From: Chrysomallon squamiferum
Lineage: Eukaryota; Mollusca; Gastropoda; Neomphalida; Peltospiridae
Direction: 5' to 3'
Assembly: GCA_012295275.1 (NCBI GenBank)
Contig: CM022677.1
Location: 6,433,280-6,497,279 of the forward strand
Length of the DNA stretch: 64,000 nucleotides
Of the stretch, positions 1 through 64,000 are shown one piece after another. Positions within the stretch are counted from its first letter, which is position 1. Each line of letters opens with the position of its first letter. The notes under the pieces are model-generated. The model saw nothing but the letters and a program-made list of their open reading frames with translations, was not told the DNA's origin and ran no database searches. The position numbers and the translations under genes are program-made.

Positions 1-470
1 TTTATATTTTCGTTAGCAAAGTCGCCATTCTATCGTCTTTCATCAACGCCGAGTTCACTAAACACTTCATCCGGATGGATCTCTTCACTTTCCTGCAATG
101 ATAACGCTATCACTATTTCTTTTTCCAAATCTATAATATTCTGCTAACGCTTTAATTTCATCCATTAATCTGCTGTACGTTTTGTAACTTTCGGTCGGCG
201 ACTTCAAATAAAAAAGAAATTAACAACAACGCTCTGTACCAAGATAAAATCCATCGTCAAGCCCACACTTACAATACGATACGATACTCCAAAAAACATG
301 AATAACAAGCACTCCTTCCGACAGAGTTCCATTCACAAATCCAACACCAAACGTAATTGGCTGAATTATAAAACAGTGACCTATGATTTGATCTGTAATA
401 AACATATCCATCCAATCAGCACTATTATAAGTTCTGCTGCAGTCCAACTCAATTACTGATTAACCATCCC
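1..470 (-). pseudogene. possible coding relic, unrecognised
   Basis: Reading the minus strand, a 75-codon open frame (447 to 220, starting MDCSRTYNSADWMD) is followed, after a stop, by a second protein-like stretch in about 185-70 (SYKTYSRLMDEIKALAEYY) and then, after a frame change, by a segment containing LSLQESEEIHPDEVFSELG. The lysine/glutamate-rich composition and somewhat higher GC than the flanking DNA look like old coding sequence with frame breaks. I do not recognise the family. The feature runs off the left edge of the window, so it could be the end of a larger relic or transposon. Chance open frames remain possible. Confidence 0.22.
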
Positions 471-2279
471 GTTGCGGAATGCATACCAATTTGAAAGTGG
501 TCCAAGATTTTCTGGTAAACTTAAAGAATTATGTTAACAATTATTGTTGGATATTGGGTACATCTAAGTAACTGTTTATATCTTTTCATAGTTTTGAAGA
601 AAAAAATGCCATGTGCGTTAACTTTAACTTAATATTATCGTTACTTTGATTATGTATTAAATATAGTATAAAAATTTAGTGTTTATATATTAGTTTACAT
701 TATATTTCTTATAAAACTTTTGTCATTTATTAAAATAGAAATATATTTAAAGTCAAAATGTAGAAGTAGATTTACTTTTATTTTCTTATAAATTCAAAAC
801 TATTTTAAAAAATAAATAAATAAAAGAGAAAAATCCCAAGTCTTGTAATCTTTTCCTGTGCATTTTCTCAGCTTAAAAAATCGCATTAATTTATATTTCT
901 CCGTATTTCTCTGCATCTCTTTATAGAAAAATAATACCTCCTTCTCTGACTATGTCTATGTTGCATAGTTTACATAATAAAATATCCAAGTAACATTATA
1001 TATTTTATTATTTTTATTATGCAGGCATCATTATCCTTAGAAAACACACGTATTATTAATAAAATATAAACTCGATTTTTTTTTCGCTCTGCTGCTAGTC
1101 GTGTTATCTCAAGTTATCAGTAAAAAAGTCTGTGACATCGTTCTAAAGTAAAAATATTTAATACCACTTGCAGAAACTATTTATATATTTGATAAATAAA
1201 AGATTCTCTTTATGTTGTTTTCTATTATTCTCTAACATATAATATTGATAATTACAGAAATTATAAAGGGTATTATGGTTAAAGTTTTGTATACTTTTGT
1301 AACATACCAGAGATTATATAAAAAAAAAAAAAAAAACAAGAAGATCTTATTACTGGAAGAAACGGGATCCCGCTGGGCTAAAATGAAATTTTGTTATCTA
1401 TCACAATTTAGTTACATTGGAAATCACAGAAAGAGGCAAATCTTCTGGGCTCACAACGGTTATACTGCGTGTGTAATGACTAGCGCTATGGCCATACGGT
1501 TGCATCGTTATAACCTCTGATCTGTGTTTTATAATAACAACAAGAGTAATAATAATAATAACAATACTGCTCATACAGGAAATAGATTTTACTGTTGACA
1601 AAGAAAAAAAAGAAAAGAAAATAATGAAATAAATCAACTTTAAAAGGTAATCTGCAAATATTTGCAGGAACAAATAATAATAAAGAAAGAAAGGAAAAAT
1701 AGAAAACAAAAAATCATAAAAATTAATACGTATTATATTATTAAAGATTGATAATTTTCTGATTTCATATTTAGTAAACTCACTTTTAAAAATTTTTGAA
1801 TTTAATAAGGACACAACATTTAGTAAATTTACAATACTTTGGATGATTAAAAACGCCACTGTTTTGGTACTGAACACTAAAAAGTAAAGTTTCAGTTTTT
1901 TTGCTCTAGTGAAATGTTTAGCATAAACTTAGTTTTTGAGTTTACTCTTCACTTTTTCACTATAACAATGTGTAATAAGTTTTTGTTTTTTAAGTTATTA
2001 TTAATGTCTTTGTAAAAATTAAATACATATTTAATAAACTTACTTTTCAGTAAAAATAAAAAATAAAACAAAATAAAGAATTAACCTATATTCTTAATAT
2101 TTCGTTAAATCACAACACTATCGCTGACTTTCTGGTAAAATAAAACGTAAAATACGTTGCAGTATCTTATTGTGATTTGTGTAAACTGCGGTTATAAAAT
2201 GAAATATCATATTAAACTGTTCTAGTGAGATAACAACTTCTATATTTCTGAACATATACTGGTATTCTGATGTCTAACT
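471..2279. other. AT-rich non-coding stretch
   Basis: Very AT-rich sequence with poly-A and poly-T runs (for example near 1321) and short AAT-rich patches. The open frames here are low-complexity and show no domain. I see no gene, RNA gene or bounded mobile element. Confidence 0.6.
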
Positions 2280-2995
2280 ATGAATGTATTAATATCGATA
2301 ATGACTTACGATAGGAACAACGCCGTTTCGACGGAAACGATGTCGGCGTTAATAGAAATATTAATAACAACATATTTTAATACAGGGTGCACACGCTCAG
2401 AAACAAGAACAATAGTTAATAAAAAGCGAAGAAGAATAAAGAGAAGTACACGGATAACGTTAGGAACAACGCCGTTAAGACGACAAATACGGGGACATTA
2501 ACAGAAATACTAATAATATATTTTAATATAGGGTGTGCGCACTCAAAGGGAGACTAACAATTAATAGAAAGTTCAAAACTTTTACAGGATTCGCTCTGTC
2601 AGAAGGTTATAATAATAGTTACTAAAACGCAAATCAGAATAATGCGAACTACCCCAAGTCGTTAAGGAGAACGCAGGTACGGTATCGTTAACAGTAGTAA
2701 TAAAATTTAATTTAATAATACATTTTAAGATAGGATGCGCGGAATCAAGAATAATAGTTAATAAAAAGCGAAGAAGAATAAAGAGAATTTCACGAATAAC
2801 GACAGGAACGATGACAACGACAGCGCCAACGTGAGACAAACAGTTAATAAACAGCGCTTACAGAATAAGTAGAAGTGCTCCAATAACAGCAAGGAGAACG
2901 CAGATACGACGGCAACGACGGGGACATTAACAGAAATAAGAAAAATATATATTGAAATAGGAAAGTAAGAATAATAGCAAAACTGACAGGAACAG
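2280..2995 (-). repeat. degenerate ~149-bp satellite, array 1 (reverse orientation)
   Basis: A unit carrying AGGAACAACGCCG, then a (TAA)-rich part, TATTTTAATA and a GTGCGCAC-like block recurs along this stretch; the marker AGGAACAACGCCG is at 2313 and again at 2462, a period of 149 bp. Later copies (about 2650-2995) are more diverged. The reverse complement of this unit is the unit found at 40680-41070 and 55200-55990, so this is one satellite family in three places. The CpG-containing core (AACGCCG/GACGAC) stands out from the AT-rich background. The short open frames here are repeat shadows. Confidence 0.7.
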
Positions 2996-4235
2996 GGTAT
3001 CATCCCTCCGATTTTCACTGAAAATTAACAAAAAGAATCAGAAATTAAGAAAATATACTTTACAAAATATTAAGTCAACTGGTCTGGTAAAGTACAATAT
3101 ATTTGATGAGTTAATAAACACTTACTTCAAGCTGGTCAATAATTACTGCTAAAACAGACCAAATCTAAAATAAAGAAGAAATATTTTATTTAAGAACCTA
3201 AACAGCATGTCTTTTTTACTAGTTTTTATATCTTTAAAGGTAACTAACTACACAGGTAATGAAAAGAAACCCTGTTTCTGTGGTTGTGTGAGCACCATCT
3301 TGAACACACCTGACAATTCAGATCTGTGCAAGAAACATATGTGGTTGTATTCTATTCCAAGAGGACCACACTGAAAGGATAATAATTTAATATTTCTTAT
3401 AATGGTTTTGCTTTTAATGAGTACAAACTAGAATGTCAAGTGTTTAAAAGAAAAACTGATGCTAACTTAATTAGTAACAGTTTAACAGTGAAAGCTAAAT
3501 AACTCTCTCGCCGAGTCGCACAACTAAATTAAAAGATGATAGTTAAAATTATTAAATATTACTCGATGTATAAAATATCAGTAACACATTAAAACTCGAT
3601 GGGAAAGTAAGTCCAGTTAATACTGGTGAAATAACTTTTAGTAAGTTTATTTGAAATGATTTAAGTTTATGAATTTGGAATTGTGAATTTGTTTTAGATA
3701 TTATTTCTGATGATATATTTTAATAATTTTGTTGTGGAAATGAGAACATTGTATTCACAGCGCATAATTGACGTCACAAAATCCCGAGCTAAAACTGACA
3801 AAAAAAAAATAAAGAAATAAAATGAAACAAATAAAAAAAAGAAATAAAGAAAGAAATAAATAAAAATAAAAAAAATAATAAAAAAATGAGTTGTATTCAA
3901 ATATTGTTCCACAAAATGTTTTTCCTGAATAACAGCTCTGCGGGATCAGTAATGAGCGATTTTTTAAATATTTATTGGAAAGAATCGATTTTATTGACCT
4001 AAATCAAAGTTTTATAACATTTGAATACGATGGCAGGTGCCCGGAACCTCAGCATCTGATTGGTTAAACAATGTAGATATTTTTATTTATTTATTTATTG
4101 AATTATTAATTCAAAAACACTATAAATTATATCTTATTTTCTAAAGAGATACTGTATTTTATTTTATTTATTTATTTATTTTTTTTTTTTTTTGGTGTTA
4201 TTATCTTTGCAACAATAAATATTTTCAGCTGATAT
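2996..4235. other. non-coding stretch with A-rich low complexity
   Basis: No supported gene. It holds an A-rich low-complexity block at about 3798-3890, a TTTA-type run at about 4080-4185 and a TGACGTCA-like site (TTGACGTCAC) near 3768 with no gene beside it. Confidence 0.5.
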
Positions 4236-4239
4236 TATT

Positions 4240-4545
4240 CTATTGTAAAAATATAGTATTTTTTCAAAATAGTCTTAGAAGATGAGTTAAACAGACATAG
4301 TAGTAATTTTACATCTGTATAATTAATTCTGAATAGAAGGTGTGGCTGACAGGAAAGGAAGTAATACTTTTGAAAAAAAAAAAAAGTAAAATGTCAAGTT
4401 AAAAACCAAAAAAAAAAGTTAAANCCTTTTTCAAAATGTATTGTAAGAGATTTGTTTGCGTTACCATTGCAGAATGATTAATGATTGATTGTAGTAAGTG
4501 AGGAACTTTATCAGTTTCTACAGAGTGTCAGGAAAAAACCAGAAT
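4240..4545 (+). repeat. interspersed repeat R1, copy A
   Basis: This stretch is the inverse of 8530-8790. Shared blocks, in order, include an AGTTAAACAGACATAGTAGT-like block near 4285-4310, then TTCTGAATAGAAGGTGTGGC (about 4329), then TTGCAGAATGATTAATGA (about 4468) and a GAGTGTCAGG-like block (about 4525). The copy carries internal A-runs and one ambiguous base (n, at about 4424). The shared order over roughly 300 bp shows a dispersed repeat rather than chance. Confidence 0.7.
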
Positions 4546-4649
4546 GTTGTTGGGTTTTAACTTTGTGTGTGTTTTATTATAAACGATATTAACGTTATAT
4601 TTTGTCCATTTCAAAATTTGAATAATTTTCTAAAGTTAAAGATAGAAGC

Positions 4650-4880
4650 TTTATATATCCACTCCACATCTAAATATTAATATTAAAATTAAAATTATAT
4701 TCACGTCATTAAAATTTTATTTTTAATATGCCATGTACTGTTATCAATGAAAATTAGCTATACAACACATCTTGAAAAACGTATATTTTTATATTATTTT
4801 CCAAGTTAGCGTCCTTCTCACAGTATAATGATGGTCTTTCATGTTATGTTATTTTATTATTAACGTGAATATATGTGAAG
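4650..4880 (+). repeat. interspersed repeat R2, copy A
   Basis: Shares an ordered series of blocks with 54140-54345: ATTATATTCACG, TTAATATGCC(A/G)TGTAC, TATACAACACA, GTCCTTCTCAC and GTCTTTCAT. Copy B has a short extra segment in the middle. No open frame of interest; family unknown. Confidence 0.65.
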
Positions 4881-7735
4881 TGCTAGATGAAGATTGTATT
4901 TACTATTGTTTTGATATTACCGACAATTAAATGTGCACTTTTCAGTGTGATTTGTTTCTTTCCCCTCCATGTTTTTTTTTTTTTTTTTTTTTTAATTGAG
5001 TAAAGTGAGATAATCCCGAATGAAATTCCATAATTATTCATTAATATGACCGATAATCTCTAATTATTCTAATTTTAATATCCGTGATAAAAACTGGTTC
5101 TTAATTTGATATTGATGGTTACAATGGTCAGCGTAAATAGCGATACTCTTTAGTTAGAAATTACTGTGCTTCTAAAATGTTCACGATTTCTCCTTTAATT
5201 ATATTATAAATAAATCAGTTTATTATTATTATTATTATTATTATTATTTATTATTATATACTCTTTTTTTTAATAAAGAAGTATTTAGTTCTCACCTTTT
5301 TCTTTTTTTTCAGGTAATTAATTCTCACCTTCTTCTTTTTACAGTTAATTAAGCCGCTTATTTTCATAACGCCATGTAAAATTATAATTTATAATTGTCA
5401 GTAATATTTAGTAGCTTATCTGTGATTATCAATATTTTGGGTAGTGTATATAACGTTTAAGTTTCACGTACAGTGAAATTACACCTTTTATTATACGATT
5501 TAGAATTAGTAAAATACCACGTTATTTTAACAAAACGAACGTTTCGTACCTGAATCTCAGGTTATTTTCATAAAGTTCTGCTGTATATATATAGTACTTT
5601 TTCTAATATTAATTAAAAAAGAACACCCGCTGTATTTTCCAAAACAGTGTTTTAATATTAGCTACACTTCTGCTAAGAAAAATAATAATTTAAATTCTGA
5701 TTGCAACGTTAAAACGTTTTCATAACGCCGTGTAAAGTTAATCCTAGTTTTTCACTGAATCATGTTTCTGGTGTTTATAAAATGTCACACTGTATGCGCC
5801 CTCTTTATTTCTCGATATATTTTTGACGTCACATATAAAACCACTCTTATTTTAAAAAATTACAACACGGAAGCTCCATCTATATTTCTGTATGTTCACA
5901 GTGAAATCATACCTGTAATTTTCAGTATAATTTGTCATTTAACTAACTGAATATCATCTCATTCTAGAAGTATAGCTGAGAAATTCAGAAATAAGGAACC
6001 TTGCAGATTCCAGTTCTCTGTTACTAACCAAATCAGGATTAGTTTTTAGCTGCCCCTGAGTTTCTACTGATAATTAACTAGTGATTTTCTTTTTCTAGAC
6101 AGAGGTATATTTAAAAAGCTGAGATTATATTTTCAAATATTAGTAAATAATTAATTATATATGGAGTGATATTCATCTTTTTAGTTTCAAGGTGAGACGT
6201 AAAGTATATATATATATGCTACGTTATTGAATTTATTTGTTTTATGTATTTTAAATATATATCTGTGTGTTTGTGTGTGTTTTATGTAATTCTCCTGACT
6301 TTTTGACTTTTATGCTTCTAGTTTCTTCTTATTCCTGTGTTTATTCATATTTCTTCATACTGTTTTTATTTATTTTCATTTTTGTCTTTTCTTTAAAGTT
6401 ATTTGATGGTTTAATTTTTTAACCTATTTACCATGATTATTGTTTCTTATTATTTTTCTACATTGTCATTTCTTCAAAATCTTCTTTTTCTTCTTGTCTG
6501 TTCCTCTTGTCTGTATTTTCGTAATATACAATTTACTTGTTATTTTTCTGTCTCCCAGTGTCTGTTCATAGTTCTTATTCTTCTTTCTTTTTCTTTTTCA
6601 TATTTTCAATTCTTAATTTTTATTTTAATGAATTTTATTATTTATTTTATTTTATTTTTTAATGTTTTTTTGTTTTTGTTATTCTTGTTATTTTTCTTCT
6701 TCATTCTTTTTGTTTCTTATTCTTCATTTCCTAGTTTCTGCTTATTCTTTTACATTACTATTATTTACTTTTTTTTTCCTGACACGATACTGAGCCAAAC
6801 AATGAGGACAAAGTCTTTAAAAATAAAAAGTGCTTAAAATGAATAAAAAAACTAGTTGAGATATTAGATAAAACTTGCTTTCAACTAATACTGAAGCCAA
6901 AGTTGTCATTTTCTTGTTCACTTGACTGTAGTGAGTAATCAAACAAATACTGTTGGTGATGTAAGTTACACGACGACGTTTTAATCCAGTAATACAATGA
7001 ATAAACTGATTTAATGAGATGTATATTGATATAATTGGTGTGTTGTGGTATCTCATTTCAATGTAATTGATAGGTTAAAAAAAGAATTCACATATGATGT
7101 GGTAGTTTGGCAATAAAGTTGTGGACACCGTATCTTACGACATATGCAGAGTTCAAATGGCTTTTTCTTTTCCATGTCAGTGTTTGTTCCTGAATCAGAA
7201 AGAAATGCAAAGAAAAACTAGAAGTACGCTTTTCAAATAACAAAGTTTAGCAGATAATATGTCGTAAGTTACAAGACACGAAAAAGTCATCATCCATAAA
7301 AATGAAAAATATTATCCAGAAATAAAACAACAAAATGTGAAACAGTCTTCTGTTTTATTTCAGTTTCACTTCTTTAATTAACTGATGTTCGTTTCACAGA
7401 GACATGTGATCACGTGCAAATCTGCCCGGAGCAGTCACACAAAATCAGCTAAAAATGCTAAACTGTAATGTATCGTCTTATAACTTTAACTAAAAACACA
7501 TGTTTGAATGTAAATCGTGGGAATAAAAGCTGTGTAGAAGTAAACAAACAAAGAAACGAAAATGAGGTACAAAGTTCGACAACAATGGTAACGAACAACA
7601 ATGATTTTTAACTAATTCACTGTATAAACCTGATGGCATAACAAATAATTACATAAACAATTACTGGCTCTTTCTTATATATATATATATATGCAATGTG
7701 TTTGTGTGTGCGCGCGCGTGTCCATATATATCTGT
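4881..7735. other. AT-rich non-coding stretch with simple repeats
   Basis: Contains poly-T at about 4973-4993, (TTA)n at about 5221-5257, a T-rich C-poor block at about 6300-6780 (source of a low-complexity 134-codon open frame that I do not accept as a gene) and short (TA)n and (TG)n tracts near 6205, 6263 and 7676. The phrase CATAACGCC(A/G)TGTAAA occurs at about 5368 and 5722, suggesting an old local duplication of roughly 355 bp. Confidence 0.5.
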
Positions 7736-7739
7736 CTGT

Positions 7740-8130
7740 GTAAAAATGTAAAATTATTTAAATTTATTTTCTGAATATGAAAGTGTAAGAAAAATGACTT
7801 TTGTAAACTGCGAATGTGAAAACGGACTCAATAAATTTATTGAAATATACGCATACTAATAAAAACATATTCCTTATATCAATTCAGGTCTTTTGTTTTA
7901 TGATTTATCGTCAGCGATCAAGTGGTTTAAGAGAATTTACATTATCCTCACTTGAAGAAATCACAGTTGTTTTCACACCAGTGTTTACAATAATCATGTT
8001 CTATGAGAAAGGATAGATTTTCAGAGTTAGGTTTGATGCTGAAGTGTGCACTTGTTTAACCAACACAGCACTGATTTTCTGAGACTACCGAGTTTAAGAT
8101 TAATAAAGTATAATGAAAATTATAAACAAC
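7740..8130 (+). repeat. interspersed repeat R3, copy A
   Basis: Nearly the same sequence as 40256-40645 in the same orientation over about 390 bp, for example ATTTACATTATCCTCACTTG and AACACAGCACTGATTTTCTG in both. The partner shares even the upstream (TG)n-rich sequence. Small open frames here are not conserved between the copies. No transposase or reverse transcriptase trace and no clear terminal repeats, so the family is unknown. Confidence 0.8.
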
Positions 8131-8249
8131 ATTCGCAAATTTCTTCACTGGAATATTTTGATTACTGTTACGGAAATGTGTTCAAAGTTTTTCGTAGAGA
8201 TGTTTATTGTATTCGTAACAGTTCATTCAAATGTATCTTAAAACTGCGT

Positions 8250-8529
8250 TAATAATGAAAAAACGAAACAGAAAAAATTATATTTATTTTAAAAAATAAC
8301 AGTAATAGTAATAAAAGTAAATAATAATAATAATAGCAATAACAATAATTAAAAACAATAAAAATAATATAAAACCAACAACAACAACAACAACAATAAT
8401 AATCCTAGGAAAAATATACTGGTGGCATAACCCCCCACACAAATGGAGTGAGGAAGATGATCAAAGAAGAAAATAACATATATAAGTGAAACAGAAATAT
8501 GAGGACAAAAAGAAAAAGTAGAAAAAAAC
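8250..8529. other. A-rich and AAC/AAT simple repeats
   Basis: AAT- and AAC-type low complexity at about 8280-8400, then unremarkable sequence. No gene. Confidence 0.5.
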
Positions 8530-8790
8530 AATAACATTCTGACTTTTGCCTGAGACACTACATACACTGACACATTTCCTCACAGTCAGTCATTAATCAT
8601 TCTGCAATAGTAACGCAAAACACATATTTTAAATTGAGTGCTATCATCCAAATATTGAACTAACAGGCTTTGAGATCAAATCCCAGCCACACCTTCTATT
8701 CAGAATTAATTATAGAGATGTAAAATTACTACTCTGTCTGTTTAACTCGACTTTTAACATTCTAAAACTATTGTGAGAAAATACCTAAAA
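8530..8790 (-). repeat. interspersed repeat R1, copy B (tRNA-SINE-like)
   Basis: Inverse copy of 4240-4545. On the plus strand it contains GATCAAATCCCAGCCACACC (about 8668), which resembles a pol III B box (consensus GGTTCGANNCC) with two changes, so a degenerate tRNA-derived SINE is possible. I could not see a convincing A box or a tail, so the SINE label is tentative; the duplication itself is clear. Confidence 0.6.
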
Positions 8791-8843
8791 CGGTAGAACT
8801 GATCACTGGATCAACATTCTCACTTATGGTTAACATATGATTA

Positions 8844-9971
8844 CAGTTGACTATCACTAATCCGGCATCATCGGGACCTGGAGGGTGCCGGATTAGTCAT
8901 TTTGCCGGATTAGCCATTAGGTTAGGATACACCAAACTGTGTCATGCCTTTGAAAGCTCGAGGACGTAAACTTTCACCGATGACCAGTAACTTACACCTG
9001 CGTGTTTCTGCAGCATTGGAGCAGCCCAGCACAGTAACACGGTCTTTCGATGCTTTATAACCTGTCGGCGATTCTGTATCCTCCGATTTCAGTGTTCTTT
9101 TGGGTGTACATTTCCAAAAGAGTGCAGCCTCATCTGCGATATAAACCTGGTCAGGACTTAAATTTTCATCACTGACCAATTTGGTGAACTCGTCAACAAA
9201 TTTTGTAGCTGCTTCATTGTCAGCTGATCTTTTTCGCCACACACTGCACGAAACTGTAAGCTATGTCGTTCCTTAAAACGTTGCAACCATCCTTCACTGT
9301 AATCGCACTGATGTTCCAGTCCGAGTTCTTCATGAAATAGTTTTGCTTGTTCCTTCACAAGATCACCTGACAGTTCGACTCCTTCACTTTCACGCAACTT
9401 AAACCACCTCGTCATTACTTGATCTAGTTCTGCATTTTTACCAGGTTTCATTGTTTTCGTTTTAAACATCTGTTTTTTCGACTCACTGTAAACAAAAAAT
9501 TTAAGTAACTTTTCTTTTTGTTTCTTTATGTCATAAAATTCACATAAACCTCTCACAGACACGCCATTGTGAAGTCTTTTCTGCTATGGACAATGTTCGG
9601 TGTTTGCGCTTAACACCGCAAGAAGCACTTCTATTATTCACTGATACCATAATTGGGGCTAAAATGACCTTCTTACAATAATAAATGTTAAAAATCAAAC
9701 CGGAAAAGCTTGCCTGTGTTTACAGCTGGTACCAGTTTGTTGATGACAAAACAGCGCCTCCAGTCGTAGCGGCCAGTCAACTTAAAGAAAACATAACACA
9801 GCTTCACTAACCCGAGGAAAGCGCACGCACTGCACGAGGACAATACCATACAGCACAAGAATCGATCACAGAATCGATAGTGCCGCGTGAGTCATCGCCT
9901 ACCATCCCCCCTTCGCCTTAGTCAGTTTTAGTGCCGGATTACTGATTGCCGGACTAGTGATGGTCAAGCTG
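8844..9971 (-). mobile_element. Tigger/pogo-like DNA transposon with both ends
   Basis: The left end reads CAGTTGACTATCACTAATCC and the right end, on the opposite strand, CAGCTTGACCATCACTAGTC. Both are immediately flanked by TA (8842-8843 and 9972-9973), the target duplication of the Tc1/mariner-pogo superfamily, and Tigger elements usually begin CAG. A short GCCGGATTA-type motif is repeated inside each end. Length is 1,128 bp, shorter than a full Tigger (about 2.4 kb), because the 3' half of the transposase is missing. The interior is visibly less AT-rich than its surroundings. Confidence 0.9.
8922..9650 (-). pseudogene. Tigger/Jerky-type transposase, frameshifted and truncated
   Basis: The transposase would bind the terminal repeats through CENP-B-like helix-turn-helix domains and cut with a DDE nuclease. 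A start at 9650 gives KRKHRTLSIAEK, the usual N-terminus; the frame then shifts into SVRGLCEFYDIKKQKEKLL and the second HTH (ELDQVMTRWF ... SEGWLQRFKERHS). Another shift near 9240-9160 leads to VYIADEAALFWKCTPKRTL, the region of the first catalytic Asp (family form NADETALFW), and then KDRVTVLGCSNAAE and RAFKGMTQF. The frame stops at 8922, so the part carrying the other two acidic residues is absent. At least two frame breaks plus the truncation make it non-functional. Confidence 0.88.
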
Positions 9972-10202
9972 TATCATAATCGAAGAGATATTTCGGAGAA
10001 TTTAATGCTGGCTATGACAGAGGAGTCTGTGTCCTATGTCGTCTGGAAGATCATCAGACTGGGTATCTGACAATGTTAGAGTAGACAACATAGCTGTGGA
10101 CATTTTTCTGAGATGCAATTAGTCACATCTTCAAATATTTAAACAGTATTAAAATATCAATTTATATTACAAACAGATTTCTTAATATGAGAGATAATTA
10201 TG

Positions 10203-10783
10203 CAGGGCTCGAAATGGCCAGTAGCCAGGTTACCAAATGCGACCAAAGTTCGGTTTAGGCGACTGGGATGTTAGAAATATTTTGGTTCGTCGCCCCCAAA
10301 AATATTATTTGGGTGACCTGTTTTTTTCTAAAAGTTATAACTCAAGATAATTATTTTATAATAATTATATCGAAATATTTATTTCACATAAAACGAGTGC
10401 CCATAGTTCCATAAGTTGGACGTATCGGCTTACATAATTTGCTAACATTTATTTATAAACAGTACTTTAAAGGATTATCGGTTGGTTAACGGAACAAGTT
10501 ATCATAGGAGATAACTTTCTAACTAATTGTTTGCTATTGTTTTTCCTTTTCAATTCCACCTTTAACTGGCTAAAGAGAAGGCAACGAACAAATTTAGCGA
10601 ACTTTTAGATCTTTACGTTAATAATTATCGTTTGGTTAACGGAACAAGTTATCGTGGAAGATAACTCTATAACCTTGTATTTGCTACTGTTTTTCGTTTT
10701 CCCACGCTAAATTTTACTCAATCATTTCACGTTGCTTTCCTTTAATTTTTATTTTTTGAAAAATCCAAGCATATAATACTATA

Positions 10784-10834
<51 letters not shown>

Positions 10835-11155
10835 CATTATTATATAATTCTATTTTTGTCAAGGTTTGTTTGAAAATGTCTTACCAGCTGATTTGTATAA
10901 CTAGGACTAAATTTGTGTGGCTATTTTAATTAATAAAGAATTTTCGTATTTCATTTTAGATGTTGACAAATTAAGGTAAGCCGATACTTTCAAATTATCG
11001 AACTGCGAACAAATCTTTTATGTGATAAAAATATTTGCTACAAAATTATTAATAGTGGCTCTTGTGTTATAACTTATAGAAAAAAAGAGATGATCCAAAA
11101 AATACTTTTTAGGCGACTAAACCATAATATTTGTTTTTTTAAATTTCGAGCCTTG
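10203..11155. mobile_element. non-autonomous inverted-repeat element (hAT-like ends)
   Basis: Left end CAGGGCTCGAAAT and, on the opposite strand at the right end, CAAGGCTCGAAAT: a 13-bp terminal inverted repeat with one mismatch. Both ends also carry an internal AGGCGACT/AGTCGCCT pair. CAGGG-type ends suggest hAT, but the 8 bases on either side (TAATTATG and TGCTTACT) do not match, so no target duplication supports the boundaries. Inside, a ~140-bp unit is duplicated in tandem (GGTTAACGGAACAAGTTATC at about 10492 and 10633) and contains a GAGATAACT motif, followed by a (TTA)n run at about 10784-10834. No transposase is visible. Confidence 0.6.
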
Positions 11156-11379
11156 TGCTTACTGACATAACGAGCATAATCATCAACTTGAAAGACATTT
11201 GTCTCAAGTTGAAAATGTCAGTTCTGCTGGGAGTTCTTCAAAGCACTCCAATGAACAAAGCAGAGAGAACTTGTATGGGTTTTTTCATTACTATTTTTCC
11301 TATTTAAGCAGCTGTTAATTTGTAATTTCTCCTTCATTTGTATAGAGAACATTTGGGTGGGTGTGTGTGTTTGGGGGGG

Positions 11380-11700
11380 GTACTGGTGTCTGCTTATATA
11401 TTTTATTGTTTGTTTACAGCATTAGTCAGAACAAAATCACAGCACTGCAGACTGAATGGAGAGAAAAGAAATCTGGCAGAAGAAAATGTGAAGTCAGAGA
11501 AAGGATAGTTCAATTTCTGCAACATTTTCCTCAAGATTATGAGTAATTTTGTCTGAATCAGTCGCAGGATTCAAAGGGAGTAATTTGAAAATACTGTCTG
11601 CATGTGAGACTAAATCTTCACTTTGGAGGAAGAATCAACAGACTGCTATTGCACAGTGTGAGCATTCATTTGAATAATGTGTAATTTTTCTAACAGATAA
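11380..11700 (+). other. exon-like segment, unrecognised
   Basis: After a TTGTTTACAG acceptor-like site (about 11410-11420) the frame ISQNKITALQTEWREKK runs open through KCEVRERIVQFLQHFPQDYE to a stop near 11545. Composition is less AT-rich than the flanks. A second short stretch at about 11885-11970 (QDNVELLKYLLKANLSAG) ends at GCTG|GTGAGT, a good donor. They could be exons of an unknown or dead gene, but I see no domain and no joined reading frame. Confidence 0.2.
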
Positions 11701-12288
11701 AGTGATATTTACTGGAATCTGTTCTGAAACATATTTAAAGTAGTAAATATAATTTTAAGGCTATTGTATTAATTGTTTGATTAATTGATTATATATTGCA
11801 ATATATTTTTGTTTGTTATTTTAAATTATGTTTTCATTTTTAAGAAAAAGCTGTCTTGTTCAGTTTAACATTCCAAACATTCCAAACATTCCAGCCAGAA
11901 CCAGTTTACTTCCTTGGGTCAAGACAATGTGGAACTTTTAAAATATCTTCTGAAAGCCAATCTATCAGCTGGTGAGTCAGTTAATCTATTAATTAAATAA
12001 TTTATTTATTTGTTTTGTGTTAATGTATTTGCTTTTTGTTTTGTTTGTTATTGTGTATGCTATTTATTTGTTTATTTTGTGTTTGAATTTGATTGTGTTT
12101 AGATTGGTGGAGTAGCTGATTCTGAGTTTGGTAAGGTTGTTATGTAGTTTGTTACAAAAATGATTTTGGGTTTTGATGATGAAAGGTGTAACTAATGTTT
12201 ATTTTATTTCTTTACTATTTGCTGGTTGCAACATTCACCCACTCCAGTCTATATCTCAGTATGGCTGACTGTTGTTTAAAAACTAGAT

Positions 12289-12345
12289 TGTAGTGAAAGG
12301 TGTGTTTTAAAGGGTTGTTCAGGGCCTAGATCCTTCATGAGATGT
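12289..12345 (+). pseudogene. possible ErbB ectodomain exon remnant
   Basis: The frame reads CSERCVLKGCSGPRSFMRC, the furin-like/domain IV spacing C-x3-C-x4-C-x-GP-x5-C seen in ErbB receptors (human EGFR has CHALCSPEGCWGP). It lies on the same strand 1.4 kb upstream of the transmembrane exon described below, which is where such an exon would be expected. Only one cysteine cluster is present and the frame closes about 45 bases on, so this is a weak, supporting piece of evidence. Confidence 0.4.
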
Positions 12346-12479
12346 TTGCTACTGAGAATGGATTTTAACACAGTATTTTAACACAGTATTTTAGTATCTG
12401 CAGGTTTTTGTCTGTATTTCAATTGTTGTATATTTTATTCTAACACAAGACTGTCAGGCAGTGTGATGCTTGGTAAAAC

Positions 12480-12870
12480 TTTTTACAAGATGTGATTATC
12501 TTCTGTATGTGGCGTCTGAAGTTGGCTGTCAAATGTGACCATATTAAAGTATTTTTCCAAAATCTGTGAAAACTGTAATCACTTTTCATTCATTTACTGA
12601 ATGTTTGTTTATGGAATTTAGTAAATTGTTGTTCATGCAGTGTTTTGTTCTAAAGCTGTTTTGTTAGTTACTTATTAAATTGTTGTTGTTTAAGTTTTTG
12701 TTTACAGTGTGTCAAGGGTTTTACATGTGTGATATTAGTGTAACTGGTCTGCAGTTGATTGGTAGTGAATGGTCTTTGTAAGGTTTTGGTTGACTAAAAC
12801 ATTCTGCAAGTTTCCAGTCTGTTGGTATCTTACCTACTGACCAAATTACATTAAAGAGATCAAGTATTAT
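12480..12870 (-). pseudogene. LINE reverse transcriptase fragment
   Basis: Minus-strand translation from about 12865 gives LDLFNVIWSVGKIPTDWKLA, then LPINCRPVTLIS followed by M and a stop. This is the start of the non-LTR reverse transcriptase domain (family form: lfN..w..G.iP.dWK.a ... NYRPVSLTS). It continues, with stops, through NNNLISN and SFRTKHCMNNNLL (family QhGFRkgrSc.TnLl) and, in another frame, VFTDFGKIL, matching the first catalytic-aspartate motif region (yxDF.KAFD). Several stops and a frameshift make it dead. Jockey/CR1/RTE-like clades are all possible. It is antiparallel to the ErbB relic around it. Confidence 0.8.
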
Positions 12871-13009
12871 TACTAATTAACTTGTACCTTAACTTGTGTT
12901 CTGTTTATTTGTCTAGTGGATAGACAGATTTATTGATTTATGTAGATTGCTGTCAATTTTGTGTTTATATTCCCTGTTAGATGGCCTTAATTAAAAATGT
13001 TTAAAGCAC

Positions 13010-13480
13010 CTTAACTGAGTTAATTAACTTTTAGACTGAGATGTTTTAATCTTAGGTTAACTAAATAACATGGGCCCTGAGACACAACTGAAACAATTAA
13101 TTTATTGTCTTAGTCAGTTAACTAAATAACATTTAACAACTGAGTTAAAACAATTCATTTTTATTATCTTAGTCAGTTAACTAAATAACATGATTAACCT
13201 TATTAACTGAGTTAATTAACTTTTACAACTGAAACAATTAATTTATTGTCTTAGTCAGTTAACTAAATAACATGATTAACCTTATTAACTGAGTTAATTA
13301 ACTTTTACAACTGAAACAATTCATTTATTATCTTAGTCAGTTATCTAAATAACATGATTAACCTTTTTAACTGAGTTAATTAACTTGAGTAACAAGAAAA
13401 CTAAGTAACTGAGATATTTATATTTCCATGATTAACTGAGATATTTATATTTCCATTAAGTTATTAACTAAGATAATTAT
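13010..13480. repeat. tandem repeat rich in TTAACTGAG / AGTCAGTTAACTAAATAAC
   Basis: A unit of about 60-85 bp with blocks TTAACTGAGTTAATTAACTT, AACTGAAACAATTAATTTAT and AGTCAGTTAACTAAATAACA is repeated about five times with length variation. Each unit is itself partly palindromic (GTTAATTAAC). It lies between the LINE fragment and the first ErbB kinase-side exon, i.e. in what was an intron or upstream DNA. Confidence 0.75.
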
Positions 13481-13757
13481 AAATCTGTCTGGGTATTTGT
13501 TAACATAGGATTTAACTCAACAGCAGTCATATTTAAAATATTAACTGAAAACATAGATAGTTAATTAATGTGAACCTTCTCATAAACAGCCTTTGATAAA
13601 TCAGCTTTTACATGAGGAATTATTTTTATTTTATTTTTATTATTATTGTTATTGTTATTTTTATTATTTTTATTTTACATAGTTTCAGATTTTCTGAATG
13701 TTTTGTTTTGTTTTCACTGTGATGAAAAGAAGAAAACTGTAATAATCTCAGTTATAG

Positions 13758-13886
13758 GTGTTTGTTTCTGATCGGGTGTACTGTGGCTGAATTTCAATAT
13801 CACTGGCACAAGAAAGCAAAGGTGAAGAGGAATACTGAGGCAATCAGAGCTAAGATGTCTGGTCATGAAGAAACTGATCTGATATT
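13758..13886 (+). pseudogene. ErbB relic: transmembrane/juxtamembrane exon
   Basis: After a TTATAG acceptor the frame gives CLFLIGCTVAEFQYHW (a shortened hydrophobic stretch), then the basic stop-transfer and juxtamembrane piece HKKAKVKRNTEAIRAKMSG and HEETD. Insect EGFR has KKAKAKEAIRM at the same place, and this segment is positioned just before the kinase exon. The frame is open to TAG at 13910, past the likely exon end; I do not see a clear GT donor in GAAACTGATCTGATA. Confidence 0.85.
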
Positions 13887-14147
13887 AAACACACACTTAT
13901 CTGTTTTATAGACAGATATATATATATATATACATTATAGATATTGTATTCACATTTCTGTGTGAGTAACTTTTTTATGTTGTATATTTACGTAAACCTA
14001 CGACCTTCAGTCCTATCACATTCAAATGATTTTTTTATGTACAAAATTATAAACTTTTGTTAGCCAGTTGTTCTTAATCTGATACAAATGCATGATGCAG
14101 GATGGTAAAGACACACGCACATCTATAAATAAATGTTTTTATTTCAG

Positions 14148-14252
14148 CCCCTGACAGTTAAACCTGACCCCACCCAGCTTGGACTGGTAAAAGAATCTGA
14201 ACTGAAACAAGGAGGAATTGTTGGCTCCGAAGTATTTGGAATGGTATATAAG
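14148..14252 (+). pseudogene. ErbB relic: kinase glycine-loop exon
   Basis: Bounded by TTTCAG|CCC on the left. It reads PLTVKPDPTQLGLVKESELK, then QGGIVGSEVFGMVYK, matching the family pattern LRI.KE.ELKKG.VLGSGAFGTVYK. The loop has GSEVFG instead of GSGAFG, so the middle glycine is lost. The exon ends at AAG, where vertebrate EGFR exon 18 also ends, but the following ATGAGA appears to be a mutated GTGAGA donor. All 35 codons are open. Confidence 0.92.
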
Positions 14253-14405
14253 ATGAGAATAAAATTACATATCTTTGGTATCCACAAGTTGATGGACTAA
14301 ATGTTACTAGTTCCTACTAAAATACATTATTATACTATTATTACTATTGTTATTATATTATTACTTTATTACTACTTTTTATTATTATTATTAGTATTAC
14401 TTTCA

Positions 14406-14436
<31 letters not shown>

Positions 14437-14493
14437 GTTATTGTTTTTATTGTTGTTGTTGTTGTTGTTGTTGTTATTATTATTATTAACCAG

Positions 14494-14764
14494 GGATACT
14501 GGATACCAGAAGGAGAAAGTGTCAAGATTCCAGTAGCTATTAAAGACTTACAGGATGGAACTCCTAACCAGATCAAGGAGCTGTTGGAGGAGGCATGGGT
14601 GATGGTGTCAGTGAAGCATCCTTGTTGTGTCAGAATCCTCACAGTGTGTACATGATGGCACAGATGATGTTGATCACTCAGCTGATGTCACTTGGCTGTG
14701 TTCTCATGAGAAAAACAAAGACCACATTGGAACTCAAGTCCTCCTCAACTGATGTACTCAGCCA
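14494..14764 (+). pseudogene. ErbB relic: kinase N-lobe and hinge exon
   Basis: Bounded by AACCAG|GGA. It reads GYWIPEGESVKIPVAIKDL (the VAIK lysine is kept), QDGTPNQIKELLEEAWVMVS (helix C Glu kept) and VKHPCCVRIL. After a 1-base frameshift near 14645 it continues MMAQMMLITQLMSLGCVL, the hinge, then after a small deletion KNKDHIGTQVLLN, TGA (in place of the family Trp) and CTQ. In vertebrates this span is two exons (19 and 20), so here they are fused or an intron was never gained. The exon ends near CAG|CCAGTGTGAG. Confidence 0.92.
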
Positions 14765-14809
14765 GTGTGAGTGTTGTCAAATATACAGCCATACACACCC
14801 ATATATACA

Positions 14810-14950
14810 GACAGCACACACAGAGACACACACACACAACACACACACAGACACACACACACACATAGACACACACACACACACACACACTACACATAGA
14901 TACACACACACACACATACATTAAAAACACAATACACACACACACACAGA
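14810..14950. repeat. (CA)n microsatellite
   Basis: Interrupted CA repeat with some AGACAC and ATACAC variants, in the intron position directly after the hinge exon of the ErbB relic. Open frames on both strands here are repeat artefacts. Confidence 0.9.
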
Positions 14951-15044
14951 TTTACACAACACAGAGAGACATACAAACACATGTGTAATCACACACATGG
15001 TGAGCACAACACAAATATTTTAAAAAACGTTTTGTTTTCACTGT

Positions 15045-15231
15045 GTTGTTTTTTTTTTTTTTTTTTTTTTTGTTTGTTTGCTGTTGTTTATTTTTGAGGA
15101 AATAATGGTAGTAGTAGTAAGTAGTTTTTTCTTCCTCTATTTAAAAATATTTATTTTCCTTCTAAAGGTTACTTAGAATCTTTGTAATAATAAATAAAGT
15201 AAAAAAAAATTTCAAATAATAGTACTTAAAC

Positions 15232-15273
<42 letters not shown>

Positions 15274-15275
15274 CA
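15045..15275. repeat. poly-T run and (AAT)n tract
   Basis: Poly-T at about 15050-15071 and (AAT)n at about 15233-15272. These sit where the exon half encoding the HRD catalytic loop should be, so insertion or expansion may be linked to loss of that segment. Confidence 0.85.
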
Positions 15276-15334
15276 CTGAAATTGTGAATACAATTTTGAC
15301 ATTATATTTATTTAATTTTTTTAACTTTGTACAG

Positions 15335-15426
15335 TATAAACCCTGAAACAGGTGAAGATCACATATTTTGGATTAGCTAAACTTCTTGATTACAGTGAGG
15401 AAGAGTACTAAGCTATGTGTGGAAAA
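15335..15426 (+). pseudogene. ErbB relic: activation-segment exon, 5' half missing
   Basis: After TTGTACAG, and a one-base slip, the frame gives KQVKITYFGLAKLLDYSEEE, Y, TAA, AMCGK, then a canonical donor GTGAGTGG. Family form: VKITDFGLAKLL ... EY.A.GGK. The DFG aspartate that binds magnesium is Tyr here (codon at 15364) and an in-frame TAA follows at 15409. The part that should precede it (YLEE..LVHRDLAARNVLV) is absent. Confidence 0.93.
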
Positions 15427-15696
15427 GTGAGTGGAACAGCAGTAATTCACATTTCTTACTAATCAAAAACACTGATAAATTGGTCAAATTCAGATTTTAA
15501 ACATTGAAGTTTAAATTCTGTTTTCTTATTAATAGGGAACTTACAAACTGAAACTTGGAACAGTCTTAATTCAGTTTTTTTTTATTAACTGGGAACGTTG
15601 ATATCCTGAAATTTCAAAAAGATTGAATTTGAGATGTTATGCTATAAACTGGAAAATATATGAGAAACGAGATTTTATTCTTTTTCACTGTTTCTG

Positions 15697-15760
15697 ATGC
15701 CAATCACGTGTTTAGCTCTGGACAGAATATTCATAGACAAAACTGATGTCTGGAGTTATA
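15697..15760 (+). pseudogene. ErbB relic: P+1 loop/SDVW exon
   Basis: The frame gives MPITCLAL directly followed by DRIFIDKTDVWSYS. The family has MPIKWLALE.I..RIFTHKSDVWSYG, so four codons around ECIQ have been deleted in frame. The left boundary is TTTCTG|ATG, an acceptor with AG changed to TG. The right boundary TAT A|GT falls inside the SYG glycine codon, at phase 1, as in vertebrate EGFR. Confidence 0.9.
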
Positions 15761-16135
15761 GTCCAACCTTCTTTTTATCTTTTCTCTTTTTTTTATAATT
15801 TTAATGCAGAAATGACATTTGAATATTATATTACATGTAAGATGTATCAATTTTAACACCCTGCTTGTAAAATGAAAAATATATATAATAAAGTGTACTT
15901 AGAAGAGTAGACTAAACACATTTCTCTTACTTTGAGTCATTTTGAAATTAATATTTTTAGTACTAATTTTTAATAATAATAAAGTATGGAAATTAATATT
16001 ACAGGTCCATTAACGATATACTGAATCTTATTTTTTCTAGTCTTGCTTTATGATAGTAAAAATATTCCACTGATACAGAAGGTAAAAAAAAATGAAACTG
16101 ATGGATGTGACTAATTTTATGTTGTTGTTGTTCAG

Positions 16136-16224
16136 GTGTTACTGTGTGGGTACTGTTTATGTTTGGTCAAACTCGATACGACAACATCCACGAAGTTCTC
16201 CATCACGTGAATATTGTGAATTAG
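16136..16224 (+). pseudogene. ErbB relic: C-lobe VTVWE exon
   Basis: After GTTGTTCAG the phase fits the previous exon and gives VTVWVLFMFGQTRYDNIHE, matching the family VTVWELFTFG.KPYENIPA. The frame then drifts (VLHHVNIVN) to TAG at 16222. No later kinase segment (LPQP..CT.D.Y or KCW) is found downstream. Confidence 0.9.
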
Positions 16225-16915
16225 TTCCCTACTCAAACTAATTTGAACGCGCACATAACGACGAAATATGATCGCTAACACTCTGATTTAAAACACGTGT
16301 CTGTAGACCTCAAGTGAGATATCCAGTTCCACATCTAGTCACGTTTTTAATACGGTTGTGTTTGGTTTTTTTGTTAGTTTTTTCGTTTTTACGGTTGTTT
16401 CTCTAGTTTCATTTTTATTGTGTGTACGTGTGCATGTCTTTCTTCCTTTTTTCTTTGCTTTTATTTGTTGTTTCAATTTTAAAAATTAATATGTAAATTA
16501 AACTTAATTTCATGTCTAAGAGAGAATTTTATAAAATAGGTCAAGCAGAATCAAAAGAAAAAGGAGAAGAATAGTTGAGAATGCTATGGGATCCCCAGAA
16601 CAATAATCTGTATTAACCATTAATAATAAATGTATAATAAATCTCAACAGTGAACTACTTTGTACTACACTGATATTATACACATTAATTATATTATACA
16701 GACAGACATACTGATAGGTGAATAAATAGGTAGCTATACAGGCAAAGAGATCACGAAACAATATAAAATAGTTTTAAAATTTAAATGAAATAAAGACATA
16801 CATTTTTTATTTATTATCATATAAATATTTTATTGCAGTTTTTTTTTTTTTGACTACACTTGAATATGTACGAATATATTTAATATAAACTACTTTACAA
16901 AATAATAGAATTGTT
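16225..16915. other. non-coding stretch
   Basis: AT-rich sequence with short T-runs; no gene seen. On the minus strand it lies downstream of the RING/NHL gene and may include its 3' untranslated region; AATAAA-type signals on that strand are present but not diagnostic in such AT-rich DNA. Confidence 0.4.
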
Positions 16916-16918
16916 TAG

Positions 16919-17040
<122 letters not shown>

Positions 17041-17213
17041 TTAAATGACAAAACTGTGTGAAAATTTCAAAAGTAATTCATAATAAATCAATAACATTTT
17101 TAAAAATAAAAATAAAGAAAGGAAACGAAGTAACTAAATTACCTTACAATAAATAAATACCTGATTTTCTGTTTACAGTTAAAGTGAAACTAATTTAGCA
17201 GACCGTTTGAAGT

Positions 17214-19204
17214 TTACTTTTTACACCAAGTAAATATTTTTATTTCTCCGGTGATCTCTCCCACGTAAAGTTTGTTGTCATCACAACAGACAGACAAAGG
17301 TCCGGACAGTCCATCCCGGCGTGTGAGAATGTCACGTGTAATGTTACCATCTCGTGACAACTGAACAACACAATTTCTATTATAAGCACAAACAAAAATA
17401 TTTCCCTCCCTGTCACATGTAACACCTCTCAAGTCTCTCAATTTGTCTGAATCACGTGACACCCATTTGACGTCACCTGATGACGTCAAACGAACTAAAC
17501 TGTTTCCATTTGACACAACAGTCAGACATTCATCGTGAACTGTGAGACGTGACGGTCTGGGGATCAAATCTGTTGAGATAGAATTAATGAGCTGACCACT
17601 GTCTTTCAGTATGTCCAAGCACTGATTACTGAACTCGGTGACCGCGAGACGGTTGCCAGGTAACACAGCGATATGCTGATACCTTTTAACAGTTTTAACT
17701 TTCTTGATCAGTTTGAAGTTTTCCAAATTTAAAAATAATATTTTACTTTCATTTAGCAGAGAAACAACAACAACATCATCACCCAGCTGATCACGTGATT
17801 CAGCAAGACCGCGTGGTTCAGAGAAAGTGTCGTATCTGTTTATTAGTGATTTTCTTTCTAAACAAAAACATTTTACACATTCATTGTACAAATCACTAAC
17901 AACAATTTTACTTCTGTCTGCACCTGACACCAGCATGAAAACCGGAACAGGATTGAATTTATCTTTTTGTGTTTTTGTGTTAATGGTGTCTGTGTGTTTG
18001 AGTGTGTCTGTCTGTCTGATTATCTGTGTGTCTGTATTTTGTGTTTCCGTATCAATGGTGTGTGTGTATTTGAGAGTGTCTATCTGTGTGTCTGTTTGGA
18101 TTTTTATCTGTGTGTCTGTTTGGATGTTTGTGGATATTTCTCCAATGTGGACTGACATTTCTGCCTTTTTGTCAGATTTTATCAGATTTACTTTAAACTT
18201 TGCTTTTTTTATTTGGGAACGAGATTTGGACAGAAACTCGGAAGTTGTGTTTTGAAGTTTGGTGAATTTTGAAATGTTAATTTTTATATCTGACTCTGAT
18301 TTTCTTGTCAGCAAATCATCCCCCAATTGTATCATTTTTTCGTTTTCCTCAATCAGATGTTTGTGTTCATTGAATAATTTGTCTATTTCTGAGTTTACAA
18401 AGTTCTGAGATTTTTCTATTTCTCTTATTAACCTGTCTTGTTCTTTGTGGACTGCGGCAGTAAAATCTGTGATTAGTGTGTTACCAGTCCTTCTGACCTC
18501 TTCTGTAGTGTCCACGACGTTGATGTCGACGGCTTGGCGAAGTCGCTCGATCATATCATCCATCTCTGTCTGAAGAATTTCTTTAAAGGTTTTGAGACTT
18601 TCAGAAACAGAATTCAGAATTGAAATGTGACCTCCCTTTTTAGCTGAAATAAATAAATAAATAAATAATCAATCAGTGAATTTATTAATTAATTAGGACT
18701 ACTTATTATTAATAAAGATATGTCTACAATGTGAAGTTTTAGAATTTATTTTATCAACTACATTAAAAATCTGAGAAGAAAAATGTCATAAATAAAATTT
18801 CCTCTATTTCTTTAGGCTGTCATGGTTAACACAAATATTTTTAGTTAAACAATCACTAAATTTTTTCTCTTTTTAGTATTTTATTGTAACGAATCTAAAC
18901 ACAACACTGCTGACTCACAAAACTTTGATTGTAGCCGATCATTAGCGGCGTCCTGTAGTGAAAGGTTTATAGGGAATTGATCTGCCCATGTATTCACTGG
19001 TTTTGTGCTGTCTGAGATGTGGACATCCTGCCTGCAGAACGGGCATGTGATTTGTGTGTCGTTGTTGTCGTAATTATGACTAAAGAAGTTCTGCAGGCAT
19101 TTGCTGCAGAACGAATGTCCGCAGTTTAAAATTCGCGGCTTCTTGAAAAGTTCCGTACATATGCAGCACGAAAGATTATCATCAGAGTTTGTAGCTGTTG
19201 CCAT
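17214..19204 (-). CDS. TRIM-like RING finger, coiled-coil, NHL-type beta-propeller protein
   Basis: A two-exon gene: exon 1 at 19204-18919 and exon 2 at 18643-17214, with donor TTT T|GTGAGT and acceptor TTATTTCAG|CT; the phases join to one open frame of about 571 residues. Residues 13-57 form a C3HC4 RING (C13, C16, C28, H30, C33, C36, C54, C57; core ILNCGHSFCSKC and CPFC), predicting E3 ubiquitin ligase activity. Residues about 120-240 are charged and heptad-like (coiled coil). Residues about 267-322 are a TDTQ/TDTLK-type low-complexity linker. The C-terminal ~240 residues hold NHL-like blades, e.g. LRGVTCDREGNIFVCAYNRN and SGPLSVCCDDNKLYVGE. No B-box is visible between RING and coiled coil. 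The ATG at 19204 is chosen because only repeat-derived sequence lies upstream; ATTCACAG just before it could be an acceptor, so a 5' non-coding exon is possible. Substrate unknown. Confidence 0.85.
18940..18942 (-). other. intron note: 18644-18918 of the RING/NHL gene
   Basis: The intron of this gene runs 18918 to 18644 on the minus strand (275 bp), GTGAGT at the donor and a T-rich (TTTA)n tract before the CAG acceptor. Reading through the donor would add CESAVLCLDSLQ and stop, a short RING-only product; splicing is the better explanation because the two halves join in phase. Confidence 0.5.
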
Positions 19205-19229
19205 ATCTGTGAATAACAATAACAATAAC

Positions 19230-19235
19230 AGTAAC

Positions 19236-19295
<60 letters not shown>
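19230..19295. repeat. (AAT)n microsatellite
   Basis: About 60 bp of AAT repeat 30 bp upstream of the RING exon start codon. It generates poly-Leu, poly-Asn and poly-Tyr open frames that are not genes. Confidence 0.95.
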
Positions 19296-19297
<2 letters not shown>

Positions 19298-19299
19298 TA

Positions 19300-20568
19300 A
19301 ATATTTAGAGAACCCCAGTTGAAAAACCACAGACTGCAGCAAAAATGTATTCTACTTAATTGAACGGTATATACAAATAAATAAATAAATGAAATGATAA
19401 ATATATAAACTTGCAAACATAAAATATTCTATTAAACTGTTTACTTGTTTATTTACTATTTAGTTTTATTTGTAAATTAGATAACTTTTAAAGTGCATTA
19501 CGATCTTGCTAAATTTAGCCTGTGACGTCATACTTTATTTGAGAAGGAAGTCGACAGAACTAATATAATAAATGAAGTCAGCTGTAATAAATTATACGAA
19601 CAAAGAATAAAATCACAAAATAAAAGCAAAAACAACAACAAAATAAACATCTGAGTGTACGTGAATGCTGCAAGGTAATTTCGCTATTCATGATCCAACT
19701 CGTACGTGTACAGTAAAAAAAACGTGAAGTAATGTATTCTGTGTAATAATTTAAACGTCAGGTTTACAAAATCTCCTGAATAATAATAATAATAATAATA
19801 AAAAATAATAAAAAATAAATAAACATATACGATATAACTAATTTCTCAGTAGTAGTGATGGCAAATAAATCTCTAAATAATTTTTTTTTTCTTAAGAAAT
19901 GAAAAATGTAATACCCGGAAATAGTTCTGTATTCCTCTGCAAATACTCTATTTAACCACTGGAAAATACTCTGTTTAACCACTGGATAGAAATTGTTTGT
20001 TGTTTTCCTAGCTTTTAGTTATATATTTATTTATTTGTTACTTCTTCTTTGTTCTTGTATTCCAAAACAAGAAGAACAGAAATATATATACATATCCATG
20101 TATGAATGTATGTGTGTATGTGTGTGTGTGCGCAAATACACACAAACACACACACATAATATCAAGCAGTAGTTAAACATTCAGATAATATGGTGAATGA
20201 GAAAAAAAATTGAAATATGTGTGCGTGTGTGTGTGTGTTGCGTTTGTTCAAAAAATTATCTTGGTTTTTAAAAGGACTGTTAGAAAACTGCAGTGTTTGA
20301 TTAGATATAACGTTTACAGACATTTCAACCTGCACCTATTTAACTTAATAATCGATGTACGTGAAATAAATTGATTTATTTTTCATGAGGTAAAATTCAA
20401 TACACTAAAACTGATAACATCAACAAAGCAAAATAATAATAATAATAATAATAACAACAACAACATCAACAACAACAGTAATAATAAATAAATAAATAAA
20501 TAAAAATATAAAAATACACATAATCCAAGAAAACTAAAATTGGAAAGTATTCCATCAACATGAGTTCT

Positions 20569-20570
<2 letters not shown>
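19300..20570. other. non-coding stretch upstream of the RING/NHL gene
   Basis: No coding sequence. A palindromic TGACGTCA (19521-19530 area, in GCCTGTGACGTCATAC) resembles a CREB/ATF site about 320 bp upstream of the start codon on the minus strand; with no other promoter element recognisable, this is only a candidate. (AAT)n tracts occur at about 19781-19815 and 20431-20490, and (TG)n/(CA)n at about 20110-20150. Confidence 0.35.

Positions 20571-20661
<91 letters not shown>
20571..20661. repeat. (GA)n microsatellite
   Basis: About 88 bp of GA repeat; the serine-leucine open frame on the minus strand is an artefact of it. Confidence 0.97.
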
Positions 20662-20663
<2 letters not shown>

Positions 20664-21047
20664 AATGCAATTTTTATAAAACAAAATGGAGTTCTTACCA
20701 GGCTGTATATTTTCTAACAAAGAGATGACAATGAGGCTATGTTACTGTGGAAACCAGTTTTTAGTTCTATGAGAAAAACACACAAATACGTGGTCTAATA
20801 TACCCGCTTGAAGTGAACTTTGACCATCTCGTGATGGAGATAAAATTCAGGTGAGGTATGACATTTTCAAACCTTTGCCTTATTTAGTAAACTGATAATT
20901 ACTTCAATTAAAAAGATTACTCATCAACGCAAGACCTTTATCTTTTCTCTTTAACATGAGACAAAACAGCAGGTTCGGCTTTGTTTAAATAATTGTGGGG
21001 TGTTTATATATTTACTCTTCAGAACTACTGTTACCTGTTACAAATAT

Positions 21048-21215
21048 ATATTACCTGTTATATTTTACAAATAGAACAAACAACAACAGCTACATTGTCG
21101 CTGCTGTTAACTTGTCTTATATTTTACAAATAGAACAAACAAAAACAGCTACATTGTAGCTGCTGTTAACTTGTGTTATATTTTACAAATAGAACAAACA
21201 ACAACTGCTACAAGT
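21048..21215. repeat. 59-bp tandem repeat, about 2.6 copies
   Basis: TATTTTACAAATAGAACAAA occurs at 21061, 21120 and 21179, a constant period of 59 bp; each unit includes the near-palindrome AGCTACATTGT(C/A)GCTGCTGTTAACTTG. It leads into a CTA/CTG-rich degenerate stretch. Confidence 0.9.
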
Positions 21216-21474
21216 ACAACTGTTATTATTACCGATGCTACTAATACTACTTTTACTACAACTGCTAATAGTACTGTTACTGCTACAGCTTTACTGCCAC
21301 TACTAATACCAATAGCACTAAACTATTTTAACTACTGTTACTATATTTGATAAAACTACTTCTAATTCTACGACTACTATCACTGTCAAAAATTGTTTAC
21401 TGATATTACTACTACTACCACGTACAGTGTTACTAATACTGCACATGTTAATACTAGCCCTGCTGCTACACCTT

Positions 21475-21538
<64 letters not shown>

Positions 21539-21560
21539 GTAACTATTACAATAACAACTG
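21216..21560. repeat. degenerate ACT-type repeat ending in perfect (CTA)n
   Basis: Irregular ACTACTGCTAATACTACT sequence grading into about 64 bp of perfect CTA repeat at about 21475-21538, a typical old-to-young microsatellite expansion. Confidence 0.9.
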
Positions 21561-21869
21561 CTCTTTCTAATCTTGTAAACTCAAATTTCTTTATGATCAT
21601 ATTTTTTTTAAATATTAACATTCGTTTACTATGTTTATATTTAGTTACGTATGTTCAACTCGTGTATAATTAATTTATTACTAAAACACGTGTCAGTGAT
21701 AACATGTCTTACTAATCTGTCGTGTCAAGAGTAATGTTTACTTGGCTAACTTAAATTGATTGTCTAGAGATAAATTCTGTACAAGCCAGCGTTTCACACA
21801 CACAGTAAATAAATAAAATTACAATAGAAAACGTGTGATTTTATGAGAATTCTTTGGAATGTTTTTCAA

Positions 21870-21983
21870 ATGATTATTTTATTATTATTATTATTAAATA
21901 TTAATATTATTTTTTAATTATTATTATGATTATTATTATTAATTATTAATTATTATTATTATTATTTTATTATTGTTATTATT

Positions 21984-22028
<45 letters not shown>

Positions 22029-22035
22029 ATGTAGC
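21870..22035. repeat. (TTA)n microsatellite, imperfect then perfect
   Basis: TTA-rich repeat with a perfect block at about 21985-22027. A separate (AAT)n tract lies at about 22157-22190, so TTA and AAT tracts face each other about 130 bp apart. Confidence 0.92.
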
Positions 22036-22154
22036 ATATAGCCCGCGTGTGTTTAGATTTATCTGTCATGTTGGCAAGTTTCAATTTTAATAAAAAAATC
22101 TTTATTGTTAGATACTGCCTTTCTGGTGGACTTAAAATTAAAAAGGGTTAACTC

Positions 22155-22187
<33 letters not shown>

Positions 22188-22199
22188 GTAATATTGTTA

Positions 22200-22860
22200 T
22201 TAGTATTATTATCATCATCATCAACATCATCATACATATATGCTGAATGAAATTACTTAAGAGAAATTAAGACAACGACAATTAAAAGTCATACACACAG
22301 AATAAACACAGGATACGCATACAAACACACATACATACAAACGCACACAAATACACACATACACACATACACAAACGCAGACACACTATTATATTAATAT
22401 AATTTAAAAATATATCCACAGCCTAAGAATATTACTACTGCTGTTATAACTACTAGTCTTACTACTACTACTACTATATCTACTACTATTAGTGTTACTT
22501 ATACCACTGATAATATAAAACAAATGCTAATGCTGTGGTTGCATGTACATCTAAATTGTTCTGTACATTTTAATTTCATTGTAATAAAATTGTAAATCGT
22601 CTGAAATTGCCAAAGTCATATTTTTGATCTAATAAAATTTATTTGCATTTGAATTAACTATATTATATATTGTAAATTCGATTATTTCTACGATCACAGT
22701 TTGAAATATATGTTATCTGTGTTCAGTTTGTTAACTTGTTATTAAAACAGGAGTGAGCGAAACAAGACCTACTAATCTGTTTTGACAAGACTAAAGTTCT
22801 CTGCGTTATCTCACCTTTCTTATCTGGCGATAAACAAATTTGCTTTAGTACAAAGTCAGT
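22200..22860. other. non-coding stretch
   Basis: CAT, ACAC and CTA short tracts, then plain AT-rich sequence. GTTTGACAAGACTAAAGTT-like text near 22780 recurs near 23960 before the next GA tract, so the GA-flanking sequence is itself duplicated. Confidence 0.45.
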
Positions 22861-22861
22861 T

Positions 22862-22972
<111 letters not shown>

Positions 22973-23334
22973 TATTATTAATATTTCTCAACAAATGATC
23001 TGCTTTTAAACAAAATATATATCTATGTCTATTTATTTATTTATTTTCATTTTCTAAGGTAAATTAGAATCATAAGCTAGCAGACGACGTTTTTTTTCAC
23101 TTCGGGTCAAATCAGTGCGTTTGTGATTATAATCATACATATATCTTGACAGCGATTTACTTTACTGAACCTAAGAATTCATATTAAATCAAATACGCAC
23201 GCGCACTCACACACACAATATCATTTTTTTCTTGCATATATGCATGTATGTATATGTGTCTGTGAGCGTATGAATTTAATATGAATTCGCACACAAACAT
23301 ATACACGCATATGTTTATATTTATTGCTGCATAT

Positions 23335-23458
23335 ATGTATGTTTGTATATATATGTGTGCGTGTGTGTGTGTGTGGTGTGTGTGTGTGTATATGTGTGTG
23401 GTGTGTGGTGTGTGTGTGTGTGTATATGTGTGTGGTGTGTGTGTGTGTGTGTGTGTTG
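23335..23458. repeat. (GT)n and GTGTGGT microsatellite
   Basis: GT repeat with TATGTGTGTGGTGTG variants; open frames on both strands are artefacts. Confidence 0.95.
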
Positions 23459-23899
23459 TAGTCAAGCAGCCGTTATCTCTTCCCCCTCTTCCATATTCTA
23501 AAAGTATTACATGAACATGTTACTATTTATAACAAAAGGTAATATTCGTGTCTATATGGCTTATGCGACAACAGAAAATAATCAGAATGTCTAATAGCAA
23601 AATTTCCCTGTTGTAACTAATTTTCTGACAATTCAGTGACTTAATAAGAGTACAGACCTGATATCAAATATTTCTCTCTCCAACAATCTGCTGACCGAGT
23701 GACTGACACAGATAAAACACTTCTTAAAATAAATCTTCTTTAACCTTTGTTTAGGGTAACATTAGGTACATTCAGGATAACATTAGGTACAGAGCAATAT
23801 TTAAAATAATATTCATGTAATAATAATAATAATGATAATAATAGTAATTCCTTTATGATGTATGTTGGAAAGTTGGAATGCTGTTATGACCTATTTTTG

Positions 23900-24152
<253 letters not shown>

Positions 24153-24419
24153 AGTTCTTAATAAATAAAACATTTGCACGCCCGAATAGAAAAGATAAAT
24201 AAGTAAATAAATGAAAAAAACAACAACATTAAGACTAAATAAGTAAACATTCAGTCAAAATGTGTCAACAAGTTAAGATAAAAGACCAATAACAAAAGAA
24301 TAATAAGAAAATGTTTTCTCGGTGTTCATTTCTAAAAATTTGCTCAAACCTGCCAGAAAAAAAAATCAGTAATTTAAGTAGGTCAAAAGACTAAAAATTA
24401 AAATCTACCGCAGTAAACT

Positions 24420-25310
24420 TAATAATAGTTTTAAGGTCAGGGTTAGAACTAGTCTGTGCATAAGAATTAAGGTTAGGCACTTCTTTAGCATCAGAGTTAG
24501 GGCGTTAGGTTAGGGTTAGGGTTCGTGCTCAGGTTATGTAAATGTTATTATGAGGGTTGTGATAATGTGGAAAATAATTTTAGGATCGCGATTAGAAGTA
24601 GCGTTAGCATATGAATCAAGGATCGGGACTTGAGTAAGATTAGGTTTAGAAATTCGGCTATAGGCTTAGGATTGGGGTTAGTGTTAGGATTATTCAAAAT
24701 TTATTATTGAGTCTTATTATAATCTGCAAAACCGTTTTAGTGTTGGCATTAGAATTAAACTTAACGACTTCGTTAGTGTTAGGGATTGAGTCTAGGTTAG
24801 GGTTAGGATTAAGTTAGGGTTAGGGTTAGGGTTAAATTAGGGTTATGGTAAGAGTTAAGGTTATGTTTGTTTAAAGATTATTATCAGTGTTACGATAATG
24901 TGCAAAATAATTAGAGGTCACCATTAGGAGCAGCGTTAACGTAAGAATCCACGTTGTGGACTTGGGTAGGATTAGGTTTAGAATTTGAGCTAGGGTTAGA
25001 TTAGGTTAGAGGTTAGATTAGGTTAGAGGTAAGATTAAGGGTTATTGTTTGGGTTAGGCTTAGGATTACGGTAGTGAGGAAAAAAGTTTTAGGGTCAGAG
25101 TTAGAAATCGTCTTTGCATAAGAATGAAGGTTTGGTATTTCTTTAGCTTAGGGTTAGGGTTAGGGTTAGGGTTAGGGTTAGGGTATTGTAAATATTACTA
25201 TAAATGTTATAATAATGTCAAAAATAATTTTACGATCATCATTAGACGTAGCGTTTGCGTAAGAATTAAGGTTTGGGATATTGGCATTAGAATTACCTTA
25301 CGTCATTAGT
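24420..25310. repeat. interstitial TTAGGG array inside a ~150-175-bp degenerate repeat
   Basis: Perfect TTAGGG runs occur at about 24507-24527, 24795-24835 and 25147-25186, the last with about seven units. They sit in a longer repeat marked by AATAATTTTA, then TTAGAAGTAGCGTTAGC-type and AAGAATTAAGGTTTGGG-type blocks at about 24430, 24580, 24735, 24905, 25080 and 25225. The whole field is enriched in TTAGG-like words (TTAGGTTTAG, TTAGGATT). This is typical of telomere-associated or interstitial telomeric satellite. No gene. Confidence 0.9.
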
Positions 25311-26375
25311 TTTACACTATCAAAAAATGATACCGTGTATAAACAAAATTCTGAGAGGAAGATGATGTAAAAATGACACTAACTTCGTCCTTCAGCAAGC
25401 ATCATAATATTATTTTAGATGTCATAATATGCGACAGTTTTGGCAGCCGGAAAATAACGATTATCCCAAATAAATCTTTCATTGAAAAATGGTTTAAATT
25501 GAGAATGATAAAAACCAATTATCAGATAATTTCTTGTAACGTGCAGCGTCATCTAATATACCAGACAAACAGAAAGATCCATTTGCTGTATTCAGTTGTT
25601 AACCTGTAATTAATTATCACATTTTCCTGTAAAAAAGCATTCTGATAAAATCAGCACCACTGTTTATGTGACAACTTTATTATCGAGTGATTTTTAACAG
25701 TTATGCAGATCAAAGAAAACGTAATTTTACATCACGTTAAATTTCAGAAACAGTGGAAAGATTTGTGGCCTCTTCTTTATGAAGTATAAAGTATAATCAG
25801 AAATATGGAGGACCTTCTATAGTAATACTAATTAACAACTTAATGTAATTAATAAAATATTAAGTTAATCTCAATGTATTCATTCAAACAATCTACTGGC
25901 AGTAAATATAAACTTTGCATTAAATAAATTTGCAGAAAATGATTCATCCTATTAAAGTATATTAATTTACAGTAGTAACTAAAGGATAATTACTGTTGTG
26001 ACTTCAAGTTAATAGAAAATTAGACTTTTAGGCAAAAAGTGAAGATTAATTATAGACTGATGGTATGAATCAACATAAACCTGTTTAAAGTGAAATGCTT
26101 GATCGCTTTAGATTAATGTGGTTTAAACAACATATTATAGTGATAATTAGATGTGCTGCGTAATATCAAGTGGTGCTAAGTTCTTTATTTAACAAATATT
26201 GTAAAAAGAAAAAGCTACATGACAGAGAAGAGTGAGATACATTTTATTATCTACCACAGTTTATTATTTATAATTACAGTCGTATAGTGTCAGAACGGTT
26301 ACATTAACAAGTTGAGAATAAAATATGTTAATGTGAGTACTGTTGTGTAAATGAATTAACTGAGTTTCAGCTGTA
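25311..26375. other. AT-rich non-coding stretch
   Basis: No feature I can support; a 78-codon open frame at 25373-25609 shows no domain or splice signals. Confidence 0.45.
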
Positions 26376-26409
26376 ATAATGTTTATTATTATTATCATTA
26401 TCATCATCA

Positions 26410-26452
<43 letters not shown>

Positions 26453-26455
26453 GAA
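26376..26455. repeat. (TTA)n microsatellite
   Basis: Imperfect ATTATC then perfect TTA repeat of about 40 bp. Confidence 0.95.
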
Positions 26456-26617
26456 CTTCTTCTTTATTTTCTTTATTTTATGTTATTTTATTATAAAAAA
26501 TCAAAATAATCCCACAACAATCCAACACTCACCTCAGTACTCATTCAAAGTTTTTAATAATAATAATATTATTACAGATAAACCTCAGTTTTATCATATA
26601 AACATGTCATGTTAATA

Positions 26618-27316
26618 ATAAAACGTAAATTCTGTCCAGCGTTCTCAAATTATCTTCAGAAAACTACACTCCTAGAATCTCGTAGTAGAATAAAATGTAA
26701 CTGTAGATGAAATTATCAGTATTGTTTATGATGCAAAATAGAGGTAAAACATAATAAAACATTACGTTATTTTCATTCAGTATCGATTGCTGGTTTTATA
26801 TATAAACCGTAAATTACGTCGCGCTTTACAAAACAGAAAACTTCGCCTATCTTTGTGATAATGTCGTTTGCTTTGCAAAATTAAATTCTGTGATTCAAGT
26901 AAAGTGTAACTTCTCACGTATTCAGTATTAATTTTTTTTTTTTTTGTTGTTGTTGTAGAGCACGAACTGTAACTCAGTTTAAGAGAAAAATATTGTCACA
27001 ATAGAGTGGCTTCCCCTGTATATGTAGTCATTAAATTATTTATTTCTGAATTTACAAGTCGAGCGCTGAATGCCACTATAAAATTAACAGGTCAGATCCA
27101 CATTAATGTGGTATTTGATTAACAGCAGAACAGATTTCACTAAAAAGCTCTGAATGATGCTAAAAACAGAGATATTACTTTATAAGAATCCATTCGTTTT
27201 TGTTGATACGTTTATAATAAATGATGTCAACATGTGCGCAGTTTTCACAGCGACATTTACTGTTATTAACGCTATCAAGATTATTCTTGAAAAGCCGATG
27301 ATATTCCTTTAGCTGA

Positions 27317-27379
<63 letters not shown>

Positions 27380-27560
27380 ATGATGCAAATCAAAGGTGAA
27401 CGTAATAAAATATCGATGTAAGCAGTTTTTTTACTAAGATGGAACGTAATTTCCGCTCAGTCTGTTTAGTCGTATAAGCTGCACAGCTGGTAGTAAACAA
27501 AAACGTAAGTTCTGTCGAGCAGTCTTAAATTATCTTCAGAAAACTACCAAATTAAATATG
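26618..27560. repeat. pair of short direct repeats around a non-coding stretch
   Basis: AAATTATCTTCAGAAAACTA with the preceding GTAA(A/G)TTCTGTC occurs at about 26630-26665 and 27507-27548; ATGATGCAAA with AACGTAATAAAA-like text also occurs near 26735 and 27380. This looks like an old ~880-bp direct duplication with internal change. A (TA)n tract of about 57 bp lies at 27319-27375. Confidence 0.5.
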
Positions 27561-28666
27561 ATATTATACACAGAAATTAAAGATTAACTGGTATAATATT
27601 GGTTACCATATTTAAAAATATGGTTTATTTGAAAGGCCCTCTGTATTTCTCAAGAACAAAAATATATATATAAATAAATAAATAAATAGATGTATAGTTT
27701 TATAAAAATTTGTTTTTGAGAGCTATGAAAAGATATTATCAGTAGTAAACAATTAAAAAAAGAAGCATTAAGCTTATCCAGCAGCGCAGTTTATAAAGCA
27801 AAATGTAGAATCAGGAAAAATAATATGATATTTTATATTTATTTCAAATTCTTCACCTTTTCCTGTATTTTTTATTTAACAGTGTCTTTGCCTCGGAAAC
27901 TTGTTTTACATGGTGGACTGTAAAACTGATGAAATAATCGAGATGCACAAAGATAAAGATAGAATAATAATAACAACAACTAGTTTGGACTGTTCATAGA
28001 GAGAAGCAGGCGACGACAGACAAATTGTTAAAACTGTAGAATTTATGGACTGAAAGAGAAACACGAACTGACGTGGGTATATGTATTTGCTGTTAGAAAA
28101 AGAAAATGGGTATATATATATATATATATACACACAAGTTGTGTGTGATTGTATGTGTGTATATGTGTGCTGAAGGAAATTATAATTTTTGTGTGCGTTA
28201 TCTGAGGCATGGGTATATACAAGAAATCGATGCAGACATAGATACAGAGAGAAAGACAGACAGATGTGAATGTGAAAGGAAGAGTTGGTACAGACATTTT
28301 ATCTGTGAGAAAGAGTTAAAGTGTTTGTTGTCAAATAACTGCTGTATGTGAAAGACAATGTCCTTGTTTATGTAAAAATAAATACAAGTTCCAAATGTTT
28401 TGGGTGTTGTTGTCTTTTCAAAATCCCCCAGAAAAATGAGATAAAAATAGAGATAAAAAACAGAATTATTAATTGGATTATTTTAATGATTTATTCTTAT
28501 ATTATTGTCTTGATTTTGAATTGTTGTTAACATTAACAGATATTTGTAGATAGCTGAAATTAATCAGATTAAAAAAAAATTTTAGAACTAATAAAACCAA
28601 GTTTTTAAAAAAATAGATTTGTAGTAATTTTTATTTTAAAGAAATGAAAATGAAATTATGTATGTC

Positions 28667-28706
<40 letters not shown>

Positions 28707-29244
28707 TTTAAAGAATTAAACATTAATTTGCTTGATTATGGCATCATTATGACAGCCTATGACATCAAATAAAAGTAAAATGGGTTCATAGTACAAAATC
28801 GTAAAGGCATATGTCACTATAATTCATTATTAGAATTCACTGTTAAAAAAGTGGTGTTTAGTTTTGTCTTAAAATGTTATTGTAATTATATTTCTTATTT
28901 AACAAACTTCAGTTGGATTAGTAACATCATGCAGAGTGATCTTGACTGCTCAAAATTTATATGAAAAATTCATTGTTTATATTCAAGGGACAAATCGAAA
29001 AAAAAAGTTTTTAGCAAAATAGGAATTTTACAATAATTAATTATGTAATAATAATAACCTCAAATAAACAAAAACAAATAATGGAAATTGGCTCTTTATG
29101 AACTGTTGGAGTAAATATATGGTACTATTGAAATAGTTTGCTCTAAATAATTTTAAAGAATTGGCTAAATTCGTCTAAATGTAGTAAATCAAATTTAGCT
29201 TGACATAACTTTAACGTGTTTGTAAATATACAAAAAAGACTGAG

Positions 29245-29245
<1 letters not shown>
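27561..29245. other. AT-rich non-coding stretch
   Basis: Contains (TA)n at about 28111-28130 and (AAT)n at about 28669-28703. No open frame with recognisable protein. Confidence 0.45.

Positions 29246-29301
<56 letters not shown>
29246..29301. repeat. (GA)n microsatellite
   Basis: About 54 bp of GA repeat ending in GGGG. Confidence 0.97.
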
Positions 29302-29304
<3 letters not shown>

Positions 29305-30235
29305 TGTATATAAATAATGATTATGTCAGATTATCTTTTCCTAGTTGATAACAAATACACAAGACGTTGATCAATATATACATAATAAAAAAAAACAGGC
29401 AAAGACTATTCTTTCTTTATTTATTTTTGTTTTAAATTATTTGAATGTGCCTTAACATTTATAATGTTAAGAAACTGAAACAATTTCAGAAATCTTTTCC
29501 ATTTTCATTATTGTTTTTAGATAAGATTCAATGAGTTTGAATTTGCAAATGTCAGGATTTAAAACGGTTAAGAACAAATACTATTTTCTTTTTTTTACTT
29601 AAAATTTTGTAACATAACCTGGCTATATTTTATTGTTAAGCAAAAACTCCAAACATTACTAAAAATATTTAAAGTACTGAATTTGCATAATCTTATAATA
29701 TATCTTAAAATAAAAAATGAAAATTTGAATCTGTAATTTGAATTTTTGTACAAACAAATCAGCTTTAATTTCCATGCAGCTTGGAAATATATTAAATACC
29801 AAATTGTACTTCATTTTTTAAAAAGGAAAAGCTATTTTCTTTTCTTTTCTTTATTTCTTTAATTTATTTTTTTTTCTAGTTTGTTTAAAATTAAAGAAAA
29901 ATACAGATTATAAAATAATTAGAAGACATTTGCACATTTTTGAACTAATTTTTTGAGTATTTTGAAAATGTAAACAGCAAATTATAAAATGCTCAGAAAA
30001 ATTTCATTTATGTACATTTTTTCTCTTATTTTTTAATTTTATTTTTTTTCTATCATTTTAAAATTATTATTTCCTATTTTTAAACATTCCTTACAGAAAT
30101 AATTATATTATTCTTTCTAAAATGGGAAAGGCAAATTATAAAAACTGGCAGAAATATCTAAACAGAAATAACTGAATATTTAAAATTTTTAGACTATCTG
30201 TTCAGGTTTTTAAGTAATTTCAACTTGAAGATCAA
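29302..30235. other. extremely AT-rich non-coding stretch
   Basis: Long T- and A-rich sequence with very little G or C. Nothing further can be supported. Confidence 0.5.
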
Positions 30236-30615
30236 TAATTACATAATTTTAAAAATATTTAGACAATGATTACCCCCAGGAAACCCTTGATTGCTCCAGA
30301 TTTAAATAATAAAAAAAAAAAAAAACAAAATTTTCCTTTTCTTTATTTTTTTTTTCATTTGATTTAAATAATATAAAAAAAATTCAGATTTCCCCTAATT
30401 ACATAATCTTCAATTATATTTTTTGTTTGATTACCTGAGAAAACCTTTAGTTTTCCTCTGATTTAAATAATATTTTAGAAAAAGATAGAAGAAATGTTTT
30501 TTGTGTATTTTTTTTTTAAAAAATTCTAATTACTTCTAACTACAAAATTTTAAAAATATTTAAAACTGATTACCCCCTGCAAAACCCTGATTTTCCCCTG
30601 ATTTAAATAATATAA
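30236..30615. repeat. degenerate ~150-bp tandem repeat, about 3 copies
   Basis: The block TTTTAAAAATATTTA(G/A)A, GATTACCCCC and CCCTGATT..CCC/TCTGATTTAAATAATA appears at about 30245, 30405 (diverged) and 30545. The cytosine runs (GATTACCCCCAGG, GATTTTCCCCTGA) stand out in this AT-rich region. Confidence 0.7.
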
Positions 30616-30689
30616 AAATATGATGATTATAAAAATTAATACCTGTATGCAAAAACTTTCACATTCATTTTAGCTTGTTTACAAAGATG

Positions 30690-30960
30690 GCATCCCATAG
30701 CAATGATGAATCTCCATTCCTCTTTCAGTGAGAAAAATTAGAACAACCAAGCACACATCAATGATAAAAACAGAGCAAGCTGCTATGAAGTACAATCTGT
30801 ACACTGGATGTTCTGATCACATTGACAATCTCTTGGAGATCACTGAGTTTTCAAAATTCAAAGTACATTTCAGACAGATTTTCTCTTGAAAGACTGCAAT
30901 GTAATAGCTTTCTGGTTAATCTTTTCTGAAAATGGGTCTTACAACATTTTCCACTGAAGT
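30690..30960 (+). other. exon-like segment, unrecognised
   Basis: A pyrimidine-rich TTCCTCTTTCAG (acceptor-like, ending about 30728) is followed by an open frame VRKIRTTKHTSMIKTEQAAM, KYNLYTGCSDHIDNLLEITE, FSKFKVHFRQIFS and a stop near 30890. GC content is clearly above the flanks. The family is not recognised and no partner exon was found; it may be a lone relic or a transposon piece. Confidence 0.28.
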
Positions 30961-31029
30961 GCTGGCTGAGGCAGCTTGAATCTGTTGTCTAGGATCCTAC
31001 AACAAAATATAATATTCATTAATAAACAA

Positions 31030-33435
31030 AACATAAAATAAAGTGAAAGAAGCATTTGTTGTGAGCTCTAACTGCATTTCACTGTCTTATCAAGAAGTAT
31101 TTTTTCCATACAATTTAAATACAACTGTTCTGTTCACTTTCAATCTCTATAAGGCTGGCATGTACATTTTAATCTAAGGTTTTTCTTGGTGCATAAACCA
31201 TTATTACATTGATTCTGCACTAGCCAAACTTAACATCATTTAAAATGTCAAGCAAAATGGGCATGCTTTATGAAAAATTTATATAAAATTATCAGTATAT
31301 AAAAATAAAATCATCAAAGAAGATAAACAGTGTAAATATTTAAATGTAATTAATTGTTAATTTAATCTGAAAAAATCCTGACAATCTTTTTATAATTTCT
31401 CAGAAGAAAAAAGATAAATGCAGTTGAACACATTTGACTTAAGCATGAATACAAAATGAATTAGTACATTTAAATAGCTATATTGTTATTTCTAAAACTG
31501 ATTAATAAACCCTGATATAATTAATAAGTAAAACCATTTTGATAACAATGTAAAGTTATGAAGAAAAAAAAATGTGGGAAGACAAAACAACATATGTTAC
31601 TGATCAATGAAAACATAATGTATATTATATACTATATCCTTTTACAATCCTTCTCAGGGATTTTGTTTTTTGTTTTAAAGAAAAAGAAAATCGTTGATAT
31701 TTTCTAGCTATCCATTATTATTTATAGTCCAGATAAGATGGAAACACATGAGTGAAAATAAATAAGTAAAGTGCTGCAATCCATAATAAGAAAAAACTGC
31801 TGACAGAAGCTTGGAATTTCCTAAACAAACAGTTCTACAAATTTCCTAAAATCACTCATCTAGATCCATTACTAAAATACATCATTAACATAAATGAAAT
31901 AACAATAAAGTATTTCTTGATCATCTTTCAGGCTCTGAATAAAACAAAGTTGAACTTAAAAAACTGAAACATAAATAAATCCTAGTGAAAACATTAAATT
32001 ATCTCTCAAAATGCTCTTTTATATATTACATGCAAACAGTAATAAATACAAAATACAAAATAAAAGATTATACTTTATAATTGCAGATCATTAATAACTC
32101 AAAACAATATTATTTGCTTGAGTATTATTTTGAGTAGATTTCTCACCACCAAACATAAAACTAATTTTCATGACATTCTTGTCACTCTAGGAGCAACACA
32201 CAATTCTAGGTGTGTACCTTGTACTTGATACAGGGCTGGGAGACCTACTGCACTGGGGTAACAGTGATTTACAAAATAAAATACCAAAATGAGTTGTCTA
32301 TTGTTTTTATCATCATCACACCATTATTCATAAATAAGGTCAACATCATCATAATAAATAAATAAATAATGTTGAAATTAAATGAACAATCTTGAATATT
32401 AGAAAACAAAATATATATGTATGCTGTAAGTAAATGTGACATTTTTTAAAGTGCAAAAGTAAAAATTAACATAAATGGGTAAAAAAAAAAAAAAAAAATG
32501 AATTCATGGACCATGTAATACAAAATTGATTAAGTTACTGAATGTTACTTATATAAAGTGAATTAAACATTTTTTTACTGTAATAATGGAAATTTGTATA
32601 TAATGTTTCTTTTTGGTTCTGTTGTAAACAGAATTTAAAAAAATCCTTTCCGACTGAAATAATTTTAAGAAGTTAAAAATAAAATTACAGTATTATAACA
32701 GCTTAGATTACATTATCATTATGTTTTAGCTTAATACAACATTAGTAAGGATTTATAATGTTTGTATGATTAACTTTTACGATTGCATATGTGGTCAAGT
32801 TAGAAATTATCCATGAAAATGACTTGCTGTAATTATTTCTTACTTTGTCAATTGATTCTGAGTGTAATATTGTAATACTGTTAGTTACTCAAGGCTGTTA
32901 AAAGAAAACATTTTGAAGTAAGAATAATATCCAAATATGACTTCAGTATATATATATCCAAAATGAATTATAATATTGGTTGATTTAATTAACACAATAT
33001 AAATACAGAACACAAAACCAAATGACCTATCTTTTTTATCTGGCACTCAATCCAAATCCCGGTTCAGCAACAGTCTTATTTCACTAATTTCATATTAAAA
33101 CTAATTTCACAGAATAAAATAAACATTATTTCACACAAAATGAAAATTAGCTTTCATTAAAAAATGACAAAAACATGTAAGAATAAAATAATAAAAAATA
33201 AAATAAAAAAATAAAAATTGTCGTCTCTTGGTAATTAAATTATCAAAATACCTCAGAGGCTGAAACTGAATTGTGAATTGATCTTTCTTGTGTGATAATT
33301 TAATGTTTTCAACACGCGTAACCATTACTTCCATTAGATCACACGTGTGGAAATAAAAGTTATGTCTCTGTGAAAATATATAATCTTTACTAGTATTAAA
33401 GGTATTTTATCTGTTTTATCAATGTAAATTATTGC
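31030..33435. other. AT-rich non-coding stretch
   Basis: No gene or bounded element recognised. Poly-A at about 32480-32498 and short AAT/AAAT tracts are present. Confidence 0.45.
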
Positions 33436-33444
33436 TGAATATAC

Positions 33445-34525
33445 GTGAGCATGCAACATGAAAGCAAAAAAGGAACAAAGAGAAGATGTAAGAGTAAAAA
33501 TGGAGAAAGTGAACAGAAAATAAGGATAAGCATTAGCCAAGCTGCTCTGGGATGTCAAATAACGAGATGTTCATCTACACCATTTTATCAGTCAACACCA
33601 GTTCAACAGTCTCAGCAGTCACAGTATGGACAATACAGACAAACCTAATGATCCCACTGTCTGTTTTCTGGGTTAATTTCACCAGTTGTGAACAATCAAG
33701 ATGTCAGTATAAAATTAGATACTTTGATTAGAAAGTTAGATATAATGTGTGATAAACTGGAAAAATTGAACATGTTTGAAAAACAACTGAATAGTATGGA
33801 AATAACAAGATATCAGTGGTAAAATGATTGATATTAAGAAAAAAGTACAAGATATGAAAAGGGTATGAATTACATTCACTGACAGTTTGAAAGAATACAA
33901 AAATCTTGTAGATTTGAAATCTGTTGTCTTAGATATGAACAGTTCTACTCATGAAATGAGAGACAATAATAAAAGTATGACACAACAAATATGTGAATTA
34001 AAATCTCAAGAGAAAAACACAATGACCTATACACTCACTTCATGTGTGACAATTTAATCTTTAGTGGGATACCAGAGAAAGACACAGACAAGGAGTTGAA
34101 AATGTTTATGAAAAATGAAATGAAAGTAGAAAATAATACTGACTTTCACAGAGTGAACAACTGGGGAGAAGTTTGATGGATATATAAGGCCTATTGTTGC
34201 TAAATTCATTTTATATAAAGACAGATAAATAGTGAGAAGAGCTGCACCCAAAACACTGATAAACAAGCCATACAGGGTTAATGAACAATTCCTGAAAGAA
34301 ATTAATGACAGCAGAAAATTACTATATCCACATTACAGCAAAAAGGCAAGGGAAAAGACTGGTGTTAAATGGTGATAATCTGTATATCAAGGGCACGCTG
34401 TTTACACTGGGACAGTTCAGGCCAGAAGCCAGGAACACAAACATGAACAATCATCAGCTAAGTCATACCAAGGTTATTATCTTCTGTCCAAGTATGAGAT
34501 TCTTCAGTGTGGTGATGTTGAGAAG
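33445..34525 (+). pseudogene. LINE ORF1 (L1/Transposase_22-like) relic
   Basis: ORF1 proteins coat retrotransposon RNA through a coiled coil and an RRM-like domain. The segment MFEKQLNSME and flanking KLDTLIRKLDIMCDKLEKL (about 33710-33800) form the coiled coil, followed by DMNSSTHEMRDNNKSMTQQI. Then comes NLIFSGIPEKDTDKE with ELKMFMKNEMKVENNTDFHR, the start of the RNA-binding core. After a stop come PIVAKFILYKDR and AAPKTLINKPYRVNEQFLKE, then DSRKLLYP and, after a frameshift, GDNLYIKGTLFTLG: the usual end of the domain. Stops and at least two frameshifts make it dead. The first 66 codons (33445-33648) may be its N-terminus. The reverse transcriptase ORF2 does not follow. Confidence 0.8.
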
Positions 34526-34565
34526 TTGATAAGATGTTGATAAGATGTTGCACCTCCAACCATGA

Positions 34566-35595
34566 CCTGAGTATTACTGGCACATCAAAGAGACATTCAA
34601 TGTTATCAGATGTGCACACATTGGTACGAGCCATTGTGGATGCAATCGAATGGTAAAAGAGATATACAAGAAGTACACCAATGTTACCAGGGATTCTACT
34701 GAACTGTTTAAGTCAGTGTGCACTGACTGTCAGTGTAAACTGATGACAAAGGGTGTGGTTGTCTAACCAATCTTGTCTAAAGAGTTCTCTGCTCATGGCC
34801 AAGTAGATCTCATTGATATTCAATTGTTACCGCATGGTTCTTTCAAGTGGATTATGGTTTATCAGGATCATCTTACAAAGTTTGTTGTTATCTGCCCACT
34901 GACATCAAAGTGAGCTGCTGAGGTTGCAAACCAACTCATGGACATATTTCTGCTATTCGGTTCTGAATTTACAGCTCAAATTATTTCTGATTTGAAGAGT
35001 TGTGGCCAGAGCTAGTTATAGTCCTTGGTAAACCACGCCACCCACAGAGTCAAGGTTCTGTAGAACATGTGAATTATGACATTAAAGACTCGCTTGTTGT
35101 GAGGATGAGTTAGAATGATACCACTGACTGGACTGTTAAATTTGTTCAGTTTCACAAGAACTTGAGTTTCAATGCTGGAATAAAACAGTCACCTTGTACA
35201 ACCTTATTTGGCATCAAAGTCAGGATTGGTTTGACTTCCTTGTTGTTACCACATTATGTTATCCACAAGCTACAGAAGGAAGATGACTTACTAGACATTC
35301 TGTCCAGCAGCTCAACTCAACCAGACACTCAACCTCTACCAGAAACAATTCAACCTCTATCAGAAACAATTCAACCTCTATCAGAAATGACTCAACCTCG
35401 ATCAGAAACAACTCAACCTCTATCTGAAACGACTCAACCTCTACCAGATACAACTAAACCTCTATCAGAAACAACTTGATCTCTACCAGAAATGATTCAA
35501 TCAAAGAGCAGCATAGACAAGAAAAGAAAGCTTGCAGTAGTCGCACAACAGAAACAAGTTGAGCATGTTGATAAGCGAAGTCGTGTGATTATGAA
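34566..35595 (+). pseudogene. KRBA2/SCAND3-type integrase relic
   Basis: Reads EYYWHIKETFNVIRCAHIGT, SHCGCNRMVKEIYKKY, LFKSVCTDCQ (the H-x..-C-x2-C zinc-binding end) and then the integrase core GQVDLIDIQLLPHGSFKWIM, VYQDHLTKFVVICPLTSK, AAEVANQLMDIFLLF. The block that should hold the second catalytic Asp (SDNG) is deleted, so LLF joins directly to GSEFTAQII. After a frameshift near 35002 it continues WPELVIVLGKPRHPQSQGSV, with the catalytic Glu, then DWTVKFVQFHKN and FGIKVRIGLTS. In-frame TAA and TGA codons (from CGA-type arginine codons) and TAG break it. A QPL(P/S)ET-type 8-residue repeat (about 9 copies, 35316-35490) follows, then a lysine-rich tail. Family members are integrase-derived host or transposon proteins. 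Confidence 0.88.
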
Positions 35596-35600
35596 GGATA

Positions 35601-36172
35601 ATGTCAGATTCTGAGGATGAGAATGAAGCATTGGAATATGGAAATAATAGTGATTTTTAAAGCAAAGAGAGTGACGATGATGTTGTCAATGATACAAATA
35701 ATAATAACACGAATGCAAATGAAGGTGAAAATTAAAGTGATTCTACTGATAACCACGACCCAGGTGGTGATGTTTTACAATATGTAAGGAGGTGTGGCTG
35801 TTGTAGAGGTGTGGCTACAGAATTCTCAGCTTCAGGTAAACCAGCTTCAGTGGATGAATGACACGAGAGTATCGTGAAAAACAATTCAATCCTAAAGAAC
35901 CACTCAGTCCCAAACATATTCCAGATTCATTCAATAATGAGAGCAGCCCTGCTGACTTGTTGATGTTATTCTGGAATGTTGATTTGTGGCAGCTCTTTGT
36001 TTTCAAAACTAATACAGAACTATCTGATATGATAAAAGATTTTATTATTAATGAATATATTAAGTATACTGCTAACCTTATGTTACATTTATATGTTCTA
36101 TTGTTTAATGTTATTCTTCACTCAGCAATTATACTATCCGATTGGTTAGTGGGACTCCTCAAACCAATATAA
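35601..36172 (+). pseudogene. piggyBac transposase N-terminal relic
   Basis: Begins MSDSEDENEALEYGNNSDF with an acidic run typical of PGBD/piggyBac N-termini, interrupted by stops. After frame changes it gives REYREKQFNPKEPLSPKHIP and SSPADLLMLFWNVDLWQLFV then KTNTEL, matching the family start of the DDE_Tnp_1_7 domain (sP.elF..ff...l...iv..TN). The rest (SDMIKDFII ... LLKPI) does not show the catalytic core, so it is truncated. No TTAA-flanked ends were confirmed. It sits directly after the integrase relic, on the same strand. Confidence 0.68.
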
Positions 36173-36387
36173 AAAATAAAGGAGCTCGAAATGACTCTGA
36201 AAATTATAGACATTATTAATTACATTATTAAGCTGTTCAGGTACATTTTTTACATCTGTACTTAATTCCACATGAAATAAGTATGCAGATGAAACAAACC
36301 TGATTTTAGAAAATATGATGCTTCTTCTTCTTTTATTTTAAAATATAGAAAGTTACAACAAAATAATCAGGTTTGTATAAAAGTAAG

Positions 36388-36393
36388 TGTGTA

Positions 36394-36473
<80 letters not shown>
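36388..36473. repeat. (GT)n(GA)n compound microsatellite
   Basis: About 20 bp of GT followed by about 60 bp of GA repeat. Confidence 0.96.
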
Positions 36474-36475
<2 letters not shown>

Positions 36476-36609
36476 CAGTTATGACACAAGATTCTAATGT
36501 ATGTTACACAATGCAACTTCCTACATTAAATTAAATTAAACTTCATTAGGTTTAGAATATTAAGAAAACAAACTCAAATTCACTGTTCAGTTTTTTTTCT
36601 CTTTTCCAG

Positions 36610-36714
36610 TGGCAGCAGTACAAACTTTATCCTCAGTGCTGGACAGCACCTTCTACTGAAACAACTTCACTAGCCAACATCAGCACATCAATTAGAGCTG
36701 TATGTGCATTCTGA
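36610..36714 (+). other. exon-like 34-codon frame after a strong acceptor-like site
   Basis: TTTTTTTCTCTTTTCCAG is followed in frame by WQQYKLYPQCWTAPSTETTS, LANISTSIRAVCAF and TGA. It is less AT-rich than its surroundings. It could be a terminal exon or a chance frame; no family is recognised and there is no upstream exon. Confidence 0.2.
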
Positions 36715-37020
36715 AAAAAAAAGAAATAAAATAATAAAATAATAAAAATAAATAATGTTTCTGTTATTATTAAAATTTGACTGTTATCAGTTACTCGATT
36801 ATTCAGACACAAAGTGGTGTGGGATATTTTTGGTATACTTTGTATAATTATTATAATGATAATGATGATAATGGTATTAATTTAATTAATTAACAAAACA
36901 ATAGCAAATAAATGATTATTATTATGGTATTTTACAATCAGTAAAGAGTTGTTTCTATAAAATTTATTTCACTTTCTCTAAGAAATAAAAATAAACTAAA
37001 AAAATCACAACTTGGAATTG
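36715..37020. other. AT-rich non-coding stretch
   Basis: A-rich and ATT-rich low complexity; nothing further supported. Confidence 0.4.
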
Positions 37021-37624
37021 TGCAGTCTGCAGTTTCTGTACAGCTGATTCATCCTTCTCCACTGTTGAGAGGTTTCTGAAAACATTCTAACACCGGCCTG
37101 ACACATTAATTGACACCAGGCTGTTGGTTCACATTATCAATAGTCTCTTGTATCCCTTCTTTGGAAAATGACCTGGATTTTTGTGATGATGAAGTAGGGG
37201 ACAGGGACCTGGGTGTATTCATCCCACTCTGAATCAGGTGCAGGACTAGTTTGGTCCTTCGAATGTGCAGCTCAACTTCCTGGCTGTTGTCTTTCCCACT
37301 GTCAGACACAGCGTGTCCAGTCATCTATCAAGTGGTTTTGTTTTGCAGCGTAGCAGATGAAGTGTTTTTTTCCAGCATCAGCTTGTTTTCACAAAACTGC
37401 AGACTTCAGTGGTGCTCTGCTCTTTCCTTCTTGTTACTGTCCATGCTGAATGTAAACCATCGATATATCCATACTATAGTATTCCAGCAGCACTTGCACT
37501 CTACAGTGTGGTTCTGGTCAGTGATTGTGTAGCTGGATGAGAAATTTATAAAATGTTTCACTTGCATCTGATTTTTTGTAGAAACATTCTTTAAATTCAT
37601 TTGGAATATGTTCTCCTTATACAT
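37021..37624 (-). pseudogene. BED zinc-finger relic (hAT-type or ZBED-like)
   Basis: Minus-strand frame 37624-37406 reads KHFINFSSSYTITDQNHTVE then CKCCWNTIVW and FTFSMDSNKKERAEHH, which fits the BED finger pattern W.yF ... v.C..C ... S.mh.HLkrkH (C-x2-C near TVECKCC and a terminal His pair, with the first His position replaced by Asn). After a stop the frame continues CENKLMLEKNTSS and, from 37324, DNSQEVELHIRRTKL and SPTSSSQKSRSFSKEGI. BED fingers are common at the N-terminus of hAT transposases and domesticated ZBED genes. No hAT catalytic core follows. Stops show it is decayed. Confidence 0.5.
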
Positions 37625-37659
37625 TCTGCAATATCCATGCCACTGATGATTTTAATTTG

Positions 37660-38727
37660 TCCTGGAAAACATGAAAAATAAATAAATATTAGTAATGATA
37701 TGAAAAAGCAAATGAATAATAATAATAAATGCCTTATACATTCTTAGGTTTATACTGTATGAGTTGATCATGTTGTAAATTATTATAACAAATAATTTTA
37801 CATATGAAATAACCTGGTCACATTTTTCTTTTATTTGTATTCATCTTTATTAGTTTTTAACATTAACATAGAGCTATATAGGTATTTAACTTTAATAATA
37901 TGAAAGAATTTAGGACCCCGGCCATTATAAACTTTAATATGGTTAAAAAAAAAAAAATCATTTAATGGATAGAGGAAGTAAGCAATTTAACATAAATCTT
38001 TAAAAAAATAAATCGTAAATAAACTGACGGAAAACAACCTGCCAAACAAAATCAGTATATTTTCTTTTAATAGTTTTATTTTTATAATAAAAAAAAAAAA
38101 AAAAAAAATCATTGACGTAAACTTCAAATAAACGGTGTTGTTATTTTTTCCCCTACTTTCTCTTTCTTTTTAATCACAGAGCTTACAGTTCACACTACAA
38201 TAAGTTGCTCTTACGTCTACAAATCGTGCTGGTGATGGGTACTGAAATTACTTCTTAATTTTGTTATACTGTACAAATCGACAAATGGATCATTGAAAAT
38301 AAGTTGCTGAAAGATTGATGTTCATCAAACACAGAGACACACATAGATAGAGAGACCAGGATGAATTACATTTAGTTGTAAACTGAGGGACATGTTGGAT
38401 GAAGCGATCGAGATCAGAGATGATTTGATGTCTTTTTGTTTGACGGATAGATAGACCGAGCAAGAGACCTTCATATGGATTAATAGGAAAATAGATATAT
38501 ATACCATAGATAGATAAACAGACAGACAGATAGATTAGATAGACTGAAAATGAAAAAGGTTGATATGTCCCTGTCATAGTTTGTATTGAGTTAATAAAAG
38601 AATATCAGCCTGATCTCGCGCCCACTCAACTTTTCCTTTATAACATCTTACATTTCATCGATTATAGAGAAGACCTGAATACTGGGAAATATAGAGCGTA
38701 CGTTCAGTTTATTTTAATTTTTTAAAG

Positions 38728-38784
<57 letters not shown>

Positions 38785-40170
38785 AACAAATAGAAGAAAA
38801 CTCAAATAATATTCCATTATGTACACAAAGTTATCAAGTTTGTTTTGTAAAACTATAAATCATAACATAAATCATAAACAAGTAAAAATAAGATGATATT
38901 TTTAATTAAGGATACCGCTATTGACAGTCTAAATAATGTTTGTGAAAGAAAAATATATCTAATAAAAATAGTTTAATAAACTTCAAAATGTTGATGAATT
39001 TCAGATTAATCAAATTATTTCTCGTAGTAAAATAAAAGGTCAATTTAAATTTGATAATAATAAATTTGACAAACTTGAACTCAACTTAATTTTTTAATTA
39101 CAGTCATTAAAGGGTGTACATCAGCGCAATTTGTATAGTGTAATATACTTTACATTTTTTATTATACCTGAAAGTCTCTTATTACATTAGATATAACCGC
39201 TTCACCAGTCATAATCAATATAACAGTGAAGCAGACACCATAGTTGTCAGTCCTCCCTTTTTCTGTAAAAACGGAAGCTACCTATGTATGTTTGACGCTA
39301 TTCTCTTAGTTTCATTAGAACTGTTCTGAGTACGGATATAAAAATTACTTCGAATTTTTTATTAAGCCGCGTGAAATTATCAGATAAATCAGATTTATTC
39401 TTAGTTTATTGTTTCTGTCGAGATAAAAACTAAATACTTCTTTTAAAAAAGTATATAATAATGATAATAATGATTTATTTATAATGTAATTGCATGAGAA
39501 ATCGTGAACTTTTATCACAGTTAACTAAAGAATATCGCTATTTGCACTGATAATGTTACCCAAAAATAAGACCCTTGTTTTATCATGTCTGTATTATTTA
39601 TATGGCATTTTAACATTATATTAATTAGAGATTATAGGTTATATTATTGAATAAATATGGAATCTCATTCTTGATTATTAACTTACTTTTAGATGTGTTT
39701 AAGGAAAATTAATGATATATTCTTAATTACATAATTTGATAAATACTAGCTGAATTTTAGATTAATGATGTAATTTCATCTAGAGAGAGAGATGTAAATT
39801 GTGTCGCGGAATGTCATGTTACAGCGATCATAAAACACATATGAGGAAAACGTCCCAAAATAAATAGTTGGGTATTTTAAAGAAGTTATTTGATTCAGAT
39901 GGACTTTTTTATATTTAATCATATCAAAATGATTTAAAAATATTAAAATATATTTAATCATATCAACATTATTTAAACATATTAAAATATATTTAATCAT
40001 ATCAACATATATTTAATCATATCAAAATATGCTTAAACATATCAAAATATACTTAACTGTTTCAAAATATATTTAATTATATCTGAATATGTTTGTCTTA
40101 AACGTTTTATTTGCTACTATGTAGCCACGTACTTACCTTCTAATTAACGGTTCTATTTTGTAAACTCTTC
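37660..40170. other. AT-rich non-coding stretch with simple repeats
   Basis: Poly-A near 38088-38108, GATA-type sequence at about 38345-38545, (TTA)n at about 38728-38782 and a 20-36-bp AT tandem unit TATTTAATCATATCAA(C/A)AT repeated about six times at about 39910-40085. No gene recognised. Confidence 0.55.
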
Positions 40171-40255
40171 AGAACATGAAATATGTTTCATTATTTTCTG
40201 CAAATGATTATGTGCGTGTGTGCGTGTGTCTGTGTGTCCATATCTATCTCTATAA

Positions 40256-40645
40256 AAATGTAACCGTATCTTACTTAAATTTATTTTGTGAATACGAATG
40301 TGTACGTAAAGTGCCTTTTGAAAACTGCGAATGTGAAAAAGGACTCAATATTTGTATTGAAAAATGTACGCAAACTAATAAAAATATGTTCCTTATATAA
40401 ATTCAGGTCTTTTGTTTTATGATTTACAGTCAGCGATCAAGTGGGTTAAGAGAATTTACATTATCCTCACTTGAAGAAATCACAGTTGTTTCACTCGAGT
40501 GTTTACAATAATCATGTTCTATGAAAAATGATATATTTTCAGAGATAGGTTTGATGCTGAAGTTTGCATTTGTTTAGCCAACACAGCACTGATTTTCTGA
40601 GACTACTGGGTTCAAGATAAATAAACTGTAATGAAAATTACAAAC
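40256..40645 (+). repeat. interspersed repeat R3, copy B
   Basis: Direct-orientation partner of 7740-8130 (see there), with scattered substitutions and one or two small indels, for example CAGTTGTTTCACTCGAGTG against CAGTTGTTTTCACACCAGTG. Confidence 0.8.
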
Positions 40646-40679
40646 AACTTTTCTTGCGTTCAAATCCTATACTAAAATG

Positions 40680-41070
40680 TATTATTACTATTTCTATTAA
40701 TATCACCATAGTTGCTGTCCTTGTTCCTAGCTTTGTTGTGTAATTCTCATTATTGTTTTGCGCTTTTTATTAGTCATTACTCATTTTTTCTGAGTATTAA
40801 ATTGTATTATTGTAATTTCTATTAATGTCGCCGTCGTTGCCGTCGTACCGACATAGTTCCTAACGTAGTTATTAGAGCGCTTCTCATTGTTCTTCTTTTT
40901 TTTGTTTTTATCACCTATTATTCTTATTTCTTATTTTTGCGCATCCTGTATTAAAATATATTATTAATATATCTTTATTATTAGTGTTAACGTTGGAGAC
41001 GCTGCTGTCGTACCTGTGTTGTCCTTTAAGGTTGGTGTTTATTATTCTTTTTCGCATTTTATGATTCTTA
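40680..41070 (+). repeat. degenerate ~149-bp satellite, array 2
   Basis: Units contain TTAATGTCGCCGTCGTTGCC, then GTTCCTAACGTAGTTATT, TTATTCTTA and a GCGCATCCTGTATTAAAATA block, with about 135-150 bp between equivalent points (GTTCCTAGC at about 40724, GTTCCTAACG at about 40856). Same family as 2280-2995 (reverse) and 55200-55990 (same strand). Confidence 0.75.
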
Positions 41071-42030
41071 CTTTCCTGCAGTGCGTATCCAGTACTGAAA
41101 TTACTGTCATTATTACTGATATTACCACTAATTTACTGCTATTTCTACTAATCTGCCGCCGTTTCTTTGTCGATACTATCGCCATTACTACTAATCTCTC
41201 ACTGTTACTTCAGCAATACTACTTCTGGTACTACTAATCTCTCACTGTTACTTCAGCAATACTACTTCTGGTACTACTAATGTGTCACTGTTACTTCAGC
41301 AATACTACTTCTATTACTATTAATCTGTCAGTTACTTCATCGATACTTTTGATATTACTACTAATCTGTCACTGTTACTGCGTGAATACTATTGTTATTA
41401 CTACTAATCTGCCTGTATTACATCAGTGATACTACTGATATTACTACTAATCTACAAGTGTTACTTTAGGGATACTACTGTTATCACTACTAATCTACCA
41501 CTTACTTTAGTGATACTACTGATATGTCAATGTTACTTCAGTGATACTATCGATATTACTGCTAATCTGCCACTGTTACTTCAGCAATATTACTGCTATT
41601 ACTACTAATATGTCACTGTTACTTCAGCGATACTACTGCTATTGTTACTAATCTACCATTGTTATTCAGCGATACTACTGATATTACTCCTAATCACTTT
41701 TACTTCAGCAATACCACTGCTATTATTACTAATCTGTCAGTTACTTCAGCAATACTACGCTATTATTACTAATCTGTCACTGTTACATCAGCCATACTAC
41801 TAATATTACCACTAATCCGTGACTGTTACTTCAGAGATATTACTGATATTACTACTAATATGTCACTGTTATTTCAGCCATACTACTGATATTACTACTA
41901 ATCTGTCATTAATATTTCAGCCATACTACTGATATTACTACTAATCTGTCATTAATATTACTAATATTTCAGCCATACTACTGATATTACTACTAATCTG
42001 TCACTGTTATTTCAACCATACTACTGATAT
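41071..42030. repeat. ~43-bp tandem repeat array, about 20 copies
   Basis: The unit is close to ACTACTAATCTGTCACTGTT followed by ACTTCAGCAATACTACTGAT and ATT. Two neighbouring copies at about 41227 and 41270 are exactly 43 bp apart; others vary by a few bases. The array directly follows the satellite array, and TTACTTCAG/TACTACTGATATTACT suggests growth from a TAC-type microsatellite. Confidence 0.88.
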
Positions 42031-42573
42031 ATAAATGGAATATAAAACATGCATTATAACTTTAGAAATGTGCTGTTTAATGCTTTACTGTTGTGGTTAT
42101 CAATATACCTAATGTAATTCATTAGCCATAAAGTTCCACTAAATCATTAACAACTGAATGTTTTTGTTTTTATGTGGGTTTTTTTTTTTTTGGTTTTTTT
42201 AAGAGAAATCCTTAATATTATTTGAGTCATTTTTCACTTTTGTAGGCAGAGAAGTATAATTATTGCTTGTTACGTGGACACAAGACATTTGTTTCACATG
42301 CTTCTTGAAGATTCCTCTTCGTATCTGTGCATGTTCGTATCTCAAATCTTATTCTAATGCTCTACCACGTTTCACTACAACTACCCAGTCTATGAAGTGT
42401 CCATGCAGACCAGGCACCATCAACTATAAGCGTGAAATTAAAGAATAAATAAATTAATATTAAAAACAAATATATTAAAAATGAATTAAATATTCTTTAA
42501 TTGCGCTTGAATATTAAATATTCTTAAATATCTTTAAGACAGGTTATTGATCAGACATGCAAAATTATCTATG
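42031..42573. other. non-coding stretch
   Basis: AT-rich sequence with a T-run near 42180. A 61-codon open frame at 42263-42448 shows no domain. Nothing else supported. Confidence 0.4.
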
Positions 42574-42581
42574 AATTAATG

Positions 42582-43440
42582 CAGTGGTTCTCAATCACTT
42601 TTTGCCAACGGCACACCTGGCTAAATATATATGAAAAATATTTGAATTTTGCAAAATAAAAACATGGCAAATCATAGACGGCATACAACCGTACACACAG
42701 ACTAGTCATAGACACATAGAATAACTCAAACTAAATAAAGAAAAACACAGCTATACTTTATTGCCTGGCTTTTTTTCATAATTTCCTGTGTTTGGTCGAA
42801 TATGAGACAGACACACCCTCATTTCTGCTTTCGTTGTAGTAATATCTCGAGCTTCATGTTTTTGATGTTGCATAATTCACATATATAAGTAGTTGAAAAT
42901 TCTAATAAAATTGCTAAAACTTTTTTACATAATATGGGATACACCTCTTGTATTGAAATCCAAAATGAATCAATGGGCAGAGTCGAATGTTTTAATTTTA
43001 AGGTCATTAGAAAGGGCGGCCAATTCTTCTTCTTCCTGTAACTCAAGTTCAATGTTGGAAGAATGATTTATGAAAGGATCTCTAATCCAATCATACTTTT
43101 CTGTCTTTAATGACGGAAATTTATTGTTAATGCTTTCGTCCAGGGCTGTCAGATGAGTAAACACAATAGCGATCACTTCTCTAATGCAGGTAGAACGCAT
43201 ATCAAGATTGCCAGTGATTGCTCTTTTTTTTTCCAAATCACTATTTTCTTTTTGAGGGCAACTAACTTGTCTGTTGAAGTGAGAATATTTTCGTTTTTAC
43301 CTTGCATTCTACTGTTTGTTTTATTTTGGGATCACGTGGTTTTTCGCATTTTCTTAGTGTGCCATTCAAAATTTTGCGGCACGCATAGGAAGATCTCGTG
43401 GCACATCTGTGCGCCGCAGCACACTGGTTTAGAATCACTG
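42582..43440 (-). mobile_element. hAT (Charlie-like) transposon with perfect 8-bp target duplication
   Basis: Left end CAGTGGTTCTCAATCAC; right end on the opposite strand CAGTGATTCTAAACCAG, the CAGTG(G/A)TTCT form of Charlie-type hAT elements. The 8 bases AATTAATG lie directly outside both ends (42574-42581 and 43441-43448), the exact hAT target-site signature. The 859-bp element keeps only the C-terminal part of its transposase, so it is an internally deleted, non-autonomous copy. The right sub-terminal region is GC-rich (GGCACATCTGTGCGCCGCAG). Confidence 0.94.
42819..43236 (-). pseudogene. hAT transposase C-terminal dimerisation domain relic
   Basis: From 43236 the frame gives FTHLTALDESINNKFPSLKT, then YDWIRDPFINHS and EEEELAALSNDLKIKTF. 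After a frameshift near 43000 it gives IDSFWISIQEVYPILCKKVL, AILLEFSTTYICEL and MKLEILLQRK. These match the hAT C-terminal pattern (L..hL..L...f ... wirnPF ... eEl.eL..d..lk..F ... FW......yP.l...al..Ll.F.stYlCE ... K...R.rL). The catalytic RNase H-like core and BED finger are missing. It belongs to the element around it and cannot catalyse transposition. Confidence 0.88.
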
Positions 43441-43448
43441 AATTAATG

Positions 43449-43915
43449 TTATACTGATCATGTTATAAGGCAGAATATTGATAAACATTATTTACACCTC
43501 AAAGTATTTGTGTAAACTGTTTAACAAATATAAATTGATTGACAAGATAAATATATGTAATTATTTAAAATCATATTACAAAACTCATTTTTAAAATCTC
43601 TAATAATGCTTTCAGGAAGCACTGGATTGGAAAATGGATGAAAAACAAATAAAAAAATAAATACAGAAATGCACAGCTTAATTTATGTTTGTTGTGTATG
43701 TGTGTTTTTGTACGCAAATGTGTGCACCAACACCAATCATGGATTCAGATCCTGAAGTCACTATCAGTAATTGCAATATATGATCACTAGATAAGTTTCT
43801 ATATTTTCAGTCGGTAAACAAAAACGATATTACTTTTTTTTAATATTTAATTACCAGTTTAATCTTAAAAGCCCCTAGTGCTTGTACAAACTTCAGCCTG
43901 TGTTTATCAGTAGCT
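43449..43915. other. non-coding stretch
   Basis: AT-rich; no gene or bounded element recognised. Confidence 0.4.
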
Positions 43916-43919
43916 CCAT

Positions 43920-44132
43920 CCATATGCAGGACAGACAGTCGGTGTGTGGGTGACTAGGGCAGGGGGGTGGATAGGATAAAAGCGGGTGAGCTTAGGGTCC
44001 CGGACAGAAAAGGTGAGTTGAACATATGCCCTCCCGCCCTACCCCGGAAGCACGTGCTGTCTGCCAGGGGAAAGTGTTCTATTTTTATCTATCAGCCCCC
44101 TGCCCTAGTCCCCGGCATTTTTACCCATATGG
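43920..44132. mobile_element. GC-rich foldback (hairpin) element
   Basis: The two ends are inverted: CCATATG... on the left and ...CCATATGG on the right, with a perfect 15-bp inverted match GACTAGGGCAGGGGG at 43952-43966 against 44096-44110 and further partial matches (TG.ATAGGATAAAA / TGATAGATAAAAA). Length is 213 bp, and GC content is far above the surroundings. No protein. It resembles a MITE or foldback element; no target duplication was confirmed. Confidence 0.7.
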
Positions 44133-44149
44133 ATAATTAGCGTACGTAA

Positions 44150-44485
44150 GCTTAGTGAGTACATCTAAAGTAAGGCAAAAGTTGAGAGCACATCTCACTA
44201 AAGGGAGATAACTCTAATCGATATAATTTTTACTTTATTTAGTGAGTACATGTCACGTAAGGGAGATAACTGTAATCGATACAATTTTCACTTTGCTTAG
44301 TGAGTACATCTCACATAAGGGACATAACTCTAATCTATGTTTGTGAACACATATCACTAAAGGGTGATAAGTCTAATCGATATAATTTTTAATTTGTTTA
44401 CTGAGTACATCTCATGTAAGGGACCTAACTCTAATCCATGTTTGTGAGCACATATCACTAAACTGTAATCAATATAGCCTTTACT
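44150..44485. repeat. tandem repeat of the GGGAGATAACTC family
   Basis: Units of about 60-65 bp carry AAGGGAGATAACTCTAATCG, ATATAATTTTTACTTT and TTAGTGAGTACATCTCAC; about five copies, some with GGGACATAACTC. The core AAGGGAGATAACTCTA is a motif I know as frequent in mollusc genomes. Confidence 0.82.
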
Positions 44486-44540
44486 TCGCCGAGTAAACTC
44501 CTCCCACCTCTGGTGACACATCATGGGGTATGACCATGTA

Positions 44541-44779
44541 ACAGGGTGGCCCAGATGTAACCGAACCTGAATTGTTATGAAAAGTTACAGTTAAATGAAA
44601 CAAATTTTATTTCAAATAGTTACAGCAAATGTTCAAAATGCAAACCATTATTTGTAATACAATGATGACATCGTTCAATGGTTGATTCAGTTACTTTTTT
44701 GCACATTTCCGTGAAGCAGACTTGAAATCAATGATCATCGATTGACCTTTCGGGTTCGGTTACATATGGGCCATCCTGT
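44541..44779 (-). mobile_element. mariner/Tc1-type MITE with transposase C-terminus trace
   Basis: Ends are inverted: ACAGGGTGGCCCAGATGTAA at the left and, on the other strand, ACAGGATGGCCCATATGTAA at the right, about 30 bp in all with three mismatches (ending CCGAACC(T/C)GAA). TA lies beside the left end; the right end is followed by ATA. Between them, minus-strand translation gives TESTIERCHHCITNNGLHFE then HLL and a stop, the C-terminal nGghFEh signature of mariner-type transposases. At about 240 bp it is a deletion derivative. Confidence 0.82.
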
Positions 44780-44988
44780 ATAAAGAAAGTGATGTTTCCA
44801 CAATATTTCGTAGATGAATCTGGAATCGGAAAGTACTGCTGATGTCTCCAAAAACGCTGAGATTCAATCACACGATCTCACGCACATGAACATGCTTACA
44901 AGAAACATTATAGTTTCAACTTGGTTAAACTCTTTTTTTTTTATTATTGTTCTGCTGTTACAATCTTCTATATTGAATAAAAAATGTC

Positions 44989-45477
44989 TTAATAATAGTT
45001 ACCAGCGAATATATTCACAAATAGAGTTATTTCCCTTTAATATGAAAACGAATACTTTCTTGGATGGCGTTATCTCCCCTTTCTTACATTATAAAAGGGT
45101 TTATCAGATAACTCTATATAGGAACATGTTCGTTTTAACCTGAATAATCAAGGATAAGAATGTACCAAACGGGACATAACTCTATCCGAGAGGTTATTCG
45201 TTTTCACGTTAAAGGGAGATAACTCTATCTAGGAATATGTTCATTTTAACCTGAATAATCAACGAGAAAAATGTATCAAAGGGGTCATAACTCTATCCGA
45301 AAGGTTATTCGTTTTCATGTTAAAGGGAGATAACTATATAGGAATATGTTCGTTTTAACCTGAATAATCAAGGAGAAAAATGTACCAAACGGGACATAAC
45401 TCTATCCGAGAGATCATTCGTTTTCATCTGAAAGGGAGATAACTCTATATGTCAATATATTCGCTTGGGATTATTAA
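44989..45477. mobile_element. foldback element of the GGGAGATAACTC family
   Basis: Left arm (44989-45040) reads TTAATAATAGTTACCAGCGA, ATATATTCACAAATAGAGTT, ATTTCCCTTT; the right arm (45429-45477) is its inverse, AAAGGGAGATAACTCTATAT, GTCAATATATTCGC, TTATTAA. Between the arms an ~95-bp unit (ACCTGAATAATCAAGGA, ACATAACTCTATCCGA, GTTATTCGTTTTCA) is repeated about three times at about 45130-45430. The interior therefore consists of tandem and inverted copies of one motif. The short open frames crossing it are repeat shadows. Confidence 0.75.
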
Positions 45478-45899
45478 TGTTCAGGTATATTTTCAACCAT
45501 TGGAATCCAATACTTTAATTGAATTTAATTAGTGGACACTGTTTAATCATTTGACAAGTATTTTAAATAATGAATGCTTTTTACATTAAAATTATAGATC
45601 AGATGGAAATATTTATAGTATATTCTTTATTTGTTATATTAATATATCAATATCTAAAAGGTAAATAACGTCTTTTTTATATTAATAATAATAATTCAAT
45701 GTTGAAAATATCTAATTTGTTGAAATCTAAAATTTACAAAAAGAAAATTTATATTTTGATATAACTCTGAACTTGAAATATGATAAGGATAGTGAGAACT
45801 TAAAAATACAAGAATTGTTTTCTACATTATACTTTTGTCCGATGGTAAAAGGAGAAACAAATGAATATTTGTTTATATTAAATATAATAAACAATAAAA

Positions 45900-46030
45900 T
45901 ATTTCTTAATAATAGTTACCAGCGAATATATTCACAAATAGAGTTATTTTCCTTTAATATGAAAACGAATACTTTCTCGGATGGAGTTATCTCCCCTTTC
46001 TTACATTTAAAAAAGGGTTTATCAGAATTA
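45900..46030 (+). repeat. second copy of the foldback left arm
   Basis: Near-identical to 44983-45110 (AGTTACCAGCGAATATATTC through GTTATCTCCCCTTTCTTACA), with only a few substitutions. No right arm follows, so it is a solo or truncated copy. Its high similarity suggests a recent local duplication. Confidence 0.85.
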
Positions 46031-46440
46031 CTTGATATGAAATCAGTTTGTGGAAATATGTGAATAGAAGATTCATCAAAGTTTGTGAAAATATTTAATG
46101 TAATAAAAAAATGTATTATTGATTGATTCTGCCACTATTTGTTATTTTTCGTTTAATATTATTATCAAAATTATCAAACAATTATTTCATAATTTAATAT
46201 ATATTTTTAACATTTAATTTCATATCATTTCTTTACCACTTAACTAAATGAATTAAATGAAACAGAAATCTAAATTACAAAATATATCATTATTTTTGTT
46301 TTATTTCCTTTTTCAAAATTTGTTTTGTTGTTGTTAATGTTGTTATCCATTATCATCGTTATATTCATTCCTATTATTAATGGACAACACAATTATTTCC
46401 ATTAGACTACTTTGTCTATGAAATTTACTAATTATTATTA
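46031..46440. other. AT-rich non-coding stretch
   Basis: Nothing supported beyond AT-rich sequence. Confidence 0.4.
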
Positions 46441-46447
46441 TTATTAT

Positions 46448-46509
<62 letters not shown>

Positions 46510-46512
46510 TCT
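46432..46512. repeat. (TTA)n followed by (GTA)n microsatellite
   Basis: About 17 bp of TTA then about 62 bp of perfect GTA repeat. Confidence 0.97.
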
Positions 46513-46882
46513 CTGTTTGTGCATTCTTAGTTTATTTCATATATTTAAAATGTTTCTTTACTAAAAACTTAATATTTATTCGTTCATACTATTCAGAATA
46601 AAAATAAGAATTTAAATTTATTACGACATTCCATTTTGATACGTGAAAATTTGTATATATTATTTATTATGATTAGAGAAAGAGTGATTTGGGTTTCACT
46701 ACGACTAAGATTGTACGTTTTCATGAAAATTTCATTTCACTGTAAAAATGTAGCATAAACATTTCAATTACATATAAATACTGTTTTTCTGCCATTTCAT
46801 ACTGACACATTTAAATTTCACAGATATAATGATTTCTAGAGCGCGGAATGTAACATCAATTCAGGTGTTTAAAAGTGAAATT

Positions 46883-46883
<1 letters not shown>

Positions 46884-46932
<49 letters not shown>
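46884..46932. repeat. (GT)n microsatellite
   Basis: About 47 bp of perfect GT repeat. Confidence 0.97.
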
Positions 46933-46933
<1 letters not shown>

Positions 46934-47109
46934 TCTTTCATTTTTGTTTGTTTTTATTTTTGTTGTTGATATTATTGCTAACACTGTTATTTTTTTTACT
47001 GTGGTACATAATTATTACTATTTTTATTATTGTTATTATTGCTAATATTGGTGTTATAGCTGTTGCTTTTGCTGTTGGTTAATATTGCTTTAGGCAGAAT
47101 TGACAAGTT

Positions 47110-47400
47110 TGTGTGGAGAGAAGAAAGCGAGTTACAGAGAAAGTTAGAGACAAAAAGAGAGAGACAGAGAAAAACACATGGAGAGAGAAAAAGACAGAGA
47201 CAGACAGATAGACAGAGAGAGAAAGAGAGACAGAGACACAGATAGAGTGTTAGATAGACAGAGAGAAAGAGTGAGTCAGAGAGACAAAGAGAGAAAGACA
47301 GTGAGAGAGACAGAGATAAAGAGAGAGACAATGAGAGACTGAGAGAGACAGAGGGAGAAAGAGACAGAGAGAAAAAGGGACAGGGACAAAGGGAGACATA
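47110..47400. repeat. imperfect GA-rich low-complexity tract
   Basis: Purine-rich GAGACAGAGA-type sequence of about 290 bp with irregular interruptions; Ser-Leu open frames on the minus strand are artefacts. Confidence 0.92.
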
Positions 47401-47419
47401 ATAATAATAATTAAAAAAA

Positions 47420-47455
<36 letters not shown>

Positions 47456-47570
47456 ATAATAATAATAATAATAATTAAAAAAAAAATAATAATAATAATA
47501 ATAATAATAATAATTATTATTATTATTATTATTTTTTTTTTTTTAATTATTATTATTATTATTATTACGC
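47398..47570. repeat. (AAT)n/(ATT)n inverted microsatellite
   Basis: Three AAT blocks separated by A-runs, then ATT blocks separated by a T-run (AATAATAATTATTATTATT junction at about 47513). The two halves are complementary and could form a long hairpin. Confidence 0.9.
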
Positions 47571-47639
47571 AATGCGATCTAGCTTTCTATGACAACATGT
47601 TAGTTGACTGCCATGATAAACGGAAGTGTAGCCAACATG

Positions 47640-47865
47640 CAAATGTGATCTGTTATTATTATTATTATTATTATTTGTATTATTACTAGTATTACTAGTT
47701 CTACTAGTACTATTACTACTACTGATACTACTACTACTACTACTACTACTACTAAAAGTCAACTATAAATACTACTTCTAATATCTTTATTAGTTATTAG
47801 TACTTCTCCAACGACCATTACTGCTACTATTAGCTACTACAATTAATACTACTACTAAGAAGAAT
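47640..47865. repeat. (ATT)n and (CTA)n degenerate microsatellites
   Basis: ATT repeat at about 47655-47675, then CTAGTATTACTACTAC-type sequence with (CTA)n at about 47720-47752. Confidence 0.9.
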
Positions 47866-48120
47866 TTTAATTAATCATGTGTAAACAGTATGTTAGTAAT
47901 ACACATCATAAGGAACAGTACATATAAATAATCAACATCTAAAAAAATAACACTGCAATAAAATAAAATAACAAAAGAACGATCTTCAGTATATGCTAAA
48001 GGGAAAACGCTAAAGTAATAAATAAAATAAAATAATCAAATTGAAAATTTCCTTCAGTTAAGTCAGGTTATCTAGATTGTCTAGGAAATATACACGACAG
48101 TCAGCCTAAGTGCCAATACT
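47866..48120. other. non-coding stretch
   Basis: AT-rich, nothing recognised. Confidence 0.4.
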
Positions 48121-48555
48121 AAATGCCAGGATCGCTTAATAAACGATGTTATTACTATTCCTGGTGTATTATAATTATTATTGTTGTTGTTGTTATTAAT
48201 CCTATTTTCCTTGTTCCTAATATTGTTGTTGGTTATTATTTGTATTACTACTATTACTACTACTACTGTATGACGCATTGTATAACATGTTCTGTTCACA
48301 GATATGAAGGATGAGCTTTGACCCCCTCTCTCATCACGTACAAACAACAAAACTTAGTAACTGATATCTCAAAAACATGATACTAAACTGGATAAAACAC
48401 TGGGGATCTGTAAACTCGTCTTTTAAAGCCCAAAGATACACATCATATTTCATCTTTTCTTCTCTCTGCACGCTCGAGTTAGTTGTAGCAAGGGACTGAT
48501 TCACAATAATCACAGAGGAGGGGAACAGGGCCGTAACTGAGACTTCAGAATTTTT
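48120..48555 (+). repeat. interspersed repeat R4, copy A
   Basis: About 260 bp (48285-48545) match 52345-52612 in the same orientation, e.g. CAACAAAACTTAGTAACTGA, GATACTAAACTGGATA, CACGCTCGAGTTAGTTG and GCAAGGGACTGATTCACAAT. Both copies are preceded by TTGTT/ATT-type microsatellite and followed by a TTTATTTATT tract, so the repeat extends beyond the unique core. No protein. Confidence 0.88.
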
Positions 48556-48717
48556 GGGAGGGGGAACGAAACCATATATTATTGGTTCATTTTGTTTTAT
48601 TTATTTATTTATTTATTTATTATTTTTATTTTTATTTTTTCATATTCAATTTGATTTCAGTTTTCTAACACTTCCTAACCAAAAATAGATTACAGAACAA
48701 ATCACTCTCGCAGAATA

Positions 48718-48719
48718 TG

Positions 48720-48750
<31 letters not shown>

Positions 48751-48775
48751 AACTAGCTATATATATATTCTGTTA
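48718..48775. repeat. (TA)n(TG)n microsatellite
   Basis: Short TA then TG repeat, with another TA block at about 48759. Confidence 0.9.
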
Positions 48776-48859
48776 ATATTACTAGTTACCCAGAGCTTTC
48801 AGTGGACAGCGACTTGTCGACACTTCTCCCCTAATAAATAATAATTTTAAACAATCTCG

Positions 48860-49185
48860 GTTCTTTTATAGAAAATACTCGATGATGAACGCTTAAAAGT
48901 AGTTTTTAAATTTTAGAATTAAGATATTTAGCTATGGCGAGTTTCGTGTAACAAAGTTTTTAAATGCGTCACCCTGGGCTTGCTTCTCTCCCTCTTTTCA
49001 TTGACGTCTGCGGGAATCCAATATATGACGCAAGCAAGGAAAACTCGGCGTTATCTTTTTATGAACAGGCAGGTCACTTTGACCTTGCTTTGATAAGGTT
49101 TGACAAAGGCATATAGTAAACTACGTTTCTCACTTTTTCAGTGTAATGTGTGTCATTAACAGCGTGTTTGTTATATAAAACTTAT
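48860..49185 (+). repeat. interspersed repeat R5, copy A
   Basis: Shares ordered blocks with 56405-56725: AAAATAC(T/G)CGATGATGAAC, TTAAATTTTAGA, TTAGCTATGGCGAGTTT(C/T)GTG, CTTTTTATGAA, TTGCTTTGAT and TGTGTCATTAA. More diverged than R3 or R4. GC content is higher than the flanks. No protein recognised. Confidence 0.72.
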
Positions 49186-49778
49186 AGTAACATAATTGAT
49201 TTATCTAGTGGATTAGTGTAGTATTTTACTATCCCTGTCACAGCGTTTTAAACAGGTCGTGCTGTTTGTGCAAAACACATTTTATTAGCAGCTGAATTAG
49301 CATACAGCAAAATACCTGTCAGATGATTTAGTCTTCACAGGACGACTAAATTGCGAGGTACTTGTTTCAAAAATTATTATCATTTCTTAAATTTAATTTT
49401 TAAATTATGCTAAATGAGGCGGTTAAACCAAGTCTTTACTGTGTATCCATTAATATAACATTCGATATCCAGCACTTAAACAAGATTTATATCTCATGGC
49501 GCAGTATTTTATGAGTCAGTGATCTTTCTGATTTGGGTCGTTCTGCCAGCAGAGAGAAATATTTCTTATCAGTGTCAGGTCCGTACGTGAGTTAATCCAA
49601 TATGCGGTGCGCTGCTGTTGTGTAAATACGTACATACCTGTAATTATTAATTGTTCTAAAGTAAAGACTTCCAGAATAAATGACTGATAATAATCACAAA
49701 CATTGTGTTTGATCCGAACTGAATAAACATGATCTGCTAAAGTATGTTTCTATTTTATCTTGCGAAACGAAATCATTA

Positions 49779-49832
<54 letters not shown>

Positions 49833-50995
49833 AATAAAGAATTAAATTAATTAATTAATTAAAACATTGTATAGTAGCAACAACTACTAGTACTAACACT
49901 AATACTTTTACTATAACTAAATGTATACAACTGCTGATAACAATACATCTGTTAATTACTTTTGTTATTTATTTATTTATTTATTAACTAATATATTTAT
50001 TTATAATTAACGCTTGTGATAAATTTTAGAAAATATTTTCTTTTTACTTCGCTTTTGATTTGTATTGAATTAATTATTGTATACACTTATGACTGCGTGT
50101 GTTGAAACCGTGACTAAACAGAGTCGGGTATGTTCCTCCTCGGAAAACAAATAGAATGTAAACTTCTGTTAAACTGAACATGTACAATAGTCGTTTATTA
50201 TTTTTATTTTATTTTAACCATAGCCAGTATCATCCCGTTCGTCGTTCTTTTACAGATTACGATTTTTCCAGTGTGTGTCACTGCGTGTGTGAGTGTGTGT
50301 ATGTCTATGTTTGTGTTTGTGTGTATATGTGTGCGTCGTGCGTGTATGTGTATGTGTGACTTCTTCCTTATCGCTCGAATATGTTATTCATCGTGATAAT
50401 GAGGTATTTAATAAGACCCCAAACTTTATAAAGAAAAAATATAAATGAATAATATATAACAAATAAATATATATATATACAAACACATACGCACGTATGT
50501 AAAAACAAAAATGTTTATTTCTTTCTTTTCTTAGATGAAATGGGTCTCTTTATATTTATATATATATATATATATATATTATTATTTGTCGATTAGGATT
50601 TGTATGGACTGAGCAAGGTAAGTATCTGTACATAAATTTGATTTGGAAATGTTAATATCTGAACTGACTTTCCATTATTAGATCTGGAAATAAATTTGAT
50701 TAAATTTATAGTATAATATGTTAGATCCGGAAATTAGTTTAATACCAACATAAAGTTGTTGTTTTTTTGGGGGGTTTCACTTACATCTGCATAAACGTCG
50801 GAGATTTTCTTTTGTCATTTCGACTTTTCCTCTTCTGCCGCACTCTAGTGTATAACATCATGTTACATTGATTTAAAATAAAATAAATATATAAATACAT
50901 GAGTACATTAGTACTAAGTAAGTAAATAAGTAAATAAATAAATAAATGAAGTACAAATAAAAGCAAGAAATCAATTTAATTACACTGACAGAAAA
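49186..50995. other. non-coding stretch with simple repeats
   Basis: (AAT)n at about 49781-49825, ATTT-type runs, (TG)n at about 50270-50360 and (TA)n at about 50555-50580. No gene recognised. Confidence 0.5.
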
Positions 50996-51026
50996 TAATT
51001 ACTTTAACTTACTGAGATTTGTACAG

Positions 51027-51070
51027 ACACACACACACACAGACACGCACACACACACGCACACGTGTAT

Positions 51071-51138
<68 letters not shown>

Positions 51139-51146
51139 GAGAGAAA
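51027..51146. repeat. (CA)n then (GA)n microsatellites
   Basis: About 40 bp of CA-type repeat followed by about 73 bp of GA repeat with one GGG interruption. Confidence 0.96.
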
Positions 51147-51399
51147 GTTTATATCTGTTATTAAAATAATAATTTTTTTAAATGTTTCAAATTTACAATA
51201 TTACTTGTAGTTTGCGTGTATTTGTGATAATTTTAATAAACGTGACACTCCTTTGTGCACTTGAATGAACATGACATTGTCAAACACTTAAGAATTGCTC
51301 TCTCTCATTCATGCATGGAAACAAATAGTAAGTGCTTAGATTAGTCAGCTAATATATATGTGTGTGGGTAAGATGTGTGTGTACTGATTTTCCTTCGTA

Positions 51400-51815
51400 C
51401 AGTTTATTTTTATATCTTACGAAAGACCTGAAACCGCCAGTTGACTATTCAAGTTTAAACAAGATTTAACGTGACTAAAATCATATATTCACCTTGTATG
51501 TTTCTGTTTCGAAAGGTTTATTTATATATCTTACGAAAGACCTGAAACCGCCAGTTCACTATTCAAGTTTAAACAAGATTTAACGTGACTAAAATCATAT
51601 ATTCACCTTGTATGTTTCTGTTTCGAAAGGTTTATTTATATATCTTACGAAAGACCTGAAACCGCCAGTTCACTATTCAAGTTTAAACAAGATTTAACGT
51701 GACTAAAATCATATATTCACCTTGTATGTTTCTGTTTCGAAAGGTTTATTTATATATCTTACGAAAGACCTGAAACCGCCAGTTCACTATTCAAGTTTAA
51801 ACAAGATTTAAGTTT
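51400..51815. repeat. 114-bp tandem repeat, about 3.6 copies
   Basis: GAAAGACCTGAAACCGCCAG occurs at 51421, 51535, 51649 and 51763, an exact 114-bp period, and copies 2-4 are nearly identical. The unit also carries AACGTGACTAAAATCATATA and GTATGTTTCTGTTTCGAAAG. Confidence 0.97.
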
Positions 51816-52000
51816 GGCGGCTAATTGTATTATCTTTCTCCGTCCTTCTACAAAACTGTTGTTATGTTTATTATGTGTGATAGACTGTAACAGGCATTTA
51901 AAAAATAATGAAGTACACAAACTATGTTAAGGTAGTTGTTACTGCTGTTTACTTTACCACCAGAATTTCAGAGACAGGAACAATAAACAATAGAAGATAA
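51816..52000 (+). repeat. interspersed repeat R6, copy A (continues the 114-bp unit)
   Basis: TTTGGCGGCTAA(T/A)TGTATT, TATCTTTC, CTTCTACAAA and GTGTGATAGACTGTAACA also occur at 53935-54075. Together with the last 114-bp unit they form one longer repeat; only this copy has the tandem expansion. Confidence 0.82.
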
Positions 52001-52073
52001 TGTTAATGATCATCAACATGTGACTTTTATCTAGTGTGCAGTGCATATCATGCTTAGTTAATAAGCGGCACTG

Positions 52074-52274
52074 TTTTTTTTTTTTTTTTTTTTTTTTTTA
52101 TTTTATTTAATTTCTTTTTTTTTGTGTTTGTTTGTTTGTTTGTTTGTTTTTTTATCTTACAGTGTATTTCTCTAAGGCGTTATTATCATTATTGTTGTTT
52201 TTGTGTCGTTGATGTTACTGTTCATACTGTTATTGTTATTATTTCTTTATTGTTGTTGGTTATTACTATTATTA

Positions 52275-52322
<48 letters not shown>

Positions 52323-52330
52323 GTTTCTGG
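52074..52330. repeat. poly-T, TTTG and (TTA)n low complexity
   Basis: Poly-T at about 52074-52100, TTTG repeat at about 52122-52150 and (TTA)n at about 52270-52322. Confidence 0.92.
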
Positions 52331-52344
52331 AATGACTCACTCTG

Positions 52345-52612
52345 TAAAATGTTCTATTCTCAGATATGAAGGACGTTCTTTGACCCTCTCTCTCATTACT
52401 ACGTACAAACAACAAAACTTAGTAACTGATATCTCAAAAACGATACTAAACTGGATACCCCACTCGGGATCTGTGCACACGTGTTTGAAATCGCGGTGTA
52501 ACAAATCATATTTCGTCTTTTCTTCTCTATGCACGCTCGAGTTAGTTGGAGCAAGGGACTGATTCACAATAAACACAGAGGGGGGAATAGGGCCGGTACT
52601 GAGGCTTCAATG
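52345..52612 (+). repeat. interspersed repeat R4, copy B
   Basis: Partner of 48285-48545. The flanking (TTA)n upstream and TTTATTTATT downstream are also shared. Open frames on both strands here are not conserved in the other copy. Confidence 0.88.
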
Positions 52613-53105
52613 AGGAACAAAACCATATTTTTGTTTCATTTTTATTTATTTATTATTTTTATTATTATTTTTTTTGTTATGTTTATTCTGATTTCATTTT
52701 TCTAAAACTTCGTAACCTATAAGCCGAGAGTTTGCTAAAAATAAATATTGTGATGTTATCTTTCTAAAAATATTACAATACATATCACTTTCACACATAC
52801 ACACACACGCCTTTTAACGTAACAAGAACAGTAACACAACTTCTATATGTATATATCCTGTCTCATTCAAACGTGCAAACAACGAAAACATATTTAAAGG
52901 AAGACACAGAAATGAATAAATAAATACAAGCATAAATAAACACGTTAATAATAAAACACATGTCGTGAGACACTGGCTGGAACAGAATACAATCAGGTCA
53001 AATAAGAAGACAAACATTGAACAAATTTTATTAACAGTTTTGTGGAGTAGAATTCGTTGTTATGGATAGGTAGTTATGTTGTTAGTAAATCTTCTATCCA
53101 AACTT
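52613..53105. other. AT-rich non-coding stretch
   Basis: No gene or bounded element recognised. Confidence 0.4.
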
Positions 53106-53107
53106 TT

Positions 53108-53174
53108 TTATTATTATTAGTAGTAGTAGTAATAGTAGTAGTAGTAGTAGTATAGTAGTAGTAGTAGTACTAAT

Positions 53175-53209
<35 letters not shown>

Positions 53210-53212
53210 AAC
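53108..53212. repeat. (TAG)n and (TTA)n microsatellites
   Basis: TAG repeat with interruptions at about 53118-53168, then TTA at about 53176-53208. Confidence 0.95.
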
Positions 53213-53825
53213 TATTTGATATTGGAAACACTGACATTGGAAACTACTTTGTACTGCATCGTTTATCATCACTACATGAACGAGCTAACTGAAAGGCTAT
53301 GAAAACCAGCGAAGCGATAACTTGTATTATTCATACTGGTCTGTAGGACATTTTTGTACTCATCAATAAAACATTCATTCACAATATCAACAAGATGACA
53401 AAAGTGTGACGGTTTTATTCAGAGACACTGTTCTCATATATATATATATGTAATGTGAATTAAGAATGATATGAAAGTTAACACCTTTCTAAAATATACG
53501 TAAGGTAAACAGCAAGATGTGTTAAATTAAAATACTTAGAAAACAATTGTGTTACGTATATTTGTCAGCTAGTAACACTGCTGTTAATATTCAATCTCCT
53601 ATTCAATTCCCTATTTCCAAACAGTTGAGAATTGCTGTCTGATTCAAACAGAAATATACTTGCTTGGTTTAGCTAAATAATAAAACATATAATATTACAA
53701 TTTCATGAATTTTATCGTTTCTTTCTTTCTTTCTTTCTGTCTTTATTTATTTGTTTATTTATCTTAAATAGAATGAAATAAAATTTATAATAAAGGAATA
53801 TATATTATTTTATTACAATTGTGTA
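53213..53825. other. AT-rich non-coding stretch
   Basis: TTTC-type run at about 53720-53745. Nothing further supported. Confidence 0.4.
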
Positions 53826-53829
53826 TACC

Positions 53830-54085
53830 TGGCTAAAATCATATATTCGCCTTGTATCACGTTTTTTAAAATTATTATAGTTTATTTATATATCTTACGA
53901 AAAAACACTGATACTATTCAAGTTTAAACACGATAAAATTTTGGCGGCTAAATGTATTATCTTTCACCGACCTTCTACAAACCAGTTGCTGTGTCATTAT
54001 TACCATATGTGTGATAGACTGTAACACGCATTTTAAAAATTAATGAACTGCACTAACTGTGTTCAGGTGTTGTTACTTTTACTGC
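53830..54085 (+). repeat. interspersed repeat R6, copy B
   Basis: Carries TGGCTAAAATCATATATTCG, TTTATTTATATATCTTACGA, CTATTCAAGTTTAAACA, TTTGGCGGCTAAATGTATTA and GTGTGATAGACTGTAACACG in the order of 51480-51900, but with a single unit and no tandem expansion. Confidence 0.82.
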
Positions 54086-54139
54086 TGTTTACTGAACCAG
54101 AAGCATTTAAAACGTTCACGAGTATTGTTTTCTCAGACG

Positions 54140-54345
54140 AAATATTAATATTAAAATTATATTCACGGTTATTAAAATTTAATTCTTAATATGCCGTGTA
54201 CAATTATCAATTGGAAAACTAGGATGTCTTCGGTAACATTAGCTTATACAACACAGTACATTGAACATATTTTTTACCCCCAAATTAATGTCCTTCTCAC
54301 TGAAAAATGATAGTCTTTCATATTTTATTATTAAAAGTAACGGGA
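54140..54345 (+). repeat. interspersed repeat R2, copy B
   Basis: Partner of 4650-4880 (see there). It follows directly after R6 copy B. Confidence 0.65.
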
Positions 54346-54830
54346 CTATCCCGAAACTTACTGTTGTACTTACTGTTGTATTGATATTATTAACAATATA
54401 TGATATTTTATTTTTATGACCATGCGATTTACATTTCTCTCAACATGAAATTACATGACTTTAAAATATTTTGTTACATCACCAAACTGAACAACAGAAA
54501 CTGGTTTGCTTGAAAGGACTCCAATTTTTATTATTCACCAATACACATTCAAATTCTATACCTGCAAAAAACAACGAACAAAAAACCCCACAGGTGTTCT
54601 TTTATATTGCCAAGAGAAATTTCGAAGCATGATATGCACCCTTTTCGTGTCGATTATTTTGCTGTGCTTATTTTCATAACTGTTTATAAAACTTTTCACG
54701 GATTTTCTTTTGCTGTCCTGTGGCGCATAGCTACAATTGCAAACAAACAAATATCGATCCATGGACATTTATGAGATCAATATTTTTATAAATAACCTCT
54801 TTTGAAAATAAGGAATGCATATATGTGTTT
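54346..54830. other. non-coding stretch
   Basis: AT-rich; a 70-codon minus-strand open frame (54768-54556) has no recognisable domain. Confidence 0.35.
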
Positions 54831-54854
54831 TTGATATGTGGAGAATTCACACAA

Positions 54855-55090
54855 ACATATGACACATGATCAAATACAACACAGACACAGAAACAAATAA
54901 CACATTCACCACATACAAACACACATGACACATGATCAAATACAATACATACACAAAAATAGATGACACATGATCAAATACAATACATACACAAAAATAG
55001 ATGACACATGATCATATACAACACACACACACACACAGAAACACATGACACATGATAAATACAACACAAAGAAACAAATGACACATGATT
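54855..55090. repeat. 38-bp minisatellite with GACACATGATCAAATACA core
   Basis: GACACATGATCAAATACA recurs at about 54860, 54926, 54964 and, with changes, 55002 and 55045. The middle copies are 38 bp apart and near-identical (including ATACACAAAAATAGAT). Cys/Val-rich open frames on the minus strand are artefacts. Confidence 0.9.
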
Positions 55091-55199
55091 TGGATGTTGC
55101 TTGTGTAATTCCTACAGCATGTTTGTATGTTTGTGTGTACATATATGTATGTATGTCTGTAGGTAGGTAGGTATATGTGTGTATGTGCTTATGTGTGTC

Positions 55200-55990
55200 T
55201 GTTGCCGTCGTACTGGCGTTGTTCCTAACATTATTCGTTTACTTATTATTTTTCACGTTTTACTAACTATTTTACTTACTTTCTTAGGGTGCACATCCTT
55301 TTCAAAAATATATTACTCTTATTAGAATTAACGTCGATTACTTATTTCTGTTAGTTTTCACGTTTTATAAACTGTTATTCTTACTTTCTTAGTGTGTACA
55401 TCCTATTTGAAAATATATTACTATATATAAATATATATCCGTATTAGAATTAACGTCGTATACTTATTTCTGCTGACGTCGCTGCTGTATGACCATTCTC
55501 CTTGATGTTGTTGGTGTACTTCTACTTATTGTGTTGCGCTTTCTATTAATTGTTAGTCTCACTTTCAGTGTCCAATCACATATTAAAGTTTTTATTATTA
55601 TTACTATTAATGTCGCTGTCTAGTAACGGTATTGCTCCTAATGTTGTTCGTGTTCTTCTTCTTATTCTTTAGCGTTTTCTATTAATCATTATTCCTACTT
55701 TCTTAGTGTGCACTTCATATTTTGATAAAAATTCTCATTTCTGTTAGTGTCGCTGTCGTTGCCGTCGTACCTGCGTTGATCTTAACGACTCGGTGCACTC
55801 ATTATTCTTTTCTTTGTTTTTCCTCCTTTTTGTTAACTATTATTCTTACTTTCAGTGTGCCCATCCTCTGTTAAAATATATCAGTATTATTAATATTAAT
55901 GTCGACGACGTGGCCGTTGTAATGGCGCTGTTCCTAACGTGTACTTCTGCTTATTGTGTTGCTGTTTATATTAATAGTTAGTGTCACTTT
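55200..55990 (+). repeat. degenerate ~149-bp satellite, array 3
   Basis: About five units, each with a GTCGCTG(C/T)(C/T)GT-type CpG core, GTTGTTCCTAACGT, CTTATT, TTTCTTAGTGTGCACATCC and AAAATATATTA blocks, at spacings of about 130-150 bp (cores near 55201, 55470, 55612, 55750 and 55903). Same family as the arrays at 2280 and 40680. Confidence 0.78.
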
Positions 55991-55997
55991 CACTGTG

Positions 55998-55998
55998 C

Positions 55999-56075
<77 letters not shown>

Positions 56076-56085
56076 CATCATCATT
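55998..56085. repeat. (AAT)n(ATT)n perfect inverted microsatellite
   Basis: About 38 bp of AAT meets about 40 bp of ATT at AATAATTATTATT (about 56037-56043), forming an essentially perfect palindrome. Confidence 0.95.
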
Positions 56086-56300
56086 TTTATCAGTATTATT
56101 ATTATTTTATTTATTTTATTTTAAGACATTTCACATATTTGACATGACGCTCTCTTAAAAAATTCACAGAACTCTTTATCACATTAGTGTTGTAAAACAT
56201 AAACACTTCGGAAATACGGAACAGAACGACGTCGGACAGACTTAAGATTGTATAGTCTATATGGGAAACAGAGAAACTTTAGAAAAAACAAAAGTAGAAA

Positions 56301-56344
<44 letters not shown>

Positions 56345-56404
56345 TAATCATAATAAATAAATAAACTGTCAATGTAAGTAAATTTCTCTTTAACCATCCA
56401 TAAT
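56086..56404. other. non-coding stretch with (TA)n
   Basis: (TA)n at about 56305-56341; otherwise nothing recognised. Confidence 0.5.
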
Positions 56405-56725
56405 ACCCTTTTACAGGAAAATACGCGATGATGAACTATAACAGGTAGTTTTAAATTTTAGAGTTAAGATAATTAGCTATGGCGAGTTTTGTGTAACAAA
56501 CAAAGTTTTAAAATTTGTGTGTTTGCTCTTTGAATTCGATGTTTTCACTGACATCTACAGTAATCTAATAATTTGTAATCTTTGCACAGTCAGGCGGACC
56601 CTTTTATGAAATGGAGGTTGAAATTTTCAGTTTGCTTTGATTAGCGTTTGACAGCGGTTTGGTCAGATATTTTTCTCACTTGTTTTGGTAGGGTCATTTT
56701 GCAGCGTAATTTGTGTCATTAAAGG
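56405..56725 (+). repeat. interspersed repeat R5, copy B
   Basis: Partner of 48860-49185, diverged, with an insertion in the middle. It ends at TGTGTCATTAAAGGG, next to a (CA)n tract (56727-56812). Confidence 0.7.
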
Positions 56726-56726
56726 G

Positions 56727-56815
56727 CACACATACACAAACACACACACACAACACACACATACACACACTCAAACATACATACACACACAAACAAACAC
56801 ATACACACACACCAC
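56727..56815. repeat. (CA)n-type microsatellite
   Basis: CACATACACAAACACA-type imperfect repeat. Confidence 0.93.
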
Positions 56816-57260
56816 TTAAAACGTATAGCAATATACTTATTCTGCTCTAATTAGGTTTCAGTTGACTGATTCCATTTCTTAAATTAGGTTTCAAAATCCG
56901 TAAATACATTTATTGACAAAGCTGTAGAATCAGCTGCACATTATCACCATATTTCATATAATAATTAATAATGGGAAATCACTTTAATTACACTAACAGA
57001 AAATACTAATTTTACTCAGTCAGATTTGTTACACACATACACACACACACACACACACGTACGTGTAGAACCTTCTTCTACAAAATTACTTCTTTGGAAA
57101 CTGGTTTTTAACGTGACCTCTGTTCATAATACAACACTTGACTACTGTGCTAATTCACGTTTCAGTGAGTCAGTCTGTTATAACTACCCAGGTGTAGCCA
57201 GTAATAGATCTGCTTTAGTAACCTCGGCTAGTTTTCTGTTACATGAACCGTAACAAAGAG
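56816..57260. other. non-coding stretch with a short unrecognised frame
   Basis: An open frame at 57026-57253 begins in CA repeat and continues SSTKLLLWKLVFNVTSVHNT and YPGVASNRSALVTSASFLLH with higher GC than the flanks. No domain is recognised and no splice partner found. Most likely repeat-derived or chance. Confidence 0.25.
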
Positions 57261-57261
57261 C

Positions 57262-57265
<4 letters not shown>

Positions 57266-57328
<63 letters not shown>

Positions 57329-57417
57329 TTGCTATCTACACTTCTTGATACTCATAAACCATTAAATTTGTCTGCTGTATAATTTATTTATTACTTATTT
57401 ATTTATTTATTTATTAC

Positions 57418-57454
<37 letters not shown>

Positions 57455-57455
57455 G
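57266..57455. repeat. (TA)n and (TTA)n microsatellites
   Basis: (TA)n at about 57267-57321 followed by a T-run; (TTA)n at about 57416-57454. Confidence 0.96.
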
Positions 57456-58635
57456 ACACTAACTTTTAATAATGTTTAACTTAATACAGGAAAGCAAGTC
57501 AGATTTTATAGAAATTTTATCTTTGATCATTTTTTGTTTTAGCTTATACAATCTTAGAGGCGTGTTCGTGTCTTGGCGAGATGAACATAGTCTACTGTGG
57601 TATTTGATGTGAACATAATATTTTCACTTACTTCATTTTAATATTACTTCTACTTGTAAATATTTAGAACAATTGTGTTTATTTGGACACCTATTTCTAT
57701 CATTAGTAGTAATAATCAGTTATTATTACTTGTAAATATTTAGAGATGATTATATTTTTATTACGACTATTATTAGAACTAGTATTTTATTGTTAGTTCT
57801 TGCAAGATATAACTCTATTAAGTCTAGGGTTAGTAATAACAAACTCTAATATTTTTGTTATTGTCACTTCTAATTATAAATATTAAGTCCTGCTAGAAAT
57901 TATCAATAAAAACAGATTTTATTCTATAAATCTGCCATCTAAGCAAATAATGTAACGATACTAGTTTAATTATTATTTCACAATATTTTATTATTATATT
58001 TTATTTTAAACACGTGAAAATGAAAGGAAGTATTTTGTAGACTGTAGATAAAGACACCCGTAACGTAATCAATATTTGGAACGCAATGAACATTTATTCC
58101 TCGGCTCTCTTTTCTCCCACAAACACGACCCCTGGCGTCGTTCAGCCTAACTTACTCTGATTGTCTGATACATTTTTCCCGGTCAGTTCTCGAGTTAAGT
58201 TACAGATTATTTCATGCAACAAAATAACCAGATTGTATTTCTTGACTCATCTACACGAAGCCAGAACTGCTTTAAAGGAACTTTCATAATAATCAGAACG
58301 ATACGCCCCGTCTTATCTCTAGTACATTCAATATAACGAAACTTCTTTTTCGTTGATGTGAAAAGTCGTGGCAACTGAACAAATGTATGTGTTTGTGTGT
58401 GCATGCGCGGGTGCGTGCATGTGTATGTTTCTTTATATATTCAGTTAACAACACTTGTAAATGAAAAGAAGTATTTTGAAGACTGGCCATAACCTTGATT
58501 ATTTGGAATGCAGTGAATATTTTCCCTCAACTTTTCTCCGAAAGACATGACTCGTGACTTCCTTTACCATAACTCGATCTTACTGGACCGTTAACTTTTG
58601 TGAGTCGGTCTTCGTCTTAAAACCAGCCGTCTGGT

Positions 58636-58650
<15 letters not shown>
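57456..58650. other. AT-rich non-coding stretch
   Basis: A short direct repeat is visible: CACGTGAAAATGAAAGGAAG/GTATTTTG at about 58011-58036 and TGTAAATGAAAAGAAGTATTTTG at about 58455-58478, each followed by GGAACGCAATGAACAT / GGAATGCAGTGAATAT and TTCTCC, indicating an old ~440-bp duplication. No gene. Confidence 0.5.
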
Positions 58651-58915
<265 letters not shown>

Positions 58916-59635
58916 AGTGAAATGGTTCTGATCATTCACATATTGCAATAATTTATACTGATTTCAGAATCTATCTTATCTATCTGTATATCTATCTACA
59001 TATATAAAAATGTTACTTTCGCTGATAAATTGTTAATTATAATTATTTCCCATTATTATTATTAAAATGCTAGTAGTAGTAGTAGTAATAGTACTAGTAG
59101 TAGTAGTAGTATACTAACTGCAATTATATTACAATTCAGATTTACATGGTATATGGAGTATGTGTCGTATCAGTAGTTGTAGTAAAAGTAATAATGACAA
59201 TACACTTTGTGTCTGCCTGTGTGCACGTGCACGTTTGTGCATGTAGATAAGTAGACAGATAGCTTAGATAGATGCTTAAATCACTATACATTTTTGCAAT
59301 ATAGTAAAATAAAATATATTAAATCATGTCACTGAGTAGAATATAACAGTAGTTTCTTTTTACTTAAATATATATGTACATAATTATGTGCCAGTAGATG
59401 CTTCTATTATGGATGACTCGATAAAGAAAGGCAGGTGGGTGTATGTGTAAATGAATACACACACACATTCTACATGTGTCCATACGTCCATGCAAAATAG
59501 TGGAGAAGAAAAACTAAAAGTGGAAGAAAAAAGAAATATCATTAGATAGAACTTTCAAAAGATTCTATTCAGCCTTAAAGAAATTTTAATTTTTAATAAT
59601 TAAATTACTACTGTGTCTTTTCCTCTTGCTGAATG
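58916..59635. other. non-coding stretch with (TAG)n
   Basis: TAG-type repeat at about 59070-59112; nothing else recognised. Confidence 0.45.
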
Positions 59636-59637
59636 TA

Positions 59638-60452
59638 CCACTAGCCTACTTGATACTACATGGCACAACTAGCTTACTTGATACTCCATGGCACAACTAG
59701 CCTACTTGATACTCCATGGCACAACTAGCCTACTTGATACTCCATGGCACAACTAGCCTACTTGATACTACATGGCACAACTAGCCTACTTGATACTACA
59801 TGGCACAACTAGCCTACTTGATACTACATGGCATGGCAACAACTAGGATACTACATGGCACAACTAACCTACTTGATACTACATGGAACAACTAGCCTAC
59901 TTGATACTACATGGCACAGCTAGCCTACTTGATACTACATGGCACAACTAGCTTACTTGATACTACATGGCACAACTAGCTTACTTGATACTACATGGAA
60001 CAACTAGCTTACTTGATACTACATGGCACAACTAGCCTACTTGATACTACATGGAACAACTAGCCTACTTGATACTACATGGCACAACTAGCCTACTTGA
60101 TACTACATGGCACAACTAGCCTACTTGATACTACATGGCACAACTAGCCTACTTGATACTACATGGCACAACTAGCTTACTTGATACTACATGGCACAAC
60201 TAGCCTACTTGATACTACATGGAACAACTAGCCTACTTGATACTACATGGCACAACTAGCCTACTTGATACTACATGGCACAACTAGCCTACTTGATACT
60301 ACATGGCACAACTAGCCTACTTGATACTACATGGCACAACTAGCCTACTTGATACTACATGGCACAACTAACTTACTTGATACTACATGGCACAACTAGC
60401 TTACTTGATACTCCATGGCACAACTGGCCTACTTGATACTACATGGAACAAC
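59638..60452. repeat. 28-bp minisatellite, about 29 copies
   Basis: The unit contains CTACTTGATACTACATGGCA plus CAACTAGC and repeats every 28 bp across about 815 bp. Variation is limited to a few positions (TAC/TCC before ATGG, CACA/AACA, GCC/GCT), with one irregular unit near 59828-59850. Such low divergence implies recent expansion or homogenisation. No long open frame is maintained through it. Confidence 0.98.
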
Positions 60453-60589
60453 ACACACACAAACATGTACAGACAGGAAATAGACAAATAATGTTTATAT
60501 ACAAATAATAAATAAAACTAATAAATAAATAAATAAGAAAACAAATAATAAGAAAAATATTGTTACTGCGCAGGTTCCTCCATTTCTTC

Positions 60590-60620
<31 letters not shown>

Positions 60621-60640
60621 GGGAACGTGTACTACTACTA
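60453..60640. other. A-rich stretch with poly-A
   Basis: AAAT-type repeats, an ACTGCGCAGGTTCCTCCATT block (about 60564) and poly-A at about 60591-60617. Confidence 0.6.
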
Positions 60641-60724
60641 CTAAAATATTATTACTGTTCATTCAGTTCTGCTCTAAAAATAAAATTAAAATAATTAAAT
60701 ATATAAATAAATAAATAAATAAAT

Positions 60725-60983
60725 AATGATTACTGTGCAAGTTCCACCATTTCTTCCCGCTGTGATGATGACGAGGTGAATGTCGCGTATCATCACCTGA
60801 TACACGTCGTTCATTTTCTGACTCACTCTCTATCAAACCCCACCCTATTACTGTGCTGTCTTCTCCCACAAAATCAGGGGCGTCGCTAGGGGCTAGGATA
60901 CCAGCCTCGATGTTGGGATCGCTGAGGTCAAAGGGGTCAGAAGAAGATTTTACTCTAGAATGATTTTTTACTACCATATTCAC
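60725..60983 (-). other. GC-rich exon-like segment, unrecognised
   Basis: On the minus strand a GC-richer stretch encodes, from ATG at 60983, HSRVKSSSDPFDLSDPNIEA, GILAPSDAPDFVGEDSTVIG, WGLIESESENERRVSGDDTR and on into AT-rich DNA. In a second frame, GTATCAG (about 60792, acceptor-like) is followed by YATFTSSSSQREEMVELAQ and TAA. Near-copies of the last 25 bases recur at about 60560 and 61450. I recognise no family. The repeated ending and GGGGCGTCGCTAGGGG-type text suggest a mobile-element or duplicated 3' exon origin. Confidence 0.3.
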
Positions 60984-60998
60984 TTAAAGTTTTAGGAA

Positions 60999-60999
<1 letters not shown>

Positions 61000-61053
<54 letters not shown>

Positions 61054-61055
61054 TA
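61000..61055. repeat. (TA)n(CA)n microsatellite
   Basis: About 41 bp of TA followed by CA repeat. Confidence 0.97.
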
Positions 61056-61059
61056 CACA

Positions 61060-61905
61060 TTTCAGTGTAAATCACTTTGCCCCAAAGATTAATATAATAA
61101 GGAAAGATAATTTTATTCAACTGGTTTTGTGCTAAACCAGGAAGTGTTGTGTACGTACTTCTTCTTTCTCTGTTCTCTGTTATTACACATGTACACACAG
61201 GCAGATAGAGAAATAATGTTTGTATGTCAGTAATAACTAAAAGACAACAAATAAACAAACAAACAAACAAACAAAAAACAACAACACGAAAACACTTATG
61301 ACAAACATAATATTGGAAATAGAAATTGTTAACACAGACACACAGGTAGGTAGATAAATAATGTTTATAAATTATAATTATAAAATAAAAAAATAATAAA
61401 AAAATTAAAAGTTAAAAAGAAAAAGGTAACGATAATATTAAACATAGTATTGCTGTGCAAGTGCCTCATTTCTGCCTCTAAAAATGAAAACACTCTGAAT
61501 ATGAACACAACAAAGACACCTTTAAAACTGTTTTGGCACTAGTCCTGAACATTCAATATAGCAATAAAGAATAAAGTACACCAGAACAATAAATGTGTAT
61601 TATATATCGTTGTGTTATTATGAGGTTATCACAGGTCGTCATATCCAATACAAAATAGGAGTTCAAAATGTCTTTTGCTAAATCGTTTAATTTTGGCGGT
61701 TAAAATGACCTTATTTAGAAACTTGTTTTAACGTGAAATCTGTTCAAACACTTGACTGTTTTATTATTGTGCTTTTTCACTGAACTGATTTATGTGGATC
61801 ATTGTTTTCGCTGCCCTGTTTTACAATAAAGTAATAGATATAATTTTAGAAAACTTTGTTGGCTACTTTTCTAGCCAACACTGAGACACACAAATTATCA
61901 AAGAG
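61060..61905. other. non-coding stretch with repeated blocks
   Basis: CACAGGTAGGTAGATAAATA/CACAGGCAGATAGAGAAATA followed by ATGTTT(A/G)TA occurs at about 61195 and 61342, and a related block at about 60475, each upstream of a TACTG(C/T)GCA(G/A)GTTCC-like block. This suggests three old copies of one repeat. No gene. Confidence 0.5.
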
Positions 61906-61907
61906 AA

Positions 61908-61939
61908 AATAATAATAATAACAACAACAATAATAATAA

Positions 61940-61970
<31 letters not shown>

Positions 61971-61975
61971 AAGAA

Positions 61976-62009
<34 letters not shown>

Positions 62010-62010
62010 C
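61908..62010. repeat. (AAT/AAC)n(GAA)n(TAA)n compound microsatellite
   Basis: GAA block at about 61941-61978 flanked by AAT blocks. Confidence 0.96.
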
Positions 62011-62475
62011 GTAATGTTATTATAATGAGAAGGTGAGAAAGATAATAATATTAGTGCTGTTAAAAGCTATAAAATTAAAAAATAACGATAACCTTTTTAT
62101 TACACTTTCCTCTAAGATCAGTCTAAGCTGAAAGTGTTATGACATTTTCGAATTTAGTAAAGACAAACCAGACTAATTTTAGCGAAAGCTACAGAAAACA
62201 GGAGATTTTCTTTGGCATTTTTTCTTCTAAACCGATTTGTGGAAGAAGAACAAGAAAATTCGTAAGTTCCGACATAAACATTTATTGTTTATAATCCAGT
62301 GAGTTACTCTCATTTGATATAAAGATAAAATTAACATGATAATATAATATCAAGTAATATGATCACGTATATTACAAGAGAGTAACGGTAATTCATTATA
62401 TTTATTTGAGTATATCTAAAAATATAAATACGTTTTCTATGATATTTATTTATTTATCATCACCATCAGCAGCAG
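62011..62475. other. AT-rich non-coding stretch
   Basis: No feature supported. Confidence 0.4.
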
Positions 62476-62500
62476 CAGCGTTATTATTATTATTATTATT

Positions 62501-62545
<45 letters not shown>

Positions 62546-62555
62546 ATTATTATTA
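62466..62555. repeat. (CAG)n, (TTA)n and (GTT)n microsatellites
   Basis: Short AGC tract, TTA tract, then about 40 bp of perfect GTT repeat. Confidence 0.96.
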
Positions 62556-62821
62556 AATGGACAGTTAAGTTAAATGACAAGATGCAGATTATATAATATT
62601 AAAATTATTTAGTTTAAATTAAGTGTTTGAATGTTGGCCACCTCTGTATAAACAAATATCACATCATTTTATTCTTGTTCTATTTTACTGTGATCAAGAA
62701 ATGTGGTTAATTTCAGATTAATAATCAAACACCAAAACACCACACACGCACACAAAGAAGAAGACTGGAATCTTTTTACTCGCAGGTTTGTTCTGAAAAG
62801 CTGGGTTTTTGCTAGATCACC

Positions 62822-63121
62822 ATGATCTCGTTTTCCTGCATTGTAAATATCACCAGAAACATGCTGAAACATGTGTTAAATTTTCCGAACAAGATAGTCA
62901 TGATTCAATTATTTAAGGAGTACGTTCAAACGGACATGAGGTATATAAAACAGCTTACTGTGATCGGTTTGATTCGATTGTTTATGCGTAGTTATGGTGA
63001 AGCGCTAGAAAACGTCAAAGCGGTGGAAGTAATCTTACTATACCTTGATAGCGTTATTCAGTCAGAGTTATTTTACGTAAACATTTTCATTCTACAGTTA
63101 TTAGTATTAGTATTAGTATAA
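62822..63121 (+). CDS. short unrecognised open frame
   Basis: A 99-codon frame beginning MISFSCIVNITRNMLKHVLN and including VQTDMRYIKQLTVIGLIRLF and SYGEALENVKAVEVILLYLD. Its amino-acid mix is more protein-like than most frames here and GC is a little raised, but there is no domain, no flanking splice site that I trust and no duplicate copy. It ends in LVLVLV from a TTAG repeat. I consider it more likely chance than a gene. Confidence 0.15.
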   Translation: MISFSCIVNITRNMLKHVLNFPNKIVMIQLFKEYVQTDMRYIKQLTVIGLIRLFMRSYGEALENVKAVEVILLYLDSVIQSELFYVNIFILQLLVLVLV

Positions 63122-63435
63122 GTCATAGCAGCAGTAGCTTTTTTCACGTACTTTTTAAGGTTTATTATTATTATTTTTCCTGGAGTTACCACTCTTTATA
63201 AAAAAAAAAAACGCATTCTGGAATAGATTTTTTAGGTTTTTTTTCGGAAAGGAAGAACTTGAAAAGAAGAAGAAAGAAAATTAGTTACATTTTGTTGTGT
63301 TTTGATTCCTCTGAACCGGGTGGCAGCTGAAAAACAAGAAAATTGGTAAGATGCTTTTCTTTCTTTCTTTATTGTTGCTCTAGATATATTTTGTTACATT
63401 TTACATATTTTTTTTTTAATTAAATAAATGGATGC
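63122..63435. other. non-coding stretch
   Basis: AACCGGGTGGCAGCTG-like and GAAAACAAGAAAATT blocks recur (about 62230-62260 and 63320-63345 share AGAACAAGAAAATT(C/G)GTAAG), suggesting a small local duplication. No gene. Confidence 0.4.
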
Positions 63436-63436
63436 C

Positions 63437-63437
<1 letters not shown>

Positions 63438-63511
<74 letters not shown>

Positions 63512-63785
63512 GGTAAGAAAAACAGACACAGAGAAAGCGAGAGAGACAGAGAGAGTCAGCGATAAAGAGAGTTCCATAGATAGACAGAGAGAGAAAGAGA
63601 GACAGAGAAGGAGAGAGAAAGGGAGAGAGACGGAGAGAGAAAGCGAGAGAAACGGACAGAGAGACAAAGAGACAAATAGATATAGAGTCAGAGAAGGAAA
63701 GAGATAGAGCGAGACAGAGAGAGACAGAGAGAGAAAGAAAGACAGGGACAGAGATAGCCAGAGAGAGACAGAGAGAGCTTCAGAC

Positions 63786-63873
<88 letters not shown>

Positions 63874-64000
63874 GGAGAGAGAGTAAGAGATAAAGAGAAA
63901 AAGAGAGAGAGCAGAGCGAGAAAGAGACAGACAGAAAAAGACAGGGGAGAGAGAAAGAGACAGACAGAAAAAGACAGGGGAGAGAGAAAGAGACAGAGAG
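63438..64000. repeat. GA-rich satellite-like tract to the window edge
   Basis: Perfect GA repeat at about 63440-63508 and 63789-63868, with imperfect GAGACAGAGAGA-type sequence between and after them, ending in a ~39-bp direct duplication (AAAGAGACAGACAGAAAAAG then ACAGGGGAGAGAG, about 63922 and 63955). It continues past the window end. All open frames in it are Ser-Leu or Arg-Glu artefacts. Confidence 0.95.

Follow-up and report, generated by a model that had tools for sequence, protein, structure and literature searches.

The window analysed here is a stretch of 64,000 nucleotides of the Chrysomallon squamiferum genome (C13:6433280-6497279), in which three-frame translation of positions 13000-16400 revealed six ordered remnants of ErbB/EGFR exons, with introns between them, at 13724-16211. 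The exons of an intact ErbB gene on contig C4 of the same genome, described below, served as queries, and with them exons a, b, c, e, f and g were all found to be present, in that order and on the forward strand. Exon a (13724..13878), which houses the transmembrane and juxtamembrane regions, begins about 35 bases upstream of the start given in the first-pass annotation; it has suffered a 6-base and a 1-base deletion, and its donor GT has become CT. Exon b (14148..14252), with the G-loop (PLTV...GMVYK), has its donor altered from GT to AT. Exon c, encoding the WIPEG, VAIK and NWC region, extends from 14494 to about 14766, its end being set by eye at a GTGAGT donor, and is marred by a 6-base in-frame deletion, a tryptophan-to-stop change, a 2-base insertion and a 1-base deletion. 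Exon e (15334..15426) runs from YFG, in the place of DFG, to GGK, and has one stop at codon e26, shared by the clade discussed below, and another at e2. Exon f (about 15697..15762; DVWSYS, to SYS) bears a 12-base in-frame deletion common to sister copies and an acceptor changed from AG to TG, while exon g (16138 to about 16211; VTVWVLFMFG...) is broken after HEVLH. With the C4 exon queries no match to exon d, which houses the HRD loop, and none to exon h was found in the window, and none of six pieces of the C4 ectodomain matched there at E up to 0.1. The remnant therefore retains VAIK, while the HRD exon was not found, DFG reads YFG, and the frame is interrupted by stops and frameshifts, much as the first-pass annotation had described; the two mutated splice sites that it reported have become at least three (donors of a and b, acceptor of f).

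The DNA that surrounds the remnant is itself duplicated. A segment at 9744..16501 on the forward strand matches DNA next to other ErbB copies, in introns as well as in flank, with identities of about 68-98% in its pieces, mostly 80-90%. Homology to sister copies extends past the remnant to about 16501, and the left limit of 9744 is merely the end of the compared stretch. Window positions 9744-16203 are homologous, in pieces, to the copy at 5229k, which lacks about 12.8-14.4k; positions 10298-16211 are homologous to the 2410k copy, and positions 10811-15884, again in pieces, to the 5197k copy, so that among the stretches compared the extents and ends of the unit differ from copy to copy. Convergent with the remnant lies a gene of TRIM type on the reverse strand (17217..19351), comprising a 484-residue open frame and a RING exon, whose NHL match falls slightly below the Pfam cut-off. 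A second repeated block occupies 27971..36012 on the forward strand, the same strand as the remnant and about 11 kb from it. Within this block a forward open frame at 35114-35476 has no Pfam match. By eye it resembles KRBA2-like integrase proteins. Elsewhere in the window there are pieces of a Tc5/DDE_1-type transposase on the reverse strand at 8925-9583 (Pfam HTH_Tnp_Tc5 and DDE_1), and a 28-base tandem repeat of 29 copies with 94% matches at 59640-60452.

The identity of the remnant is clear. When its joined reading (229 amino acids, with X at stops) was compared with the PDB, EGFR chains gave the best match (E 4.5e-94), and EGFR accounted for all 60 of the best 60 among 655 distinct PDB sequences matched. 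This match, together with the C4 exon queries, confirms the six-block ErbB/EGFR kinase pseudogene originally proposed: the window remnant is ErbB/EGFR by descent, and chance is excluded. The intact relative, which emerged from a search of the same genome along with many further ErbB loci, lies at C4:2834-2850k on the minus strand. Its kinase exons are open and encode VAIK, HRDLAARN and DFG; a transmembrane exon is present too, as are parts of the ectodomain, among them an L domain, with a gap of Ns interrupting the ectodomain. The junctions in the window agree with the intron positions of this gene, namely after VYK, after TQIAR, after GGK and inside the glycine codon of SYG, which bears out the conserved intron positions first recognised from the window alone. 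Set against the exon borders of human EGFR, the snail gene seems to be missing an intron within exon c and to carry an extra one after NVL.

The whole genome (404,604,130 bases in 22 contigs) was covered by two protein searches. From the 261 genome matches listed, 179 were assigned to ErbB by place and identity, and merging of those within 6 kb on the same strand gave at least 41 ErbB loci: 33 on C13, where they span 1.60-14.73 Mb of a contig of 28.28 Mb, six on C14, and single loci on C11 and C4. Of the 41, seven are supported by one match each, and since only 150 of 151 and 150 of 302 candidates were scored in the respective searches, more ErbB fragments may exist. The idea of a single dead copy is ruled out by these searches. 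Sequence was read for 22 of the 41 loci, and the clade and lesion counts given below cover these 22.

The neighbours of the ErbB copies recur in a characteristic way. A protein search for relatives of the TRIM-like gene, in which 90 of 663 candidates were scored, gave at least 136 matches at many tens of loci; they lie chiefly on C13, C14 and C12, and many have long open frames. Such a gene lies within 12 kb of seven of the 41 ErbB loci, and in all seven it is downstream and convergent, at a distance of 6.9-9.4 kb at six loci and of about 3 kb from the window remnant. In 5000 random placements it fell near 2.69 loci on average (P 0.015), while the downstream-convergent arrangement arose at a mean of 0.68 and a maximum of 5; an earlier test with 27 loci had found six near a TRIM-like gene, against a null mean of 1.97 and maximum of 9. 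The count of neighbours is thus a modest signal, and the uniform arrangement is the stronger one. Sequence like the second repeated block likewise occurs within 12 kb of eight of the 41 loci, at seven of which it is downstream on the opposite strand (null mean 0.43, maximum 6 in 5000); one block neighbour (the C13:2435k fragment) is differently arranged. One piece of the block, 31112-32943 of the window, has many copies, concentrated in the first 15.5 Mb of C13 and including one that is 99% identical at C13:14.166 Mb; almost all of the long ones lie on this contig. These recurring arrangements of neighbours fit the duplication of mosaic blocks better than they fit retrocopying or a single transposon.

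The window copy and 16 others among the 22 sequences read form a clade, here called clade B, with 100% ultrafast bootstrap support, although branching inside it is weakly supported, several nodes falling below 50%. Its members have a striking set of lesions in common. All ten clade-B copies that possess exon a show the identical 6-base and 1-base deletions there, the latter of which means that the transmembrane exon is frameshifted clade-wide. The 6-base deletion in exon c is found in 16 of the 17, and the remaining copy has a 15-base deletion in the same place. Codon c88 has changed from TGG to TGA in 14 of the 17, and the others read CGA, TCA and TCA, each one step from TGA. Codon e26 is a TAA stop in every one of the 15 copies having exon e. 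A stop at a30 (eight of ten copies) is absent from the window and from L045, and one at g31 (five of seven) is likewise absent from the window. Exons a and b are missing from seven of the 17. Judged from these sequences, the frameshift and stops common to the copies indicate that the founder of clade B was probably already disabled, and some of the common changes seem, from the in-frame deletions, to be older than the loss. Some of the lesions in the window copy are found across the clade and do not date the loss of this one copy alone. The changes that belong to the window copy are the absence of exon d, which is present in 14 of the 16 other clade-B copies in the stretches read, the altered donor of b and acceptor of f, the 2-base insertion in c and the break in g; its 1-base deletion in exon c is also present in the 5004k copy, and its YFG in the 5197k copy. 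In stretches of 3-10 kb around the 17 copies no ectodomain exon was found save in one, the C11 copy (L013), where an L-domain remnant (C11:5047354-5047533) lies close upstream of the clade-B transmembrane exon. On the evidence of that one copy, it is possible that the founder had an internal deletion of the ectodomain.

A second group of four of the 22 sequences, clade A2, is also supported at 100% ultrafast bootstrap and comprises copies at 4066k, 5645k, 14730k and 4824k on C13. The first of these (C13:4052-4072k; L033, L034) has all eight kinase-region exons without stops, frameshifts or indels, intact kinase motifs and ectodomain exons, and so looks, from its sequence, like a second full-length ErbB gene. 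It alone of the four A2 copies read is free of stops, frameshifts and missing exons over the eight exons: exon a of the 5645k copy contains indels, no exon b was found in the part of the 14730k copy that was read, and the 4824k copy contains three stops. Loci at 4271k, 4496k and 14714k are A2-like by their protein search matches, and the exon e match at 4271k contains TGA. One A2 sequence, L044, has TGA at e26 and at g31, the codons at which clade B has stops, and such recurrent change or gene conversion blurs the picture of the founder.

The pattern of substitution distinguishes these lineages. The C4 branch has 36 synonymous and 19 nonsynonymous changes (ratio 0.16, p 2e-11 against neutrality), and the clade-B stem 19 and 22 (ratio 0.34, p 0.001). 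After the burst, distinct events in clade B number 61 synonymous, 184 nonsynonymous and 17 stop, close to a neutral expectation of 71.4, 180.2 and 10.4 (p 0.26). The window copy by itself has nine synonymous, 39 nonsynonymous and three stop changes (p 0.15); when the broken exon g is left out, these become 2, 24 and 1 (p 0.016), with synonymous changes below expectation, the opposite of constraint. The clade-B stem thus shows constraint, and the later changes look neutral. The A2 stem, reconstructed from the majority of three copies with L044 omitted, has seven synonymous and 25 nonsynonymous changes, a ratio of 1.06 that does not depart from neutrality, so even the A2 copies may be relaxed.

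The explanation that best accommodates these results, and which we hold to be very probably correct, is that one ErbB paralogue died and was afterwards multiplied as a passenger of segmental duplications, the window remnant, which retains introns and flanking DNA, being an unprocessed (duplicated) pseudogene. The first-pass annotation had invoked either segmental duplication or the decay of a paralogue; the DNA-level copying with introns kept agrees with this, but the proposal was incomplete in that the window copy is one of 41 loci, and one of 17 in a clade with shared lesions. An ErbB gene would first have been duplicated in the snail lineage, leaving a conserved copy on C4. One descendant would have lost its ectodomain, or never received one, and would have gained disabling changes. 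Segmental duplication would then have produced many copies of the dead segment across the first half of C13 and others on C14 and C11, the segment travelling as a passenger inside mosaic blocks together with the RING/NHL gene or the other repeat. The copies would finally have decayed separately, the window copy losing exon d and its 3' end. We infer this order of events, the passenger role and the absence of any product from the patterns described above.

It might be supposed instead that many live ErbB duplicates died independently and that gene conversion then spread the same stops and deletions among them. On C13, where the copies are numerous and closely spaced, conversion is plausible, and L044, which lies outside clade B, has stops at two of the same codons; but the e26 stop and the exon c deletion are also carried by copies on C11 (L013) and C14 (L014, L028), and post-burst change is neutral across clade B, which makes this course of events unlikely. 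Transposition of a mobile element that had captured an ErbB fragment seems similarly improbable. A piece of the 27971-36012 block has many copies, and six of the seven clade-B copies that lack exons a and b adjoin sequence like that block; yet the extents of the unit vary, other copies adjoin the TRIM-like gene instead, and the long copies of the block are nearly all on C13 and not genome-wide. 

Continued activity of the clade-B copies, in the form of regulatory RNA or of short exon c proteins, might be argued from the AG and GT edges of exon c, which are found in all 22 sequences (with extents extrapolated from the C4 exon). Their substitutions nevertheless fit neutrality, with 17 distinct new stops, and seven of the 17 have no exons a and b, so we regard continuing activity as decidedly doubtful. 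More speculative still is a birth-and-death burst of ErbB over some forty loci that left the C4 gene and at least one receptor of full-length appearance, C13:4066k, whose group evolved near-neutrally or adaptively and might serve scale or shell tissue, with the dead clade-B copies as RNA regulators of the live ones; we would give it very little credence. The assembly is nanopore-based (PMC7142155), so that one or another minor indel seen in the window might be erroneous. A processed pseudogene or an assembly artefact is nonetheless hardly conceivable: a retrocopy is ruled out by the retained introns, which are homologous between copies, and assembly error by stops of the same substitution type common to many separate loci.

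ErbB is a central developmental receptor, and the interest of the present case lies in the scale of its multiplication and in the surviving paralogue. With about forty loci, most of those read descending from a probably dead founder, this genome shows that gene copies can become more numerous although selection does not act on the gene itself, a point to be weighed wherever gene families of vent animals are said to have expanded adaptively. A separate and testable question is posed by the paralogues of A2 type, one of which looks full length. Literature searches on the epidermal growth factor receptor of Chrysomallon found nothing, those on ErbB pseudogenes in molluscs and on EGFR family expansion in gastropods found nothing pertinent, and the main texts of PMC7142155 and PMC7736800 do not mention ErbB or EGFR. 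A public protein search yielded no mollusc copy numbers among the best 120 of 726 proteins.

The statement in the first-pass annotation that ErbB is usually single copy in invertebrates does not strictly hold in molluscs: the available portion of Table 1 in PMC4914847 gives two EGFR copies each for Lottia gigantea and Crassostrea gigas, and the largest number in that portion is eight, in Macrostomum. The snail copies share their kinase sequence and transmembrane/juxtamembrane layout with mollusc ErbB/EGFR genes, and the same partial source records ErbB duplicates for certain spiralians, among them a Lottia copy whose kinase is potentially inactive; the snail differs in having at least 41 loci, with 17 of the 22 read being dead copies. 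Lineage-specific increase in copy number in this same species has been described for DMBT1, in the portion of PMC7142155 available to us, where the copies are reported as expressed tandem genes, whereas the clade-B copies of ErbB are broken and dispersed. The spread of gene copies in duplicated blocks is also familiar from pseudogenes in segmental duplications or low-copy repeats, such as DPY19L2 (PMC1475853) and FAM247 (PMC7549372), as far as the accessible parts of those reports describe them; here, in contrast, the gene is a receptor kinase, the host is a snail, and the copies make up tens of loci concentrated on half of one contig. The kind of pseudogene is thus a known one, and its extent for ErbB is unusual.
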